Shown here piece after piece: positions 1-64,000 of a stretch of DNA of 64,000 bases; position 1 is the stretch's first letter, and the number at the start of each line of letters is the position of its first letter. The position numbers and the translations under genes were made by a program. The stretch lies in NCBI RefSeq assembly GCF_030145145.1, contig NZ_JAQYWD010000002.1:1-64000 (forward strand), written 5' to 3'. The notes below the pieces were generated by a model, which was given only the letters and a program-made list of their open reading frames with translations, ran no database searches and had not been told where the DNA came from. The DNA is from Desulfobacula sp. GTDB lineage: Bacteria > Desulfobacterota > Desulfobacteria > Desulfobacterales > Desulfobacteraceae.

Positions 1-1
1 G

Positions 2-266
2 CTGGTTGAGCTTGATGGATGTGAAATTCGTACAGCCCAGATTATACATATTAAGGGTGAAACACGAACAACACCGGTATATAATAACCCAAAAAAGACA
101 AAAAAAAATAAAGTGGCGTGATGTTAGATTAGGCTTTGTACGGCCATTAGATTCAAAATTCAAAATTTTTGCCGGGAAAATGGGTTCATATAAAAGTGTT
201 GTCGACCAGATGTATAGTGCTGCTGTTTTAGCTGGTATGTCACCAAAGACTGATATGGTGGGATGA
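2..266 (+). pseudogene. Transposase remnant, frameshifted and cut by window edge
   Basis: An open frame enters from the left edge (frame starting at base 2) and reads VELDGCEIRT... up to a stop at 119-121. The adjacent +1 frame then continues with a compatible sequence (KWRDVRLGFVRPLD ... AAVLAGMSPKTDMVG) to the stop at 264-266. The switch falls in an A-rich run near 100-110, so one protein has been broken by a single-base frameshift. The combined sequence resembles the central part of ISKra4-like transposases (a 'DG..' acidic segment, then W-R/K-[DE]-V-R-x-G). I recall this from the family and cannot verify it. No full catalytic domain, inverted repeat or target duplication is visible. The 5' part lies outside the window, and a programmed frameshift cannot be excluded. 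Confidence 0.5.
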
Positions 267-879
267 ATTTTGGGATCATCGAACTGAGCAGATACTGGCT
301 GCTTGATTACTACAACAGGGATGATTTACACCCATTTTCCCCTAACATAAAGAAATGAAAATGTCTCGTGTTTTTTGATTTTTATCAACTATTACAACAG
401 TCTTGATCTATACCCCTTTTTATGGGGTCATCAGTTTTGGAATAACAGGTTTGATTTTCCAATAGTATCCAGCTTACAATAAGCAAATCCAAAGAAAATA
501 AATTTTGAAAAATTCCTGGAGAAGAAAAAAACTGGCAACCTAATTATTAACAGTCCTCAGTTTTTCTGAGTCGCAGTCCCATACCACATATTGTGGGTGG
601 GACAAATTATTATTTGCTACCAGTGGGTAATCTTATTACATTGAACACTTTCCAACCCCCGATTAACAATATTGGTTTGTGGTATGCCCAGCAAAGGGAA
701 ATTTATTATAGAGAGTAGAATTTGAAAGAATGGGTTTGATTAAGATTGTCAGAAATTAAAGTTGAATTTTAACTTTGAACATTTGCTGCTTGCTCCAACA
801 TGTTGTTACCTATTGAGATTTATAAGTCAAAAACCAAGGTGTTACTCCAAGCATAAACCATGCCCCAAGCGCGATGAAA
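267..879. other. AT-rich gene-free stretch
   Basis: I see no convincing gene in this 613-bp stretch. It holds an imperfect inverted repeat at 576-603 (arms GTCCCA/TGGGAC and CCACA/TGTGG) and a small hairpin at 412-428 (ACCCC/GGGGT). Two loosely similar segments occur near 305-345 and 385-425, each with a TACAACAG motif followed by ACCC-T/A-rich sequence. It lies between a transposase remnant and the end of a convergent gene and may be decayed mobile DNA. Confidence 0.5.
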
Positions 880-3800
880 CTATGGCATTTCCCTGATATT
901 GGATAATATCTGCAAGTCATAGATTATATTTTCAGGTCCAATAACACCATCCATGTTCACATCTGTCTTCGTATACACGGTTGCTTCAGACGGCACTGTG
1001 GACAAGAGCTGAATGCCAAGGCGTACATCCTTCTGCGATATCTGGGAGTCAAAATTGATATCACCTTTCAGATCAAGATATGTCTGGAAAAAAACTTGTG
1101 TGGTTAATCCTCCTTCATTTCCCTGTTGGTCATAGCCCAAGACAGATACATATGCACGACCGCCTTCAGGGGAAAACTTGAGCCAATTAGAATATTCCAC
1201 ATCAGCATACAGATTCAATGAAAAACTATTTTCCCCAATGAAGACTTTATACCCTTTTGTATCAATATCGACTGCAGGGTTCCATTTTAATATTATATTG
1301 TTGTTTTCTCTTATCAGAAAAGGGGTACCTGAGATTCTCGGTCCGGCGGTATCTGTTATCGAGACATCATAGACTGGGGTGCAAGTCTCATTACCGGACA
1401 TATCAAATGCTTTTATTTGATAGCTGATACCAAGATCGGTTACATATTCTGATGGAACTGTCCCGGTATAGGCTGCCGCATCCTGAGAATAGATCATTGG
1501 AAGAATCGTGAAGGCAGAATCAATCTGTGCTGGCTTGTAATATATAAAGACATTTGAAATCCCTGTGTCATTGATGATACTTGCATGAATGTGCAACCCT
1601 GATTCCGTGTCTGCCTGGGTGACGGGGGTATGAATAATTTCTGGTTTGATATCATTTGTGGAGAATTGAAAATCAAAGGCATCTGTATTGCCTACAAAAT
1701 CACCGACAGAAAAATGGACATGGTGTTCTCCATTTATCAGCGCTTGGGTTATGTCACATGTAAACAGACCGGATGTGATGTCAAAGTGGTTTTCATAATT
1801 GTCTTTGTCTATCCATTCAACATTATCAATGGTAAGCAAAACAGTATCCGGGTCAATGCCACTGAGCGTATCTGAAAGCAAAAAAGACAGCTTGGGGGTC
1901 GCAGTTCGGTTGGACAATTTAAAATCCCTTGCTACTGGAGGCGATTCATCAATCGCAAGGACATACTGCCCCGGCATGTCAATATTTGCGGTTATTGTCC
2001 GGGCGTTCGTGTTTATATCTCCGCCAATCAGATCATAGTAACCGGTTTGGCCATTCCATCTAAATATTTTTAATTTGGTTCGATCATTGACCTGAAAACC
2101 TGCTTCGATCAACATCGCATCATAATATTCAATTGACAGTTCAAGGGGATTTGAAAACTGACTGACTGGTTGATCATGATTGTCTTTAACATTAATGATA
2201 TAAACATGGCCCAGGGTTGAGGCAAGGAATTCGTCATTGTCCGAAAGAACGTTTCTGGAGACTGTTTTTATGGCTGAAATCCGGTATGTTTTTCTGAATG
2301 GATTAATGGAAGACAGATACACTGTAGTCCCTGTGACGAATTGATCTGCTTCCCCTTTAATAGTGGCAGCAGTTTCACCGATATTTTTGGCTGTTTCAAC
2401 CACGATAGCCGTTCCCGCTTCAACAACAATACCAATGGTATCAAGAAATTCTTTTATCGGAACAGATAAGGCATTGGCATATTCTTCAAGAACCGAGTTG
2501 ATACCCCGGACATAATCTGTAATGAAATTATCTTTTTTATAGATCTCCAGAAGGATAGGGCTGCCGGCATTCGGAAGTACAATACCTCGGTTTGCCTGGT
2601 ATTCAAGCTCAGACAGGATATCCAGTTTGAGATTAAGGCCCAGTTTTAATCCAAGACTGAGAGAAATATCAAAGGGAATGGACACAAGGTTTGTTTCTTT
2701 TTTAATGTTTTCGCAGCGGACAACCCTTGTATCAATATTCCTCATAGCATTCTGGATCTGCGTATAAACCTTGGGATTGAAATGAACGCTGCCGTTATTG
2801 AGGATGTTTCTAATGGTATCAGATTTTCTCGAAATTTCATCCAACACGTTCTCGGTGTCTGCAATATATTCCAGGTAATCTTCTTGAACGGGTGTGTTGA
2901 GCCCAAAGAGCGCAGCATTTCCGCCTTCCCGATCCGTAAGACAGCGATATTTAAAACTCTTATTTTGATCTGGTAATACAGTAAATTCAATCCGTTGTTC
3001 ACCCTCCAGTAATTTAATATCAGGGTTAAACGCTGCAATATCAAATTCAAAGGAAGGGAACAGTATCCCTTCTGTAGCCTGGTCGTGCGTTTGATTAAAT
3101 CCTGCGTGAAAGGTTAAAAGGTCAATATTATAAATTATTTTCTGAGTCGAGGCAAATCTGCCATCAAAACCTTGCTGCACATCTTTTTCAAACACATAAT
3201 CGCCATCAATTAACGACGTCTTTACTTCCACTGAGCCTCCCGATGATTCATTCCTGCTTTTCGGCTCCAGGGGATTTGCAATGGTTGCGGTTAAGCCCAC
3301 GGAACCACCCCCACCCATTGAAAATGTATGACCGATACCAGATTCGTACTGATCCACATCTGAGACCTGCTGGATCAACATGTATAATAACCTATCCAGC
3401 ATGATATGATGATTGGGATTGGCTGCAACCATATTTTCGAAAAATGCAACAGCCGATACAAAAAGTTGTTGATTGTATGTTTCATTGTCCTGATTATAAA
3501 AATCCGGAAAATCATAGTACACAGCCTTGGCTTCTGATATTTCTCCGTTAAACTCGGGTCCTATGTTAACCTGGGGGCTGGTTTTATCCTTCCAGGCATC
3601 CCCGAATAATCCGGCAGAGGCGTTAAGGCCAAGTTCTTCACCTATTCTGTTTTCAACGGTGAGGTCGGTTTGGCTACCCGTCGTATCAAGGGAAATGACC
3701 GTTGATATATTCACCCCACCATATATGGATGCCTCGGCTGTTTTCAATTCCACCGGACCCAATTCGAATCCCGGCCCACCGAAACCCTTTTCAAGTCCGA

Positions 3801-5232
3801 TTCCAAACAGGACTTTATGGCGTTCTGAAAATTTTCTGGTTTCCACTATCACGCTGAATTCAGATAAATTTTGAACTGGAAAATCAAGGTCTTCTCCAAT
3901 ATTATCCGTGACAATTAATTCAAATTTAGTGTCGCTGGTCACACCGGTGGTGATTATCCTGATAAACCCGTTCTGATCCGTTACAGAATCATAAACCCTT
4001 TCTGATCCTCTGAATCTATAATAAAGTCTTTTCCGGGAAACCGGTGTATTATCCGTTTTTAAAATCCGGTACCATCGCACGGCCCTGCCACCAGTCATGA
4101 CGGTTGATGGGATGCTCTCGTTTTCAGGATACCAGGGGAAAAATGAACACTCTTCTGTCAAATCCTCAAAAACTTCAGCCCGACCACCGCGAACGGCGCG
4201 AACCTGGCCCAATTGAAATTTCCCCATCGTTTTGACGATTCCAAAAAATGGATCCACACTCCAGGCTCCGTTAGTACCAAGTGGCACGGTGGTTGATGTC
4301 CATTCCTCAAAATCCCAGACAGGATAAAAAACACGATCTACCACAGGGGTTGTTGAATAATCAGCCACCAGGGACTGCAGCTCATTTCTATTGGGCATCC
4401 GCCAGTCATCATACCCGGCAAAAGAAAGATTTTCACAATAATCAATCGCCGTGTCCCAATTGATAAAGCCCGCATGACTTTTTTGTTTTTGCCACATCAG
4501 GCCGGTGCTGGTGTCGGTTGCCGTACCGTCCTCATTGTCAATAAATGTGGGCCCATTTGTTTTTGGGCCCCGCACGGCACGCACATAAATACTGTGGCCC
4601 TTATTGTTGGTGGCAGAATAACCGGTAGTCTCGCCTAAGCGAAAATGCACATTCCAGGCTCGGTCTGACACACTATGCGGGGACGAGGTGGTATCAGACC
4701 AGTAAAGGGCCGATTGCGTGTTTGGAAAAAATGCGGTGTTAATCACCGGATCAAATTTATCATTATTCACAATACCGGAAAGTTCACCGATCATTGGCAT
4801 CCGCCAGTCATTGAACCCTCCAAAATTTATAGCGTTCAGGATATTGATATAATCAGCGGTGTCTGTATTGTCCCCACAGGTTCCGGACCCGTCACTTCTG
4901 TCACACCAGGTGTATGTATTGTCAGCATCATTGGGATTATTGTAGTTGGTCACATTATCTTTATCCTGCTTTACCTCCCAGATCAGCCCAGTCACATTAT
5001 CTCGAGTCATGACCCAGCCATCAAATACCGTGGTGGTATCCTGCAGTTCAATTCCGCCGTGCCCAAGCTTGGTATAAGACTGGGGCAGGTTATTATAATC
5101 TGAATCTTCACCAAACTGGTCAGTATAGGAAATCATCTGCCCTGTATCAGGCCATCTTTCAAACGCGTGAAGAACAAACGGAAGCATAAAAAGAAAATTG
5201 AAGACTAAAACGAATCGGACTATGTTTTTCAT
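880..5232 (-). CDS. Giant secreted protein with two Lcl (DUF1566) domains and C-terminal dockerin-like repeat
   Basis: A 1450-aa protein with an N-terminal signal peptide (about residues 1-24, hydrophobic, ending ...VLHAFE). Two tandem Lcl/DUF1566-type domains follow (about 75-220 and 230-350), recognisable by repeated GLIWE/GLMWQ, NWDTAIDYC/DYINILNAINFGG, FNDWRMP/YDDWRMPN and YVRAVRG/QVRAVRG motifs. The long middle has no family I recognise. The last 60 residues (GDINFDSQISQKDV ... DVNMDGVIGPENI) form a pair of Ca-binding-like repeats of dockerin type I. An AAAGGA ribosome-binding site precedes the ATG. It is probably secreted or cell-surface. Dockerin-like tails in non-cellulosomal bacteria have no established partner. 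It shares an upstream element with the next giant gene. Confidence 0.85.
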   Translation of the reverse strand: MKNIVRFVLVFNFLFMLPFVLHAFERWPDTGQMISYTDQFGEDSDYNNLPQSYTKLGHGGIELQDTTTVFDGWVMTRDNVTGLIWEVKQDKDNVTNYNNPNDADNTYTWCDRSDGSGTCGDNTDTADYINILNAINFGGFNDWRMPMIGELSGIVNNDKFDPVINTAFFPNTQSALYWSDTTSSPHSVSDRAWNVHFRLGETTGYSATNNKGHSIYVRAVRGPKTNGPTFIDNEDGTATDTSTGLMWQKQKSHAGFINWDTAIDYCENLSFAGYDDWRMPNRNELQSLVADYSTTPVVDRVFYPVWDFEEWTSTTVPLGTNGAWSVDPFFGIVKTMGKFQLGQVRAVRGGRAEVFEDLTEECSFFPWYPENESIPSTVMTGGRAVRWYRILKTDNTPVSRKRLYYRFRGSERVYDSVTDQNGFIRIITTGVTSDTKFELIVTDNIGEDLDFPVQNLSEFSVIVETRKFSERHKVLFGIGLEKGFGGPGFELGPVELKTAEASIYGGVNISTVISLDTTGSQTDLTVENRIGEELGLNASAGLFGDAWKDKTSPQVNIGPEFNGEISEAKAVYYDFPDFYNQDNETYNQQLFVSAVAFFENMVAANPNHHIMLDRLLYMLIQQVSDVDQYESGIGHTFSMGGGGSVGLTATIANPLEPKSRNESSGGSVEVKTSLIDGDYVFEKDVQQGFDGRFASTQKIIYNIDLLTFHAGFNQTHDQATEGILFPSFEFDIAAFNPDIKLLEGEQRIEFTVLPDQNKSFKYRCLTDREGGNAALFGLNTPVQEDYLEYIADTENVLDEISRKSDTIRNILNNGSVHFNPKVYTQIQNAMRNIDTRVVRCENIKKETNLVSIPFDISLSLGLKLGLNLKLDILSELEYQANRGIVLPNAGSPILLEIYKKDNFITDYVRGINSVLEEYANALSVPIKEFLDTIGIVVEAGTAIVVETAKNIGETAATIKGEADQFVTGTTVYLSSINPFRKTYRISAIKTVSRNVLSDNDEFLASTLGHVYIINVKDNHDQPVSQFSNPLELSIEYYDAMLIEAGFQVNDRTKLKIFRWNGQTGYYDLIGGDINTNARTITANIDMPGQYVLAIDESPPVARDFKLSNRTATPKLSFLLSDTLSGIDPDTVLLTIDNVEWIDKDNYENHFDITSGLFTCDITQALINGEHHVHFSVGDFVGNTDAFDFQFSTNDIKPEIIHTPVTQADTESGLHIHASIINDTGISNVFIYYKPAQIDSAFTILPMIYSQDAAAYTGTVPSEYVTDLGISYQIKAFDMSGNETCTPVYDVSITDTAGPRISGTPFLIRENNNIILKWNPAVDIDTKGYKVFIGENSFSLNLYADVEYSNWLKFSPEGGRAYVSVLGYDQQGNEGGLTTQVFFQTYLDLKGDINFDSQISQKDVRLGIQLLSTVPSEATVYTKTDVNMDGVIGPENIIYDLQILSNIREMP

Positions 5233-5697
5233 ACAAATGATCCTTTAATTAGTACTCAATTGATTTGGTTTTTAATCATAATTTTCTCTTTCAGTAGAAT
5301 TCAAAATAGCGTTTATCACGTAATTCATCCCTTGTTGTGCAAGTATGATGAATCGTGGTGCTGACCGGCACAACAACCGCGAACAATTTTGAAGAACAAT
5401 TAAATTATTGATTGTCTGTATATTTTTCAATATATTTAGCAAAAAACATACCATATAAACTTGAGGGATATGCGGTTAGATTAATATAAAATATAGAATT
5501 CAAGAATTTGTATCAATAAATTTTATAACTGTAAAGGCATTTCAATCTATCAACTTTTGTGGAGATATAATTTAATTAGGAAGGAGCTACCGGAATGTTC
5601 TTTATTGGAGACTAAGATAAATTTGTTGTTTCATCGATGAAACGCTTTTTCTGACATGCCAAATCGTCTTTGCCCGGCTGTTAACAGCACTGACTTG
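5233..5697. other. Upstream region of the giant gene
   Basis: No supported gene. It contains the copy of the shared upstream element at 5529-5611 (listed separately) and a perfect 12-bp palindrome GCTGTTAACAGC at 5677-5688, just past the stop of the zinc-binding protein. The remaining sequence is AT-rich and probably carries the promoter of the giant secreted protein. Confidence 0.5.
5529..5611. repeat. Copy 1 of an ~83-bp element upstream of both giant dockerin-like genes
   Basis: This block and 12688-12771 share CTGTAAAGGCATTTCAA, then ATATAATTTAATTAGGAAG, then GTTCTTTATTGGAG in the same order and orientation, with about three quarters of positions identical by eye and one short indel. It lies about 300 bp upstream of the giant gene that starts at 5232. 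It may be a common promoter or regulatory region, or the edge of an ancestral duplication. Confidence 0.7.
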
Positions 5698-6219
5698 TTA
5701 GATTTTCATTGGAGTTGATGCCACTTGCAAGTAAAAGCCTTCTCTGTTCTCTTCCAGACTGTAATTAACAATAAATCGGTTGTCGGTTGAGAAATAGTTC
5801 TGCTTTCGTTCATACATCATATCAAATATGCTATGGAATTCTGAGCTAAGTATTTGATCACCCTTTGCCATATCATCTAAGGCTGGACTTATTGTTTCCA
5901 AACCTTTTTGCTTTGCTAATAAAGATGCATTCCATAAAGTGATCAACATCCTAATTGCTTTCTCTTCATCAACAGTCCCGTCAGCTGCATCTATCAGTGG
6001 TTCTGCGAATTCAAGAACAACTTCGGACAGTTTTCTTGCTGAAGCAGAGAAGTAATCTTTATTCTTGGGTTTCAGTAACCATTTTTGTTGACTGTATCGC
6101 TTACTGGCTTCTTTACACTCTGATTTTTTACAGAACTTTTGTCTTTTTAAATTGCAGGGATCCGGCTTGAATAAATCATTACAATTTTTGCACCTGCATC
6201 TTCGTATTTTTCTTTTCAT
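5698..6219 (-). CDS. Zinc-ribbon-like protein with unrelated C-terminal half
   Basis: 173 aa. The first ~50 residues are basic and carry a cysteine cluster (CRCKNC, later FCKKSEC) followed by KWLLKPKNKDYF. This matches a small zinc-binding family common near mobile elements in deltaproteobacteria (recalled, not searched). In the versions I know, the sequence after 'NKDYF' continues with WRKxNPGYW-type residues. Here it changes to an acidic helical region (SEVVLEFAEPLIDAADG...) that I do not recognise, so the gene may be chimeric. A strong GGAGGAGG site precedes the ATG. It neighbours a recombinase remnant. Confidence 0.65.
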   Translation of the reverse strand: MKRKIRRCRCKNCNDLFKPDPCNLKRQKFCKKSECKEASKRYSQQKWLLKPKNKDYFSASARKLSEVVLEFAEPLIDAADGTVDEEKAIRMLITLWNASLLAKQKGLETISPALDDMAKGDQILSSEFHSIFDMMYERKQNYFSTDNRFIVNYSLEENREGFYLQVASTPMKI

Positions 6220-6398
6220 AGACCTGGTACCTCCTCCGGTCTATTATCGGCTTAAACGAAAAGGAGGGCGGGGTATTATTTTTCAAATAAGGGGCGGGGT
6301 CTGCGGGATCAGGCGGGGTAAACTCGCAACAAAAAAAACTCGTTGCATAATTGGAGATATTCAGAAACAGTGTTCAAAGCCTTTATCTCAAAAAAGCA

Positions 6399-6423
6399 AA
6401 CCCCAAGAAAACACCTTGGGGTT
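6399..6423 (-). terminator. Rho-independent terminator after the recombinase remnant
   Basis: A perfect 9-bp stem (AACCCCAAG/CTTGGGGTT) with a 7-nt loop. Read on the minus strand it is followed by TTTGCTTTTTTG. It sits 15 bp beyond the restored stop of the recombinase. Confidence 0.8.
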
Positions 6424-6437
6424 ATGACAAATCCTTT

Positions 6438-6940
6438 TTACCAACCGGATGCATTGTTCATAAGATTGTGCAACATTTCAGCGGTTGGATGCAGATATCT
6501 GGAGCTTATTGTTTTTTGCGTGTCGCCCAATAAACGGGCAACATGGTCAAGATCCATCCTAAAATTATAGCGCAAATTAGTTGCCACATAATGACGAATA
6601 ATGTATGAGGCCCCCGCCCATCACCTTTTGTTTTAAGGCCAAGATCTTTAAGCATGCTGTCAATAATTTTGTAAATCATGTTTTTTCCCGGGAAGACCTT
6701 TTTAAATGAATCTTTCTCAGGATTAGGAAAAGATGTTTCCAGATGCTTGCCTAAATAAATGGCTGTTTCAGGAGTGAAAAAAACTGGTCTTGGTGTAGTT
6801 TTTGACCAAGATAAAAGAATGGCTTTTTCTTTGAGTTTTATATCACAAACACAGATATTGGCAATTTCATTGATTCTTGCCCCGGTTTCACACATTAATC
6901 GAACAAGCAGATGATTCCGGATATGATTGATCTTAAACAT
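6438..6940 (-). pseudogene. Tyrosine recombinase (phage-integrase type), frameshifted and 5'-truncated
   Basis: The open frame from 6940 gives the catalytic-domain start (CETGARINEI, with the first catalytic Arg) and reaches ...GRGPHTL. At about 6597-6598 two extra bases shift the frame. The alternative frame continues perfectly as RHYVATNLRYNF..., DHVARLLGDTQKTISSRYLHPTAEML and stops at 6438. Together they restore the HxLRH box, the LGD/LGH motif and the nucleophilic Tyr in SSRYLHP. The N-terminal SAM-like domain is missing, as no upstream frame continues before 6940. It is therefore most likely dead unless the shift is a sequencing error. Confidence 0.8.
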
Positions 6941-6960
6941 AAAAGTTTTGTAATGGTTAA

Positions 6961-6977
6961 ATACGACTGAGTCGTAT
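6961..6977. repeat. 17-bp perfect inverted repeat upstream of recombinase remnant
   Basis: ATACGACT-G-AGTCGTAT: 8-bp perfect arms around one central base, 20 bp upstream of the recombinase remnant on its strand. It could be an operator or a recombination site. No second copy was noticed in the window. Confidence 0.5.
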
Positions 6978-7151
6978 GAGCTGACACTTTTTTGTGCTGA
7001 AGGAACTCACCAAAACTGTCCATATAATTTAATAGAAATTCAGGAAATAAGAAGAATATTAAAAAGGGAAAGGCAGACCCATTTTTCTATGGGGATTTAT
7101 ACCCTTTTGTGTAATTTTACCCAGTATTTATATCAACCTTCCTATTCTGTA

Positions 7152-7409
7152 TCATTCTTCGGGTTCATCAGGAAGTCGTTTTAAATTCTTCAAATATCTA
7201 TCCAGATTAAATTCCTTCTGATGTTTCATAATATCAAAAACCTCAACACAGATAGCTTGAGCAATAAGTAACTTTGAATCGTCTTCCGAGATTCCTTCAG
7301 CAATCAACCGATCTAATGTTTCCTTTGTTTCTGGAGGATCATTATCAGCCAGTTGATTCTCTAACGTTTCCAAAAATGCTGCTTTCAGATGTGGGTTATA
7401 ATCTTCCAT
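7152..7409 (-). CDS. Small conserved hypothetical protein (DUF1841-like)
   Basis: 85 aa, acidic, predicted helical, beginning MEDYNPHLKAAFLETLENQLADNDPPETKETLDRL in pattern (a polar N-terminus, a NPPET-type turn, then a second helix). It resembles the DUF1841/small helical family often found as single genes in deltaproteobacteria. No catalytic residues are evident. An AGGGGGAAT ribosome-binding site precedes the ATG. It is flanked by the recombinase remnant and an IS91-like scrap, so it may be part of an island. Confidence 0.65.
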   Translation of the reverse strand: MEDYNPHLKAAFLETLENQLADNDPPETKETLDRLIAEGISEDDSKLLIAQAICVEVFDIMKHQKEFNLDRYLKNLKRLPDEPEE

Positions 7410-7529
7410 ATTCCCCCTATTTTGTATCCTGGGTAATTACCGATAATTTTAAGAATAGATAGCTAATGATTATAAGATTTCATCCAAGGTGTCAAATTAT
7501 GTTCAGAATGGATGATTATATATTAAAAA

Positions 7530-7712
7530 ACACTGTGGGGTAATGCTCCAAATGAAACTTATCAGAAAATAAAGTTTAATGCTGTGCTGACCGGCACCAG
7601 TATTGCTGTGCAGACCTACTGTGATTTTTCGAACTTCAACCCGCATCTGCATGACATCGTTTCGGATGGTTGTTCCCTTGATGATGGCAATTTCAGTCTT
7701 TTATCATGGTAA
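7530..7712 (+). pseudogene. IS91-family-like transposase fragment
   Basis: The frame from 7530 to the TAA at 7710-7712 reads ...AVLTGTSIAVQTYCDFSNFNPHLHDIVSDGCSLDDGNF... This matches the core 'GxxxAVQTFGDFxxxNPHLHxLVxDGxF' segment of IS91/IS801-type (HUH Y2) transposases, including the HLH metal-binding motif. Only about 60 residues remain, with no start, so it is a decayed fragment. It lies just beyond the 3' end of the second giant gene. Confidence 0.7.
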
Positions 7713-7728
7713 GCCCCCGCTACCTCTA

Positions 7729-10700
7729 CTACCTCAGGTTTGAGGATTTCTGCTGGACATATATGGTGTCCCGGGCATCAATTTTTTCGGTATTGTCCAC
7801 ATCAGCATCTGAATAGACGGTTTGGCTTTTGCCTGAAAGAAGATGAAGGGACAAAATGGCGTCATCCATATCCACATCCCCGTCTCCATCCATGTCTCCT
7901 GGTTCGATCCGTTGCCCCCCGTAAAGGGGAATCTCGGTTATCATAGGCAGATCCGGGACTGGATTTGAAACGCTCAGGAATGCCGACTGGATACCCAGGG
8001 CCACCGGTGTAAAGCTGACATCCATGGTGCAGGTTTCTGCGTTGAGAAGCGTTTTGCCGGAACAGGCATCATTGAGTAGGTCGAACTCCTCTTTGTTGGC
8101 TCCGCTTATGGTCACTGTGCCAAGGGTGATCTGTGTGTTGACCGGGTTGGTAAAGACAAACTGCTGCACAACCGAGGTTGTGCCAAGGGGTATGTCCTCA
8201 AAATCATGAACAGTGGGGGATACGCCCAGCGGCTGGAAAAGGGTTGAGGCCTCATTGTTTGTTTCATCAGATTCTATGATCAGATTGTTGGGATCCACCT
8301 GAATGCTGATATCGTTCTGCCAACCTGCAAACGTGGTTCCGATGAGGAGGGTGTGGGTTATTTCCGCCTGCCGCAGGGGTAATAATCCAGGTATGGTGAT
8401 GGTACCAAGCTCCTGGCCTCCGGCTTGAAAGGCGATGGGGATGTTGTTTACGGGTATGGCGGCATTGTTGCGGATAACGGCAATCAGGTCTAAAGAGCCG
8501 TCAGACTGATTGTCGATTTTTATTTGGACGGCTTCAATATCGGGTTTGATCACGGCAAAAGATGCCTGGTTGTTGGTGGAATCGGTCTCCACAAGGGTAG
8601 ATGCCGGCGCTGCCACTGCAAAAACCATGGTACTGTCAAAGGGATCGGGAAGGGTCCATTCCTGCCGGGCCGTTCCAATGGTGCCGGCTTTCAGTGTGGC
8701 GGGAAGAACATCGGCCTGACCGATCAAGGTGCCGCCCTGGGACGGATCCCCATGATAAAAGGTCACTGTATTGTTGTTCAGGGGCAGATCTCCCTTGTTT
8801 TCGATGCGGGCTTCAAGGGTGACAAGGGCTCCGGGAGCGGGAACACCGTCCTGAACAGACAGGTTCTCGCTTGAAACTGCAAGGTCTGTGGCAAGGGTAT
8901 AGGTTAAATGATACAGATCTGAGGGGATAAAGCCGGCTGTGGCACCAGCCGTATTCTCTTTGGTAAAGACCAGGTGAAAGGTGCCATCTCCGGCAAACTG
9001 GCCATTGACAAACCGCTCCATTTCAGAATCACGGCTGATACGAAGGTCCTGGCTCCACACATCCTGGCCTGGGTCGTAAACCGCATAAAAGGTGTCTGTT
9101 CCCTGTTCATCCAGGCCCTGCCAGAAGACCAGCAGACGGTTGTCCTTGTCCCGGGCAAGTTTCATGTCCGTAAACGCTGCAGCCGTGGCATCGGCCCGGA
9201 TAAGGTCATGGGTGCCTGTGGCAAGGTCGGTCAACCGCACCAGGGAGCCTGCTTTAACCCAGACCAGCTCGATCCTGCCATCGGTCCGGTATATGGCCTG
9301 GGGGCTGACATCTGCCTCCTGGTCATTGGTCAGACGCAGGGGATCTGTCCAGGAGCTGCCGTCATAGGTCAGATAGAAGATCTCTTCGTCCTCAGCCGTT
9401 GCCATGTTGCCATCCATCTCCTTCATATAGGCTAAAAACGCCTTTGTGCCATCATAATAGGCCAGAGAAAACTTGAAACTGTCTTCAAACTGTGCTGGAA
9501 TGGATTTGACAGCGCCAAAGCCGCCCTGGTTCCATAATGCATACTGGATCGAGGTGGGATTTGTCACATCACCGATGATATCATTGCCCTGGTTGCTCTG
9601 CCACATCAGCATGAGGCTGCCGTCTGATCCGGTCGTGAGCACCGGACTGTGGTCGAGCCAGGCATTGTCCGTAAGCTGTGCCGGTGCACTCCAGGTTTTG
9701 GCAGAAGGATCATAAACCGCATAAACGATTTCCATGGCCTTTGCCATGTCATCGATCTGGGTGCCGGTAAAACCGATTTCCTTGATCCGTTCCCAGACAC
9801 AGACGAGGTTGCCCTGGCCGTCAAAGGCAATTGCCGGGGCAAATTCAGCCCGGGTGTCGTTGATGATGGGCGCAGGGATACTGAACCCTGAGCCGCTGTT
9901 GTAGGAAAAATAGATCTCAGTGGCCTGGAGAGTGGGGTCGGCCGGATCAAAATATACAAAGGCAATGGCCGTATGACCCCCATGGGTTGCCACCACGGGC
10001 TCGGAGTAGGGATAGATATTGGTGATCAGTTTGGCAGGATCACCGATCTGACCGGCCGTTGTCCGAACTTCCAGGGAGCTTCTGGACCCGCTGGCGCTTG
10101 CTGTAAAACTGCTGTAGGGCGGATGATTTAGAAAATTCCGGGAGATTGGCTGGAAATCGGCCAGGGACAGAACAGCCCTGTCTGTAACGCTTGCCGGGGT
10201 GGTGTCACTGGGGTAAACAAATGAATGGTCTGCTGTTAATTCCTTTGAAAACAGCCATATGGCCAGGGCCATTTTAGCGGACAGTTCTGCTTCGATTTTT
10301 TTCATATACCCCGGGTTTGCCGGGAACTGCCAATAGGCCTTGTTGGTCCCGCCGCCGGAAAGCTCAGCCTTTATTTTACTGGCCCCCATGGACAATCCCA
10401 GTTCAATACCGTTGCTGATAATGCCTTCCGACTGCTTAAATCCGATTTTCCCGGTGGTGTTGACCAGTTCAAGATCAATATCATACCCTGATTTGATCTT
10501 TCCTTCGATCTTGGCCAGGCTGTTAAACCATGCAATGACCTTACCCACGCCAAACCCCAGGTTGACGGCATTTTCCAGGGCCGGTATCAGGGTAACGGGT
10601 CCCACCTCTTTTTTCACGGTGCCTTCCAGGCCCAAGATCAGGCTTGAGCCCTTCCACTCCAGCCCTTTTCCCTGCTCATACTGCAGTTTGCCCTTGCCGC

Positions 10701-12588
10701 CAAGCTTTCCCTGCAACTCCTGCCCGGCAGCCTCAAATCCCGTTGTCCCACCGCTGATAACGCTGCCGGACCCGTCTGTTTTGGCTTCAATCTCTAAAAA
10801 TGCCTGGGTGGGCGGTATCCCGAAATTTTTGCCCCCCACAAGGGGAAACAGGCTCCACAGATTCCAGAACGAGCCTAAGGTTTCCGGATTGATCTGAATC
10901 GCCACAGGCTTTTCCGGCCACTGCTTTTTCAAATTATAGGTGATCAAATTGTCTTCGATTTTTAGATCGCCGAATTTACCGAATGCGGCTGACCATGCCG
11001 GCAGAGGAATCACAATGGGATGAAGCCGTTCCGTTTTCGACCGGATGCCGGTCTTGGAAACGGCTATGATCTGTAGGTTGTTTGTCAGGTATCGAAGCCC
11101 TGCATTAAAGTCCAGTCCCATGTTGAAACTTTTGGTGATCTCGCTGCCGGCTGCTGCAACCTCAGACACCTTGCCGTTCACAGCAAACTTGACAACACCC
11201 GGGGTCTCACCGTTCCAGTTCACCAGGACCTTGTATTCATTGGTCAGGGGCACCCCTTCCAGGAAAAAATTGCCGTACTTTGACTCCACGGCCGTGATGG
11301 CCGGACGGGCGCCAGCCTTTATCAAGGATGCATTCAGCCGTTTATACTGGATGTTTTTCAGGTTCACTGTTCCGGACCGGCTGTAATATCCAGTTTTGCC
11401 CACGGTGATCTTGTATGCAGCATCACCAGGAAGTGTAAACTTGTAAAATCCCTTACTGTCCGAAGTGGTGGATCCCCCTCCCTCGGCTGAAATAACCGCA
11501 CCGGATATGGGATCATTGGTCTGACGGTCGGTCACTCTTCCCCTCACCTCTTTTTGAACCTGGGCATTTTGGGAATCAATTTCAGGGTAGGGATTGGGTT
11601 CAGGGATTTCCAGGGATTCGCAATTGCCATAGACGGTTTTAACATATCGAATCCGTTCCTGATCAAAGGGTCCCAGAGAATCCGGATCAATATAATTGGT
11701 GCCCAGATTCAATTTCTCCCAGTCACCGCATCTTTGGTTATTGGTATATCGGCCCTCCTCAAGCCTGAGGCCCGAATATGCGCCGTACATCCAGTCCGTG
11801 TAGGATATGTATGGTCCGTGCATGGCCCCGTAACGCCACTGGACAATTTCCAGCAGAAGCCCTTCAACCGGGGTCCAACCCAGATCATAGGGGTCTGTTC
11901 CATCGGTCCAAATTTTTTGCGTGCCGTGAATCAGGCCATTCTGATAGGGCGTTTCCCTTATCAGCGTACCGCTTTGAGTCCACTGCCGTTTATAATTGTT
12001 TTTAATTCCTTTCCAATACTCGGTCTGGGTTTCCAAAATCCCGTTTGAATGATATGTTCGGCTGATGCCATCTTCTACCCCATACACCCAGTTATCTTCG
12101 CTTTGTTTTATGCCGTCCGGATAATAGCGAAGCCGTTTTCCATGCAGCATGTAACTGCCACCAGGGGATGATCCATTATAGTAGGCAATAACCGTTACAT
12201 GATCATATGCGGGATAATCCCCCCACTCGGTTACTTTAATCGTGTAGGTCCCCTCTTCCTTTACTGCCTCCTCAAGCTTCCGCAGTTTATGATCTGTGCT
12301 GGAATATGACCAGTCTGTCCAGGAGACAAGCTCACCATGGGAATAGATTTCTTCAGACTTTTTATACCAGGTTTGGGAACTTGAAATCAGGTAGTATGTG
12401 ATATCAGAGCCATGTTTAACCTCTACGTTCTGGTCATCCAGATAGTACTCATATGTCTGTTTGACATCATACCAGGGTGGATAAGGCTCCACCGTCTTTG
12501 TCAATACATCCTGGGCAGCAGCAAAACCCGTTGCCATAAAAATCCAAATGAACACGCAAATAATCTGGACAGAATATCGAGACCGCAT
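7729..12588 (-). CDS. Giant secreted multidomain protein with MORN-like, CARDB, choice-of-anchor-type and dockerin-like domains
   Basis: 1619 aa from the ATG at 12588, which has an AAAGGGTGA site. The longer frame to 12708 adds 40 unlikely residues ahead of a clear signal peptide (MRSRYSVQII...GFAAAQ). Domains in order, relative to that start: about 110-290 MORN/YwqK-like repeats (YYPDG, YHSNGILETQTEY, WTQSGTL); about 345-425 a carboxypeptidase-regulatory-like domain (VRGRVTDRQTNDPISGAVIS); a large middle region; about 870-1220 beta-propeller-like repeats; about 1235-1440 two CARDB modules; about 1450-1555 an ASH/choice-of-anchor-like domain (FVFTNP, CTMDVSFTP); C-terminal dockerin-like pair (GDMDGDGDVDMDDA, ADVDNTEKIDARD). 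It is probably a surface adhesin or scaffold. Confidence 0.85.
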   Translation of the reverse strand: MRSRYSVQIICVFIWIFMATGFAAAQDVLTKTVEPYPPWYDVKQTYEYYLDDQNVEVKHGSDITYYLISSSQTWYKKSEEIYSHGELVSWTDWSYSSTDHKLRKLEEAVKEEGTYTIKVTEWGDYPAYDHVTVIAYYNGSSPGGSYMLHGKRLRYYPDGIKQSEDNWVYGVEDGISRTYHSNGILETQTEYWKGIKNNYKRQWTQSGTLIRETPYQNGLIHGTQKIWTDGTDPYDLGWTPVEGLLLEIVQWRYGAMHGPYISYTDWMYGAYSGLRLEEGRYTNNQRCGDWEKLNLGTNYIDPDSLGPFDQERIRYVKTVYGNCESLEIPEPNPYPEIDSQNAQVQKEVRGRVTDRQTNDPISGAVISAEGGGSTTSDSKGFYKFTLPGDAAYKITVGKTGYYSRSGTVNLKNIQYKRLNASLIKAGARPAITAVESKYGNFFLEGVPLTNEYKVLVNWNGETPGVVKFAVNGKVSEVAAAGSEITKSFNMGLDFNAGLRYLTNNLQIIAVSKTGIRSKTERLHPIVIPLPAWSAAFGKFGDLKIEDNLITYNLKKQWPEKPVAIQINPETLGSFWNLWSLFPLVGGKNFGIPPTQAFLEIEAKTDGSGSVISGGTTGFEAAGQELQGKLGGKGKLQYEQGKGLEWKGSSLILGLEGTVKKEVGPVTLIPALENAVNLGFGVGKVIAWFNSLAKIEGKIKSGYDIDLELVNTTGKIGFKQSEGIISNGIELGLSMGASKIKAELSGGGTNKAYWQFPANPGYMKKIEAELSAKMALAIWLFSKELTADHSFVYPSDTTPASVTDRAVLSLADFQPISRNFLNHPPYSSFTASASGSRSSLEVRTTAGQIGDPAKLITNIYPYSEPVVATHGGHTAIAFVYFDPADPTLQATEIYFSYNSGSGFSIPAPIINDTRAEFAPAIAFDGQGNLVCVWERIKEIGFTGTQIDDMAKAMEIVYAVYDPSAKTWSAPAQLTDNAWLDHSPVLTTGSDGSLMLMWQSNQGNDIIGDVTNPTSIQYALWNQGGFGAVKSIPAQFEDSFKFSLAYYDGTKAFLAYMKEMDGNMATAEDEEIFYLTYDGSSWTDPLRLTNDQEADVSPQAIYRTDGRIELVWVKAGSLVRLTDLATGTHDLIRADATAAAFTDMKLARDKDNRLLVFWQGLDEQGTDTFYAVYDPGQDVWSQDLRISRDSEMERFVNGQFAGDGTFHLVFTKENTAGATAGFIPSDLYHLTYTLATDLAVSSENLSVQDGVPAPGALVTLEARIENKGDLPLNNNTVTFYHGDPSQGGTLIGQADVLPATLKAGTIGTARQEWTLPDPFDSTMVFAVAAPASTLVETDSTNNQASFAVIKPDIEAVQIKIDNQSDGSLDLIAVIRNNAAIPVNNIPIAFQAGGQELGTITIPGLLPLRQAEITHTLLIGTTFAGWQNDISIQVDPNNLIIESDETNNEASTLFQPLGVSPTVHDFEDIPLGTTSVVQQFVFTNPVNTQITLGTVTISGANKEEFDLLNDACSGKTLLNAETCTMDVSFTPVALGIQSAFLSVSNPVPDLPMITEIPLYGGQRIEPGDMDGDGDVDMDDAILSLHLLSGKSQTVYSDADVDNTEKIDARDTIYVQQKSSNLR

Positions 12589-12687
12589 ACAATCACCCTT
12601 TAGTTTTTTTATTCCCCAAAGTAAAAGGAAGTTACCCCATGCTTTAAAAAATTCTATTCTGTAGCCCCATATCAATATCTCTGAAGC

Positions 12688-12771
12688 CTGTAAAGGCATT
12701 TCAAACAATTCAACTTTGGTAAAAATATAATTTAATTAGGAAGAATATGCCAAAAGGTTCTTTATTGGAGT
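12688..12771. repeat. Copy 2 of the shared upstream element
   Basis: Partner of 5529-5611, with the same blocks in the same orientation. It lies about 100 bp upstream of the second giant gene. In the minus-strand (gene) direction the conserved blocks begin CTCCAATAAAGAAC and end TTGAAATGCCTTTACAG. Confidence 0.7.
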
Positions 12772-12784
12772 TATAGAGCTGAAT

Positions 12785-12872
12785 ATAAAAACAGGTTTTT
12801 ATTAAACAAAAAAAATACACGGTCCCATTCTGATGTGGGGCGGACTATTATTAATAGTCCGGGGGGTTTTTT
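12785..12872 (+). terminator. Hairpin pair including a strong terminator-like structure without an obvious gene
   Basis: A short perfect hairpin (ATAAAAAC-AG-GTTTTTAT) occupies 12785-12802. A 9-bp GC-containing stem (CGGACTATT/AATAGTCCG) at 12841-12861 is followed by GGGGGTTTTTT on the plus strand. No plus-strand gene precedes it within 800 bp, so it would end either a short untranslated transcript or nothing. Confidence 0.55.
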
Positions 12873-13053
12873 GAATCTTGTAAAGCCATGACTGTAGCCA
12901 GAAGTAAACTCTTTGGCCTTACCTCTATGGTATAGAGGGTGTTCAAAAATCTTGTCAAGATTTGAACTGGTGTTGATGCTCTATCTTATGGCAGTTATGG
13001 TAACGCTATCATAGAGTCCAGGCACTTTGTGCTGATCTGGGTTCTCTCGTATA

Positions 13054-13128
13054 ATTTAATGACAGTTATTGTATATCATTAAATACTTATTAGCCCTCTA
13101 TTGACATTTTGTTTTGCATGACTAACTT
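13054..13128 (+). promoter_or_regulatory. Candidate promoter and dyad for the tandem peptide genes
   Basis: A perfect 9-bp inverted repeat (ATTTAATGA at 13054-13062, TCATTAAAT at 13076-13084, 13-bp spacer) lies just upstream of a TTGACA box at 13101-13106. A weak TAACTT -10 candidate follows 16 bp later. The first peptide start codon is about 50 bp downstream. Confidence 0.45.
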
Positions 13129-13176
13129 TTTGTTAAATGAAATACAAAGTTAATCCAAATACGAAGAGGTGCCAAA

Positions 13177-13320
13177 ATGACAAATCCTATAATTGAAAAT
13201 TATATAGAAAGTGACAATGAGAGAACTCAGGAACATGTAGACACCCGGCAGAATAATTTTGAATGTGAGAATCCTGATGAACGTCTGGGATGTGATCTCG
13301 GAATCGATGTCGCAGGATGA
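13177..13320 (+). CDS. Small tandem peptide, copy 1 (47 aa, two Cys)
   Basis: A 47-residue reading frame with an AGAGGTG ribosome-binding site 7 bases before its ATG. The N-terminal half is acidic and polar (IENYIESDNE). The C-terminal half carries HVDTR, NFECENPD, RLGCD and ends GIDVAG. The next gene encodes a clear paralogue with the same length, the same C-terminal motifs and both cysteines (positions 30 and 39) conserved. The N-terminal half is more divergent. No family is recognised. Conservation concentrated at the C-terminus plus a charged leader-like N-terminus would fit a modified or secreted peptide precursor, but no modifying enzyme lies next to it. Confidence 0.75.
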   Translation: MTNPIIENYIESDNERTQEHVDTRQNNFECENPDERLGCDLGIDVAG

Positions 13321-13404
13321 GTTACAGTTCTAAATTAGAAGGCAGAGTCTTGGAGAGAAAGAGTTTTAGAAAAAAATTGATATAAAAAATATAGAGGTGA
13401 CAAA

Positions 13405-13548
13405 ATGACTGAAAATAGAATTGAGAGTTACGTTGAAAGTGACGAAGAAAGTAATGAAGGACATGTGGACACCCGAAACAGCAACTTTGAATGTGAGAAT
13501 CCCGACACACACTTGGGGTGTGATCCTGGAATTGATGTGGCTGGATAA
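13405..13548 (+). CDS. Small tandem peptide, copy 2 (47 aa, two Cys)
   Basis: Paralogue of the preceding gene: 47 residues, AGAGGTG site before the ATG, motifs HVDTR, NFECENPD, HLGCD and terminal GIDVAG retained, cysteines at 30 and 39. Differences between copies are mostly in residues 2-20 and at third codon positions (for example GTA/GTG, CGG/CGA, CCT/CCC, GGA/GGG), which is what selection on the protein would leave. It is followed by a terminator. The spacer between copies (13321-13404) contains no other start with a ribosome-binding site. Function unknown. Confidence 0.78.
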   Translation: MTENRIESYVESDEESNEGHVDTRNSNFECENPDTHLGCDPGIDVAG

Positions 13549-13573
13549 CATACAGTTCGGATGAAAATTTAAA

Positions 13574-13604
13574 GCAGAGCCTCTTTGAGGTTCTGCCATT
13601 TTTT
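13574..13604 (+). terminator. Rho-independent terminator after the tandem peptides
   Basis: A 10-bp stem with one G-U pair (GCAGAGCCTC/GAGGTTCTGC, TTT loop) followed by CATTTTTTAT, 25 bp past the second peptide's stop. Confidence 0.8.
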
Positions 13605-13631
13605 ATAAGTGTTTAAAATAAGGAGACCGTC

Positions 13632-13838
13632 ATGAAAGCAACCGAATGTGTCCCTCAGAAGATATCCAAATTTATGCTGGGTTCATTCCTGCTGGCTGCA
13701 GCCTCAGGCCTAATTATTATAGGGATCACCCTGCTACCTGTTTTCGGATTTATACTGGCAGTACCTGTCATAGCACTGGCAATTTATGTTTTCCGGCTTC
13801 ATTTAAGTGACCAGTGTGAGATTGATTTTCCAGAATAA
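13632..13838 (+). CDS. Small membrane protein with two helices
   Basis: 68 aa with an AAGGAG site before the ATG. Residues about 14-35 and 36-55 are hydrophobic and separated by a short P-containing turn, predicting a two-helix hairpin with both ends on the same side. The ends carry single cysteines (TECVPQ and DQCEID). I recognise no family. It follows the peptide pair after their terminator, so it may be separately transcribed or read through. Association with the peptides is only positional. Confidence 0.65.
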   Translation: MKATECVPQKISKFMLGSFLLAAASGLIIIGITLLPVFGFILAVPVIALAIYVFRLHLSDQCEIDFPE

Positions 13839-13866
13839 TAACATTTTCGCTAAAAGATAGAATAAC

Positions 13867-13897
13867 GGGGTTTTTGAAAAAATGTTTCAAGAACCCT
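13867..13897 (+). terminator. Probable terminator after the small membrane protein
   Basis: Stem formed by GGGTTTTTGAAA and TTTCAAGAACCC (one mismatch or G-U) starting 28 bp after the stop, with a weak GTTGTTTA tail. Confidence 0.55.
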
Positions 13898-14391
13898 GTT
13901 GTTTATAAGTAAATTGCTTGATGCAGTTTAGGCTCTCCATATTGAAAATAGGACAGGTTTCACATATTGTGGTTGTAGGTTTTGCGAAAAATTCCCGGAT
14001 TCACAGGGAAAGTCTGGGGAAGTCGTTTCCCCGAAAAAAAGGACCTGACGGACAAGTAGTCCTCGCGGCCAAAATTTCAGGCTGGCAAAATCAAAGCCAT
14101 TCATGTAAAAGTTGCTGAAACCCCTCATGATGATATTTGTAGGGAAAAGGAAAATAGTCTTGATTAAACAAAGGGACTTGTAATAGCGCATAGGTGGATT
14201 GAGTCGGTTCTAATCCTTGGGGCCATCTGGGGAAATGATACTGGATGGTGGTGGTCAGATCGGCGAGAAAGAGATTCTTGACACCGGTTGGGGCAAAAGA
14301 TTTATCTTTCTGCTTGCAATCAGAGCATCTGTCAGGATAATTTGGCCTTACATTTCCTCTCATTAAACCAGTCCGAAAGAAAGAGGCGGCC
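13898..14391. other. Gene-poor stretch
   Basis: Overlapping frames exist on both strands, but none has a good ribosome-binding site, recognisable domain or coherent codon use. The longest is a minus-strand frame ending at 14091 with a CSDC motif and a proline/aromatic-rich tail. I cannot support it as a gene. It could be decayed. Confidence 0.4.
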
Positions 14392-14697
14392 ATGGAATAT
14401 AAATTTTGGAGCAAAATGGGGGTCTTTCAGGCAGAGCAAAAAAAAGGCTTCTTAGAACAGATAGAGAACGCTTTAAAAAAAGATGTTAAAGGGGGGAAAC
14501 TACTTCCTTTTGCAAGACAATATCCAGCTGCGTTGATCCGATTGGACGAAGGGCGTTTGATCGGAGATCCTAAATACAAAGGATCATTATTTGATGCACA
14601 ATCCGGTTTCATCGTCATGTTTTCTATCCATGAGGACCTAAGTTTGACAATCTCAACAACTATTTCAATAAAACCACAGCCGAACCTCCCTGATTGA
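14392..14697 (+). CDS. Hypothetical protein
   Basis: 101 aa, mixed alpha/beta by composition (KKGFLEQIENALKKDVKGG, then LIRLDEGRLIGDPKYKG), no signal peptide or membrane segment. A purine-rich GAAAGAGGCGG lies before the ATG. It ends 25 bp before the RNA methyltransferase and is probably co-transcribed with it. No family recognised. The opposite-strand frame over the same bases looks less protein-like. Confidence 0.5.
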   Translation: MEYKFWSKMGVFQAEQKKGFLEQIENALKKDVKGGKLLPFARQYPAALIRLDEGRLIGDPKYKGSLFDAQSGFIVMFSIHEDLSLTISTTISIKPQPNLPD

Positions 14698-14722
14698 TTT
14701 CTTGATATTGTTATAGTCGAAT

Positions 14723-15232
14723 ATGAAAACCAAATTCTGTACAATTCTGAACGCCCTTAAGAGCCCTCAAAATGTTGGCATGATTTTGAGAAGTCATGTG
14801 GCTTATGGTGGCTCAGAACTGATATTCACTGGTATAGATCATCCATGGAAGTTTAAAAAAGGGAGCCAGGCCTTTTCCAGAAAATTAGAAAATCAGTGCA
14901 ACATTCTTCACATACCTGATCAGTATGACGTCTTGGGATGGTGCGGAGAAAACAACTATACGTCTATCGCAATTGAGATTGCGGAAAATACATGTTTTCT
15001 GGATGAATTTTCATTCCCAAATTATTCAGCTATCATTGTCGGAAATGAAGAGCACGGTCTTGATGATAAATTCATGGAAAAGTGTGACCATACTGTAACG
15101 ATAAAACAAATTGGCCGGGTTGGAAGTTTGAACGTTGCTGTTTCAGCTTCGACAGCAATGTATGAGTTCAACCGTAATACCACTCGTATGAATGAAATAG
15201 TGGGGACTGAATATCAAACAAGGAAAATATAA
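14723..15232 (+). CDS. SpoU/TrmH-family (SPOUT) RNA 2'-O-methyltransferase
   Basis: 169 aa, the usual length of a bare SPOUT catalytic domain. Motif 1 is visible as LKSPQNVGMILRS (Asn and catalytic Arg). Motif 2 is AIIVGNEEHGL and motif 3 is VGSLNVAVSASTAMYEF, which form the trefoil knot that binds S-adenosylmethionine. It would methylate ribose in tRNA or rRNA; the exact substrate cannot be told. It is followed 3 bp later by the ACT protein, so the two form an operon. Confidence 0.85.
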   Translation: MKTKFCTILNALKSPQNVGMILRSHVAYGGSELIFTGIDHPWKFKKGSQAFSRKLENQCNILHIPDQYDVLGWCGENNYTSIAIEIAENTCFLDEFSFPNYSAIIVGNEEHGLDDKFMEKCDHTVTIKQIGRVGSLNVAVSASTAMYEFNRNTTRMNEIVGTEYQTRKI

Positions 15233-15235
15233 AAT

Positions 15236-15634
15236 ATGGCAGGAATAGTTGAACTAGATGAGTTGCTAAAATCCATGTCACCAGAAATTCAAAGCGGTGA
15301 ATATGTATTCTGCTCCGTTGATGGGGACTACGCAGACTATGCCCATCTATATCCCCTGGCCACCTTCATGGAATCAGAAGGATTAACCATAGTAGTGCCG
15401 GTCGAAGCCGCAGAAAAAGCCCAACTTGCCTATGAAAGTAGATTTAAGCAAATTACATTGACTGTTCATTCGAACCTGGATGCGGTCGGTTTGACGGCAG
15501 CTGTTGCAACAAAACTGGCATCTTACGGCATCAGTGCCAACGTGGTGGCTGCCTATTATCATGATCATATATTTGTGCCGGCAGAAAAAGCGGAGGAAGC
15601 TGTTTCGGCGCTACGGGGGTTCAGTGCGGGATAA
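15236..15634 (+). CDS. ACT-domain protein (COG3602-like)
   Basis: 132 aa with two ACT-like halves. The N-terminal part (GEYVFCSVDGDYADYAHLYPLATFMESEGLTIVVP) and the C-terminal part (ITLTVHSNLDAVGLTAAVATKLASYGISANVVAAYYHDHIFVP) match the COG3602 type of stand-alone ACT protein. ACT domains bind small ligands such as amino acids, but the ligand here is unknown. It is cytoplasmic and co-directional with the upstream methyltransferase, with a 3-bp gap. Confidence 0.8.
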   Translation: MAGIVELDELLKSMSPEIQSGEYVFCSVDGDYADYAHLYPLATFMESEGLTIVVPVEAAEKAQLAYESRFKQITLTVHSNLDAVGLTAAVATKLASYGISANVVAAYYHDHIFVPAEKAEEAVSALRGFSAG

Positions 15635-15744
15635 TTTGTAAAAGCCCCGGCCTTTGATTCTCGGTGACAGACTTTGTTTGGACACGGTGGACGATGGTTT
15701 TTGCAAAACTTTTCAGCCATGCAACTTCACCCGGGCTCGGGCTT

Positions 15745-15960
15745 TTACTTTCGATCTTTTATGAATTTCAGGACCAGCAACATCAAAGGGAACAGGTGAA
15801 ACAGCAAATCAAAAATATCAATGGGTCTGGTGAGGGTACCATTTGTCAGCATAATGATTTTTTCAATCACATGTGACATTGGCCTCATCGGAACTGCCAG
15901 CATCATGATGGTAAAAACGATCAGTATCGAGTATGGTATTTTATCCAAGAATTTAAGCAT
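15745..15960 (-). CDS. Small two-helix membrane protein
   Basis: 71 aa. Hydrophobic segments at about 8-26 and 50-66 flank a conserved-looking loop (MSHVIEKIIMLTNGTLTRPIDIFDLLFHLFP). I recall this pattern from an uncharacterised bacterial membrane family (KxxML..G.L.kPiDifDL.fH). No strong ribosome-binding site is seen. An opposite-strand frame covers the same bases, but this one has the more protein-like composition. Confidence 0.6.
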   Translation of the reverse strand: MLKFLDKIPYSILIVFTIMMLAVPMRPMSHVIEKIIMLTNGTLTRPIDIFDLLFHLFPLMLLVLKFIKDRK

Positions 15961-16617
15961 AAAATGACGGTATCATGTATTGTTGTTATTTCAAACCGTA
16001 GGAGCATTGATCATGGAAAATTCATTTGGACCTGAATATGCATCTCGCAACGGTTTCAAGAATAAATTACTTTAAGTCCTTGGTCGTCCGAACATGATAT
16101 ACCTATGCTGTTTTTGAGATTTTTTTGCAGGGTTGAATTTTTTAGGCATTGTGCACCTTCAGGCAAAGTAGATATTCAGCCGATATTGCATCAATTTCGA
16201 TTTTCAAAATCGATCATATTTTTGGGCGATAGCCACAAGGGAAATGAGTAATGCCAGGCTCAGTACTAATGTTATTTATGTTGCGAGTCAACCCCGGGCT
16301 TGAAAGCGAGCACTATTGGCAAGAGTCATCGGTCTTCTAAAAAGTATTTTACCTTATGTCCTGACCAACCAATCCACAAAAGGCTACCACTGACATCCCG
16401 GCTAAAAAAGCCTATTCCTTTAATTTCAAAGAAACACAGCCTTTTTGTTATGCTTCCAGGCAAAGACACGTTTTTACAACTTGTGATTCTCACGATGGCA
16501 TTATATAATATCCTATTTACACGTCTGGTCATGGAATAGTGATAAAAAGCAACATAAAAAAACCTGACCCCGTCCATTAAAGCTGAAGATCGAAAGTTGA
16601 GGAGTGGTGATACCCCC
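15961..16617. other. Gene-free stretch ending in a repeat
   Basis: No supported gene. It contains a palindrome TCGATTTTCAAAATCGA at 16197-16213 and, at 16517-16602, a half copy of the ACTCAACTTTCGG repeat family. Confidence 0.5.
16517..16602. repeat. Palindromic repeat family A, half copy
   Basis: Contains ACGTCTGGTCATGGAATA, then ACCTGACCCCGTCCATTAAA, then GCTGAAGATCGAAAGTTGAG. This is the right half of the full element at 38287-38431. It ends 15 bp before the acetyltransferase start codon. Confidence 0.8.
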
Positions 16618-17103
16618 ATGAAAATACGCAAACTCACAACTGAAAACTATCCAAAAGTTTCCGCATTGCTGCAGCAGGCATTCCCCGACAGCCGTTATGA
16701 AGTCCAATTGGTTGAAAGTTTCCACAAGAACGGCACACCCGTGCATGAATGGGTGTGTCTCCATACCAACAGGGTCATCGCCTATATTGCTTTTTCAAAT
16801 GCCTATGACGGCCCAGACGTCTGCGGTCTGCATTTGGCACCGCTGGCCGTTACACCGGCATTCCAGAACCAGGGGATCGGCTCGGAGTTACTCCGCTTTG
16901 CCCTGAGGCAGACGGCCATCAAAGAAAACACCCTTTTCGTTTTAGGGAATCCCGAATTTTATCAAAAATTTGGGTTTGTTCCTTGTGCCGGACCCATTTG
17001 CCCCTTTGATAAAAACAATGCCCATTTTCTGAGTCTGGGCAATACCCCATCCCGCAAGTTTACGGTGGGGTATGAACCCGAATTCAGCAAGGGGAAAAAG
17101 TAA
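16618..17103 (+). CDS. GNAT-family N-acetyltransferase
   Basis: 161 aa from the ATG at 16618. The longer frame begins at a TTG inside a repeat and is unlikely. The fold is recognisable: an N-terminal IRKLTTENYPKVSALLQQAF segment, then GLHLAPLAVTPAFQNQGIGSELLRFAL, which is motif A with the acetyl-CoA-binding Q/RxxGxG/A loop (QNQGIG), and a C-terminal VLGNPEFYQKFGFVPC. This order matches the YhbS-like subgroup. The substrate is unknown. The leader between repeat and start is only 15 bp, so its ribosome-binding site partly derives from the repeat edge. Confidence 0.85.
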   Translation: MKIRKLTTENYPKVSALLQQAFPDSRYEVQLVESFHKNGTPVHEWVCLHTNRVIAYIAFSNAYDGPDVCGLHLAPLAVTPAFQNQGIGSELLRFALRQTAIKENTLFVLGNPEFYQKFGFVPCAGPICPFDKNNAHFLSLGNTPSRKFTVGYEPEFSKGKK

Positions 17104-17467
17104 TTCCCTTCGGCAGAAAACAGTTAAAGAAAGCCGAGGCCTTATACCTCACCACCCAAAAAAGCATATGGAACCAATGACGATTCTTCAATGAGCAATG
17201 CCTTGAGCAATCATATTTCGGTCACGACGATATATCATCCATCGCTGAAAACGCTTCCAGTAAAAAAAAATTTGACAGAAATATAAACTATCGGTACATT
17301 GGGGTACCGTATGCACATATTGAAATATAAACGTCACTTTGTTTAAAATTTAAATGGTCACTTATTACAAAGGAGGTGTTGCATTAGAAATCGATAGCAT
17401 CAAGCCCTATGGATAAGAAGCATGTTCGATTCATAACAATCAGCTATATACAACAAAAGGAAAATAC
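17104..17467. other. Leader and promoter region of the TRAP/oxidoreductase operon
   Basis: No gene seen. It holds the promoter/operator at 17272-17316 and a leader of about 160 nt. Within the leader a perfect AAGGAGGTG at 17371-17379 is followed only by a three-codon frame, so it does not drive an evident protein. Confidence 0.6.
17272..17316 (+). promoter_or_regulatory. Promoter with overlapping operator, TRAP/oxidoreductase operon
   Basis: TTGACA at 17272-17277, 17-bp spacer, TACATT -10 at 17295-17300. A 22-bp element begins exactly at the -10 and runs to 17316 (TACATTGGGG, then TACCG, then TATGCAC). The same 22 bp in the same position relative to an identical TTGACA-N17-TACATT promoter occurs ahead of the GntR-family regulator gene (24572-24616, minus strand). 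It is therefore very probably that regulator's binding site. Confidence 0.85.
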
Positions 17468-18469
17468 ATGATGAAAAGAAAATTCACCAGAAAACTGATC
17501 TCACTAGTCTCATTTTTTATTTGTTTTAGCCTTGCCGGTCAAGCATATGCTGAAAAATATGTCATAAAAGCGATCAGTGCCTGGCCGTCAAATGCCGCTG
17601 AAGTGGCATCAGATTATCTTCCATTTATAGAAGCGGCAAATAAATATCTATCAGAAAAATATCCGGGCGAGTTAAAAATACAATATTTAGGCGGCCCCGA
17701 AGTCATTCCCTCAAGAGACCAGCCTGAGGCAATCAGATTGGGAACCGCTGATATGATGTTCGGTACTGCGGCTTATTATGCTGGCATTGCACCTGCAGCC
17801 AATGCCGGAAAACTGTCTCACTTGAACTCCGTTGAAGAAAAAAACATAGGTGCGGACGCTATCTTCGATAAAATTCACCGGGACAAGCTCAATGCTGCCT
17901 ATCTGGGCAGACTGGGCAGCGAAGTTCAGTTCCAGTTATACACGGTTAAACGTGTTGAAAACATGGAAGATTTAAAAGGGCTTAGAATCCGGACTTCTGC
18001 GATGTATATCGATTTTATCAAAGCACTGGGAGGGGTTCCCATTCAAATCAAACCGGGCGATGTCTACCAGGCCCTGGAAAGAAAAGTGGTAGATGGATTC
18101 ATGTGGCCCCTTTACAGTATCAGACCCTGGGGCTGGCAAGAAGTCGCCAAATATGTTGTCGGACCTTCTTTTTACAAAGTCTGTCATCCGATACTGGTCA
18201 ATACCAAAAAATGGGCCGGCCTTCCGGAGCACTTACAATCGGCTGTAATGGAAGTATTGACGAAACAAGCGGCCATTGTTGATGCTCAATCCGTTGAAAA
18301 CATGAAAAATGAACCCGGAATTCTTGAAAAGGCCGGCCTGGAAGTGATCAGGTTTTCCCCTGAAGATGAGAAAAAATATCTAGAAATGGCCTATAGTGAA
18401 GGATGGAAAGGTCAGTTGAACATGGAATCCGAGTTTACCGCTCAATTACAAAAGCTGTTGACAAAATAA
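17468..18469 (+). CDS. dctP: TRAP transporter substrate-binding protein, DctP family
   Basis: 333 aa, typical for the family. It has a signal peptide (about 1-28, ...SLAGQAYA) and then the periplasmic binding fold. The segment LKGLRIRTSAMYIDFIKALGGVPIQIKPGDVYQALERKVVDGFM contains the conserved Arg that contacts a substrate carboxylate in DctP proteins. It captures an organic acid in the periplasm for the DctQM permease that follows. AAAGGAAAA ribosome-binding site. First gene of an operon that also encodes a 2-oxoacid:ferredoxin oxidoreductase, so the ligand may be a 2-oxoacid or a precursor (inference). Confidence 0.9.
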   Translation: MMKRKFTRKLISLVSFFICFSLAGQAYAEKYVIKAISAWPSNAAEVASDYLPFIEAANKYLSEKYPGELKIQYLGGPEVIPSRDQPEAIRLGTADMMFGTAAYYAGIAPAANAGKLSHLNSVEEKNIGADAIFDKIHRDKLNAAYLGRLGSEVQFQLYTVKRVENMEDLKGLRIRTSAMYIDFIKALGGVPIQIKPGDVYQALERKVVDGFMWPLYSIRPWGWQEVAKYVVGPSFYKVCHPILVNTKKWAGLPEHLQSAVMEVLTKQAAIVDAQSVENMKNEPGILEKAGLEVIRFSPEDEKKYLEMAYSEGWKGQLNMESEFTAQLQKLLTK

Positions 18470-18478
18470 GGAACTCCC

Positions 18479-18509
18479 CTGATGCCGGCTGTTTTCCAGG
18501 CGGCATCAG
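18479..18509 (+). terminator. Stem-loop between dctP and dctQ
   Basis: CTGATGCCG pairs with CGGCATCAG (9 bp, 13-nt loop) starting 10 bp after the dctP stop, followed by TACACCCTTTTTA. It may attenuate or stabilise, giving more binding protein than permease. Confidence 0.65.
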
Positions 18510-18533
18510 TACACCCTTTTTATTTTTTTACAG

Positions 18534-18678
18534 ACTCGACTTTCGGTCTTCAGCGTTAATGGACAGGGTCCGTCTTTTTTTATGACGCTTTTTATCCCTA
18601 TTTCATGACCAGACGGGTAAACAATCCCATAAAAAAAGCCTGACCCCAAGCATAAATGGCCAACCCCGAAAGTTGCGT
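18534..18678. repeat. Palindromic repeat family A, near-complete copy
   Basis: Ends ACTCGACTTTCGG and CCGAAAGTTGCGT (variants of the family ends). Inside are a GTCTTCAGCGTTAATGGAC block, a TTTCATGACCAGACGGGT centre and AAAAAAAGCCTGACCCC. The flanks carry TACA on both sides, a possible target duplication. It lies between dctP and dctQ. Confidence 0.85.
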
Positions 18679-18703
18679 TACATGGCCATGATCGAGGATT
18701 AAA

Positions 18704-19210
18704 ATGAAAACGGAAAAACATTCGGCAGGCAAAAATCCATTTGACAAATTATTGGATGGTATGGCGTTTCTGGCAGGCATAATGATGCTGTTTATCACCC
18801 TAATGGTAACATATGCGGCAGTGTTAAGGTATATGCAGGTTAGACCACCTCTCTGGGTACTTCAATACACAGAATATGGGCTGTTGTGGATTACTTTTCT
18901 GGGTGCTGCCTGGCTTCAACGAATGGATGGCCATATCCGGATAGACACGGTGATCACAAACCTCCCTCAAACGATTCGATCGAAACTGGAAATTATAAAC
19001 ACCATCATGGGGTGCCTGGTTACGTTGACTATCTTTTATTTTTCGTTCCGTCATACGATTGACCTGTTTCAGCGCAATATCATGGAAATCAGCGCCACCA
19101 ATGTTTCAAAATACTTGATTTTCTGTATCATTCCATTCGGCAGTCTGGTTCTATTCCTTCAGTTCATACGGGATACCTGGCATAAAATCAGCCAGGAAAT
19201 GACAAAATAA
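18704..19210 (+). CDS. dctQ: TRAP transporter small permease, DctQ family
   Basis: 168 aa with four predicted membrane segments (about 18-42, 55-75, 95-117, 135-155). It includes the family hallmark VLQYTEYGLLWITFLGAAWLQRMDGHIRID, that is W..E.....T..G......HI.ID. It partners the large DctM subunit in a sodium- or proton-coupled uptake complex. It is separated from dctP by a repeat and a stem-loop. Its ATG follows the GATCGAGGATTAAA sequence (GAGGA site). Confidence 0.88.
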   Translation: MKTEKHSAGKNPFDKLLDGMAFLAGIMMLFITLMVTYAAVLRYMQVRPPLWVLQYTEYGLLWITFLGAAWLQRMDGHIRIDTVITNLPQTIRSKLEIINTIMGCLVTLTIFYFSFRHTIDLFQRNIMEISATNVSKYLIFCIIPFGSLVLFLQFIRDTWHKISQEMTK

Positions 19211-19259
19211 AAACACGATTTAAAATTTAATGGATTATTTAATAAAGAGATAAAATTAT

Positions 19260-20570
19260 ATGGAAACCTGGAGTGTTCTTTTACTATTGATTGGCGGACT
19301 TTTGATCTTTCTATCCATGGGATTTCCAATCGCTTTTTCATTTTTCCTGATCAATATTATCGGCGCATATGTTGTCATGGGAGGAATAAATGGGGTGAAC
19401 CTTGCTGTCCAGCAGATTTATTCTTCTCTGGTAAGCTTTTCAATCGCGCCTGTCCCGCTGTTTTTGTTTATGGGGGAATTGTTATTGCATTCCGGTTTGG
19501 CCAAGAACACGCTAAACGTAATAGACAAGTGGATCGGCAGACTCCCCGGCCGACTGAGCCTATCCGTGATCACAGGCGGAACATTGTTCTCAACCCTGAG
19601 CGGGTCAACCATTGCCAACACGGCCATGCTGGGGGAAATCATGGTGCCGGAGATGAAATTACGGGGATATAAAGACCCCATGATATTGGGTCCTATCACT
19701 GGCGTTGGTGGTCTGGCCATGCTCATACCCCCCAGCTCCCTGGCCATCGTATATGCCAGTCTGGCGCAAATTTCCGTTGGAAAAGTATTGATGGCCGGTG
19801 CTTTACCGGGACTGGTGCTGGCGATACTCTATTGCACATACGTAATCGGTCGATGTCGGATATGGCCTGAGATTGCACCTGTTTATGATATAGGGCATAT
19901 TCCCCTGTCTGAAAAGATAGGGGATTTTATAAAATATCTGCTGCCCCTATGCTTGATATTCGTCCTGGTTCTCGGTGTTATTTTTTTAGGCGTGGCTACC
20001 CCCACAGAAGCGTCTGCCACAGGTGTGGTCGGAACCATCCTGTTAACCATGTTCTATGGCAAATTTAACCTGTCACTATTAAAAAAATCCTTGGCCGGTA
20101 CCCTGCATGTGACCGTGATGGTTTTTATGATTATCGCTGCATCTAAGACATATAGTGCCATCCTGGCGTATTCCGGCATCACCACCCATCTGGTCGGCAT
20201 TGTCTCAAATATCGAAATGAATCGATATATTGTGCTGATCATTATGATGTTGATCGTCTTATTATTAGGTACCTTTATGGAACAGGTCTCCATGATGATG
20301 ATCACTATTCCGATCTATATGCCCGTCATTGCCGTGCTTGGATTTGATCCCATATGGTTCGCTATTCTGATGCTGTTAAACCTTGAAATGGCCATGTCCA
20401 CGCCTCCTTTCGGTATTCTTTTGTTTGTCATGAAAGGCGTGGCGCCCGAGGGTACAAAGATGAACTCGATTATCGCTGCAGCACTCCCCTTTCTCATCTG
20501 TGATTTAATCCTGATGATTATATTGATTGTTTTCCCAAAAATTGTGACGCTGGTGCCGTCTCTTATGTAG
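19260..20570 (+). CDS. dctM: TRAP transporter large permease, DctM family
   Basis: 436 aa, the usual length, with about 12 hydrophobic segments. Family signatures are visible: LSGSTIANTAMLGEIMVPEMKLRGY, then LIPPSSLAIVYASLAQISVGKVLMAGALPGL in the first half, and FLGVATPTEASATGVVG and FMEQVSMMMITIPIYMPV in the second. It is the ion-coupled translocation subunit. It follows dctQ with a 49-bp gap and is followed by the oxidoreductase genes after 160 bp. No terminator was seen in that gap, so co-transcription is likely. Confidence 0.9.
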   Translation: METWSVLLLLIGGLLIFLSMGFPIAFSFFLINIIGAYVVMGGINGVNLAVQQIYSSLVSFSIAPVPLFLFMGELLLHSGLAKNTLNVIDKWIGRLPGRLSLSVITGGTLFSTLSGSTIANTAMLGEIMVPEMKLRGYKDPMILGPITGVGGLAMLIPPSSLAIVYASLAQISVGKVLMAGALPGLVLAILYCTYVIGRCRIWPEIAPVYDIGHIPLSEKIGDFIKYLLPLCLIFVLVLGVIFLGVATPTEASATGVVGTILLTMFYGKFNLSLLKKSLAGTLHVTVMVFMIIAASKTYSAILAYSGITTHLVGIVSNIEMNRYIVLIIMMLIVLLLGTFMEQVSMMMITIPIYMPVIAVLGFDPIWFAILMLLNLEMAMSTPPFGILLFVMKGVAPEGTKMNSIIAAALPFLICDLILMIILIVFPKIVTLVPSLM

Positions 20571-20731
20571 CCTGAAGTCTGTTTTCAATTTCACCCGTAT
20601 CTTGAAAACGTCCGATATGAATGCACCCGGTCAACGTCATATTGGACTCAATTATTTTTTTTAACCTATCGTGACAAAAAATATTTTTTTAAATGGATGG
20701 TCAATTCCCTGATAATCTGGAAGGAGAATAC

Positions 20732-21292
20732 ATGTCTGCAAAGGAAATAAGATTACATGGCCGTGGCGGCCAGGGCGCTGTGATGGCGGCAAAGATGCTC
20801 GCGTCGGCTTTCGCCATTGAGGGGAAGGCGGTGGCAACCTTTCCAATGTATGGATTTGAGCGACGCGGTATGCCGGTCATTGCATTTACCCGTTTCGACA
20901 CTGAACAGATTCTGGAAAAGACCCAGATCTACACGCCGGATTTGCTCATGGTCATCGACCCCACCCTGCTCAGTCTGCCAACCCTGTTTGATGGGTTAAA
21001 GCCGGGGGGGGTATTGATTCTCAACCGTGACAAACCCCTGGCGGACCATCCCAGTGAAAACTTAGAGAAAGTAGGTGTGGTCAATGCCACCCATATTGCC
21101 TTGTGTGAAATTGGCAGGGACATCCCCAACACCTGCCTGCTCGGCGCACTGGTCAAAACCACGGGCTGGCTGAATCTGACGTCGCTCTTGACCGCACTGG
21201 GAGAATATTTAGACGGTTCAATGCTTGAAAAAAACATTCGGAATGCCACCCGAGGATACAATGAGACGGAGGTACAAACATGGGATTTATAA
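20732..21292 (+). CDS. 2-oxoacid:ferredoxin oxidoreductase, gamma subunit
   Basis: 186 aa from the ATG at 20732, which has an AAGGAG site. The frame's earlier start at 20693 lacks one. The N-terminus LHGRGGQGAVMAAKMLASAF is the hallmark of the gamma (PorC/KorC/VorC) domain, followed by FPMYGFERRGMPVIAFTRFD, typical of the family. It binds the other subunits for CoA-dependent oxidative decarboxylation of a 2-oxoacid, passing electrons to ferredoxin. Substrate choice (pyruvate, 2-oxoisovalerate, other) cannot be read from sequence. Overlaps the delta gene by 13 bp. Confidence 0.9.
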   Translation: MSAKEIRLHGRGGQGAVMAAKMLASAFAIEGKAVATFPMYGFERRGMPVIAFTRFDTEQILEKTQIYTPDLLMVIDPTLLSLPTLFDGLKPGGVLILNRDKPLADHPSENLEKVGVVNATHIALCEIGRDIPNTCLLGALVKTTGWLNLTSLLTALGEYLDGSMLEKNIRNATRGYNETEVQTWDL

Positions 21293-21594
21293 AAGAAAAT
21301 GAAAAATGTCTTTGTGAAACCGAAGCCTGCTGGTCATATTCAGACAAGCTGCTGCTATGCCTGGATACAAGCAGCTGGCGGACGCAGCGGCCGGTTGTCG
21401 ACTATGAAACGTGCAATTGTTGCGGCCTTTGCTTTGTCTTTTGTCCGCCGCAATGCATCACTGAAGATGGTGAGAAATTCACACCCAACCTCGACTTTTG
21501 CAAAGGATGCGGTGTGTGTGCCAAAGAATGCCCCAAAGGGGCCATCAAAATGATCTCTGAAGGAGAATATGCAGATGAATGCCCTAGCAGATAA
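21280..21594 (+). CDS. 2-oxoacid:ferredoxin oxidoreductase, delta (2x[4Fe-4S] ferredoxin) subunit
   Basis: 104 aa. After an N-terminal extension with extra cysteines (CLCETEAC), two classical cluster motifs appear: CNCCGLCFVFCP and CKGCGVCAKECPKGAI. This is the ferredoxin-like delta subunit that wires the catalytic subunits to soluble ferredoxin. Its start overlaps the gamma subunit and its end overlaps the alpha subunit, in the order gamma-delta-alpha-beta usual for four-subunit enzymes. Confidence 0.9.
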   Translation: MGFIKENEKCLCETEACWSYSDKLLLCLDTSSWRTQRPVVDYETCNCCGLCFVFCPPQCITEDGEKFTPNLDFCKGCGVCAKECPKGAIKMISEGEYADECPSR

Positions 21595-22768
21595 ACACGT
21601 AAAAGTGATAACCGGAAATGCTGCAGCAGCTCACGGAGCAAGGTTATGCCGACCGGATGTGGTGGCTGCGTACCCGATTACCCCCCAGTCTGAAGTGGTC
21701 GAACAGCTGGCAAAGTGGCACGCAGACGGGAGTATTGATTGTGAATATGTAACCGTTGAAGGTGAAAATTCAGCTCAAAATGTCGTTTGCGGTGCTTCCA
21801 TGGCCGGCAGCCGTGCCTACACGGCAACATCCTCTTATGGACTGGTCTACATGTACGATGCCATGCTCAACACCGCCGGTTACCGTGCACCCGTGGTAAT
21901 GGTAAATGTCAACCGGGAACCACCGGGGATTCATGCGGTCTGCTCCGGTCAGCAGGACATGATTTGTGTTCGCGATTCAGGATGGGTGCAACTGATTGCC
22001 GAAAATTGTCAGGAGATTCTGGACCTCTCGATTCAGGCCTTCCGACTGGCCGAGGACCATGGCATTCAATTGCCCGTGATCCTCAATTATGACGGTTACT
22101 ACCTCTCTTACCTTGCTGAAGCCGTAAACATTCCCTCGGTTGCTGAGGTGGACGACTATCTGTCCATACTTAAAACCCAGCCGAAAAGGCCCACATTGAT
22201 TCCCGGGCAAGGCATTGGCTGCGGCAGTCACGGTATTGGCCCAGGCTTTGTTGAGGCGCGTAAAAAACACATGGATGCCCTGGACCGGGTTTATCAAATG
22301 GTTGATGATATTGACGCGGAATTTGATCAGGCTTTTGGTCGCGGCTATGGTGGACAGCTCGAGGCGTACCGGTGTGAAGATGCAGATATCATTCTGGTGA
22401 CGTCCGGCAGTGCCGTGGGAACCGCCCGCACCGTTGTAAATGCCAGGAGGGAAGCCGGAATAAAAGTGGGCCTGGTGAAAATCCGGCTGTTTAGACCATG
22501 GCCCATCCAGCGGCTGGCCCGGGTACTCAAAGGTAAAAAAGCCATTGGCATTCTGGACCGGAGTCTTTGTTTCGGCTGGGGATGTGGTCCGCTCCACATG
22601 GAGACAAAAGCCATCATACCGACCATCGGTGAGTTTATACCCATGTTGGGGTTCATCGATGGACTGGCCAATATGGACATTACCAAAGAGCATATCGACA
22701 AGATGATTGATGATATTTATAGTGCATCCAAAGGAAACTCCTATCAGGAAGTCACCTGGTTGCCATAG
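21569..22768 (+). CDS. 2-oxoacid:ferredoxin oxidoreductase, alpha subunit
   Basis: 399 aa, matching the usual ~390. Signature segments: VVAAYPITPQSEVVEQLAKW and the conserved Glu in CEYVTVEGENSAQNVVCGASMAGSRAYTATSSYGLVYMYDAM, the pyrimidine-binding part of the thiamine-diphosphate site. The C-terminal half contains ILVTSGSAVGTARTVVNARREAGIKVGLVKIRLFRPWP, the transketolase-C-like domain. The AAGGAG at 21557-21562 supports the ATG at 21569; a second ATG at 21575 is possible. Confidence 0.9.
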   Translation: MQMNALADKHVKVITGNAAAAHGARLCRPDVVAAYPITPQSEVVEQLAKWHADGSIDCEYVTVEGENSAQNVVCGASMAGSRAYTATSSYGLVYMYDAMLNTAGYRAPVVMVNVNREPPGIHAVCSGQQDMICVRDSGWVQLIAENCQEILDLSIQAFRLAEDHGIQLPVILNYDGYYLSYLAEAVNIPSVAEVDDYLSILKTQPKRPTLIPGQGIGCGSHGIGPGFVEARKKHMDALDRVYQMVDDIDAEFDQAFGRGYGGQLEAYRCEDADIILVTSGSAVGTARTVVNARREAGIKVGLVKIRLFRPWPIQRLARVLKGKKAIGILDRSLCFGWGCGPLHMETKAIIPTIGEFIPMLGFIDGLANMDITKEHIDKMIDDIYSASKGNSYQEVTWLP

Positions 22769-22786
22769 CATGAGTGAGGGTAGAAA

Positions 22787-23707
22787 ATGGCTGCAAAGAT
22801 AAAAAAACTGCCGAAAGTGTGTGATTATTTCCAAAACGAGGACCAATTTTCCAGTGGCGTGGCGTATTGTGCCGGGTGTACCCTTGAGCTGCATGCAAGG
22901 ATGGTCTCTAAAATAATGGGCAAAGAGACCGTCATTGTCGGTACACCATCTTGTTCAGCGCCGGTTCTCAACGGTCAGAACGCAGCGGCCTGGCATAAGA
23001 TGGGTCATTACGCCTGTACCATGACCGGTGTGGCATCCAGTGCAACAGGATTGACCCGGGCCTACCAGAAAGCCGGCACCGATGCCACGGTGGTCTGTTT
23101 TACCGGAGATGGGTGTGCCCAGGATATTGGTTTTCAGACCCTGAGCGGTGCGGCTGAGCGTAATGAGAAAATGGTCTACATTTGTTATGACAATGAAGGA
23201 TACATGAACACCGGTATCCAGCGCAGCAGTGCAACACCCTATAGTGTTGCGACCAGCACGACACCGGTTGGAAAAGCCCGAAAAGGGAAAGAAACAGGAT
23301 CAAAGAACTTACCGCTCATAATGAGTCTGCATGACATTCCCTACGTGGCCACAGCCACGTTGAGTCATTTGGAAGACTATGCCAAAAAACTGACCAAAGC
23401 CAAGGAAAAATCCAAAGAAGGATTTGCCTATGTGCATGTTTTCTGTCCTTGCCTGGTGGGATGGAAGATCCCCATGGACAGCTCCATTCAGGTATGCCGA
23501 GCTGCGGTACGCACCAATTTTTTTCCCCTTTGGGAATGTGAAGACGGTAAATACAAAATAACAAAAGAAATCAACAAACCAAAGCCCATTGCTGATTTAA
23601 CCCAATTAATGGGGAAATACAACCATATGGATGAACAGATGCTGGCGAATTTTCAACAAATTGTAGACAGACGGTTTAACGTCTTACAAACATTATGCAG
23701 TATATAA
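22787..23707 (+). CDS. 2-oxoacid:ferredoxin oxidoreductase, beta (TPP-binding) subunit
   Basis: 306 aa. It contains CAGC near residue 25, which with further cysteines binds a [4Fe-4S] cluster (as in PorB), and the thiamine-diphosphate/Mg motif GDGCAQDIG...ICYDNEGYMNTGIQRSSATP (GDG-x26-NN type). CPC in the C-terminal half supplies another ligand. GAGGG site before the ATG. Last gene of the TRAP/oxidoreductase operon, convergent with the regulator gene. The gap downstream carries a short hairpin repeat (23736-23757). Confidence 0.9.
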   Translation: MAAKIKKLPKVCDYFQNEDQFSSGVAYCAGCTLELHARMVSKIMGKETVIVGTPSCSAPVLNGQNAAAWHKMGHYACTMTGVASSATGLTRAYQKAGTDATVVCFTGDGCAQDIGFQTLSGAAERNEKMVYICYDNEGYMNTGIQRSSATPYSVATSTTPVGKARKGKETGSKNLPLIMSLHDIPYVATATLSHLEDYAKKLTKAKEKSKEGFAYVHVFCPCLVGWKIPMDSSIQVCRAAVRTNFFPLWECEDGKYKITKEINKPKPIADLTQLMGKYNHMDEQMLANFQQIVDRRFNVLQTLCSI

Positions 23708-23735
23708 CCCCTTGTCACCTGGCCGGGCGTCTCTT

Positions 23736-23757
23736 GTTATGCCCACCAGGGCATGGG
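23736..23757. repeat. Short hairpin repeat family C, copy 1
   Basis: GTTATGCCCACCAGGGCATG: stem TGCCC/GGGCA, related to 32287-32306 and 61455-61477. It lies between convergent genes. Confidence 0.55.
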
Positions 23758-23824
23758 GGTGAGTAAAAAATAGACAAGGACGTCCGGATGGATCCAGGGA
23801 GGACCTATCTGACAGCTGCGCTGA

Positions 23825-24502
23825 TCACGGATGATTGAAAACTTTATTCATGATATCGAGTTTGACCCACTCAAGATGGTTACGAACAGCCACCGCTGCT
23901 GCTTGCTTGTTTTTTGATTTTATACTCTCTAAAATAACCTGGTGCCCTTCAATCGCTCTAATGGCTGTTTCAGCATTGTACAAGGTCTTCATACGATACC
24001 GAAGCATATACCCCCGGAGCAGCTGACAGAATTCAAACAGTCGTTTATTTCCGCTTGCACGGTTTAAAATTTCGTGAAACTTTAAATCATCATCGACAAA
24101 CCTCTCAGGATTTCCATTTGACACGCCTGCTCTTGCCTTGTTTAAATTTTCTTCCAGGGCTTTGAGTTCTTTGGGCGTTATGCGGTCAATCGCCCACTGG
24201 GCAGCAAGGGTCTCATTTACGATTCGGATTTCACACAATTCCTCTATTTCATCTTTATCCAAGGTTAATACCCGATACCCCACTCGTGGAATCACTTCGA
24301 GAAGGCCTTCTCTCTCGAGCATATGAAGGGCTTCCCGGACCGGCGTGCGGGATGTATTGATTTCCCGGGCAATTCGAGCCTCTACAATTCTTTCTCCAGG
24401 TGCAATTTGCCCGCTGAGGACGCTATTCCGGACAGTGGTACACACTTTTTCTCGAATTGAGACGGGTTGGGGAAGATTGATGTTAATTTTCTTTCTTGGC
24501 AT
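23825..24502 (-). CDS. GntR-family transcriptional regulator, FCD (FadR) subfamily
   Basis: 225 aa. N-terminal winged helix (about 12-75): LSGQIAPGERIVEARIAREINTSRTPVREALHMLEREGLLEVIPRVGYRV, with the diagnostic SRTPVREAL recognition helix. C-terminal FCD ligand domain (about 85-215) with helices containing DDLKFHEILNRASGN and the metal-site His residues (FHEIL, EGHQVILESI, VRNHLEWV). Such proteins respond to carboxylic acids. A 22-bp site on the -10 of its own promoter and of the neighbouring operon makes it the probable autoregulated repressor of that operon. Confidence 0.9.
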   Translation of the reverse strand: MPRKKININLPQPVSIREKVCTTVRNSVLSGQIAPGERIVEARIAREINTSRTPVREALHMLEREGLLEVIPRVGYRVLTLDKDEIEELCEIRIVNETLAAQWAIDRITPKELKALEENLNKARAGVSNGNPERFVDDDLKFHEILNRASGNKRLFEFCQLLRGYMLRYRMKTLYNAETAIRAIEGHQVILESIKSKNKQAAAVAVRNHLEWVKLDIMNKVFNHP

Positions 24503-24571
24503 GGACGTTATCCTAAAACAGGCATCAAATTAATTAAGCGTTTGATTGAATATCCTTTTTATTTCCACTAA

Positions 24572-24616
24572 GTGCATACGGTACCCCAATGTATCTATCC
24601 CGTTTCTTTATGTCAA
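24572..24616 (-). promoter_or_regulatory. Promoter with overlapping operator, GntR-family regulator gene
   Basis: Minus strand: TTGACA (24616-24611), 17-bp spacer, TACATT -10 (24593-24588), and the 22-bp element running from the -10 to 24572, identical to 17295-17316. The leader to the regulator ATG is about 86 nt. Same geometry as at the operon promoter. Confidence 0.85.
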
Positions 24617-24706
24617 ATCTTTTTTCCGGGTTAAATACGCCTTTGGATGTGTCAAGCGAACCATTGGTCAGGTTACATTATTTCTTCAAGGACAGTTTAT
24701 TGTGTA

Positions 24707-24730
24707 CTCAACTTTCGGTCTTCAGCGTTA
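24707..24730. repeat. Palindromic repeat family A, end fragment overlapping dapF stop
   Basis: ACTCAACTTTCGG followed by TCTTCAGCGTTA, matching the outer end of the copy at 18534. The last three bases are the dapF stop codon read in reverse. Confidence 0.75.
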
Positions 24731-25579
24731 CATCCTGATCCGGCCCTCAAATACCAGGGTGGCCGGACCGGTCTTAAAAACATGGCGGGTTTCTTTGTCC
24801 CAGTGGATATCCAGATCGCCGCCATCCAAGTGAACAACGGCGGTATCCCGGGCCCTGCCCGTCAGGTGGGCCGCGACAAGAGCGGCACAGGCCCCGGTGC
24901 CGCAAGCCAGGGTGGGACCGGCACCCCTTTCCCAGACCTTCATTTTTAATTCCCTGTCATTTACCACTTCAATAAATTCAACATTGGTCTTTTCAGGAAA
25001 TCGTTCATGGGTTTCAATGGAGGGACCGATCCGTTGGATATCCACTTTTTCAACATCCGCCACAAATATAACGGCATGGGGATTTCCCATGAATAGGGCT
25101 GTAATGCAATAGGTCTCGTCCCCCACCACCAGATTTTCTTCAACAGCCTGCTCATTCGGGCTTTCAAAAGGAATATCCCGGCAGGCGAGAAGCGGTTCGC
25201 CCATATCCACCCGTACGGACACAACCCGGCCCTGATCATCCACCATCACCTCGGGAATGACGGTTCCCGCAGTTGTATCCACCCTTAGCTTTTTTTGGGA
25301 AATGATCTTTTTTTCATACAAAATTTTGGCAAAACACCGCATGCCGTTGCCGCACATCTGGGCCTTGGATCCATCGGAATTATAGATCCTGAATTTAATA
25401 TCATGGTCCATGGCATCCAGTATCAGGATAATCCCGTCTGCCCCAATGCCGAAATGCCTTGAGCAAAGCCTTTTTGCCAATGCAGGATAGGGTTCATGCC
25501 GCCCGATGTCACCATTTCTGTCGTCCAGAACAATAAAATCATTGCCCAGACCTTCCATTTTAACAAAATCAAGTTCCAT
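24728..25579 (-). CDS. dapF: Diaminopimelate epimerase
   Basis: 283 aa, normal length. It converts LL- to meso-diaminopimelate for lysine and peptidoglycan synthesis in the cytoplasm. Both catalytic cysteines are visible in their contexts (AQMCGNGMRCFAK and LACGTGACAAL), and the N-terminus FVKMEGLGNDFIVLDD is diagnostic. It lies 23 bp downstream of rnd, so the two are probably co-transcribed. The stop codon falls inside the end of a family A repeat, so the last residues may have been changed by its insertion. Confidence 0.95.
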   Translation of the reverse strand: MELDFVKMEGLGNDFIVLDDRNGDIGRHEPYPALAKRLCSRHFGIGADGIILILDAMDHDIKFRIYNSDGSKAQMCGNGMRCFAKILYEKKIISQKKLRVDTTAGTVIPEVMVDDQGRVVSVRVDMGEPLLACRDIPFESPNEQAVEENLVVGDETYCITALFMGNPHAVIFVADVEKVDIQRIGPSIETHERFPEKTNVEFIEVVNDRELKMKVWERGAGPTLACGTGACAALVAAHLTGRARDTAVVHLDGGDLDIHWDKETRHVFKTGPATLVFEGRIRM

Positions 25580-25602
25580 ATGCTTCTGTCTCCTGAATTG
25601 CC

Positions 25603-26724
25603 CTATCCAAGGGTTGAAATAATCGTGTCACCCATTGCTTCCACCTGCCAGTGTCTCACCGGCTCAATGGTTAAAAGATCTTCCAGGGTGGCCGGATTTT
25701 TAAATGCGATCAAGCCCATCACCGCGTTATTCAATAAAAACCCCGGTTCAATCCCCATGGATTGGCTGAGCCGCTCTCTCATTTTTTTCAGCCGGTCGAT
25801 CCGATCCTGAACACGGTTGTCTTTCCGGGGTCTCCGGGTTTTCGGATATGCGGGCAAGGCCTTATGGTCCAGTTTCATGGCCCTGACAACAGCATCCACA
25901 CATAGGTGTCCATACATGCCAGCCTGTTTTTTACTCAAGGCCCGCATCCCAACTATCTGATCGATGGTCACGGGTTTTTCGCAGGCCATGGTCATCAAAG
26001 AAGGGTTGGATATGATTTTAAACAGGGGTTGATCTTTTTTTTCAGCAATGGAAAGCCGCATCAGCAATAGATTTTCAAGGACGGCCAGGCTCCTGTTATC
26101 AATTTTGCCCGCACCTTTAAACTTTTTAAACAGGGGCAAGGCATGATTATTTTCATACCGGACCTTTGCCTGTATTTCAAACTCTTCTCTGGCCCAGGAG
26201 AGACGTCCTTTTTCTGCAAGCCGCCCTTGGATAATCTTCTGCAGCTCTACCAGATGGGCCACATCCCCCACGGAATATTCAATCATCTCCGGTTTGAGCG
26301 GCCGTCTTGCCCAATCGACTTTCTGAAATTTTTTATCGACATCCACGTTAAAATTTCTTTTTAACAGGGCGGCAAGTCCCCGTTCTTTAATCCCCAGGAA
26401 CCGGCAGGCAATTTCCGTATCAAACAAATTGTTCACCTGTACCTGATAATCCCTGTCAAGACTTCTGACATCAAAATCAGCCCCGTGAAACACCTTGATC
26501 ACCGCTTTATTTTCAAGCACCCTTAAAAAGGAAGATGCCTCCTTTATCTTAAACGGATCAATTAAAAAAGCTTCCTTTGCCGACGCAATCTGGATCAGAC
26601 AAATTTTTTCCTTAAAACAATGCATGGAATCCGCTTCCAGATCCACTGCAATTGTTTTTTCCTTTAACAGATCATCACAGACTTTTTTAAGTTCTGTTTC
26701 TGATTCAATAAACTTGTAATTCAA
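25603..26724 (-). CDS. rnd: Ribonuclease D
   Basis: 373 aa. 3'-5' exonuclease domain of the DEDDy type: AVDLEADSMHCF (first D and E), VFHGADFDVRSL (second D), and YSVGDVAHL (Y and last D). An HRDC-type helical domain follows (about 205-285). It trims tRNA and other structured RNA 3' ends. First gene of the rnd-dapF pair. Divergent from thrS with a 70-85 bp shared promoter region. Confidence 0.92.
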   Translation of the reverse strand: MNYKFIESETELKKVCDDLLKEKTIAVDLEADSMHCFKEKICLIQIASAKEAFLIDPFKIKEASSFLRVLENKAVIKVFHGADFDVRSLDRDYQVQVNNLFDTEIACRFLGIKERGLAALLKRNFNVDVDKKFQKVDWARRPLKPEMIEYSVGDVAHLVELQKIIQGRLAEKGRLSWAREEFEIQAKVRYENNHALPLFKKFKGAGKIDNRSLAVLENLLLMRLSIAEKKDQPLFKIISNPSLMTMACEKPVTIDQIVGMRALSKKQAGMYGHLCVDAVVRAMKLDHKALPAYPKTRRPRKDNRVQDRIDRLKKMRERLSQSMGIEPGFLLNNAVMGLIAFKNPATLEDLLTIEPVRHWQVEAMGDTIISTLG

Positions 26725-26809
26725 AATATTTTCCCTTGATTGTTTACCCTACTTCTTCTAAAATTCATGTTTTACATTTAACAGAAAACAAAACACAATG
26801 GAAAACAAG

Positions 26810-28723
26810 ATGATTAACATAACATTTCCAGACAATAGTATAAAGAGCTTTGAAAATATACCCACAGGAATGGATATTGCCAAAAGTATTTCAGAAGGAT
26901 TTGCCAGAAATTGTGTGGCAATGAAAATCAATGACCTGCTTCTGGATTTAAGTGGACAGATCAAAGAAGATACGGCCATCAGCTTTATTACGGCCAATGA
27001 CGAAGAAGGGCTCGATATCCTGAGGCACTCTTCCGCCCATGTCATGGCTGAAGCCGTGTTAAACATTTATGCGGATGCCCGACTGACCATTGGGCCGGTT
27101 GTGGAAGACGGATTTTATTATGACATCGACATGGCTCCGATATCAACAGATGACCTGGGTACCATTGAAGCTGAAATGAAAAAAATTATCAAGGCCAAAA
27201 ACACGTTCCAACGGAAAGTGGTGTCAAAAGAAGAGGCCCTGGATATATTTAAAGACAACCCCTTTAAACTCGAAATCATCAATGAACTTGACGAAACCCA
27301 GGAAATCTCCCTGTACCAGAATGGCAAATTCATTGACCTTTGCCGCGGTCCCCACATCCCCCACACCGGCATGATCAAGGGATTCAAACTGTTGAAAATC
27401 TCCGGTGCCTATTGGAGAGCAGACCAGACAAGGGAGCAGCTCCAGCGGCTTTACGGCATTTCGTTTTTTGACAAAAAAAAACTCAACCAGTACATCCACA
27501 TGATTGAAGAAGCCCGAAAACGGGATCACAGGAAGCTGGGCACCCGCCTGGACCTCTACTCTTTTCATGACGAAGCCGCGGGCATGCCCTTTTTTCATGC
27601 AAAGGGCATGGACATATGGAATGCCCTCCTGGACTACTGGCGGGAGGAACACAAGACTGCCGGGTATGTGGAGACGAAAACCCCTGTCATGCTCAACCGG
27701 AAACTCTGGGAACAAAGCGGTCACTGGGAAAATTACCGGGAAAACATGTACACATCGGTCATTGACGATGAAGAATATGCCATCAAGCCCATGAACTGCC
27801 CCGGCGGTATGCTGCTGTACAAAACAAAATCATACTCCTACCGGGATCTGCCCTTAAGAGCCGGTGAAGTCGGCCTGGTTCACCGGCATGAACTTTCCGG
27901 TGCCCTGTCAGGTCTGTTCCGGGTCCGGGCCTTTCACCAGGATGATGCCCATATTTTCATGACACCGGATCAAATCGACAATGAAGTCCTGGGGGTACTG
28001 AAACTGGCCCAGAGAATCTACAGCCGGTTCGGCCTGAAATTTCACCTGGAACTCTCCACCCGGCCCAAGAAATCCATTGGCTCTGATGACCAATGGAAAG
28101 AAGCTACAAACGGCCTGAAAGCCGCCCTGGAACTCTACGGTCAGGCCTATGCCATCAATGAAGGCGATGGCGCATTTTACGGCCCCAAAATTGACATCCA
28201 TATCAAGGATGCCCTGGGAAGAACCTGGCAATGCGGCACGGTTCAATTGGACATGGCCCTGCCGGAAAGGTTTGATTTGACCTACAAAGGCCAGGACAAT
28301 GAAAAGCACCGGCCCATCATGATCCACCGCGTCATTTACGGTTCTCTGGAAAGATTTTTCGGTATCCTGGTGGAACATTTTGCCGGCAAGTTCCCCTTAT
28401 GGCTGGCACCGGTTCAGGCGATCCTGCTGCCCATCAACCAGGATTTGACGAACTATGCGGAAACCGTCAAAACCGAACTTGAGACCTTTCAAATCCGTTG
28501 CGAGGTGGACAAGCGAAGCGAGACCCTGAAGAAGAAAATCAGGGATGCCCAGCTCAATTACATCCCGTTGATCATCACCATAGGGGACAAAGAAAAGGAA
28601 ACCCAGACCCTTTCTGTCAGGACCCTTGATGGAAAGGTCAGAATGGGTATCTCTACGTTTGATTTCATCGCACCGGTATCGAATCATATTAAAGAGAGAC
28701 TCCTGGATGAGGCCATTTTCTAA
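26810..28723 (+). CDS. thrS: Threonyl-tRNA synthetase
   Basis: 637 aa from the ATG at 26810 (GGAAAACAAG before it); a start at 26798 would add MENK. Domains: TGS (about 1-60), the editing-domain signature LRHSSAHVMAEAVLNIY and later CRGPHIPHTG, the class II catalytic core with AIKPMNCPGGMLLY, RAGEVGLVHRHELSGALSGLFRVRAFHQDDAHIF (motif 2) and MIHRVIYGSLERF (motif 3), then an anticodon-binding domain. It charges tRNA-Thr. First gene of an operon with the VanZ-like and LOG-fusion genes. Confidence 0.97.
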   Translation: MINITFPDNSIKSFENIPTGMDIAKSISEGFARNCVAMKINDLLLDLSGQIKEDTAISFITANDEEGLDILRHSSAHVMAEAVLNIYADARLTIGPVVEDGFYYDIDMAPISTDDLGTIEAEMKKIIKAKNTFQRKVVSKEEALDIFKDNPFKLEIINELDETQEISLYQNGKFIDLCRGPHIPHTGMIKGFKLLKISGAYWRADQTREQLQRLYGISFFDKKKLNQYIHMIEEARKRDHRKLGTRLDLYSFHDEAAGMPFFHAKGMDIWNALLDYWREEHKTAGYVETKTPVMLNRKLWEQSGHWENYRENMYTSVIDDEEYAIKPMNCPGGMLLYKTKSYSYRDLPLRAGEVGLVHRHELSGALSGLFRVRAFHQDDAHIFMTPDQIDNEVLGVLKLAQRIYSRFGLKFHLELSTRPKKSIGSDDQWKEATNGLKAALELYGQAYAINEGDGAFYGPKIDIHIKDALGRTWQCGTVQLDMALPERFDLTYKGQDNEKHRPIMIHRVIYGSLERFFGILVEHFAGKFPLWLAPVQAILLPINQDLTNYAETVKTELETFQIRCEVDKRSETLKKKIRDAQLNYIPLIITIGDKEKETQTLSVRTLDGKVRMGISTFDFIAPVSNHIKERLLDEAIF

Positions 28724-29138
28724 GCACCTGCGCCTGATCTTTTTTTACAGACTGCCGGTAATCGCCTTGTGTGCCTTGATTTACTGGCAGTCTTCTTCTC
28801 CCGGCATGATCTCCGGGTCTCTGTTCCCCCATGCGGACAAAGTGCTTCATTTTGGTGCCTATGCCGTTCTGGCCGTTCTTTTTGCCAGAAGTTTGAAACA
28901 GGAGAAACCCTTCTGGTCCCCCTTAACACTCAAACTCATTGTCATTTTTTTTGCCGCATTGTACGGATTATCCGATGAGATCCACCAGGCCTTTGTTCCA
29001 TCAAGAGAAATGTCTGGCTATGATTTCCTTGCGGATTGCGCCGGAAGCCTGGCCGGCTGCCTCGTTTATCTGCATTTTTTCCCCGTAAAAAGCAATACTG
29101 CTTTTTCATCTAAAGAAGGAGAGGGGTTTTCCTCATGA
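28707..29138 (+). CDS. VanZ-like membrane protein
   Basis: 143 aa starting at the ATG at 28707, which overlaps the thrS stop by 17 bp. Four hydrophobic segments. The family core DKVLHFGAYAVLAVLF and GLSDEIHQAFVPSREMSGYDFLADCAGSLAG is clear (H and DExHQ motifs of VanZ). The role of VanZ-like proteins outside glycopeptide resistance is unknown. Its TGA overlaps the next start (ATGA), implying translational coupling. Confidence 0.85.
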   Translation: MRPFSKHLRLIFFYRLPVIALCALIYWQSSSPGMISGSLFPHADKVLHFGAYAVLAVLFARSLKQEKPFWSPLTLKLIVIFFAALYGLSDEIHQAFVPSREMSGYDFLADCAGSLAGCLVYLHFFPVKSNTAFSSKEGEGFSS

Positions 29139-31246
29139 CAATTGCACAGATCATCAGTTCCGATGGCTATATTCACTCGATCCGGGGGGAAGAAAACAAC
29201 ACCGATATCGTGAAAGCGCAATTTTATTTTCCCCATGTATCGGACTATATCCAGGGCGCCATCCGGGAAAAGAAACCCTTTATCTTTTCTGCCAGAAGCG
29301 GAAATGCCCAGATCGGTATTAAAATGGATCGCATTTCCCCTGATGAAGCGCCTGTTTTAGATGGGGCCAGGGTCTTCCTTGAAGGCCAAATCCAAAATTT
29401 AAATCCATTGCTGGACAATGCCTTGGATTTATTTCAAAAAGGGGATGAAATCGGGAGGATCGCCATTTTAGATCCCGAACTCAGGGTCAACGATGTCCGC
29501 CATTATTTACACAAAAGACTGTTCGTGGGCAGAAAGGTGGCCAAAGGGTATTATGACGGATTTGAGATCCATGAAGAAACAGACCCTTATTCAGGTAAAA
29601 CCTGTGACTATATATCGGTTGAGCTGGAGCCCTACCAATACGTATTTGAACCGGAAGCCATGAATCTATCCAGCATCAATTCGGTCATTAAAAAGGGGCG
29701 CAGCGCCTTAAGCAAGATCCGGTCAAGAATCCAGATAGACCTGAAAAAAAAACACCTGAAGAAAAAAGCGCTTTTTATTGGTGCGATTAAAATTTCCTTA
29801 GGTGATATTATTGGTGTTGTGGATACGATTGTGGAACCTGAAGGCACCAACATCGACCATCTGCCGGCCAGGATACTGGATCCGTTCCGAACCTTTCGCG
29901 ACCGGCAGGTGGAATTGTATAATTTTGGAGACCAGGACATTTCACTGGCAAAAATCAAGGTGAGAATCCGGTTTTATCGGACGAATAATCCATTAACCGT
30001 TCCCTTGGAAAAAACAAAGATAAAGAACGGATACCGCCTTTATGATTTATTAACCACCTCTGAAATCCACACCCTGTTTCAATCCATTGAAAAAGAGTCA
30101 CTGGGAATGATTTTGAATAAAGGAAATTTTATCCAGATTCCCCGGGCCATCGACTCAACAGGAGAAGCACAGCTCGAAATCATTAAACATTGTATTTTCG
30201 AAAGTACGTTCCGCAAGCCCCGACACCCCCGTTCGGCAGACATGGAATGCGGGTATCAAAAGACGCTGGAAAAGCTGTCCGCTTTAGGCGGTGTAAACAG
30301 CCGGATTTTTATTGGGCATGATTTCCCCTCCCCTGAAGTCATTGATGCCTTGAGAAGAAGCGGCCTGCGAACTTTTTTGATTGCCACCCATACGCCGTCG
30401 TTCGAAGATGATTACGTTAAAAAAATGATCGCCCTGACCCATACACAGCGATCGGGATGCGAATTTTTAAGATATGATTCCGGAATCGATAAACTCTACA
30501 CGTTTTACCATGGCAGTTTTATGGAACCGGATGATAAAAGCCGCTTTGATAAGGTTCGGTACTGGTTTGCTTTTTACGGTTCCCATACCAAGGATGCCGA
30601 CAACCGGTTAACCATTGACCTGCTCAAACGGCTTGCCGCAGCATTTGGAAATGAAATGGGCATCGTTCATGGCGGCGGGCCCGGCCTGATGAAGGAATCC
30701 AACGACATTGCCAGACAATATAATATTATGAGCATTGGGGTGGCCATTGATCTGGAAGGAGAACACCAGCAGTCGCTGACCACCTGTGACGGCTTGATCA
30801 AATACAAGGAAGGCCTTCGCCTGGCCAGGCAGGACCATATTCAAAAACTGAGCAATTTGCCGATTATCAATACCGGTGGATATGGGAGTGCTGAAGAATT
30901 GTTTATTTCCATCACCTCCATGAAACTGCATGAAAATCCGTTAACCCCTGTCATTCTTCTGGATCCCAATGGATTATGGGAACATGCCCGACAACAGATC
31001 ATCAAAATTTCCCAAAAAAATTATGGCCCCGTATTTACCCCCCACCTGATTAAATCCTGCCGGAATGCCCAGGAAGCCATGGATGAACTGTCACTGTTTT
31101 TAACCCATCCCGACATGTGGTATAAAAACAACAACATTCCCCGAAAAAACATTGAGCAAGCCCGGCAGAAATCCATACGAATCCGCAAGAAACTGCTGCG
31201 CCAAGATGTCATTGAGGTATTTGACACACCCATGGTTCCATTTTAA
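29135..31246 (+). CDS. LOG-family (lysine decarboxylase-like Rossmann) domain fused to a large unknown N-terminal region
   Basis: 703 aa. The C-terminal ~230 residues (about 470-700) form a LOG-type fold: WFAFYGSHTKDADN, GIVHGGGPGLMKESNDIARQYN (nucleotide loop) and INTGGYGSAEELF in place of the canonical PGGxGTxxE. The G-G-x-G-S/T-x-E pattern is kept but the first residues are altered. LOG enzymes release free bases from nucleoside 5'-monophosphates. The first ~370 residues match no family I know and have a very basic stretch (KKKHLKKKALF). About 375-460 may be another small domain (SRIFIGHDFPSPEV..., ALTHTQ). Coupled to the VanZ-like gene. Confidence 0.75.
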   Translation: MTIAQIISSDGYIHSIRGEENNTDIVKAQFYFPHVSDYIQGAIREKKPFIFSARSGNAQIGIKMDRISPDEAPVLDGARVFLEGQIQNLNPLLDNALDLFQKGDEIGRIAILDPELRVNDVRHYLHKRLFVGRKVAKGYYDGFEIHEETDPYSGKTCDYISVELEPYQYVFEPEAMNLSSINSVIKKGRSALSKIRSRIQIDLKKKHLKKKALFIGAIKISLGDIIGVVDTIVEPEGTNIDHLPARILDPFRTFRDRQVELYNFGDQDISLAKIKVRIRFYRTNNPLTVPLEKTKIKNGYRLYDLLTTSEIHTLFQSIEKESLGMILNKGNFIQIPRAIDSTGEAQLEIIKHCIFESTFRKPRHPRSADMECGYQKTLEKLSALGGVNSRIFIGHDFPSPEVIDALRRSGLRTFLIATHTPSFEDDYVKKMIALTHTQRSGCEFLRYDSGIDKLYTFYHGSFMEPDDKSRFDKVRYWFAFYGSHTKDADNRLTIDLLKRLAAAFGNEMGIVHGGGPGLMKESNDIARQYNIMSIGVAIDLEGEHQQSLTTCDGLIKYKEGLRLARQDHIQKLSNLPIINTGGYGSAEELFISITSMKLHENPLTPVILLDPNGLWEHARQQIIKISQKNYGPVFTPHLIKSCRNAQEAMDELSLFLTHPDMWYKNNNIPRKNIEQARQKSIRIRKKLLRQDVIEVFDTPMVPF

Positions 31247-31298
31247 GGGAATCTTCAAACCGGTGACACCCGCCTGATCCCGTTTGGTGATGCCGGCA

Positions 31299-32102
31299 TC
31301 ACATGTCCGTGCCGGATCCGTATGATACCGGCTCTCTTATCCATCTCAACAGCCTGGTACCTGCCTTTTCAAGCATGCATTGCACATCATGATCACAACC
31401 GGTTTTGATAAAACACGCATCGGCTATGGGAATTTTTAAACCGTCCATGTGGTGGCGGAAGCCATCATTAAAGCTTGCCAAAACCCCTGTCAATATAAAA
31501 AAATCAACCCTGCCGCGAACCTTGTCCGCATTTTTTTGTGCCAGTTCATAAACACTGTTCGCATTGAAATACGGCTCGTTTTCATGAAAATTATCACAAA
31601 AAATATCACTGCGAAACTGCTTGAAGGTTTTTAACGTATGAATGGCGCCATCCATGCTGATGCACATGCCAAAATATTCCGGCAGCTTCATGGCATATCG
31701 TATCGCACCGTAGCCCCCCATGGAAAATCCGGCAATAATTCGCTTCTCCCGGTCGGGTATCACTGGATAGGTCTTTTCAATATAGGGGATCAACTCCTTG
31801 ATCAGGTTGGTTTCAGCCGGTTTTTTACCATCGATGCTGTCCATCCACATGGAATTGGTATACCCGTCGGGCGTCACGATGATCATGGGATCGGCCCTGC
31901 CTTTCTCAACGGCTTTTTCCATGTACCCTGCCACAGTGGCAATATTGGCAGTATAGTCCTCATTCAGGCCGTGAAGATAATACATCACAGGAAATTTTCG
32001 CCCAGGCGCCTGATGATATTCCCGGGGCAGATAGAGGCCAAACCAAATCTCTTTATGGGTCAATGGGCCCCGAATGGCCGTAAATTCAATATGTCCGTTC
32101 AT
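31299..32102 (-). CDS. Esterase, alpha/beta hydrolase of the esterase D family
   Basis: 267 aa. The nucleophile elbow is IAGFSMGGYGAIRYAM (GxSxG). The N-terminal FPVMYYLHGLNEDY gives the oxyanion loop, and the C-terminal CFIKTGCDHDVQCM supplies the acid/His region. This is the PF00756 type (S-formylglutathione hydrolase, enterochelin esterase, mycolyltransferase-like). No signal peptide, so it is cytoplasmic. Good GGGGGAAGG site. Substrate unknown. It lies between two unrelated operons and is transcribed away from the phosphatase gene. Confidence 0.85.
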   Translation of the reverse strand: MNGHIEFTAIRGPLTHKEIWFGLYLPREYHQAPGRKFPVMYYLHGLNEDYTANIATVAGYMEKAVEKGRADPMIIVTPDGYTNSMWMDSIDGKKPAETNLIKELIPYIEKTYPVIPDREKRIIAGFSMGGYGAIRYAMKLPEYFGMCISMDGAIHTLKTFKQFRSDIFCDNFHENEPYFNANSVYELAQKNADKVRGRVDFFILTGVLASFNDGFRHHMDGLKIPIADACFIKTGCDHDVQCMLEKAGTRLLRWIREPVSYGSGTDM

Positions 32103-32199
32103 AAAAAACGCCTTCCCCCTCTAAATATACAAATCAGATCCTTACCAGTGCCACCCCCTTTTAGTACCCCTTAAAACCAAATTCAAGTCTTTTAACCTG

Positions 32200-32291
32200 C
32201 TTTTTATATGGAAATGCGACTGCAGAGCCCCCGACGGGCGATGGGATCGGCCCGTCGGGGGCGGCATAATACCATTTTCGTTATTCGTTGT
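32200..32291. repeat. Palindromic repeat family B, short copy
   Basis: Contains CTTTTTATATGGAAATGCGAC, then CAGAGCCCCCGACGGGCGAT and an internal GGCCCGTCGGGGGC hairpin, then ATAATACCATTTTCGTTATT. The same blocks in inverse orientation, with a large insert, form 58423-58661. It lies between divergent genes and runs directly into a family C hairpin. Confidence 0.75.
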
Positions 32292-32306
32292 GCCCGCCAG
32301 GGCATG
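32287..32306. repeat. Short hairpin repeat family C, copy 2
   Basis: GTTGTGCCCGCCAGGGCATG: TGCCC/GGGCA stem, like 23736-23757. Confidence 0.55.
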
Positions 32307-32466
32307 GCCGTTATTTAAAACAGCCATCAAATTGACGACCGTATATACGGAGAATACCATTGCGGTTGCGGCAAAAACCCGATACAAAGAAAAGGAGAAT
32401 CATCCCAAATGTTTCATGACAGCTTCACCCCTGGTGAACATGTATTTGATGTTACAGTGGAGGACC

Positions 32467-34167
32467 ATGATAAAAGCCGAAAAGTCCATGGATATTGAGT
32501 GGGTAAGGGTCGGGACCTACCTGAACAGGATGCCCGGTTTCGTCAGCATCCTGGCTAATTTTTGCGGGGCATTGTCTGCCACCCTTTATTTTACGTTTTT
32601 TGATCGGATTTCCGTTGTCAATGTCAACTTTCAAAAGGACTTTCTGATTCCGGTGATTAATTTTGTTTTTCTGATTTTTATCGGATCCGTTGTCTTCAGA
32701 AGATGGTTCCGGCCGCTTAAAAAATTCATCCAGCTCAAATCAACTGGTCAGCCTTCAGATCCAGGTCTTTTTGAAACGGCCCAGAAAAAAATTCTAAACC
32801 TGCCATATACAGCTGCAATGGCGTCATTGTTCAACTGGGGACTGGCAGCCATTGTTATGAGCAGCGTGGTGGTCTTCCAGGATGGATTTCCGGAACTGAC
32901 AATGGAACTGTGGTTGACTGTTTTCCGGGTATTTGCAGGGATTATTTTCTGTGGCATTGCCACCTGTGCCATGGTTTTTTTTCTTATGGAAAATTTGTGT
33001 CAAAAAGTTATCCCTAATTTTTTCCCCGCGGGTGATCTTGTCAGCATAAAAGGGGTATTCCGGCTGAATTTGCGGAGGAGGATAATGGTAACCTTTGTTT
33101 TTGCCTCTTTTATCCCCATGACAGACCTTGCGCTGCTGTCATATTCAAAGGCAAAAGAAATGACGGGAACAGACCCTGAAACCGTTCTTTCCAGCCTGGG
33201 ACTGTTAATCCTATTTGTCTTGTTTGTGGACCTTTCCCTGGCGTTTATCCTTTCACATCTGCTGTCACGGATCATTGTCAAACCGGTAACGGAAATGAAG
33301 AATGCCATGGAACTGGTTGAAAAAGGAAATTTAACCACATCCGTAACCGTATCTGATAACAATGAACTGGGCATACTGGCCCATCATTTTAATCAAATGA
33401 CAGAGGGCTTAAGGGATCGATACCAGATAAGGCAATCCCTTTCCCTGGCACGGGATGTCCAGCAGGATTTACTGCCGGGAGCAGCCCCTGAAATTGAAGG
33501 GTTGGATATTGCCGGTAAGATTGTATACAGTGATGAAACCGGGGGCGATTATTATGATTATATTTATCCAAACAACCCAAAGGATAAAAAAATCGGCATT
33601 GTTATCGGCGATGTGTCTGAACATGGCATTTCATCCGCCCTTCTGATGGCATCAACCCGGGCGTTTATACGCCAGCGGGTTGCGCTTCCGGGAAGTCTTG
33701 CCCGTGTGGTGACGGACGTGAATTTTCAGTTCAGCAGGGATGTTGAAAACTCAGGACGGTTTATGACCCTTTTTTTCTTGTCCGTAGCGTATGGAAAAAA
33801 TACCCTGGAATGGGTTCGTGCCGGCCATGAACCCGCCATCTTCTATGACCCATTGACCCATTCCTTTGAAACGTTACAGGGAAAAGGCATCGCACTGGGG
33901 ATTGACGGGGCTTTTGAGTACAAAAAATATAAAAAAACCGGTTTTGATGCCGGTCAGATGGTTGTCCTGGTGACCGATGGATTATGGGAGGCAAAAAACA
34001 AGAACGGAGCGATGTTTGGGAAAATGCGGATCCAGCAAATCATTGAACACAACAAAGAGAAACGGGCAGAAGAGATACTGGACCGTCTGATGAACAGCGT
34101 TGAAGCGTTTACCGGCAACAAAATCCCTGAAGATGATATCACCCTGGTCATTGTGAAAAGAAAATAA
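32467..34167 (+). CDS. Membrane HAMP-PP2C (SpoIIE/RsbU-type) serine phosphatase
   Basis: 566 aa from the ATG at 32467, preceded by GTGGAGGACC. The frame's upstream start has no ribosome-binding site. About six hydrophobic segments occupy residues 20-260. A HAMP domain (about 260-330, IVKPVTEMKNAMELVEKGNLTTSV...NELGILAHHFNQM) leads to the PP2C domain (about 345-560) with DVQQDLLPGA, GGDYYDYI (metal Asp), GDVSEHGISSALLM, WVRAGHEPAIFY and VTDGLWEAKN. It would dephosphorylate an anti-sigma antagonist-like protein or a similar partner in response to a membrane signal. No cognate partner-switch genes adjoin it. Confidence 0.88.
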   Translation: MIKAEKSMDIEWVRVGTYLNRMPGFVSILANFCGALSATLYFTFFDRISVVNVNFQKDFLIPVINFVFLIFIGSVVFRRWFRPLKKFIQLKSTGQPSDPGLFETAQKKILNLPYTAAMASLFNWGLAAIVMSSVVVFQDGFPELTMELWLTVFRVFAGIIFCGIATCAMVFFLMENLCQKVIPNFFPAGDLVSIKGVFRLNLRRRIMVTFVFASFIPMTDLALLSYSKAKEMTGTDPETVLSSLGLLILFVLFVDLSLAFILSHLLSRIIVKPVTEMKNAMELVEKGNLTTSVTVSDNNELGILAHHFNQMTEGLRDRYQIRQSLSLARDVQQDLLPGAAPEIEGLDIAGKIVYSDETGGDYYDYIYPNNPKDKKIGIVIGDVSEHGISSALLMASTRAFIRQRVALPGSLARVVTDVNFQFSRDVENSGRFMTLFFLSVAYGKNTLEWVRAGHEPAIFYDPLTHSFETLQGKGIALGIDGAFEYKKYKKTGFDAGQMVVLVTDGLWEAKNKNGAMFGKMRIQQIIEHNKEKRAEEILDRLMNSVEAFTGNKIPEDDITLVIVKRK

Positions 34168-34230
34168 TGCCGGTGACAGGCGATGGATGACACGGCCGTA
34201 TCAAATAACCCCGCGCCACAATGTCACTGA

Positions 34231-34295
34231 ATATCACAAAACGCAACCCGGTGGTTCCGTTACAAAAAGAACCACCGGGTTGCGCCGTGTGATAT
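34231..34295. terminator. Long hairpin between convergent genes
   Basis: A perfect 16-bp stem (34242-34257 with 34269-34284) around an 11-nt loop, extended by outer ATATCACA/TGTGATAT pairs. It sits between the phosphatase and the FAD oxidoreductase stop codons. No T-tract, but position fits a bidirectional transcription stop. Confidence 0.6.
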
Positions 34296-34320
34296 GGTAG
34301 AAGTTTCTATATCCACCCGA

Positions 34321-35586
34321 TTAAGCGCCAAATCCGAATATATGACCCAGTCGCATCTGGGAAAATTTACCTGGATTTTTTGTTTTGGAAATACTGTTCC
34401 ATTTGCTCCGGATCAGTTTGATATCATCCTTTCGCCACATGGCCGATATCAACAATCCAATGGTATCGGCATATTTGCCGATGGCCTGTCCACCGATCAC
34501 CTTGCCGTCCAGCAAAATCACCCGCAAATAATCTGCCCCGTTTTCCTTTTCAATAACCTCGGACTCCCCTAAAAGGCATTCGGTTCCCCGGATGGTTTTG
34601 CCAAATGTAGCCGCATGGGTCTTGAAAAAGTGGGCCCGGGCAAAGGCATGGGCACCCAGGTATTGGGTCTTTTCGCCCAAAATATTTTTGGCAACAATCT
34701 GTCCCTGTTCAATGGCGTTGTGTTTCAGCTGAAACATGGCGGCCTCACCCGTGCATGCATCAACGGTTTCAACACAGTCACCGCAGGCATATATATCCGG
34801 AACACTGGTTTCCATCTTCTGGTTGACCTGGATGCCGCGACCGGTTTCAATGCCGGCGGTCCTGGCCAGGGCCGTTCCGGGAACCACCCCGGTGGCCACC
34901 ACAACCGTGTCGCATTCAATCTCTTGTTTATCGGTTACAACACTGGTCACCACATCGGTCCCTTTAATCCGGAGAACCTTTTCACTGGTGCAAACATGAA
35001 TGCCATATCCTTCCATGGCCGCTGCAAGCTTTTTGCCGGCAGGCTCGTCAAACAGGGTCGGCAAAATCCAGTCGAACAATTCGATGATATAAACCTCGTA
35101 CCCTTTTTTCTTTAATGCTTCTGCCGCTTCGATCCCAATGGCTCCGGAACCGATAACCACAGCACAGCTTCCCGTGTGCGAACGAAGTTTTTCAGTTTCA
35201 ATCAACTGCTTGCAGCTGAAGATCCCCTTTTTATCTATCCCCTCAATAGGCGGAATAAACAGATCTCCACCGTGGGCCAACACCAGTTTATCGTAGTCGA
35301 TTTCCAGTCCTTTATCTGTGGTAACACGCTTTGCCTCAGGGTCAATGGAAACAACTTTGTTATCAAAAACAAGCGTGATATTATGCTGTTCATAGTCTTC
35401 CATTTTTTTCCTGAAAACATTCTTTTTTTCAACCTCACCACCAAGGAAATACGGCAGCGAGCAAGGATCATATTCCGGAACGCCCTCAGCAGAAATAATA
35501 CAGATTTCGTGTTCCTGATTCTGTTGGCTCAGTGTAAAAGCCACTTGATTGCCGGCAATTCCATTCCCAATAATTAAAACTTTCAT
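34321..35586 (-). CDS. FAD/NAD(P)-dependent pyridine nucleotide-disulfide oxidoreductase
   Basis: 421 aa. FAD-binding N-terminus KVLIIGNGIAGNQVA (GxGxxG), second dinucleotide loop CAVVIGSGAIGIEAAEALKKKG, and the FAD ATG/GD motif VPDIYACGDCVE. A Cys in PEYDPCSLPYFLGG is in the position of the redox Cys of NADH oxidase/CoA-disulfide reductases. It lies 80 bp downstream of a four-cluster ferredoxin gene. This pair resembles the accessory subunits of tungsten aldehyde:ferredoxin oxidoreductases, but no such large subunit is adjacent, so it may shuttle electrons between NAD(P)H and ferredoxin (inference). Confidence 0.88.
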   Translation of the reverse strand: MKVLIIGNGIAGNQVAFTLSQQNQEHEICIISAEGVPEYDPCSLPYFLGGEVEKKNVFRKKMEDYEQHNITLVFDNKVVSIDPEAKRVTTDKGLEIDYDKLVLAHGGDLFIPPIEGIDKKGIFSCKQLIETEKLRSHTGSCAVVIGSGAIGIEAAEALKKKGYEVYIIELFDWILPTLFDEPAGKKLAAAMEGYGIHVCTSEKVLRIKGTDVVTSVVTDKQEIECDTVVVATGVVPGTALARTAGIETGRGIQVNQKMETSVPDIYACGDCVETVDACTGEAAMFQLKHNAIEQGQIVAKNILGEKTQYLGAHAFARAHFFKTHAATFGKTIRGTECLLGESEVIEKENGADYLRVILLDGKVIGGQAIGKYADTIGLLISAMWRKDDIKLIRSKWNSISKTKNPGKFSQMRLGHIFGFGA

Positions 35587-35666
35587 GGCACCTGCTTATT
35601 TACATGTTAAAATGGTTCTGGGTTGTCTGTCTTTGTTCCACTGCCAAAATGATCCAGCAGCCGTCA

Positions 35667-36161
35667 TCAGGCATGCATCCGTTTATACCGCCCTGCCTGG
35701 TTCCTGGCGGTTTCTATTGTCAGCGAATCTTTATCGCTCAGTGTTAATGCCCCTTCCTGACAGGCGATGACGCACCATGGACCCGCTTTATCCTCTGCAC
35801 ACATATCACAGGTCAGGGTCTGGCCCGTTTCAGGATGGACTTCCGGACTGCCCACCGGACAGATATAAACACAGGCGTGGCAACCGATACAGAGCGACAC
35901 ATTCGTTACAACCGATCCGTTTGATATCCGCATCCTGGCATTTACAGGGCAGACTTTAATGCAGGGTGCGTTTTCACATGCCATGCAGACTTCAGGGACA
36001 TTCACTTCCTGGGGTTTGTATTGGTGGATTTTAATTCTGGAAAGATGGGGATTGAGCATGCCATGGATTCCATGGTGTTTTATTGCGCATGCCATCGTGC
36101 ACAGATGGCATGCAGTGCATTTTGTTGGATCGATCCTTAATTGCTCGCGTTTTGTTTTCAT
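35667..36161 (-). CDS. Four-cluster [4Fe-4S] ferredoxin (HycB/DmsB-like electron transfer subunit)
   Basis: 164 aa from the ATG at 36161 (GAGGAAAG site). The open frame extends nine to ten residues further without one. Four cysteine motifs: CTACHLCTMAC, CMACENAPCIKVCP, CIGCHACVYICP, and CDMCAEDKAGPWCVIAC, as in DmsB/HycB-type polyferredoxins. No signal peptide, so cytoplasmic. It probably forms a complex with the FAD oxidoreductase encoded next. The AT-rich intergenic region upstream carries its promoter. Confidence 0.9.
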   Translation of the reverse strand: MKTKREQLRIDPTKCTACHLCTMACAIKHHGIHGMLNPHLSRIKIHQYKPQEVNVPEVCMACENAPCIKVCPVNARMRISNGSVVTNVSLCIGCHACVYICPVGSPEVHPETGQTLTCDMCAEDKAGPWCVIACQEGALTLSDKDSLTIETARNQAGRYKRMHA

Positions 36162-36592
36162 ATGGTAACTTTCCTCATAGAATAAAATCAATTCAGTGTT
36201 TTTGCATCATCCTGACCCATTTTTGCTCATTTTGGATCAATTTTAAAATTCATTATACAGAACTTAAATTGTCTTATTGTATACCCTCCATTTTTCATTT
36301 CGTCAAGCCAAAATTTTGTATAACATTCTTTTTTTTACCGATACACAATAAATTAAGCTATTATCACTATTCTATCGCATTACCAAGAAATTCACTATAG
36401 TGAACATTTGAAGCCAAAATAATTTCCCCACCCCGATCCCCTGCCGGAACAAGAAAAAACCGTTAAAACAGTTCCCGTCAACGTTCACAAAACCACCGCC
36501 TAGGCGGTTTCAAACAATTGGCGTGGTTCAGGCATCCGTTAAAAATGACCAATACATTTGACCCCGGCCGGAAAACCGACTAAGGTATCAAA
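36162..36592. other. AT-rich promoter region between divergent genes
   Basis: No gene seen. It contains a perfect 14-bp palindrome ACCGCCTAGGCGGT at 36495-36508, with AAACC/GGTTTC context extending it, about 85 bp upstream of the MBL-fold gene. The segment 36200-36420 is strongly AT-rich and likely includes the ferredoxin promoter. Confidence 0.5.
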
Positions 36593-37537
36593 ATGATCAT
36601 TAAAGAAACAGGAAAAATCAGTGATGGCCTCTACGTTATCGGTTCCCCGGCCGCACCGGTCTATCTTTTAGACGGCCCTGCACCGGTTATTTTTGATGGC
36701 GGGTTCACTGCCCTTTCCCTTCAGTATGAAACCGGGATCAAGGCCGTTTTGGGAACCCGCAAGCCTGAATATCTTTTTTTAACCCACTCCCACTTCGATC
36801 ACGTCGGCGCTGTCAGCCATTTTAAGGCCATCTGGCCCGGGCTTCGAATCGGCGGGTCTGGAAGTTGCCGGGAAATCCTGTCAAAACAAAGCGCCATTCA
36901 ATTGATAAAAAGATTAAGCTGTGAAGGCACCAGAAATTTTAAACGGATGAATGTCCATCCCCTTGATGAGACACCATTTAAACCCTTTGATTTTGATATC
37001 CTGATCACACCGGACCAGACAATCAAACTGTCTGACAACCTCACGGTAATGGCTGTTCATACACCCGGCCATACCTGGGATTTTATGAGTTATTGGGTGC
37101 CTGAAAAAAAAATCCTTATCGCCTCAGAAGCAGTGGCCATCTATGAGAATGATGGATACATACAACCCGAATTTTTAGTGGATTTCGATGCCTATCGCGA
37201 CTCCTTAAAAAAAATTCAAACCCTGGATGCGACAGTCCTGTGCGCCGGCCACCATGCCGTTTTTACGAACAGCGATGTCATGGACCATATAACGGCTTCC
37301 CTTGAGGCTGCGCATACGTATCTTATGACCACAGAAAGGTTCCTTGTCCAGGAAAAAGGAGATATTGATCAAACGGTTTTCAGGGTCAAGGCTGCAGAAT
37401 GGGATAACCGGTCCTGGCCGAAACAGCCTGAATCTGCCTACCTTTTAAACACCCGGCAACGGGTGAAAACAATATGGAAACGGATGAAGATAAACCCAGA
37501 AAAAGATATCACTGCAGATATCCATATCCGTGAATGA
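36593..37537 (+). CDS. MBL-fold metallo-hydrolase
   Basis: 314 aa. Metal-binding motif THSHFDHVGAV (HxHxDH) near residue 62, a second His in VHTPGHTWDFM, and a third in CAGHHAVF. An N-terminal DGLYVIGSPAAPVYLLDG strand pair starts the beta-lactamase fold. It resembles the glyoxalase II/flavodiiron-like hydrolase branch without a flavodoxin domain. Substrate unknown. Weak AAGG site before the ATG. Stands alone, convergent with the outer-membrane barrel gene only 14 bp away. Confidence 0.88.
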   Translation: MIIKETGKISDGLYVIGSPAAPVYLLDGPAPVIFDGGFTALSLQYETGIKAVLGTRKPEYLFLTHSHFDHVGAVSHFKAIWPGLRIGGSGSCREILSKQSAIQLIKRLSCEGTRNFKRMNVHPLDETPFKPFDFDILITPDQTIKLSDNLTVMAVHTPGHTWDFMSYWVPEKKILIASEAVAIYENDGYIQPEFLVDFDAYRDSLKKIQTLDATVLCAGHHAVFTNSDVMDHITASLEAAHTYLMTTERFLVQEKGDIDQTVFRVKAAEWDNRSWPKQPESAYLLNTRQRVKTIWKRMKINPEKDITADIHIRE

Positions 37538-37551
37538 CCCCCCTGGCAGGG

Positions 37552-38211
37552 CTAAAAATCCCATGAAAAAAGAAGGTTAATGGCCCCGGCATTCAATCCG
37601 GTATCGCCATCATCTCCCGTTTTAAACGGGTCGGAAAGATGTTCCACCGAATACCCCAGCCGTATATCCGGCCCATTTTTTCCATTTTCCCGGAAACTGT
37701 AATGGAACCCCAGGCTGCAGGTAACAATCGAATAAAAATTGGCACCAGACAAATCCGGCATGTTTCCCGAGTCAAACAGATAGGCAACCCCGCTGCCCAG
37801 CTTAAAATAGAGATATTTGTTATGGATATCCAATAACAATCGCCACTCCAGGGTATCGGTTTCATTAAAATTATCGGTTTTTATATACCCTGGCCCCAGT
37901 AAGGTTTCCAGGGATAGCCAGGGTTTGAGGTTTTTTCCTAAAAAATAACTGATATTATACCACTCGTATTCGTCCGCCGGATCCGGCCCGATATTGGTCC
38001 AGTTACTGCGCCCATAGAATCCGGTGATCCCCTGGTAATCCACCCATTCACAGGCTCGACAGGAACCGCAATCAATCAATACCATTCCCAATAGGATAAC
38101 ACCCAAAAGGGCAGAGGCTGCTGTCACTTTTTTTCGGATGGAAGTCTCCGGCCCCGGATCATTTTGGGAACCGTCTGCTGGCGGATAAACCGTTTTGAGC
38201 ATCAAATACAT
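37552..38211 (-). CDS. Outer-membrane beta-barrel, PagL/acyloxyacyl-hydrolase-like
   Basis: 219 aa. A hydrophobic export segment at about 28-47 is followed by alternating amphipathic strands and an aromatic C-terminus (LLFSWDF), the Bam recognition end of an outer-membrane barrel. The segment RLGYSVEHLSDPF resembles the H-x-S motif of lipid A 3-O-deacylase PagL, which removes an acyl chain from lipid A. The downstream Glu is not obvious (acidic DDGDTGLN instead), so activity is uncertain. The N-terminus before the hydrophobic segment is unusually long (27 residues). Confidence 0.65.
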   Translation of the reverse strand: MYLMLKTVYPPADGSQNDPGPETSIRKKVTAASALLGVILLGMVLIDCGSCRACEWVDYQGITGFYGRSNWTNIGPDPADEYEWYNISYFLGKNLKPWLSLETLLGPGYIKTDNFNETDTLEWRLLLDIHNKYLYFKLGSGVAYLFDSGNMPDLSGANFYSIVTCSLGFHYSFRENGKNGPDIRLGYSVEHLSDPFKTGDDGDTGLNAGAINLLFSWDF

Positions 38212-38714
38212 GAAGTTGTTTCTCCATTAAAATTAAAGTTATCATACCCTTATACCCTTGCCCATAATATGGTTCAAGATTTTATAACTCAACTTTCGGA
38301 ATTGGCCATTTCTGCCTGGGGTCAGGCTTTCTTTATGGCACTTTTTACCCGTATAGTCATGAAATAATGACAAAAAGTGCCATAAAGAAAGCCTGACCCC
38401 GTCCATTAAAGCTGAAGACCGAAAGTTGAGTTTTATAATTAATAAAATCGGTTAAAAAATACAAGGCGAATCAAAAAAACCCCCGCCATTTTCATCATCA
38501 AACTCACCTATGGCTGGAGAATGGTGAGGCTGGGGTTATTGACACTCTGGCCGGCCTGGGTCCGTAAGGGAAAAAGATCCTTCCCAGGATATGAATCCAA
38601 TGATTGACAAAACAGCATGGATAATACTACTGTAACCCCCAAACAGTCTCAATAACACAACGTTCGGTCTTTCGCTTTGAAACTTGAGCTCAAAAAGATG
38701 AAAAGGGATGACAC
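38212..38714. other. Divergent intergenic region with the full family A repeat
   Basis: No gene. It contains the reference copy of repeat family A (38287-38431) and, near 38662-38694, a degenerate sequence GTTCGGTCTTTCGC...GAAACTTGAG that may be another decayed end. Confidence 0.6.
38287..38431. repeat. Palindromic repeat family A, complete copy
   Basis: Ends ACTCAACTTTCGG (38287-38299) and its exact inverse (38419-38431). Inside, a perfect 29-bp inverted repeat pairs 38318-38346 with 38372-38400 (GGGGTCAGGC... / ...GCCTGACCCC) around a 25-nt centre GTATAGTCATGAAATAATGA. Flanked by TTTATA on both sides. Confidence 0.92.
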
Positions 38715-39575
38715 ATGATTTCCTGGTATTTTTCCGCTTTAGCTGCCCTGGTGTTGATGGGAATTCAGCGTTTCTTTTATAAGGTTGCAGCAGAAAAAAA
38801 ATATCCCACCGAATGGGTCACCTTTTCATTTATGGCCACTGTCACGGTGTTGAGCGCCGGGCTCTACTTTTACCAGCAGCGCCAGGAACCCGATATCGCT
38901 TACCTGTTGGCCGTATCCTTTGTCAACAGTGCCGCTTTTCTTGTGGCCACCGTGTCCCACATCGAAGCGCTCAAATATATCCCTGCAAACATTGCCTACA
39001 GCATCATCCGGCTAAACGTGGTCCTGGTGGCTGTTTTTTCCATTTTCTATTTCAAGGAACACATTTCCCTGTTCCAGGGGCTGGGACTGGTGGCGGCGGT
39101 TGCCGCCATGATCGCACTGACAACACAGATGGGAGCGGACACCACAAAACCAAAACAGCGGCGGCGGGGAACCGTGTTTATCTTACTGGCATTGCTGGGG
39201 GGGGCTACGGCAAGCGTTTCATCCAAATTTGCAGCCATGCACGGGGACAATCTGGCATTTATGGCCCTGTCCTATCTCATGGGAATGATCGGGTCTCTGG
39301 GCATCACCAGAGCCTTGTCCTATGATACGGCAAAGGAGAACCGGCTGCCGGCACTGGGCCTTGGCATTGTCATGGGCGGATTTAATTTTGCGGGATTTTA
39401 TGCGTTTTTGTATGCCCTGGAACGGGGTCCCCTGTCGCTCATTGCCTCCATTGTGGGAATGCATTTCGTAATCGCCATTGTCCTGTCTGCCATTATTTAC
39501 CGTGAAAAAATAAAACCGGTTGGATTCCTGGGAATTCTTCTGACGATCATGTCCATTATTTTGATTCGACTTTGA
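38715..39575 (+). CDS. EamA/DMT-family permease
   Basis: 286 aa with ten hydrophobic segments in two repeats. The family-typical EALKYIPANIAYSIIRLNVVLVAVFSIFYFKEHIS ends the first repeat, and YALERGPLSLIASIVGMHFVIAIVLSAIIYREKI the second. It is an inner-membrane exporter of metabolites (amino acids or similar), substrate unknown. AAGGGATG site before ATG. Its stop codon is directly followed by a half copy of repeat family A. Confidence 0.9.
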   Translation: MISWYFSALAALVLMGIQRFFYKVAAEKKYPTEWVTFSFMATVTVLSAGLYFYQQRQEPDIAYLLAVSFVNSAAFLVATVSHIEALKYIPANIAYSIIRLNVVLVAVFSIFYFKEHISLFQGLGLVAAVAAMIALTTQMGADTTKPKQRRRGTVFILLALLGGATASVSSKFAAMHGDNLAFMALSYLMGMIGSLGITRALSYDTAKENRLPALGLGIVMGGFNFAGFYAFLYALERGPLSLIASIVGMHFVIAIVLSAIIYREKIKPVGFLGILLTIMSIILIRL

Positions 39576-39613
39576 TGACCCCATCCATTAAAGCTGAAGA
39601 CCGAAAGTTGAGT
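39576..39613. repeat. Palindromic repeat family A, half copy abutting a stop codon
   Basis: TGACCCCATCCATTAAAGC then TGAAGACCGAAAGTTGAGT, the right end of the family, beginning the base after the DMT permease stop. Confidence 0.85.
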
Positions 39614-39724
39614 AATTTTATTAAACCCTATTTTATATTTGAAGTCATGACAACCTTATGTTAATCAAAGCCTTAAGTAGAGTATCGTTTGCACCATACA
39701 AGATAAAAAATAATAATTGTTGAA

Positions 39725-41011
39725 ATGACAATAAAAGACAATAAAAAATATTCCAGTCCATCTCACCTTGTGGAAGGCGGGTGTATTGCCTGCCATGACT
39801 GCGATTTTCTGCACCGTGTCATCCGTGTTCCCGGTGGTGGGAAAGCCCTTTGCAGTCGATGTGGTGCAGTTCTGTACCGCCATATTCCCCGTACCATTGA
39901 AAAGGCACTGGCATTGAACCTGGCCGCGCTCATGCTCCTCATCATGACCAATGTATTTCCCTTCATGTCCCTGAAACTGAGTGGCCGCATTGAAGAAACC
40001 CTTTTTATCTCAGGGGTTTTTGCACTTTACCGTCAGGGCATGGGCGAAGTGGCTGTTCTGGTGTTTCTGACAAGCATACTCTTTCCCTTCATGACCATCG
40101 CAGGGATGCTCTATCTTCTTTTTCCCATGACATTCGGATACCGGCCCTGGAAAACAGGCCGGGTTTATCGCATGGTCAAGGCCGTAACCCCCTGGAGCCT
40201 TACCGCAGTCTTTATGCTGGGGGTTCTGATTGCGTTTGTCAAATTGCTCGATCTTGCCACCATCATTCCAGGCATATCCCTGTATTCATTCCTGGGGCTC
40301 ATGGTGGTTTTGACAGCGGCCCAGGCCAATCTGGATACGTGTGTGGTCTGGCCGCCAATGCAGTTTGCCCCTGGGGGAAAAAAATCCGGCGCCACTGCAG
40401 CAGAACAGGGCCTGATCGCCTGTCATACCTGTGCGCTTCTCGTTCCGGAAACCCACCTCAGCGGTTACGGGCAGAACGACTGTCCCCGGTGCGGGACCCC
40501 GCTGCACAGCCGTAAAATCAACAGCCTTAACCGAACCTGGGCCCTTATCGCTGCCGCGTCCCTGTTGTTTATCCCGGCCAACATCTACCCGGTGATGACG
40601 GTCATTCAGTTGGGCCGGGAATATCCGAATACCATTCTCAGCGGCGTGATTCATCTGATTGAAGGGGGGATGTGGATACTGGCCTTTATCATTTTTTTTG
40701 CCAGCATCATGGTCCCGGTCCTGAAACTGATCGTGTTGTCCTTTCTGTTGATTACCGTTAAAAAGAAATCCTTGTGGCGTTCCCGGGATCGAACCCTTCT
40801 CTTTCGTGTCACTGAAATCGTGGGTGCATGGTCCATGGTAGACATTTATGTTGTTGCCATTTTGACCGGATTGGTGAACTTCGGCACCCTGTCGACCATC
40901 CAGCCCGGTATAGGCGTTGCCTTTTTCGGCGCTGTGGTGGTCATGACACTTTTCGCAGCCCATAGCTTCGACCCCAGACTGATCTGGGATAATATGAAAG
41001 GGGTGAAATGA
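39725..41011 (+). CDS. pqiA: PqiA-type inner-membrane protein, tandem domains
   Basis: 428 aa, matching PqiA. Two repeats, each with a zinc-ribbon (CHDCDFLHRV...LCSRCGAVLY and CHTCALLV...DCPRCGTPLH) followed by four membrane segments. PqiA is the inner-membrane partner of the PqiB MCE tunnel in intermembrane lipid transport. No strong ribosome-binding site before the ATG (TTGTTGAA). First gene of a six-gene overlapping operon; its stop overlaps the pqiB start (ATGA). Confidence 0.92.
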   Translation: MTIKDNKKYSSPSHLVEGGCIACHDCDFLHRVIRVPGGGKALCSRCGAVLYRHIPRTIEKALALNLAALMLLIMTNVFPFMSLKLSGRIEETLFISGVFALYRQGMGEVAVLVFLTSILFPFMTIAGMLYLLFPMTFGYRPWKTGRVYRMVKAVTPWSLTAVFMLGVLIAFVKLLDLATIIPGISLYSFLGLMVVLTAAQANLDTCVVWPPMQFAPGGKKSGATAAEQGLIACHTCALLVPETHLSGYGQNDCPRCGTPLHSRKINSLNRTWALIAAASLLFIPANIYPVMTVIQLGREYPNTILSGVIHLIEGGMWILAFIIFFASIMVPVLKLIVLSFLLITVKKKSLWRSRDRTLLFRVTEIVGAWSMVDIYVVAILTGLVNFGTLSTIQPGIGVAFFGAVVVMTLFAAHSFDPRLIWDNMKGVK

Positions 41012-42705
41012 AGGAGTTGCATACAGAACCCGTCACACCGGCGACAGCACCGGTACCGGTTATTAAAAACAGGTCCTGGCCTTCTGTGGTGTGGTTGATC
41101 CCCTTGATCACTGCTCTTATCGGGGGGTGGCTCATCGTCAAGACAATTTCGGAAAAGGGCCCCCAAATCGAAATCACCTTTAAAACCGCCGAAGGAATCG
41201 AGGCCGGCAAGACCAAAATCAAGTACAAGGAAATTGAAATTGGCATGGTGGAATCGGTGCATTTCAGCAAAGATTTTTCCCATATCATTCTCAAGGCCGA
41301 CATGGAAAAGGGGTCAGCCCCATTCCTTCGGCGGGGGACCCATTTCTGGGTGGTCAAGCCCCGCCTCAGCCTGCGGGGAGCAACCGGCCTGAACACCCTG
41401 CTGTCAGGGAGTTATATTGAAATCGAACCGGGTCAAGGGGCATTTCAGAAACACTTTGAAGGGCTTGATAAGCCACCCGTGGTCAAGGCAGATGTGGATG
41501 GAACAAAAATCATGATCCTTGCCGAGAAACTCAATTCCATCGACACAGGGTCTCCCATCTACTATCAGGGAATTCTGGCCGGTGAGATCCTCGGGTGGGA
41601 ACTGGGGAACGATCGAAAAAGTATTTTCATCCATGCCTTTGTCAAGGCGCCCTATAACCGGCTTGTCAAAAGTAACACCCGTTTCTGGAATATCAGTGGA
41701 ATGGATGTCTCCATCGGATCAGAGGGCATCAGTGTGCGAACGGAATCCCTCCAATCTCTTCTCTATGGCGGCATTGCGTTTGAGACCCCGGATACGCTGG
41801 AACAGGTGAAAGAAAACGTGGACGGGTTGGTGTTCACCCTCCATGACGATTACCAGAGCATCCAGGAAGAGTCGTTTATTAAAAAAATTACGTTTATTCT
41901 CTTCTTTGAGGGCTCTGTCCGGGGGCTTAGCGTCGGCGCACCGGTGGAGTTCAAAGGGATCAAGATCGGTATGGTAAAGGACGTTCGCCTGGAATTCAAC
42001 GGGGACGATGCCTCCTTCAGGATTCCTGTTCTCATCGAGATAGAACCCGGGCGGGTCATCTCACAAAATGAAGGGGACAACGCAACGTTGTTTCAGACCT
42101 TAAACCTTCTGGTGGACCGGGGTCTGCGCGCCAGGTTGCAGACCGGCAGTTTACTGACCGGACAATTGTATGTTGATCTGGGCATGCATCCAGACACACC
42201 CGTCCGGATGGTAAATGCAGGCACACCCTACCCGGAATTGCCCACCATTCCGGCCAATCTGGAACAAATGACCACATCCGTGAAAAATATCCTTGCCAGG
42301 ATGGAAAAGTTAAACATCGATAAAATTGGTTCAGAGCTCTTAAAGACCCTTCAAGGGGCAAATCAACTGATCAACAAACCCGAACTGGCCGACGCGGTGG
42401 AGGATTTCCAGGCATCATTGCAGTTGTTAAAAAATGTCCTTCATAAATTGGATCAACACGTGGAGCCGCTTACGATGAATTTGGAAACTGCCATTGGGGC
42501 CGGCCATGAAGCCCTTCAAAAAGCACAGGTCACATTGGGCCTGGTGGATGAAGTGCTCAAACCCGGATCTCCGCTTCAGTTCAGGTTTATTGAATTGACG
42601 TCGGAACTGGCTGAGATGGCCCGTTCCATACGTACCCTGGTGGATATGTTCGAACGCCATCCCAACGCCATTCTTTTCGGCAAGACTGTTCCAGGAGGAA
42701 AATAA
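41008..42705 (+). CDS. pqiB: PqiB, three-MCE-domain lipid transport protein
   Basis: 565 aa. One N-terminal membrane anchor (about 28-47, VVWLIPLITALIGGWLIV), then three MlaD/MCE domains. Each has a GxxVxYKGIxIGxV-type segment: AGKTKIKYKEIEIGMV, GSPIYYQGILAGEIL, GAPVEFKGIKIGMV. A C-terminal helical region (about 410-560) extends the tunnel. In E. coli PqiB forms a periplasm-spanning needle carrying phospholipids. Start overlaps pqiA; stop overlaps pqiC (TAATG). Confidence 0.94.
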   Translation: MKELHTEPVTPATAPVPVIKNRSWPSVVWLIPLITALIGGWLIVKTISEKGPQIEITFKTAEGIEAGKTKIKYKEIEIGMVESVHFSKDFSHIILKADMEKGSAPFLRRGTHFWVVKPRLSLRGATGLNTLLSGSYIEIEPGQGAFQKHFEGLDKPPVVKADVDGTKIMILAEKLNSIDTGSPIYYQGILAGEILGWELGNDRKSIFIHAFVKAPYNRLVKSNTRFWNISGMDVSIGSEGISVRTESLQSLLYGGIAFETPDTLEQVKENVDGLVFTLHDDYQSIQEESFIKKITFILFFEGSVRGLSVGAPVEFKGIKIGMVKDVRLEFNGDDASFRIPVLIEIEPGRVISQNEGDNATLFQTLNLLVDRGLRARLQTGSLLTGQLYVDLGMHPDTPVRMVNAGTPYPELPTIPANLEQMTTSVKNILARMEKLNIDKIGSELLKTLQGANQLINKPELADAVEDFQASLQLLKNVLHKLDQHVEPLTMNLETAIGAGHEALQKAQVTLGLVDEVLKPGSPLQFRFIELTSELAEMARSIRTLVDMFERHPNAILFGKTVPGGK

Positions 42706-43352
42706 TGCGACAGCCATTTTTAAACCGCCAACGGGTTCTGGTTTTTGCCCTGATGCTTACGGGGAGCCTCTTATCCGGTTGTATCAAGGCCACCCCCATC
42801 CCCACCCGGTTCTATGTCCTGACCCCCATTGACCATGGGGGAAGCCTTGTCAGCAAAACAGAACAAAAAAAGCCCTTGTCCGTGGAAATTACGTCCCTTC
42901 GCCTACCCCAGTACCTGGAAAAGCCCCAGATCGTCACCCGGAGCAGCGAGAACCGCCTGGAACTGGCGGAATACCATCAGTGGGGGGGAAATCTCCGAAA
43001 AAATATGATTCGGGTTCTCGCCCAAAACCTTTCCCTGCTTCTGGCCACCTCTGATATCTCCATGGCCCCTTTTCGACCCCCGACCCCCCCCAATGTGGGT
43101 GTTGAACTGGAAGTGATGCAATTTGAAAGAAATGCCGGTGGCCAGGTGCGGCTTTCCGTTCAATGGCGTTTGCTAGATGGTAAAGACAACCAAACCCTGA
43201 AGATCCAAATGACAGATATTGTAAGCCCTGTGGTCCATACTGTAACGAATTTCGAGGACACGGTTTCTGTCATGAGCACCCTTTTGGGTGAATTAAGCCA
43301 CATCATCAGCACTGAAATCTTACACCTTGCTGCCCAGGGTCCGGCCCCATGA
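42705..43352 (+). CDS. pqiC: PqiC-type lipoprotein (ABC-transport auxiliary, DUF330)
   Basis: 215 aa. Signal peptide with lipobox LLSGC (about 22-26), then the PqiC/DUF330 features TRFYVLTPI near the start, SVEITSLRLPQYLEKPQIVTR and HQWGGNLRKNMIRVLAQNLSLLL. It is the outer-membrane partner of PqiB. AGGAGGAAA overlaps the pqiB end as its ribosome-binding site. Its stop overlaps the next start (ATGA). Confidence 0.92.
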   Translation: MRQPFLNRQRVLVFALMLTGSLLSGCIKATPIPTRFYVLTPIDHGGSLVSKTEQKKPLSVEITSLRLPQYLEKPQIVTRSSENRLELAEYHQWGGNLRKNMIRVLAQNLSLLLATSDISMAPFRPPTPPNVGVELEVMQFERNAGGQVRLSVQWRLLDGKDNQTLKIQMTDIVSPVVHTVTNFEDTVSVMSTLLGELSHIISTEILHLAAQGPAP

Positions 43353-44293
43353 AAGGGGCAGAATACAAATCCAGGACAGGGACAACGGTATTCAACAGAC
43401 TGTTGACCCTGATGCTGTGTTTCTTTTCACTGGCTTCAGCCCCCTGCCTGGCAGACATCGGGACGGATAAGGCAATGACCGGCAGGGGTATCATGGATGA
43501 GGTTTTCAACCGCCACGAACTGTTTCCCTACGCCTACGAAGAACAGACCATTATTTTGACAGACAATGCGGATTACCAGGATGTCAGGAAGGTTCGACGC
43601 TTCTCAAGGATAGAACGAGACAACACCCTCAAATATCTGTTGATCTTTGATTACCCGGCCGAGATCCGGGGGGTTGCGTTGCGCGTGATTCGTCAACACA
43701 AGGGGCCTGTAACCTGCGGGATTTATCTGCCCGCTGTTGGAGAAGAGTTCAATGCCAACGAAGGATATGGCCGAGGCAGCCATGTGTTGGGAACTGATTT
43801 TGCCTTAGAAGATCTGACGGAATTATTATCAGATTTTCAGTATGTCCGGATGCCGGATCAAACCATGGCCAAAATTGTCTATTTTGTTGTTGACGCCTTT
43901 CCCCGGAAGGATACCATCAAACTCAACAAGGTCAGCTATAAGCACCGCCACTTTATTCGACAAGACAATTTTTTCATTATCCGCACCGATTATTTCGACT
44001 ACCACGGGCATTTTTTCAAACGCCTGACCCGACATGATCTAAAAAATGTGAGCGGAAATATGTGGCGCGCCAATATGATCCTCATGGACAACCAGAGGGA
44101 GCAGCACAAAACCTTGATAAAAATCGACCGACGAATTTTTTCCCAGGATTATGTGCCTCCGGAAATATTCACCACGGCCTGGCTCCAGGCGAACAAACAC
44201 ATCCAGGGCACAACAGATCATCTTTCCCGGGAAATATTGAGATTTTCCAGGGAATATCAAGGGAATACAACCGATGACACAATAGGGGATTGA
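43349..44293 (+). CDS. LolA-like outer-membrane lipoprotein-sorting protein
   Basis: 314 aa with a signal peptide (about 16-36, LMLCFFSLASAPCLA). The body resembles the periplasmic LolA-like family (PF17131) often paired with MMPL/RND lipid exporters: IMDEVFNRHELFPYAYEEQTIILTD, RFSRIERDNTLKYLLIFDYPAEIRGVALRV, GSHVLGTDFALEDLTELLSDFQYVR, and WRANMILMDNQREQHKTLIKIDRR. It would carry a lipid or lipoprotein through the periplasm for the exporter encoded next. Overlaps pqiC and reaches the exporter start. Confidence 0.85.
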   Translation: MKGAEYKSRTGTTVFNRLLTLMLCFFSLASAPCLADIGTDKAMTGRGIMDEVFNRHELFPYAYEEQTIILTDNADYQDVRKVRRFSRIERDNTLKYLLIFDYPAEIRGVALRVIRQHKGPVTCGIYLPAVGEEFNANEGYGRGSHVLGTDFALEDLTELLSDFQYVRMPDQTMAKIVYFVVDAFPRKDTIKLNKVSYKHRHFIRQDNFFIIRTDYFDYHGHFFKRLTRHDLKNVSGNMWRANMILMDNQREQHKTLIKIDRRIFSQDYVPPEIFTTAWLQANKHIQGTTDHLSREILRFSREYQGNTTDDTIGD

Positions 44294-44295
44294 TC

Positions 44296-47049
44296 ATGTT
44301 TTTCCGATTTTTCATGCTGGGTGCGAATCACCGCTTTATCACGTTTCTATTTCTGGTGCTCATCACTGTTCTTACGGGGTTAGGTCTGCCCCGTCTCCAG
44401 GTGAACACCAGCTTTCAAAACCTGATACCGGATACACATCCGGACAAACCAATCTATGACCGCATTGCCCTGGAATTCGGTTCAGACAACCACACCATCG
44501 TATACGTAAGGGATGAAAATCTCTGGTCTGAAGAAAAAGTGGCCGCCCTGGGCGAACTGCATCACGCCCTTGAGGGACTCGATTTTGTCAATCAGGTGGA
44601 AGACCTGTTCACGTTACGGAGTATCCGGGGGTCTGAGGGGAAAATCAATTCACGGGTCATTTTGACCCAGACCCCCAAAGATCAGGCCGCCATTGATCAG
44701 GCCCGGGCGGATGCACTGTATAATCCCCTCATTGTTGGTAACATCCTCTCCCGGGACGGGACAGTGACAGCATTGCTGGTTTCCCTGCACCAAAACGACA
44801 TCGATAAACGATCCGACCGTCAGATAAACCAGGCACTGGAACAGGCCATCACTCCCGCCCGGAACGTTTTCCAGGCGGTTTTTCAAGTGGGTCCACCCCG
44901 GATACACGCGGAGCTCAAAGCCATTCTCCTGGATGATCTCAAGCTACTGGCACCCTTGTCGGCAATGGTCCTGGTCGTTGCGATTCTCTTCTTCCTTCGC
45001 AGTGGACTTGCCGCACTGGTGCCGCTGCTTACGTCAGGCCTGAGCATCCTTTGGACGTTCGGGATGATGGGATGGACAAACATTCCCCTTAACATTCTAA
45101 GCGCCATGTTACCCTCCCTCATCGTGGTCATCGGATCAACCGAGGACACCCACATGATATCCGCTTATTTTCAGGGGGTCTCCCAGGCGGATAAGAACCA
45201 CCGCAGATTTGCCACCCAGTTTATGATGAAACATCTTGGTGTACCGATTCTGCTTACCGTCCTCACCACTGCTCTGGGATTTGCGAGCAACACCTTCAGC
45301 AGCATGCGGATTATTCAAACCTTTGCCGTGGCATCAACGTTTGCCATACTGGCAAACGGTGTGATAACGTTCCTGTTTGTCCCCATGAGCCTGTCCCTTA
45401 TAGGCCCCACCCGCACCCGGATTTTCCGGAACAAGGATCAGGTGGTCGGTCTGCCGGGGATGTTCGTTCGATTGTTCGGGTTTAGCAAACGCTGCTTCCC
45501 CCGGTCTATTTTACTCGCAACGGCAATCCTTTGCGCTTTTTTTGTTTACCAATGCGCCAAGCTGTACGTCACCAATGACCCCTTGTCCTATTTCCAGAAG
45601 GACCAGCCCCTGGTTCAGGACACCCAGCGAATCCACAGGGACCTCGCCGGCATGAAGACCTTTTTTATCACCCTGGCATCTGACAAGGAAAAGGCCTTTC
45701 AAGAGCCCAGGAACCTTGAACGGCTGGTCACCATCCAGACCTTTCTGAAAAAACAGGAAATCTTCGATGGCAGTATCTCCCTGGCCGATCATCTGTCCCT
45801 TGTCAACCGTGAATTTCACAGGGGTGACCCCACCTACTTCAAAATTCCAGACCGGCGTAACCTGGTGGCCCAATACCTGATGTTTTTTCACCGCCGGGAC
45901 CTGGAAAGATACGTGAGCCATGATTTTCGCCGGGCAACCATTGTCGTTCGTCACAATGTCAGCGATTCCAGCATTCTGAATCAATATATCCGTGAACTCA
46001 AGGAAGTGGTGGCAACCGCTGCCGGGGAACAAATGACGGCATACGTTGTCGGTGAAAACCTGATGATCAACGCGGCCGCCGAAAATCTCATGATTGCCCA
46101 GGTCAAATCCCTGGGCATTCTGCTCTGCGTTATTTTCTTGATCACTTCCATCATGTTTACCTCTTTCAAAGGCGGAATCATTTCCCTTATCCCCAACCTG
46201 ATCCCGATTATTCTCATGTTCGGCACAATGGGGCTTTTAAAAATCCCCCTGAATCCGGGAACTGCCATGGTAGCGGTTATTGCCATTGGCATTGCGGTTG
46301 ACGGGACCCTCCACCTGTTCTTCCGCTACAATGAATTGTGCCGGCGGACCTCGGATTACGAAGGGGCAGTGTATACCGCGGTTCAAGAAGAGGCCACCCC
46401 CATGGTCACCACCAGCCTGTCTCTGGCATTGGGATTCGGTATCCTTCTTTTTTCCAATTTCACTATCATAGCCCAGTTTGGTGCCTTATCAGCTGCCACC
46501 ATGCTTTTTTCTCTCTTTGCCAACCTGTTGATCACCCCCCTCATCATGTCACGGGTTCGTCTGGTGGGGATTTATCAGATCTTAACGTTGAAGCTGCACA
46601 AGGCGATCCTTGAAACGAGCCCGCTGTTTCAGGGCATGACCAACTACCAGATCCGTAAGGCGATTCTGATATCTGAATTGAACGAATTCGAACCGGGGGA
46701 GGTGCTGATCCAGCAGGGGACTGTCGGCCGGAGCATGTATCTTATCCTGTCCGGCAAGGTTGATGTCGTCAGGCAGACAGAGGGCATAAAAAAAAGCGTT
46801 GCAACCCTGACCCCAGGCCAGGTGTTTGGAGAAATCGGTTACATCAAAGAAATCCAGCGAACGGCCGATGTCCGGGCATTGACCCATGTGGAGATGCTGA
46901 GATTCGATTACCGGAAACTTGAAAAAGACCTGAAATTTTTCCCCTACATCGTGGCCAAGCTCAACTTTAATATCAGCTGCATCCTGGGAGAACGACTGGC
47001 CGATGCGTATGATGTGATGGACAAACACCCCCCCCTATTGGATAAATAA
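44296..47049 (+). CDS. RND/MMPL-family lipid exporter with C-terminal cyclic-nucleotide-binding domain
   Basis: 917 aa from the ATG at 44296 (AGGGGA site); a TTG at 44290 overlapping the previous stop is also possible. Two MMPL halves with about 12 membrane segments. Each half has a large periplasmic loop and the family signature in the membrane (first: LPSLIVVIGSTEDTHMISAYFQG; second: MVAVIAIGIAVDGTLHLFFRYNE). After the last membrane segment, a ~120-residue cNMP-binding fold occupies about 780-890: FEPGEVLIQQGTVGRSMYLILSGKVDVV, GQVFGEIGYIKEIQRTADVRALTHVEML. The phosphate-binding cassette (GEIGYIKEIQRTADV) lacks the usual R-S/T-A consensus but has R-T-A. The cytoplasmic ligand sensor fused to an exporter is unusual. 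Confidence 0.9.
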   Translation: MFFRFFMLGANHRFITFLFLVLITVLTGLGLPRLQVNTSFQNLIPDTHPDKPIYDRIALEFGSDNHTIVYVRDENLWSEEKVAALGELHHALEGLDFVNQVEDLFTLRSIRGSEGKINSRVILTQTPKDQAAIDQARADALYNPLIVGNILSRDGTVTALLVSLHQNDIDKRSDRQINQALEQAITPARNVFQAVFQVGPPRIHAELKAILLDDLKLLAPLSAMVLVVAILFFLRSGLAALVPLLTSGLSILWTFGMMGWTNIPLNILSAMLPSLIVVIGSTEDTHMISAYFQGVSQADKNHRRFATQFMMKHLGVPILLTVLTTALGFASNTFSSMRIIQTFAVASTFAILANGVITFLFVPMSLSLIGPTRTRIFRNKDQVVGLPGMFVRLFGFSKRCFPRSILLATAILCAFFVYQCAKLYVTNDPLSYFQKDQPLVQDTQRIHRDLAGMKTFFITLASDKEKAFQEPRNLERLVTIQTFLKKQEIFDGSISLADHLSLVNREFHRGDPTYFKIPDRRNLVAQYLMFFHRRDLERYVSHDFRRATIVVRHNVSDSSILNQYIRELKEVVATAAGEQMTAYVVGENLMINAAAENLMIAQVKSLGILLCVIFLITSIMFTSFKGGIISLIPNLIPIILMFGTMGLLKIPLNPGTAMVAVIAIGIAVDGTLHLFFRYNELCRRTSDYEGAVYTAVQEEATPMVTTSLSLALGFGILLFSNFTIIAQFGALSAATMLFSLFANLLITPLIMSRVRLVGIYQILTLKLHKAILETSPLFQGMTNYQIRKAILISELNEFEPGEVLIQQGTVGRSMYLILSGKVDVVRQTEGIKKSVATLTPGQVFGEIGYIKEIQRTADVRALTHVEMLRFDYRKLEKDLKFFPYIVAKLNFNISCILGERLADAYDVMDKHPPLLDK

Positions 47050-47050
47050 A

Positions 47051-48631
47051 ATGGCTGAAAAACTCACCTATAAAGAATTGGTGCAACGGGTTGAGGCATT
47101 GGAACAACAACTCTTTGTCCTCAATCAAAAAGAAGTCTCCTTAAGGGAATCAGAAAGAAAAATCGCCAAGAACAATGAGGCCATCCTCAGGATCAGTATG
47201 GCCCTGCCGGAATATCCCGACCTGGAGGATCTCCTGGACTATATCAGCAGTGAGATCAAACGGCTGTTAGATGCCCAGGGTGCCCTTGTCATATTATTGG
47301 ATGAAGAAAAAAAAACATTCTTTTTTCTAGGGGCCGCCTATGATGATACGGCCACAAAAAAGCGGGTAAAAAGAATCCGGTTTCCCATCAAAGACCTGGC
47401 CTCGGGCAATGTGATCAAGACGGGTGAACCGATTATCGTGAATGACAGCTCCAGGGATGTGGATCTATACCCGGAAAGGGACAAGAAATTCGGGTTTCAT
47501 TTCCGAAACTACGTGTTGGTGCCGTTAAAAAGCAGTGATCGCATGATAGGGGTTTTGGCAGCCTTTAATAAAACCAGGGGAGGCTTTGAACAATCCGATG
47601 TTGAATTGTTGGGAATGATCGCAGGAACAGTCTCTCTTTCCATTGAAAACGCCCGTTTCTCTGAAGAGTTAAAAACAGCCTACAGAGAATTGACAAGTCT
47701 GGATCGGGCAAAAGACAAGGCCATCAATCATCTGTCCCATGAATTGAAAACCCCCGTCTCTATCTTCAGTGGGACATTGAGTGTCCTGGCAAAAAAACTG
47801 GAAGCCCTGCCTGAAAAAACCTGGAAACAGAGCATGAACAGAGCCCAACGGAATTTAGGCCGTGTTCGGCAAATTCAGGACGAAGTCAATGACATCATAC
47901 AGGGAAAACAAGACAAAACCTATCATTTTTTTTCCTTTATCGTGGATCAATGTTCCGACCTGCTGTCCACCATCATTGAAGATGAAATGGGGGAGACCCC
48001 GGTGATTGAAATTGTCAGGAACCGCATCAAAGAGATATTCGACACCCGGGAGATGGTTCCGGAGAAAATCCTTCTGGATGACTATGTCAAAGAAAGACTT
48101 GAGACGCTGGCACCCTTGTTTATTCACCGTCAGGTGGAAATCAATCCCCATCTTCACTCGACCCTTTCCCTGTATATCCCAAAGGACCCGTTGCAAAAAA
48201 TCGTTGACGGGTTAATCCGGAACGCCGTTGAAAACACCCCTGACCATGGGAAGATAGACGTCATCGTCCGGAACCATGAGGAAGAGGGGGTGGAACTGGT
48301 GGTGATGGATTATGGTGTCGGCATCACACCCGACCATCAAAAAAGAATTTTTGAAGGCTTTTTCACAACCCAGGACACAGCAAACTATTCGTCCAAAAAC
48401 CCTTTTGATTTTAATGCCGGGGGCAGAGGGGCAGACCTGCTGCGCATGAAAATATTTTCAGAAAGGTATCATTTTAAAATCCATATGACCTCTAGCCGGT
48501 GCCGATTTATCCCGGATAAAAAGGACCTCTGCCCGGGGGATATCCATGCATGCCCCTTCTGTAAAAACAAAGAAGCGTGTCATCATTCAGGCGGGTCCAG
48601 TTTTTCATTGATTTTCCCGGCCATCAGTTGA
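47051..48631 (+). CDS. GAF sensor histidine kinase with cysteine-rich insert
   Basis: 526 aa, soluble. N-terminal coiled coil (about 1-45), GAF domain (about 55-205, ending GMIAGTVSLSIENARF), HisKA dimerisation helix with HLSHELKTPVS (phospho-His), and HATPase_c with GLIRNAVENTPDHGKI (N box), DYGVGITPDHQKRIFEGFF (G1) and AGGRGADLLRMKIF (G2). Between G2 and the last strand lies RCRF...LCPGD..ACPFCKNKEACHH, with Cys spacing suggestive of a metal or redox site. No response regulator is adjacent. It follows the exporter by 1 bp and is the last gene of the operon. Confidence 0.9.
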   Translation: MAEKLTYKELVQRVEALEQQLFVLNQKEVSLRESERKIAKNNEAILRISMALPEYPDLEDLLDYISSEIKRLLDAQGALVILLDEEKKTFFFLGAAYDDTATKKRVKRIRFPIKDLASGNVIKTGEPIIVNDSSRDVDLYPERDKKFGFHFRNYVLVPLKSSDRMIGVLAAFNKTRGGFEQSDVELLGMIAGTVSLSIENARFSEELKTAYRELTSLDRAKDKAINHLSHELKTPVSIFSGTLSVLAKKLEALPEKTWKQSMNRAQRNLGRVRQIQDEVNDIIQGKQDKTYHFFSFIVDQCSDLLSTIIEDEMGETPVIEIVRNRIKEIFDTREMVPEKILLDDYVKERLETLAPLFIHRQVEINPHLHSTLSLYIPKDPLQKIVDGLIRNAVENTPDHGKIDVIVRNHEEEGVELVVMDYGVGITPDHQKRIFEGFFTTQDTANYSSKNPFDFNAGGRGADLLRMKIFSERYHFKIHMTSSRCRFIPDKKDLCPGDIHACPFCKNKEACHHSGGSSFSLIFPAIS

Positions 48632-48687
48632 ATAGATCCCATTGGCGTGGTATAGGATAACCTTTGCCGGAATCATTAGTTTAAAGG

Positions 48688-48735
48688 ACTCAACTTTCGG
48701 ACGTTCGCCTAAATGACCAACTCCGAAACTTGAGT
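48688..48735. repeat. Palindromic repeat family A, minimal 48-bp copy
   Basis: ACTCAACTTTCGG at the left and CCGAAACTTGAGT at the right with only 22 bp between. Flanked by a 7-bp direct repeat TAAAGGA if the shared terminal base is counted. Confidence 0.85.
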
Positions 48736-48747
48736 TAAAGGACGCTC

Positions 48748-51700
48748 TTGAACAGGTTTAAGCTAAAATATTTGTTTTTTGACAAACGGGACCATGACCT
48801 GATCCGGATTGTCAATTCTGTTTACGATGCCAAAAAAACCCTGGGCTATACACGAAAACTGTATTATCCCTTTTTCCATCCCCTGGGGATAAAAGAACTG
48901 GCTGAATCCAAAGGCCTTCGGACAGCCTATGCCATTGTCAATCTGCTTGAATCAATGGAACGGGGGGAAATACAAAATCGCCTCCAGGCGCTCCAGGCCT
49001 TAAAAGATGAAATCCTCAACACGGCTGATGGGCCCATGCCTAAAAATACGGCCAGGATTCTTCTCCAGATCATGAAAGAACTGGTCAGGGCAAAAGGAGA
49101 GTATTCGCTTCAGCTTCAACTGGCGCATAATTTCCGTATGGCAGCCTTTGGTAAACCCAGGGTGATCAGAAAACTGCTGAAGCACTATCATCTGCTGGAA
49201 ATGCCCGAAGAATGGAATCAGATCACCTTTGACGACCATGTTCACGATGTCAATACCTCGGGCCGGAAATCCCCCACACATCTTATCATGGATGCATGGA
49301 TAAAGGGGATCCGGCGGTTAAGGGTGATCTATTATCATTGTATTGAGCCCCGGTTTGCAGCTGAACTGATCGAAGCCGCCAGGATCATGGAAATTGACCT
49401 TCGAATCGGCATTGAATTCTGGGCCAGATTCCGGGATCGGTTCATCTCCTTGATCTGGGTATCCCGGGGGCTGCCGGATGCTGAAGCGTTCCTGTGTTTC
49501 CTTGCTGATCCCACTGTGGGAACCTTTATGGAACAGGGAAAGGCTGTTCTCAAATTTCAGGAAAAATATGTATTGCGCCTCCTGGCGATTTTCAATGGAC
49601 AGTATCTGGATGATATATGCCAAACCCTGGATATTGAAATGAAACGGCTCTGTCCTGAAGCATTTTTACGGTTTGCATCTCCTGGATTACCTTCTGTCCC
49701 GCACCTTGGCGAATATATCCATGGTTTAGCCGTCAAGGCAATGAAACATCGAATTGAACAACTGAATCAGACATTCAGCGTTGCTGATGCTACGGAACAG
49801 CAGAGAATAACAACTCTGGTTGAAAAAATGGATCAGTTTAGTACAAAGGATGTGATTGATCAATATTTAAGCCCCTCACAATATCCTGAGATACCGCATC
49901 CTTTTGCGATCAATGATGATCCCGATGTTCCTGACAGACTCAAATTGAATTTTAAAGACCTGCTTTTAAAAATTGAGCAGCTGCATTGCGATTTCAGGAT
50001 TACGCTTAAACTGACCAACCTGAAACCCGAAGATGTTCTTGAAATTCTTTATGAGGGAAACGGGTTGATCACCCGGCTTGAAATTATCAATTTAAAAGAG
50101 TTTATTTCCGGAGAAACCCGCCTTATTTTTTCCGTCAACGCGCTTCAGGAAGCCGTTAATGTCGGAAGTTTATTAAAATTAAAACGGGTGGTCCGGCACA
50201 TCATTTTATCCGTAGAACAGTCCGGATATGCAGACAAACCGGATCGGTTGAAAAAACTGGTGAATATCCTCCACGATATTGATGCCCTGAAAAACATGTA
50301 CACGGTCCAGCCGCTCAAATCAAGGATAGGGAGTGATTCCACCGGGAAATCACACCAGGCGTATGGCATGGGGTTTGGTATTATCAACACCCTGTCCTAT
50401 GGGGCCATCAAAGAAATCAAGAAAAATATCAGTGACCGGTTAATCCTTCCTGTTAATATGAATGTGAGTCAGCGGATCACCACCTTTTCAGAAAATGATA
50501 TAAAACCGGTCTTCAGATACCTCATGAAAGCGTTAAGATGGTTGCCCGGCATTGACCTGCTCACGCCGGTAAAAAAGAAGGAATGGGTGTTTGAGTCCTT
50601 TTTCCTGAACATGAAAAGAAAGGGCAATATTGTTACGCTGGGGGGAACCCAGAAGGAAGGCAGAAATAATCTGGGACTTGAAATGCCGGATGCCCAGAAA
50701 AACCGTACGGCAAATTCATGGAAAAATCTCAATACAAAACTGAAAAACTGCATCAAAATATTCATCGGGTTTGTCCCGGCATTTATCTGTTTTTCCCTCA
50801 CCAAAGACTGGTGGTTTCTGGCCTATTTTGGTGCCTTTATCTGGTTTGGCATCACTGGTTTCAGGGTCATTTTAGAGTCGGTTCTCGGGGGCGGCGGTAT
50901 CAAGAGATCCTCCCTGCTCAAATGGAATGATTATATCAGTTGGGAACGATTGACAGACGCGTTATTATATACCGGCTTTTCTGTGCCGCTCCTGGATTAT
51001 GTGATTAAAACCCTTCTCCTGGATAAAACCCTTGGCATCAATATGACGACCAGCCCCCTGACCCTGTATTCGGTCATGGCCCTTGCCAACGGGATTTATC
51101 TATCCTCTCACAATGCCTTTCGAGGTCTCCCCAAAGGGATGATAACGGGTAATTTTTTCCGGAGTATCCTCTCCATTCCGGTTGCCATTCTTTTCAACAC
51201 CTTGATTGGCGGGATATTAAGTTTTTTCAATATTCCAGGGATTGATGCGGTGCTTCAAAAATGGGCGGCCATCATTTCAAAAGCTGCTTCCGATACCGTG
51301 GCAGGACTCATTGAGGGCACCGTAGACCGGTTCCATAATCTGGATCTTCGAAAAAGAGATATCCGAAAGAAACTTTCAGATCTGTTTAAAATCTACACCC
51401 GGCTGGAACTTCTTTTTCCTGAAACCGAAGAACTCAAGATTCTTGAAAACCCCAAACTCCTTTTTAGAAACAGGAACTCTGAAGTAAAAGATCTGGCTGT
51501 GATGCTCATTATCAATTCCCTTGACCTGTTCTATTTCTGGATGTACCTGCCAAGGGCAAGAATGACCATGCTGGACATGGTATCTCGACTGACGCCGGAA
51601 GAAAAAACCATTTTCCTGCAATCCCAGAAAATGCTAAAACAGGAACAGCATATCAGCAGGCTGTTTGTGAACGGGATTCTCGGGAAAAATTTTTCCCGGC

Positions 51701-51792
51701 CCTTATCTTTTTACCTGACCACCTATCAAGCCTATTTATCCGGTATCGAAAAAATACATCAGATGAACACTCCCTATTCAAAGGAGGGATAG
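48748..51792 (+). CDS. Large membrane protein of unknown function with PHP-like N-terminal region
   Basis: 1014 aa from a TTG with AAAGGA upstream. Residues about 155-240 (FDDHVHDVNTSGRKSPTHLIMDAWIKGIRRLRVIYYH...EAARIMEIDLRIGIEF) have the order of a PHP phosphoesterase domain (DxHxH, S-G, ALxxG, later GIE). The metal ligands are incomplete, so it may be degenerate. The middle ~300-640 is unrecognised. About 665-850 holds several membrane segments (FVPAFICFSL, WWFLAYFGAFIWFGITGF, plus two later pairs). The C-terminus is helical and charged. It is 5 bp before the rubrerythrin gene. No family name recognised. Confidence 0.7.
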   Translation: MNRFKLKYLFFDKRDHDLIRIVNSVYDAKKTLGYTRKLYYPFFHPLGIKELAESKGLRTAYAIVNLLESMERGEIQNRLQALQALKDEILNTADGPMPKNTARILLQIMKELVRAKGEYSLQLQLAHNFRMAAFGKPRVIRKLLKHYHLLEMPEEWNQITFDDHVHDVNTSGRKSPTHLIMDAWIKGIRRLRVIYYHCIEPRFAAELIEAARIMEIDLRIGIEFWARFRDRFISLIWVSRGLPDAEAFLCFLADPTVGTFMEQGKAVLKFQEKYVLRLLAIFNGQYLDDICQTLDIEMKRLCPEAFLRFASPGLPSVPHLGEYIHGLAVKAMKHRIEQLNQTFSVADATEQQRITTLVEKMDQFSTKDVIDQYLSPSQYPEIPHPFAINDDPDVPDRLKLNFKDLLLKIEQLHCDFRITLKLTNLKPEDVLEILYEGNGLITRLEIINLKEFISGETRLIFSVNALQEAVNVGSLLKLKRVVRHIILSVEQSGYADKPDRLKKLVNILHDIDALKNMYTVQPLKSRIGSDSTGKSHQAYGMGFGIINTLSYGAIKEIKKNISDRLILPVNMNVSQRITTFSENDIKPVFRYLMKALRWLPGIDLLTPVKKKEWVFESFFLNMKRKGNIVTLGGTQKEGRNNLGLEMPDAQKNRTANSWKNLNTKLKNCIKIFIGFVPAFICFSLTKDWWFLAYFGAFIWFGITGFRVILESVLGGGGIKRSSLLKWNDYISWERLTDALLYTGFSVPLLDYVIKTLLLDKTLGINMTTSPLTLYSVMALANGIYLSSHNAFRGLPKGMITGNFFRSILSIPVAILFNTLIGGILSFFNIPGIDAVLQKWAAIISKAASDTVAGLIEGTVDRFHNLDLRKRDIRKKLSDLFKIYTRLELLFPETEELKILENPKLLFRNRNSEVKDLAVMLIINSLDLFYFWMYLPRARMTMLDMVSRLTPEEKTIFLQSQKMLKQEQHISRLFVNGILGKNFSRPLSFYLTTYQAYLSGIEKIHQMNTPYSKEG

Positions 51793-51797
51793 AAATA

Positions 51798-52487
51798 ATG
51801 ATATCAAGAAGACAACTCTTATATTATTCTGCTTTGATGTCTTTGGGGTCTCTTGTAAAACCCCTTAATGGATTTGTAACTGCAGATAAACGAAAGACAG
51901 CGTCTCAATTCCCATTGACGCTGGCAATACTTAAGACCGCCTACGGCTCAGAACTGACAGCCGCTCATCATTATAACGGGTACTGCCAAAAAGCCCTTGC
52001 CCAGACCTATCCGAATATTGCCTATCTTTTTTCTGCCTTATCTGTTTCTGAAAAAATCCATGCTGACAACTTCCACACATTAATCCTGTCATTAGGGTCA
52101 GCCGTAGAAGCCGAAAACAGTCCCGTTTCCATCAGTGACACCAAGGCAAATCTGAATATGGCCGCAACAAAAGAACTGGAAAAAATAACCAAATTTTATC
52201 CGGACATTTTGAAAGACCTGTCCTCTGAATCACATGATCAAGCCGTAATCAATTGCATGTATTCCTGGAAATCCCATCAGCAGCACAAGCAAATGATACT
52301 GGATATCAAAAAATATTCCGGGATATTTTTCAATCCCCTGGCCAAAAAGATTGAAAGCATGAATCCCGAGTATTATGTGTGCAACATTTGTGGTGCAACA
52401 AGGGATGAAGAGCCAAAAAACCCTTGTGACATCTGTAATCGTCCCTTGTATCATTACCAGAAACTTGAAAGGCCCCGTATGCTATGA
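51798..52487 (+). CDS. Exported or membrane-anchored rubrerythrin-like diiron protein
   Basis: 229 aa. The N-terminus MISRRQLLYYSALMSLGSLVKP has a twin-arginine-like RRQ pattern and a hydrophobic stretch, unlike classical cytoplasmic rubrerythrin. Helices carry diiron ligands (AYGSELTAAHHYNGY with E and H, ALSVSEKIHADNFH with E..H, and SHQQHKQM). A C-terminal rubredoxin-like CNICGATRDEEPKNPCDICN site follows. Likely peroxide or oxygen detoxification on the outer face of the membrane. Its stop overlaps the permease start by 4 bp. Confidence 0.85.
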   Translation: MISRRQLLYYSALMSLGSLVKPLNGFVTADKRKTASQFPLTLAILKTAYGSELTAAHHYNGYCQKALAQTYPNIAYLFSALSVSEKIHADNFHTLILSLGSAVEAENSPVSISDTKANLNMAATKELEKITKFYPDILKDLSSESHDQAVINCMYSWKSHQQHKQMILDIKKYSGIFFNPLAKKIESMNPEYYVCNICGATRDEEPKNPCDICNRPLYHYQKLERPRML

Positions 52488-55075
52488 ACACCCCATTTCA
52501 GCCTCCGGAGACCGGCATCACAGAACAGGAAAGTGGCGACACGGTAAACAGCGGGAAGCTGGGCACTTTTGCCGGCGTTTTTACCCCCAGTGTGCTTACG
52601 ATTCTGGGCATTATTTTATTTCTGCGCCTGGGATATGTGGTGGGCAGTGCCGGCCTGGCTCAGGCACTGATCATCATTGCCCTGGCCAATACCATTTCAA
52701 TACTGACCAGCATCAGCCTGTCTGCCGTGGCCACGAATCTCAAGGTCAAAGGGGGGGGGGACTATTACCTGATTTCCCGGACCCTGGGGATGGAATTCGG
52801 GGGATCCATCGGCCTTGTGCTGTTCCTGGCTCAATCTGTTTCTATTGCTTTTTATTGCATTGGGTTTGCCGAAGCAGTGGCGGCTTTTTCTCCGGAGTCC
52901 ACGGCACTGACCACCCGCTTGATTGCATTGGGTGCGGTTTCCTTCCTGTTTGTGTTTGCCTGGCTGGGCTCAGACTGGGCCACCAAATTTCAATTTATTG
53001 TCATGGCCCTGCTGGTGGCCGCCCTGGCATCGTTCTGCTGGGGTGGTTTCATTCACTGGGACTCCGCATTGCTGTCAGCGAACTGGATCAATGACGAAAA
53101 CTCGGTTCCTTTCTGGATTCTGTTTGCTATTTTCTTTCCAGCCGTTACCGGATTCACCCAGGGGGTCAGCATGTCCGGGGATCTGGCAGATCCGGGCAAA
53201 AGTCTTCCCCGGGGGACCTTTCTTGCCGTAGGGGTTTCCATCATCGTCTATTTTGCCTCCGCCCTGATCTTTTCCGCTGCCCTGCCCAATGCGGAACTTG
53301 CCGCCAATTATGGCGCCATGAAGTCTGTTGCCAGATTTGGGTTTCTCATTGATGCCGGTGTCGTGGCCGCCACCCTGTCGTCGGCCATGGCCTCTTTTAT
53401 GGGCGCCCCGCGAATTCTCCAGTCTCTTTCCGCTGACCGGGTATTCTCTTTGCTGAATCCGTTTGCCAAAGGATATGGTCCTTCCAACAATCCAAGGCGC
53501 GGTGTTTTGCTTTCTGCGGCCATTGCCGTTGCCGTCATTGCCCTGGGTCAACTGAATCTGGTGGCCCGGGTGGTATCCATGTTTTTTCTGATCTCCTATG
53601 GATTACTCAATTATGCGACTTTTTTCGAAGCCCGAACTGCCAGCCCGTCGTTTCGACCCCGGTTTAAATGGTTTTCCCCCCACTTGAGCCTGGCCGGATG
53701 CCTGATTTGCGCCGCTGTCATGCTGGCCATTGATCCCCGGAGCGGGGCCGCCGCCATTGCCGTGTTATTTGCCATCCATCAATACCTCAAACGCACGGCC
53801 GGACCCGCCCGATGGGCGGACAGCTCCCGGGCCTATCACCTGCAGCAGGCGAGGAACCATCTGCTGACGGCAGACAAGGACCCGGCCCACGACAGGGATT
53901 GGCGACCCCGTCTCTTGATTTTCGATCATGGGAAGAACCGGCGTGACGCGTTGCTCACCTTTTCTTCATGGATTGAAGGCGGTTCAGGATTCGCCATTGC
54001 CCTGCAAGTGGCTGAAGGGAAAGGACCCATGGCCAGAAAACAGGGCAAAGAGATGCAAAAAGAACTGGCATCATTTATCATGGACAGGGAATTGCCGATT
54101 TACCCCCTCACCGTATGCGCCCCGGATTTTTCCGATGCATTGGGTGTCCTGATCCAGGGCACGGGCTTTGGCCCCATCATGCCGAATACCGCAGTTCTCA
54201 ACTGGTTCGGAACCCCTGGTGATACCATTCCCAGCAGTAACCGGTACCAGTATATTCAGCATTTAAGGACGATATTTCGATTTGGGTGTAATATTGTTGT
54301 GCTGCATACAGACACGGATACCTGGAACCGCGTCCAGCAGCCTTCAAGTGAAGACCGCCACATCGATGTCTGGTGGCAAAACGATGCCACCAGCCGGCTG
54401 ATGCTGCTCTTTGCCTATTTAATGACCCGGAAAGACCCGTGGCAAGAGGCCACCATTCGTGTTCTGACCCAGGGAACCGGGGACAATCTTGAGGATGAAA
54501 AAAAGACCTTGAGCTCCCTTCTTGAAGATGTGCGTATTGAAGCCGAGGCCATTATCGTTCCGTCGTTTGAACCGAAAATTGTTGCAGAAAATTCTAAAAC
54601 CGCCGGCATCGTCTTTTTGCCGTTCACACTCAAAGCCAACCAATTAATGGGCCCTTCGGGAAAATCATTTGATCTTGCCTTCCCCCGATTACCTGTCTGC
54701 GCGCTGGTCCTCGCTGCCGAGGACATTGACCTGGATTCCGAACCCGAAGAAGGGGCAACCGCTATGATCGCAGCAGCTTCAGATGCCCTGGAAGCTGCCA
54801 GGAAAAAAGCAGAACGCGCTGAACAAGACGTCGCCACGGCCCGGGAAACAGTCGAAACCCTCCATCAAAAGCTTGCCAGACTTGAGAAGGGAGTGTCCAA
54901 GGCAATCCCGTTAGACACGCATAAAGAATTACAGCAACGAGTGGACACGGCAGAAGCAGATGCACAAAAAGCCTTTCGCCGGGCCGCCAAAGCCAAAGCA
55001 AAAGTAGAAGATGCTGAAAAAACAGCTGAAGCGGTTATCGACACGACGGAATCGAAGAAACCACCAGAAGTATAG
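52484..55075 (+). CDS. SLC12-like (cation-chloride cotransporter-type) APC permease with C-terminal coiled coil
   Basis: 863 aa. About 12 membrane segments in residues 25-440, starting KLGTFAGVFTPSVLTILGIILFLRLGYVVGSAG, the signature start of SLC12/APC permeases, and later FPAVTGFTQGVSMSGDLADPGKSLPRGT. The C-terminal cytosolic part (about 445-740) resembles the SLC12 C-terminal domain (LLIFDHGKNRRDALLTFSSWIEGGSG...). The last ~100 residues form an Ala/Glu/Lys-rich coiled coil. Translationally coupled to the rubrerythrin. Confidence 0.88.
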   Translation: MNTPFQPPETGITEQESGDTVNSGKLGTFAGVFTPSVLTILGIILFLRLGYVVGSAGLAQALIIIALANTISILTSISLSAVATNLKVKGGGDYYLISRTLGMEFGGSIGLVLFLAQSVSIAFYCIGFAEAVAAFSPESTALTTRLIALGAVSFLFVFAWLGSDWATKFQFIVMALLVAALASFCWGGFIHWDSALLSANWINDENSVPFWILFAIFFPAVTGFTQGVSMSGDLADPGKSLPRGTFLAVGVSIIVYFASALIFSAALPNAELAANYGAMKSVARFGFLIDAGVVAATLSSAMASFMGAPRILQSLSADRVFSLLNPFAKGYGPSNNPRRGVLLSAAIAVAVIALGQLNLVARVVSMFFLISYGLLNYATFFEARTASPSFRPRFKWFSPHLSLAGCLICAAVMLAIDPRSGAAAIAVLFAIHQYLKRTAGPARWADSSRAYHLQQARNHLLTADKDPAHDRDWRPRLLIFDHGKNRRDALLTFSSWIEGGSGFAIALQVAEGKGPMARKQGKEMQKELASFIMDRELPIYPLTVCAPDFSDALGVLIQGTGFGPIMPNTAVLNWFGTPGDTIPSSNRYQYIQHLRTIFRFGCNIVVLHTDTDTWNRVQQPSSEDRHIDVWWQNDATSRLMLLFAYLMTRKDPWQEATIRVLTQGTGDNLEDEKKTLSSLLEDVRIEAEAIIVPSFEPKIVAENSKTAGIVFLPFTLKANQLMGPSGKSFDLAFPRLPVCALVLAAEDIDLDSEPEEGATAMIAAASDALEAARKKAERAEQDVATARETVETLHQKLARLEKGVSKAIPLDTHKELQQRVDTAEADAQKAFRRAAKAKAKVEDAEKTAEAVIDTTESKKPPEV

Positions 55076-55181
55076 TCCTTTTTCCATAAGAAGCGGGAAA
55101 ATGAACCTCTTTGATAATTGTTTTTAAAATTTGTTTCAAGCAGGTATTATACCTTAATGAATGATAGGTGCCGGAGATAAC

Positions 55182-55835
55182 ATGATTGTTTTAATTTTAT
55201 GTATGGCTGTTTTTTTCCTGACAGGCCTTATTCTGGCTGAAAAAAAAGAGAGCACTCTGGGAAAGCTGATCACCAAACTCCCTTTGTCCATTCTTTTTGT
55301 ACTTGCCGCAATGATCTGTCAAAGACCGGATCCTGCTTACTATCGGCTTATTTTATCCGGCCTCTTAATGAGCCTGCTGGGGGATGTGCTGCTGGTGTTT
55401 TACCGGAGAGATCTGTTTCTGGCAGGCCTGGCTGCCTTTCTAATGGGACATATATTCTTTGCTTTGGCCCTGTTCAACCTGGGTAGAACCCCCTCCCCGG
55501 GATGGGGATTTCTGTGCAGTGTGATCACCATTGCCGGCCTGGGGGTGTTTGTATGGTTAAGGCCCCACCTGGGCACCATGAAAGGCCCGGTAATCGCCTA
55601 TTTACTGGTCATTTCCTGCATGCTGGCGGGTGCGGGAAAGGTGCTGTTTGAACCGGCAGTGCCAAAACTGGGTAGAGGAATTATATTTGCCGGTGCCCTG
55701 CTGTTTTATTTCTCTGATGTGTTTGTGGCCCGGGATCGGTTAGTGGAAAAAGCCTTTGTCAATCGCCTGCTGGGCCTGCCAATCTATTATGCGGCCCAGT
55801 TTCTGCTGGCATTTTCCGTGGGGCTTGTGGGATAG
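55182..55835 (+). CDS. YhhN-family (TMEM86-like) membrane protein, putative lysoplasmalogenase
   Basis: 217 aa from the ATG at 55182 (GGAG site); an earlier ATG at 55161 would add seven residues without a site. Eight membrane segments. Family core: ILSGLLMSLLGDVLLVFYRRDLFLAGLAAFLMGHIFFALAL (catalytic-type Asp in SLLGD) and ALLFYFSDVFVARDRLV (second Asp). Members cleave the vinyl-ether bond of lysoplasmalogens. Plasmalogens are plausible membrane lipids in this anaerobe (inference). Confidence 0.85.
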   Translation: MIVLILCMAVFFLTGLILAEKKESTLGKLITKLPLSILFVLAAMICQRPDPAYYRLILSGLLMSLLGDVLLVFYRRDLFLAGLAAFLMGHIFFALALFNLGRTPSPGWGFLCSVITIAGLGVFVWLRPHLGTMKGPVIAYLLVISCMLAGAGKVLFEPAVPKLGRGIIFAGALLFYFSDVFVARDRLVEKAFVNRLLGLPIYYAAQFLLAFSVGLVG

Positions 55836-55936
55836 TTGAGTTATTTATTGCAAAAACCTGGAAATCCAAAGATAATAGAATTCCTGCTCATTGAGCAGAT
55901 GGCGAAACAACTTTTCAAAGGAGTAATATAGCAAAG

Positions 55937-56416
55937 ATGACACAAAAAGCATTCCAGGATTATTATCCGGATGAATTCAGTCATTGTTACGGTTGCGGCA
56001 GACTGAATGAAAAGGGATTACAGATAAAAAGCTATTGGGAGGGAGAAGAGGCCGTGGCAAGATTCCTTCCGGGCGACCACCACACGGCCACTCCCGGCTT
56101 TGTATATGGCGGGATGATCGCGTCTTTGATCGACTGCCACAGCACCGGGACTGCGTCGGCCGCAGCGTATCGGAAAGAAGGACGGACCATGGATACCGAT
56201 CCCCTTCGGTTTGTTACGGCCGCCTTGAAAGTGGACTATCTTGCGCCAACCCCGTTGGGGGTGGAACTTGAACTCCGCAGCAAAGTGATGGAAATCAAAG
56301 AAAAAAAAGTCGTGATTGAAACCAGGGTACTGGCAGACAATAAAACCTGTGCAACAGGGAATGTTGTGGCGGTCCGGATGCCGGAAACCATGATGACCAA
56401 AACAACCCAGCGCTGA
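55937..56416 (+). CDS. Hotdog-fold acyl-CoA thioesterase (PaaI-like)
   Basis: 159 aa. CYGCGRLNEKGLQIKSYW begins like PaaI/THEM4-type proteins, followed by the catalytic helix start FVYGGMIASLIDCHSTGTASAAA (HotDog helix with the HGG-like YGG and an Asp), and LKVDYLAPTPLGVELELRSKV. It hydrolyses acyl-CoA thioesters; chain preference unknown. The CYGCG pair is notable but common in this subgroup. An AAAGGAG site lies 14 bp before the ATG. It is 28 bp before the DsrE-like gene. Confidence 0.85.
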   Translation: MTQKAFQDYYPDEFSHCYGCGRLNEKGLQIKSYWEGEEAVARFLPGDHHTATPGFVYGGMIASLIDCHSTGTASAAAYRKEGRTMDTDPLRFVTAALKVDYLAPTPLGVELELRSKVMEIKEKKVVIETRVLADNKTCATGNVVAVRMPETMMTKTTQR

Positions 56417-56444
56417 TTTAAGCCTAATATTAAGGAACATCAAA

Positions 56445-56798
56445 ATGAACCAACAGAAAACAGCCATTTTTGCATTCCGGGGTGATCCCATGTGCTTTAT
56501 CCACGTCCTTCTCAACGGGATTGACCTCTTTGAACGGGGCCAGGAAGGATTGATCATCCTGGAAGGGGAAGCCGTCACATTGATTCCCGAAATGGCCAAA
56601 CCGGGACATGCCCTTTCAACCCTTTACCAGAAGGCAAAAAGCCTTGGTATAGTGCATGCCGCATGCAAGGCATGCGCCATCAAACTCAAAGTCGACAAAG
56701 AGATTGAAAAAGAAGGCATTCCATTCCTCGGTGACATGTCCGGTCATCCATCCATGGGAAGCTTTATGGAAAAGGGGTATCAAATCATCACGTTCTGA
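56445..56798 (+). CDS. DsrE-like small cytoplasmic protein
   Basis: 117 aa, DsrE/F-like flavodoxin-type fold: AIFAFRGDPMCFIHVLLNGIDLFERGQEGLIILEGEAVTLIPEM..., then IVHAACKACAIKLK with two cysteines (HAACKAC) at the position of DsrE-type reactive Cys, and a terminal YQIITF strand. DsrE-like proteins take part in sulfur relay. This single-gene version has no DsrF/H partners here. AAGGAAC site before ATG. Confidence 0.75.
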   Translation: MNQQKTAIFAFRGDPMCFIHVLLNGIDLFERGQEGLIILEGEAVTLIPEMAKPGHALSTLYQKAKSLGIVHAACKACAIKLKVDKEIEKEGIPFLGDMSGHPSMGSFMEKGYQIITF

Positions 56799-56814
56799 TG
56801 CCTGGGGATCAATT

Positions 56815-57030
56815 TACATGGGGTCAGGCTTTTTTTATGGTGCTTTTATCGGGCTTGGTCCTAACTTCGCCCACTTGTCGTAATTGATGGTTCGATGGGG
56901 TCAGGCTTGTGTTATTGGAGGCTGAATCTTTTATCAGGCTCCATGCTTTTGATAACAGACTGTAATAGCAACGAAATTCAGCAAAAGCGTCAATAAGGCA
57001 AGCCTGACCCCATGCATACGAAAGTTAAGT
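56815..57030. repeat. Palindromic repeat family A, composite copy between convergent genes
   Basis: A left block ACATGGGGTCAGGCTTTTTT, then an inner perfect 14-bp inverted repeat (56896-56909 TGGGGTCAGGCTTG with 56999-57012) around ~90 bp, and a right end ACGAAAGTTAAGT (degenerate family end). It fills the gap between the DsrE-like and adenosine-kinase-like genes. Confidence 0.75.
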
Positions 57031-57031
57031 T

Positions 57032-57514
57032 CTATAATTTATATCCGATCATTCGCAAAAAGCCTTTTCTTTTTTCAATATCGGCCTCGGTCTCAATACC
57101 CTTTGGCGAGAATCCGTCAATCACCCCGAGGATGCCCCTTCCCTGGTCTGTCTGGGCCACGATAACCTGTACCGGATTTGCTGTTGCACAGTGGATACTG
57201 GTCACCTCCGGCACCATTTTAATGGTGTTGAGGATATTAATGGGGAACATGTCTTTCATAAAAACGATAAAGGAATGGCCGGCAGCAAGTTCAAAGGCAT
57301 TCTTTTTTGCCAGTTCGATCATGTCTTCATCTGTTCCACTGTATCGGACCAGACATTCTATGGATGCCTCACAGAATGCCACACCAAATTTTGCATTGGG
57401 CACGGTACAGATGATGGCCTCATAAATATCTTCAATGGTTTTGATAAAATGAGAATGGCCCAGAATAAAATTCAAGGCATCGGGATTTTCAATGGATATG
57501 GTTTTCAGTTCCAT
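57032..57514 (-). CDS. Adenosine-specific kinase family protein (PF04008)
   Basis: 160 aa from the ATG at 57514 (GGAGG site); a TTG twelve bases earlier is less likely. The family is recognisable over the whole length: NPDALNFILGHSHFIKTIEDIYEAI, NAKFGVAFCEAS, SGTDEDMIELAKKNA, AAGHSFIVFM, CATANPVQVIVAQTDQGRGILGVIDGFSPKGIE. The archaeal prototype was proposed to be an adenosine-specific kinase, but the biological role in bacteria is not established. Convergent with the DsrE-like gene across a repeat. Confidence 0.88.
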   Translation of the reverse strand: MELKTISIENPDALNFILGHSHFIKTIEDIYEAIICTVPNAKFGVAFCEASIECLVRYSGTDEDMIELAKKNAFELAAGHSFIVFMKDMFPINILNTIKMVPEVTSIHCATANPVQVIVAQTDQGRGILGVIDGFSPKGIETEADIEKRKGFLRMIGYKL

Positions 57515-57548
57515 ATTGACCTCCAAACGTTATATTAGGATATAGTTA

Positions 57549-57658
57549 CATGAGATCAGGCTTTCTTTATGGCACTTTTTACCTGTCGGGTCATGAAATA
57601 ATGATAAAAAGCATGGAGCCTGACCCCATCTATTAAAGCGAATGACCGAAAGTTGAGT
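57549..57658. repeat. Palindromic repeat family A, copy lacking its left end
   Basis: CATGAGATCAGGCTTTCTT then TATGGCACTTTTTACC, a TCATGAAATAATGA centre, AGCCTGACCCCATCTATTA and right end CCGAAAGTTGAGT (57646-57658). Upstream of the PF04008 gene. Confidence 0.85.
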
Positions 57659-57751
57659 TACTATAATCATACTTCAGATCGAAAAACAAGTTGCGTTATC
57701 CGGAGAACCTGCTAAATTGCTCGGAATTACAATGTTTTTAAGCGAGTCGTC

Positions 57752-58402
57752 ATGTTTAAACGATTAAAGTTCCTTATTTATACCCGACCCTTTATTTTTT
57801 TTGCCTATTATCTTGTCCGGATTTACAGCCTGACCTTCCGCCTGCAGGTGATCAATGAAGAAAAATGGCAGGACCAGTTTAAACAGGGCAGGCCAATCCT
57901 TCTTTGTGCCTGGCACCAGCAGTTTTTCTCTGTGATCCGGCACTTCAAAACCTACTCAACATTCAATCCCGGCATCATGATCAGTCAAAGCCGTGATGGT
58001 GATCTGATTTCCGGTGTAGCCAGAAGAACCGGGTGGCATACCCCCCGGGGCTCCTCCTCAAGGGGAGGGAAAAACGCAATGAATGCCATGATCGAGCATT
58101 TGACAACCTACCGCCTGGGTGTCCATATCCTTGATGGCCCCAGAGGCCCCATGGGAAAGGTCAAAGCCGGGGTCATTAAAATGGCCCAGGCGACAGATGC
58201 CCTGGTGGTGCCGTTCTATATCCGGGCGGAACAGGCCTGGATGTTTAATTCCTGGGACAGATTTTTGCTTCCCAAACCCTTTTCAAAGGTCTTTTTAACC
58301 TTTGGAGATGCACTGCATTTTTCCCCGGACAACACCCTTAACGGGTTTGAAGAACAGCGACAGCTTCTGGAAACAACCATGCTGCCCGGTCTTATCCGTT
58401 AA
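57752..58402 (+). CDS. DUF374-family lysophospholipid acyltransferase-like protein
   Basis: 216 aa. N-terminal membrane segment (about 10-30). The acyltransferase-like pattern is visible: PILLCAWHQQFFSVI (HxxxF/D-like), SQSRDGDLISGVARRTGWHTPRGSSSRGG, and LGVHILDGPRGPMGKVKAGVIKMAQAT, the DGPxGP signature of DUF374. Members are probably lipid A-like or phospholipid acyltransferases of the inner membrane. No strong ribosome-binding site. Followed by repeat family B. Confidence 0.88.
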   Translation: MFKRLKFLIYTRPFIFFAYYLVRIYSLTFRLQVINEEKWQDQFKQGRPILLCAWHQQFFSVIRHFKTYSTFNPGIMISQSRDGDLISGVARRTGWHTPRGSSSRGGKNAMNAMIEHLTTYRLGVHILDGPRGPMGKVKAGVIKMAQATDALVVPFYIRAEQAWMFNSWDRFLLPKPFSKVFLTFGDALHFSPDNTLNGFEEQRQLLETTMLPGLIR

Positions 58403-58422
58403 CCCACATCTCGGCCTGCCGA

Positions 58423-58661
58423 CACAACGAATAACGAAAATGGTATTATGCCGCCCCCGAAGGGCGATCGGATCGGCCCCGGACCGTCGGCGGCCCATTT
58501 GCCCTACCGGTCTAAAGCGCAGGAACTGCGGGCAGGTGTGTCCTCAAACAGCCTGCGCTTCTTAACGCCCGGCAGGGCAAATGGGCTGATCGCCTTTGGG
58601 TCCGAACGGGCCGATCCGATCGCCCTTCGGGGGCTCTGCTGTCGCATTTTCATATAAAAAG
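58423..58661. repeat. Palindromic repeat family B, long copy with internal palindrome
   Basis: Inverse orientation of 32200-32291: ACAACGAATAACGAAAATGG, then GCCGCCCCCGAAGGGCGATC, ending GGGGGCTCTGCTGTCGCATT then TTCATATAAAAAG. Between the halves lies an insert with its own perfect 13-bp arms (GCCCATTTGCCCT at 58493-58505, inverse at 58574-58586), enclosing further small hairpins such as AGCGCAGG/CCTGCGCT. Confidence 0.85.
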
Positions 58662-58800
58662 AATCAAGCCAAGGCCGACAATGGCCTGGATAACATTAAA
58701 AAAACTATTTCTTGCATATTCAATTGATTTCATGTAATATTTAAATCTTTTGATTCCCATGGTCGGTAATTCCGGCCTTTTATTATTTTTAAGGAACCTT

Positions 58801-60549
58801 ATGTCCCAGAAAAATCTACCCCTGACCGGGTTTGACGAAATGAACCTGACCCCACCTGTATTCGCAGTATTACAGGATGTGGGCTACACCACCCCCACAC
58901 CGATCCAGGCCTTGACCATTCCTCATCTGATCCAAAACAAAGATGTCCTGGGCCAGGCCCGGACCGGCACCGGCAAGACCGCTGCCTTTGCACTCCCCCT
59001 GCTGTCCCGGATTGACCTTGCCAATAAACGGCCCCAGGTATTGGTGCTGACGCCCACCCGGGAACTGGCCATCCAGGTGGCGGATTCCTTTAAGACCTAT
59101 GGCGCCAGGATGAAAGGGCTGAATGTATTGTCCGTCTATGGAGGCCAGAGTTATGGCATCCAGCTGAACCAGCTCAGGCGGGGCGTCCATGTCGTAGTGG
59201 GGACTCCCGGTCGACTCATGGATCATATGCGAAAAAAGACCGTGTCGTTTGAAAATCTTTTTTGTGTGATCCTGGATGAAGCTGATGAAATGCTTCACAT
59301 GGGTTTTATTGATGATGTGGAATGGATTCTGGACAGAACGCCGGATACGTCACAAACGGCCCTTTTTTCAGCCACCATGCCCATGCCCATCCGAAAGATT
59401 GCTAAAAAATACCTGACAACCCCCGAAGAAATCCTTGTCCAATCCGATGCCACAGAGCTTCGCACCATCAAACAGCAATACTGGATGGTCAACGGCACTA
59501 AAAAAGCCCAGGCCCTGACCCGGTTTCTGGAAGCGACCGTTTTTGACGGGGTGATCGTGTTTGTTAAGACCAAAACCGAAACCCTTGAAGTGGCGAAAGT
59601 CCTTGAGGACAAAGGATTCAAAGCAGAGGCCCTGAACGGGGACCTTGCCCAAAATGCCAGAGAACGGACGGTCAACCGGCTGAAAAACAGCCATATCGAT
59701 ATCCTGGTGGCCACGGATGTGGCGGCGCGGGGCCTGGATGTAGACCGAATCTCCCATGTGATCAATTATGACATGCCCCCCAAGGTAGATCCCTATGTCC
59801 ACAGAATCGGCAGAACCGGCAGGGCCGGTCGCACCGGCGAGGCCATCCTGTTCGTGGCCCGGAATGAGCGATGGATGCTGAGGGTTATTGAAAAGGCCAC
59901 ACGACAGAAACTCCAGGAAATCTTCCTGCCCTCCAACACGGCCATCAATAAAAAGCGAGTGGCCGACTTTAAACAGGCCATCACCCAGACCCTGGATTCA
60001 GAAGACCTGAGTGCTTTCGAAGAATTAATTGAGGGATATGCCCGGGAACACGACATCCCGGTGACCCAGGTGGCGGCTGCCCTTGCAAAATTATCCCACG
60101 GGAATACCCCCTTCTTTTTGCCGGCGGATAAGAATAAAAAAATCGCAAATGCCAAACCCATAAAAGAAAAGCAACTGAATAGAAAGCCCATGCCAGATAA
60201 AACGCATCTGTCTGAAAAAACCAGTGGGACTGGCAATATTGCCAAAAGAAAACCACCCAAACCGATGAAAACCCCTTCCTCGCCCAAAAAGGTGGGTGCT
60301 CCTCCCCTGGAAACCGGCATGGAACGGTATCGCATTGAGGTGGGCCGGAACCACGGGGTCCAGGCAGGCAATATTGTGGGGGCCATTTCAAATGAAGCCG
60401 GCCTTGACAGCAAACACATCGGCAACATTGACATTAATCAGGAATTTTCCTTTGTGGATCTCCCCTTTGGCATGCCCAACGAAATCTTCAAGCTGCTGAA
60501 AAAAACCTGGGTGCGGTCCCAGCAGATGGCAATTTCAAAGTGTGCCTGA
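58801..60549 (+). CDS. deaD: DEAD-box RNA helicase with DbpA-type RNA-binding domain
   Basis: 582 aa from the ATG at 58801 (TTAAGGAACCTT site); the frame extends 17 residues further without one. Motifs: Q motif region TPTPIQALTIP, I ARTGTGKTAAF, Ia TPTRELAIQ, Ib TPGRLMDH, II LDEADEML, III SATMP, IV IVFVKTKTE, V ATDVAARGLDV, VI YVHRIGRTGRAG. A charged linker (about 465-520) leads to a DbpA RNA-binding domain (RYRIEVGRNHGVQAGNIVGAI...). CsdA/DeaD-like, likely in ribosome assembly or RNA turnover at low temperature. Followed by a hairpin at 60611. Confidence 0.93.
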   Translation: MSQKNLPLTGFDEMNLTPPVFAVLQDVGYTTPTPIQALTIPHLIQNKDVLGQARTGTGKTAAFALPLLSRIDLANKRPQVLVLTPTRELAIQVADSFKTYGARMKGLNVLSVYGGQSYGIQLNQLRRGVHVVVGTPGRLMDHMRKKTVSFENLFCVILDEADEMLHMGFIDDVEWILDRTPDTSQTALFSATMPMPIRKIAKKYLTTPEEILVQSDATELRTIKQQYWMVNGTKKAQALTRFLEATVFDGVIVFVKTKTETLEVAKVLEDKGFKAEALNGDLAQNARERTVNRLKNSHIDILVATDVAARGLDVDRISHVINYDMPPKVDPYVHRIGRTGRAGRTGEAILFVARNERWMLRVIEKATRQKLQEIFLPSNTAINKKRVADFKQAITQTLDSEDLSAFEELIEGYAREHDIPVTQVAAALAKLSHGNTPFFLPADKNKKIANAKPIKEKQLNRKPMPDKTHLSEKTSGTGNIAKRKPPKPMKTPSSPKKVGAPPLETGMERYRIEVGRNHGVQAGNIVGAISNEAGLDSKHIGNIDINQEFSFVDLPFGMPNEIFKLLKKTWVRSQQMAISKCA

Positions 60550-60610
60550 AAAGAATCAACACCCGTTATCTCCAAATCCATGGGGTATGAATCGGGCCAT
60601 ATAAAATAAA

Positions 60611-60640
60611 TTGGATCGCGTCTTTTTGAGACGGATCCAA
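60611..60640. terminator. Terminator-like hairpin after the helicase gene
   Basis: TTGGATC-x-x-GTCT loop AGAC-x-GATCCAA, nearly perfect 11-bp dyad 62 bp after the stop. No long T-tract; it could serve both strands. Confidence 0.55.
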
Positions 60641-60776
60641 TTCAAACAGTCCGGTCCTCTGTCCTGGGAAAGTGGCTCCATAGAAGGGGTTCCAGCTCCT
60701 GGGCAAAGCCGGGTAGTGTCAGCCCCAGGCATAAAAACGCAATGAGAAATACCCCACAAATGGTTTTCAACAGTTA

Positions 60777-61337
60777 TTATTCCGGATGGATTTGGGTGAT
60801 TTTTGATCCTTGTACCCCAAGACCTGCCATCAACCCCTTCTGGTCAAAAAAGAAAACATAAATGTCATCTTTGGCCGTGGTGGTAGTCAGTGACCGGGCC
60901 AGGCCCTCATCCACAACAACAATGCTCGGACCGACACCGATCTCCCACCCAGAGCTGTTTTTAAGATACGCAAGGGCATCGTCCGTCATGAAAAACATGG
61001 CATATCCAAAGGATTGTGCGCCGGCCTGAAGCCCGTATGATGCTGCAACCGTATTATAATACCCCATTGTTTTGTTGCCTGCCCGAAGGGCTCCCTGACC
61101 ATATTGAGCCCCAACAAGCAGACCGGCTTTGATCACATTTGGGAAAACCAGCATCCCTTTTGCCACCCTGGAAAGCTCCTTTGCCGCTGGAGATCCTTCA
61201 TAAAGCTTTGCAATGGCTACATCGACTTCGCTGTCAATCACAGCAGCTGTTTCTGCAAATGCAACCCCCGTGGTAAAAAAAAGTGCTGCAATGGTAAGGA
61301 TTGCGGCCAGAAAGCAAGTTGATTTTGATTTTTTCAT
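60777..61337 (-). CDS. Exported SYLF-domain (Ysc84-like) lipid-binding protein
   Basis: 186 aa from the ATG at 61337 (AGGAGATATTAA). Signal peptide (about 1-29, ending GVAFAE). The body is a SYLF domain: AAKELSRVAKGMLVFPNVIKAGLLVGAQYGQGALR, YYNTVAASYGLQAGAQSFGYAMFFMTDDALAYL, GWEIGVGPSIVVVDEG and a terminal QGSKITQI. SYLF proteins bind phosphoinositides in eukaryotes; bacterial exported members are uncharacterised envelope proteins. Downstream of the two barrel genes on the same strand. Confidence 0.88.
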   Translation of the reverse strand: MKKSKSTCFLAAILTIAALFFTTGVAFAETAAVIDSEVDVAIAKLYEGSPAAKELSRVAKGMLVFPNVIKAGLLVGAQYGQGALRAGNKTMGYYNTVAASYGLQAGAQSFGYAMFFMTDDALAYLKNSSGWEIGVGPSIVVVDEGLARSLTTTTAKDDIYVFFFDQKGLMAGLGVQGSKITQIHPE

Positions 61338-61454
61338 TTTAATATCTCCTATTCTTGTTTCTTTGTATGAAAGTAGTGCGTTATGAGTTTTGAGTTGTGA
61401 GAAGTTATACCTCCCACAATACTCATACCTCACCTCTCATAACTTTCATGTTTT

Positions 61455-61477
61455 GTTGTGTCCGTCAGGACATGTGG
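61455..61477. repeat. Short hairpin repeat family C, copy 3 with compensatory changes
   Basis: GTTGTGTCCGTCAGGACATG: the stem is TGTCC/GGACA where copies 1 and 2 have TGCCC/GGGCA, so both sides changed together. Confidence 0.6.
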
Positions 61478-61504
61478 GTTTATATAAAATAAAGGCCAGA
61501 ATGA

Positions 61505-62266
61505 TTACCAATTGTAAAGAATGGCCAGTCCAAAATATTGCTCATCAATGTCATAAAGATACCAGTCAGCGTTGCCGCGACTTTCTTCTTCAAATTCATT
61601 TGCCGCATATTTATAAAAAAGGGTGCTTGACCAGCCTTTATAAAATCGCCAGGTCACTCCGGTTTTAACGGTGTAACATCCTTCCGATCCGCCATATCCT
61701 GCATTAAGACTGGTATTCCAGGACCAGTTGGTATAAATCGGTACATCAAGAGAAAGACCGATAACGCCGTCTGTCCAATTATTATCAAGTTCTCTGCCTT
61801 GCTCGAAGGCACCAACATGAAGCGTTCTTTTCAACTCATGTTTGGTGTAACGCACCCCGCCCAGCAAATTGAGATTTAATCCGTTATTTTTATAGATGGG
61901 ATATTCCGCTGTTAACTCAAATACCGTGACGTCAAAATCGACATGCCCCCAGATATTTGGATTATTTGTAAAGGCATCCCCTTCAAGATTGAGTTGAGCG
62001 AAGGAAAGTTGAAACATCCATTTGCCATCGGTGGCATAACTGCTAAATCCGAAGGCAGAGTCGATCAGATCAGACATGTCACTGGCATCCTCATCAAGAT
62101 TTAGATCAACCGGACCACCTGCAAGCGTCGAATCCAATCCTATATCTCCTTCAATGGCCATCAAGGTCGGCCCCGTGCCCAATCCAAAATTCCATCCAGC
62201 ATAAGCTGATGTGCTGATGGCACAAATAACGATAATCGTGATAAACCATAGATGTTTTACCTTCAT
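61505..62266 (-). CDS. Outer-membrane beta-barrel protein
   Basis: 253 aa. Signal peptide about 1-23 (ISTSAYA). Alternating strands with a closing aromatic residue (FGLAILYNW), the mark of an outer-membrane barrel. About ten amphipathic strands are readable, for example LNLLGGVRYTKHELKRT and WSWNTSLNAGYGG. No pore-specific family recognised. AAAGGAGAGAG site. The adjacent upstream gene on the same strand encodes another barrel. Confidence 0.8.
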   Translation of the reverse strand: MKVKHLWFITIIVICAISTSAYAGWNFGLGTGPTLMAIEGDIGLDSTLAGGPVDLNLDEDASDMSDLIDSAFGFSSYATDGKWMFQLSFAQLNLEGDAFTNNPNIWGHVDFDVTVFELTAEYPIYKNNGLNLNLLGGVRYTKHELKRTLHVGAFEQGRELDNNWTDGVIGLSLDVPIYTNWSWNTSLNAGYGGSEGCYTVKTGVTWRFYKGWSSTLFYKYAANEFEEESRGNADWYLYDIDEQYFGLAILYNW

Positions 62267-62289
62267 TTTTCTCTCTCCTTTAAAATTTA

Positions 62290-62437
62290 TTATCCCTTTT
62301 GTTGTGAAATTCTATACCCCGCGATCAGGTCGAACCGGCTGAATCGGTAGCCGACATCGCTGTAAACATTTACCGGGATGAAGCCCAGCGATTTCGTGCT
62401 GTTGAATATCTTTGGGCCAGTTACCCAGCCCGTATGT
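62290..62437 (-). pseudogene. Possible C-terminal scrap of a further barrel protein
   Basis: In the frame ending at 62290 the last ~32 residues (SLGFIPVNVYSDVGYRFSRFDLIAGYRISQQKG in pattern) read like terminal strands of an outer-membrane barrel, although the neighbouring barrel gene already ends at 62438. The bases upstream in that frame overlap the neighbouring gene and are not coding-like. Probably a leftover of a lost gene. Confidence 0.3.
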
Positions 62438-63277
62438 TTACCAGATGATCTTGTAGCCTGCCTCCATAGATCCATCTGTCGGCCGGTCTGAGCCAATGCC
62501 AATGGATGGACGCAGATAGACGCTGTGTCCTTTTGTGCCAAAGTAATTGTCAAGCATGGTTCCGACTTCGACATCGATCAGTATGAACTCAGTGTCGTTC
62601 TCATAGTCAATGACTGCCTGGGGATCAATCAGCGCCCACCTCTGTTTATCCTTTGATGTTTTTAGAATGAAAATGTCCATCAAACCCTGGTGAATATTAC
62701 TTCGGCCATCATCCTCATCTACACTGAACTTATGTTGGTATGCTGGTGCGACCAGGTCAAACATGCCGCCAAAAGGCTTGAAGAAAACAGCAAATACCTG
62801 TGGGCCCAGTGAAGTTGCACCAAGGCCCAGGGCATCCTCGGATGCAGTATCAAAAAAGAATTCCATACCAAATGCTATGGCCATCTTATTGGCCATATTC
62901 AAATATGGCACTGTTAAAAATCGGATATCTGAATCTCCAAAACCAGAATCATCCAGATCATCCACACCATCGTTATTAATATCCGCTTCAAGTGCTACGC
63001 CCCGAATTCTGGCTCTAAACTGCCATTTCCCATCCAAAATAGGTGCTCTAAACTCCATTGTGGTGATGTTTTGATACCCGTCACCATCCGTGTTTAACCA
63101 CTGATATTCATTGTAAATCCTTAAATCATAGGTAAAGTTAATGGGATTGGTCCCTGTCTTGTCTGATTTCATTGCATCTTGAGAGTTCTCTTCAGCATGG
63201 GCCTGAAAAGAAAAGATGATCAGACATGCCACCATTATCATTCCCAGTAAAAGCGGAAAATATTTGTTTGATTTCAT
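62438..63277 (-). CDS. Outer-membrane barrel or porin-like protein
   Basis: 279 aa. Signal peptide about 1-28 (IIFSFQAHAEE). Beta-rich with alternating pattern (YDLRIYNEYQWLNTDGDGYQNITTMEFRAPILDGKWQFRARI) and an acidic loop DINNDGVDDLDDSGFGDSD that resembles a calcium-binding turn. Ends GYKIIW, a barrel-type aromatic terminus. Related in style to the 'phenol degradation/meta-type' outer-membrane family, without certainty. Downstream of the OmpA-type gene, which ends in a long hairpin. Confidence 0.75.
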   Translation of the reverse strand: MKSNKYFPLLLGMIMVACLIIFSFQAHAEENSQDAMKSDKTGTNPINFTYDLRIYNEYQWLNTDGDGYQNITTMEFRAPILDGKWQFRARIRGVALEADINNDGVDDLDDSGFGDSDIRFLTVPYLNMANKMAIAFGMEFFFDTASEDALGLGATSLGPQVFAVFFKPFGGMFDLVAPAYQHKFSVDEDDGRSNIHQGLMDIFILKTSKDKQRWALIDPQAVIDYENDTEFILIDVEVGTMLDNYFGTKGHSVYLRPSIGIGSDRPTDGSMEAGYKIIW

Positions 63278-63298
63278 GTGATGTTTCCTTTTTTAATT

Positions 63299-63338
63299 AG
63301 GGCAGGGAGCAAAGAAATTTTAAAATGCTCCCTGCCCT
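63299..63338. terminator. Long hairpin between OmpA-type and barrel genes
   Basis: A perfect 13-bp stem, 63299-63311 with 63326-63338 (AGGGCAGGGAGCA and its inverse), 14-nt loop. It sits between two co-directional genes and would separate their transcription, though without a strong T-tract. Confidence 0.65.
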
Positions 63339-63385
63339 TAGGTTTTATCTGATTTAAGAAAAAGATTTCTTTTCCCAATCCCCTG

Positions 63386-64000
63386 TTATGGTTGAATTTC
63401 AACTCTTCTGTTTAAAGAGCGGCCCGATTCCGAATCATTGAGTGAAACAGGTCTTGTAAATCCAAACCCTTCAGTTGCAAGCCTGTCTGCGGCAATACCT
63501 TTTCCTACAAAGTAATCTTTAACCGCATTGGCCCTGTCAAGGGAAAGACCCATATTGTACTCGGAACTGCCGACATTGTCTGTATGGCCCTGGAGGGTAA
63601 TATTCATTGAAGGATTCTTTTCAAGGACTGTGACAGCTTCGTTAAGCATTGGATAGGCTGCGGATTTAATATCTGATTTATCAAAATCAAAAAGAGCCGT
63701 ATTACTGAATGCCCAGCAGCCGACAGTATTGACACTGGCACCTTCTGGTGTGTCTGGACATTGATCGCTCTTATCGTAAACACCGTCGTTATCACTGTCT
63801 TTTTCTGTAATTACCACCGGAGCAGCCTTAACCACAGGTGCTGGTTCGACAACCGGGGCAGGTTTTTCTGCAACAAAAACTTTTTCAACAAAAGCTGCCA
63901 TGCCGGCACTGGTTAACAATTCACCGGCAGTTGAGTCAAATCCGCATTCTCCGATTTTTGCAAGCTCTTTTGCCCCGGCTACTACACTCTCAGGAGCGTC
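63386..64000 (-). CDS. OmpA-family protein, 5' end beyond the window
   Basis: Partial, 204 residues seen; the frame continues to the right edge. Features: a Pro/Val-rich linker (EKPAPVVEPAPVVKAAPVV, about 60-80 in the visible part), a thrombospondin type-3-like turn DSDNDGVYDKSDQCPDTPEGASVNTVGCW, then the OmpA C-terminal domain with LQGHTDNVGSSEYNMGLSLDRANAVKDYFVGKGI and GRSLNRRVEI. This domain binds peptidoglycan (Asp and Arg at NxxLSxxRAxxV and RR). The N-terminal part outside may hold a beta-barrel or a repeated motif. Confidence 0.9.
   Translation of the reverse strand, partial: DAPESVVAGAKELAKIGECGFDSTAGELLTSAGMAAFVEKVFVAEKPAPVVEPAPVVKAAPVVITEKDSDNDGVYDKSDQCPDTPEGASVNTVGCWAFSNTALFDFDKSDIKSAAYPMLNEAVTVLEKNPSMNITLQGHTDNVGSSEYNMGLSLDRANAVKDYFVGKGIAADRLATEGFGFTRPVSLNDSESGRSLNRRVEIQP

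Follow-up and report, generated by a model that had tools for sequence, protein, structure and literature searches.

A tandem pair of 47-residue cysteine microproteins in Desulfobacula belongs to an apparently undescribed family and may be the output of a PAS-GerE stress regulon of Desulfobacterales

Among the described systems, the sigmaE-ChrR operons of Rhodobacter offer one standard against which the target genes considered here can be compared. As far as the available text of two reports goes, sigmaE-ChrR in Rhodobacter and Vibrio and LitR/CarH in Pseudomonas have similar targets, namely an amine-oxidase flavoprotein, a DUF1365-CMAS methyltransferase, DUF2177, MFS_2, photolyase and RudS (PMC11417400, PMC5241685). 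The same available text places RudS genes often in light-responsive operons (PMC11417400), and includes CFA synthase, photolyase and ChrR in the blue-light response of Vibrio cholerae (PMC5241685). The system described here differs in its linked regulator, which belongs neither to the ECF sigma factors nor to the B12-MerR repressors but is a PAS-GerE protein, the dyad lying at about -66; in addition, the regulon contains microproteins of 47 aa and 28–31 aa.

The LuxR/NarL (GerE) factors with a PAS sensor are another related group. The linked regulators share with them the GerE helix-turn-helix, which exceeds the Pfam cut-off in 5/5 proteins (53–60 bits, cut-off 23.5), and PAS_4, which is over its cut-off in 3/5. 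On the other hand, among the NCBIfam equivalogs displayed none reaches its cut-off for the two linked regulators scanned, and to our knowledge the target set and the site found here are unlike those of the named LuxR/NarL members. We have also considered OxyR, whose half-site we take to be ATAGnTnnnAnCTAT and which the dyad of our locus fits closely. But only one such element is present here, and as the linked gene encodes a GerE protein and not a LysR-type regulator, OxyR was set aside as the regulator of the dyad.

The window, i.e., the whole stretch of 64,000 nucleotides of Desulfobacula sp. DNA analysed here, carries two adjacent 47-aa frames on the forward strand, at 13177..13320 (copy 1) and 13405..13548 (copy 2), defined by open reading frame, homologues, alignment and substitution counts. 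Each follows a ribosome-binding site AGAGGTG read in the sequence (13165..13171 and 13393..13399, forward strand). The original prediction had described these frames from the DNA letters, and all that it named is present: the two copies are 68% identical, with HVDTR, NFECENPD, LGCD, GIDVAG and Cys30/Cys39 common to both. Nei-Gojobori counting gives 19 synonymous differences on 27 sites and 20 non-synonymous ones on 114 sites (pS 0.70, pN 0.18). The dN value is 0.20 with dS saturated near 2, and dN is 0.11 in the tail from HVDTR onward, which bears out the predicted bias of the divergence to third codon positions with a kept tail. For the whole family, the median dN/dS is 0.26 over 244 non-saturated pairs. 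The ratio lies well below 1 and not near it; strong purifying selection acts on both 47-aa frames, and they are real genes. Short frames without a Pfam family might also be chance open frames or belong to an RNA gene. This can practically be dismissed, since the substitution pattern, with dN/dS well below 1 and many synonymous changes, contradicts chance frames; the frames are moreover conserved across the order, and no Rfam family comes near its gathering score at the locus (best E 0.21).

Relatives of the peptide have indeed been found across Desulfobacterales. The source genome itself has five copies, the tandem pair on contig C29 and singles on C47, C81 and C32 (weakest E 1.7e-12). Of 389 sampled genomes of the order, 98 show a family match at E 1e-3 or better, and in an even draw of the phylum the family appears in 3 of 395 genomes, all from this order and one of them the source genome. 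Scanning the contigs of named genomes gave 103 family loci, and the best 80 of them, 79 of which are distinct, were used for the neighbourhood analysis. The titles of the kept loci name Desulfospira joergensenii, Desulfosarcina widdelii, D. alkanivorans, Desulfamplus, Desulfoluna and other Desulfobacterales genera, and some read Olavius symbionts or only Deltaproteobacteria.

At least 106 distinct members have been collected; four rows that lacked a start codon, among which one contig-end copy appeared twice, were left out. His20, Asp22 and Val45 are invariant in all 106. Arg24, Asn27, Cys30, Gly38, Cys39, Gly42, Asp44 and Gly47 are invariant as well, an invariance that is partly built in, since the collecting expression demanded Arg24, both Cys, Gly42, Asp44, Gly47 and nearly Asn27; residue 27 differs in three members outside this expression (from genomes G701, G680 and G691). 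The microprotein is acidic and hydrophilic, with a median pI of 4.3 and a GRAVY of -1.29. For both window copies, searches of Pfam and NCBIfam return no family at E 10. PHROGs contain no convincing relative (2 of 21 rows reach E 0.0043 at best, without a named function), and the same holds for viral contigs, phages and plasmids, while the best hit in a PDB sequence search has E 0.49. In the open-access literature, a scope outside which most subscription papers fall, we recognised no paper on the Cys microprotein family or on the PAS-GerE regulon. Overall, a Cys microprotein family conserved in sulfate-reducing bacteria, with the conserved Cys pair that had been predicted, is apparently undescribed, and its at least 106 distinct small genes have been missed by the annotation libraries searched.

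The conserved residues could mean a general metal-buffering or metal-delivery microprotein, in which a His/Cys/Cys/Asp set binds Zn, Cu or Fe and the stress regulon is secondary. The presence of His20 in 106/106 members (both Cys being demanded by the collecting expression) speaks for it, as do the variable Cys spacing (x8 in 98 members, x7 in 5 and x5 in 3) and the other dyads that abut the -35 element upstream of some lineages. Nevertheless we consider it doubtful: 105 of the 106 members have only two Cys, no metal transporter was recognised by eye among the recurring neighbours in 79 loci, and AlphaFold2, run with 69 alignment rows, gives no confident fold in its support (pLDDT 67.6, pTM 0.24). 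In the broader sense of the original prediction, a small metal-binding protein is still a possible reading.

Within the peptide, the C-terminal tail varies less than the N-terminal part (median dN/dS 0.20 and 0.53, respectively). Such a pattern in small, multicopy, tandem genes, together with a SAM methyltransferase of the regulon near the peptide in 4/79 loci, might suit a RiPP precursor whose maturation enzyme belongs to the regulon or is encoded elsewhere. But the tail hardly changes over many families of the order, in contrast to diversifying cores; there is no match to an NCBIfam model, and apart from this methyltransferase no recurring dedicated modifying enzyme is encoded with the peptide in the 79 loci, as judged by recurrence and not by enzyme profiles. 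The RiPP-like precursor that the original prediction had proposed is very unlikely.

Small size and tandem copies would fit an exported signalling peptide too, another of its proposals. In four of the 79 loci (L033, L035, L039 and L044), the array is followed within 73–119 nt by genes for an ABC_tran protein (assigned by Pfam in two of the four), a permease that looks FtsX-like by eye and a lipoprotein-like product, and the ABC gene also follows in G747 and G748. This conserved operon speaks for export. Against export, the acidic, hydrophilic peptide has no signal-like hydrophobic segment, and the transporter-adjacent loci are a minority and all apparently close relatives, so that a signalling role is highly improbable.

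The core of a conserved dyad, TGACAGTTATTGTATATCA, was found at 13060..13078 (forward strand) by motif search and pattern scan, followed by the -35 element TTGACA at 13101..13106 and, after a 16-nt spacer, the -10 element TAACTT at 13123..13128 (both read on the forward strand). Downstream of copy 2 and before the membrane-protein gene, an intrinsic terminator, GCAGAGCCTC-TTT-GAGGTTCTGC with a T run, occupies 13574..13605 (forward strand; hairpin -15.5 kcal/mol). The dyad, TTGACA and the terminator had all been predicted. The common architecture of a dyad TGRTAGKTTTTAMCTAYCA, a fixed distance of 21 nt, the ATTG of the -35 element and a TAACTT-like -10 element, which recurs in the aligned promoters, is found upstream of 65 of the 103 members (out of 106) with sufficient upstream sequence. 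This count comes from a 40-mer model; a 30-mer palindromic model gives 67 sites, a few of them misplaced. In the window, the dyad-to-ATTG unit spans 13060–13103, and the promoter pattern matches once, with 3 mismatches, where 0.10 matches are expected. Allowing up to 2 mismatches, we have obtained 59 matches in 14 genomes versus 4 for the reversed control, and 33 of the 59 precede family members, as seen by comparing the places. The centre of the dyad lies about 66 nt before the expected start, and by its place in the sequence this is the position of an upstream activator. Terminator-like hairpins lie within 100 nt of 50/106 members. GGCAGAG or GCAGAG occurs in the spacers and 5' regions of 12/106 and CTCTGC in the 3' regions of 26/106, and these sequences are taken as remnants of a terminator stem.

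Several peptide arrays lie downstream of a gene for a GerE protein that has ~295 aa and a PAS fold, and the loci of this regulator are linked to the site. Sites with up to 3 mismatches were counted if they lay on the strand of the regulator gene and between -40 and +400 nt of its stop codon. Such a site is present at 23 of the 42 best-scoring regulator loci and absent from 19, whereas the site density of 79 other loci predicts ~0.55. The partial matches L238–L246 and L251–L253 were left out of this set, though L238 and L239 do carry the site. The genes next to the regulator encode peptides, the methyltransferase of a RudS cluster, or a 64–65-aa MLCS protein. Across the 389 genomes, both the family and the regulator (threshold E 1e-60) are present in 60, the family only in 38, the regulator only in 24 and neither in 267, which gives a Fisher value of 2.8e-25 when the genomes are treated as independent of phylogeny.

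The site tends to be lost together with the regulator. With up to 4 mismatches, it is kept in 40/47 regulator-positive versus 4/21 regulator-negative family genomes, leaving out G701, G680 and G691 (outside the collecting expression), G569 (no start codon), G528 (short upstream sequence) and G505 (nothing found in site scoring). A looser rule applied to the dropped genomes changes the proportions to 40/48 versus 5/24; G701, in which the regulator is present, has no site, nor do G680 and G691, and the regulator-negative G569 has one. In the taxonomic family of the source organism, the site is kept in 12/12 regulator-positive versus 1/12 regulator-negative genomes scored, or 12/13 versus 1/14 with three dropped genomes added. 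The sole regulator-negative genome with a site there is G004, whose regulator is in two pieces; over the order, such genomes are G004, G721 (likewise in two pieces), G488, G477 and G569. It is this linkage and this joint loss that suggest the dyad as a putative binding site of the PAS-GerE protein. As a separate observation, sites and peptides remain where the regulator gene is in two pieces (G004:C67 and G721:C238) or truncated (G747:C1).

The close linkage could also mean feedback, with the peptide modulating the neighbouring PAS-GerE protein by binding to it, since regulator, site and peptide adjoin in several genomes including the source genome. We regard this as unlikely: many regulator loci have a different gene in the next position, and the peptide is kept without a regulator hit (E 1e-60) in 38 of the 98 family genomes. 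As most of the regulator-negative genomes scored also have no conserved site (17/21), the peptide does not depend on the PAS-GerE regulator, and its job is wider than this regulator.

Besides the peptides, the promoter pattern precedes other genes. Of its 26 non-peptide matches, 20 were read, and 14 of these lead to recognisable genes, named from Pfam or NCBIfam matches of the gene or a homologue and in several cases by eye. They are two RND-type efflux operons, an MFS_2 transporter, an sll1863-like relative, a frameshifted family member, a relative of the 68-aa protein described below, an amine oxidase (as second gene), a dihydroorotate-dehydrogenase-like gene with an NmrA/DUF2867-type gene, two methyltransferase-PNPOx-RudS clusters, DUF2177, an M50 peptidase and two 64–65-aa MLCS proteins. 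Six of the 20 sites lie before photo-oxidative-type genes (the amine oxidase, the two methyltransferase-RudS clusters, DUF2177, MFS_2 and the NmrA/DUF2867 group), 8 lie before other recognisable genes and 6 have no clear target.

The operons of the source genome also place characteristic photo-oxidative targets under this promoter type. On C32, the peptide lies behind a site with 1 mismatch and is followed by a 199-aa protein and an MFS_2 transporter; the locus is divergent from Amino_oxidase and DUF1365-CMAS genes, and a DNA_photolyase gene is near. On C81, the PAS-GerE regulator gene is followed by a site (0 mismatches) and then by the genes for the peptide, an sll1863-like protein and a PNPOx-like protein; RudS and, by similarity, amine oxidase and DUF1365-CMAS are near. 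The sll1863-like and PNPOx-like proteins score below the curated cut-offs: the 100-aa protein after the peptide has 33.4 bits (E 3.8e-8) against the sll1863 family stress response protein model (NF052504), just below its cut-off of 35, and the likeness is that of a regulon neighbour and not of the peptide. In addition, a UvdE UV-endonuclease gene lies 45–330 nt from the peptide on the other strand in 4/79 loci (by Pfam for two).

Based on the above analyses, the best explanation, to which we give a probability of roughly 0.6, is that the locus is an output of a Desulfobacterales stress regulon under a PAS-GerE (LuxR-type) regulator. The regulon reading is well supported by what the sequences document, namely a gene family with a conserved promoter, the linkage of regulator and site, the target genes and a second, membrane microprotein, and the PAS-GerE protein seems to switch the microproteins on together with genes for protection from photo-oxidative or oxidative damage. 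DNA binding, activation and signal are steps that we infer. The regulator, encoded on contig C81 here, would bind the dyad at about -66 and activate a sigma-70-type promoter, whose output would be the soluble acidic 47-aa Cys2 microproteins; the 68-aa membrane protein would also be made, by terminator read-through or otherwise, and photo-oxidative-type genes would be driven by the same promoter type. The signal may be light, singlet oxygen or another oxidant. Several points count against this explanation: the 38 family genomes without a regulator hit, the 24 genomes with the regulator but without the family, the regulator-negative genomes that have a site, the site missing in G701 despite its regulator, the 19 of 42 regulator loci without a site, the photo-oxidative-type genes behind no more than 6 of the 20 sites read, the weak structure prediction, and the 3 mismatches in the window's own site. 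If it holds, strict anaerobes gain a candidate dedicated regulon for light or oxidative damage with a defined regulator and operator, and with two kinds of tiny protein whose roles are directly testable.

The second kind is a frame of 28–31 aa of the form MIGxxLTxxxLGYFINxC...CK[ILV], located directly after many copies of the peptide. By a rule of hydrophobicity and a Cys pair, 28 of 91 array-terminal copies have it versus 72 of 3000 random positions, though one of the 28 (L111) looks like chance. A stricter rule, whose expression demands the Cys pair, leaves 23 distinct sequences, 20 of which start 17–20 nt after the peptide stop. Over 61 pairs, these sequences have a median dN/dS of 0.35, and 18/23 carry a positive tail behind the helix. 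According to the positive-inside rule, the positive side of a membrane helix faces the cytoplasm; the Cys tail would therefore be on the side where the acidic peptide is expected. The action that we favour, though we would sooner bet against it than for it, is that the Cys pair, His20 and the acidic residues of the 47-aa protein form a thiol or metal site that protects or reports under oxidative stress; the membrane microprotein, through its mostly basic, Cys-bearing tail, would keep this site at the membrane. More speculative is the full picture of a two-microprotein device, in which the acidic Cys2/His protein and the 28–31-aa Cys-pair membrane peptide would make up a membrane-held thiol/metal centre in an undescribed PAS-LuxR photo-oxidative regulon of anaerobic sulfate reducers.

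In the window, the slot of the 28–31-aa microprotein is taken by a two-helix membrane protein of 68 aa with Cys6 and Cys62 (13632..13838, forward strand), as established by family search and locus placement. Its family occurs in 132/389 genomes of the order, and the peptide is beside it in 1/30 loci examined, which is the window only. A site with up to 4 mismatches lies directly before the 68-aa gene in 5/14 regulator-positive genomes and in 1/16 regulator-negative ones. The latter is G764, whose promoter region equals that of the window at 141/168 aligned positions, with only 1 mismatch in the orthologous dyad, and is followed directly by the 68-aa gene, the peptide being absent there. Therefore, either the promoter of the window is older than the peptide pair that separates it from the 68-aa gene, or the pair was lost from G764. 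The original prediction had suggested the 68-aa protein as a partner of the peptides, and with this orthologous promoter it is plausibly part of the same unit. No full-length regulator was found in G764, which counts against the simple picture.

Several variants of the system have been observed. In one clade (L016, L017, L075, L088 and L103), the tails read like xxFDSIGCDxGVDVAG, and the dyad that abuts TTGACA upstream is of another kind (like AAAGTTAGG...AACTTT, with a looser form in L103); therefore another regulator may control this clade. In the Desulfoluna loci L094, L096 and L105, the Cys loop is shortened to C-x5-C with HIDVR, and TTAGGC..GCCTAA-like dyads, imperfect in two of them, lie upstream. 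A second PAS-GerE subtype (L234, L235, L236 and L247–L250) is followed by a 64–65-aa protein starting with MLCS, MICS or MLCT. Between the two genes, the dyad TGACGG...CCGTCA is present in 3/7 and a related form in 3, with none found in L247, and the one MLCS-type protein scanned has no Pfam or NCBIfam match.

A scan with the dyad alone gave several matches in or before unrelated genes, which were left out of the counts. One site (G000:C87:24423-24466, L174), with 2 mismatches, precedes a region without a clear gene and then a strong hairpin; it possibly marks a small RNA or a very short peptide, or is due to chance. Frameshifted or decayed family members occur in L178, L204 and L082 (840-1151). 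The full promoter pattern still precedes the member in L178, and a dyad with one mismatch precedes that in L204.
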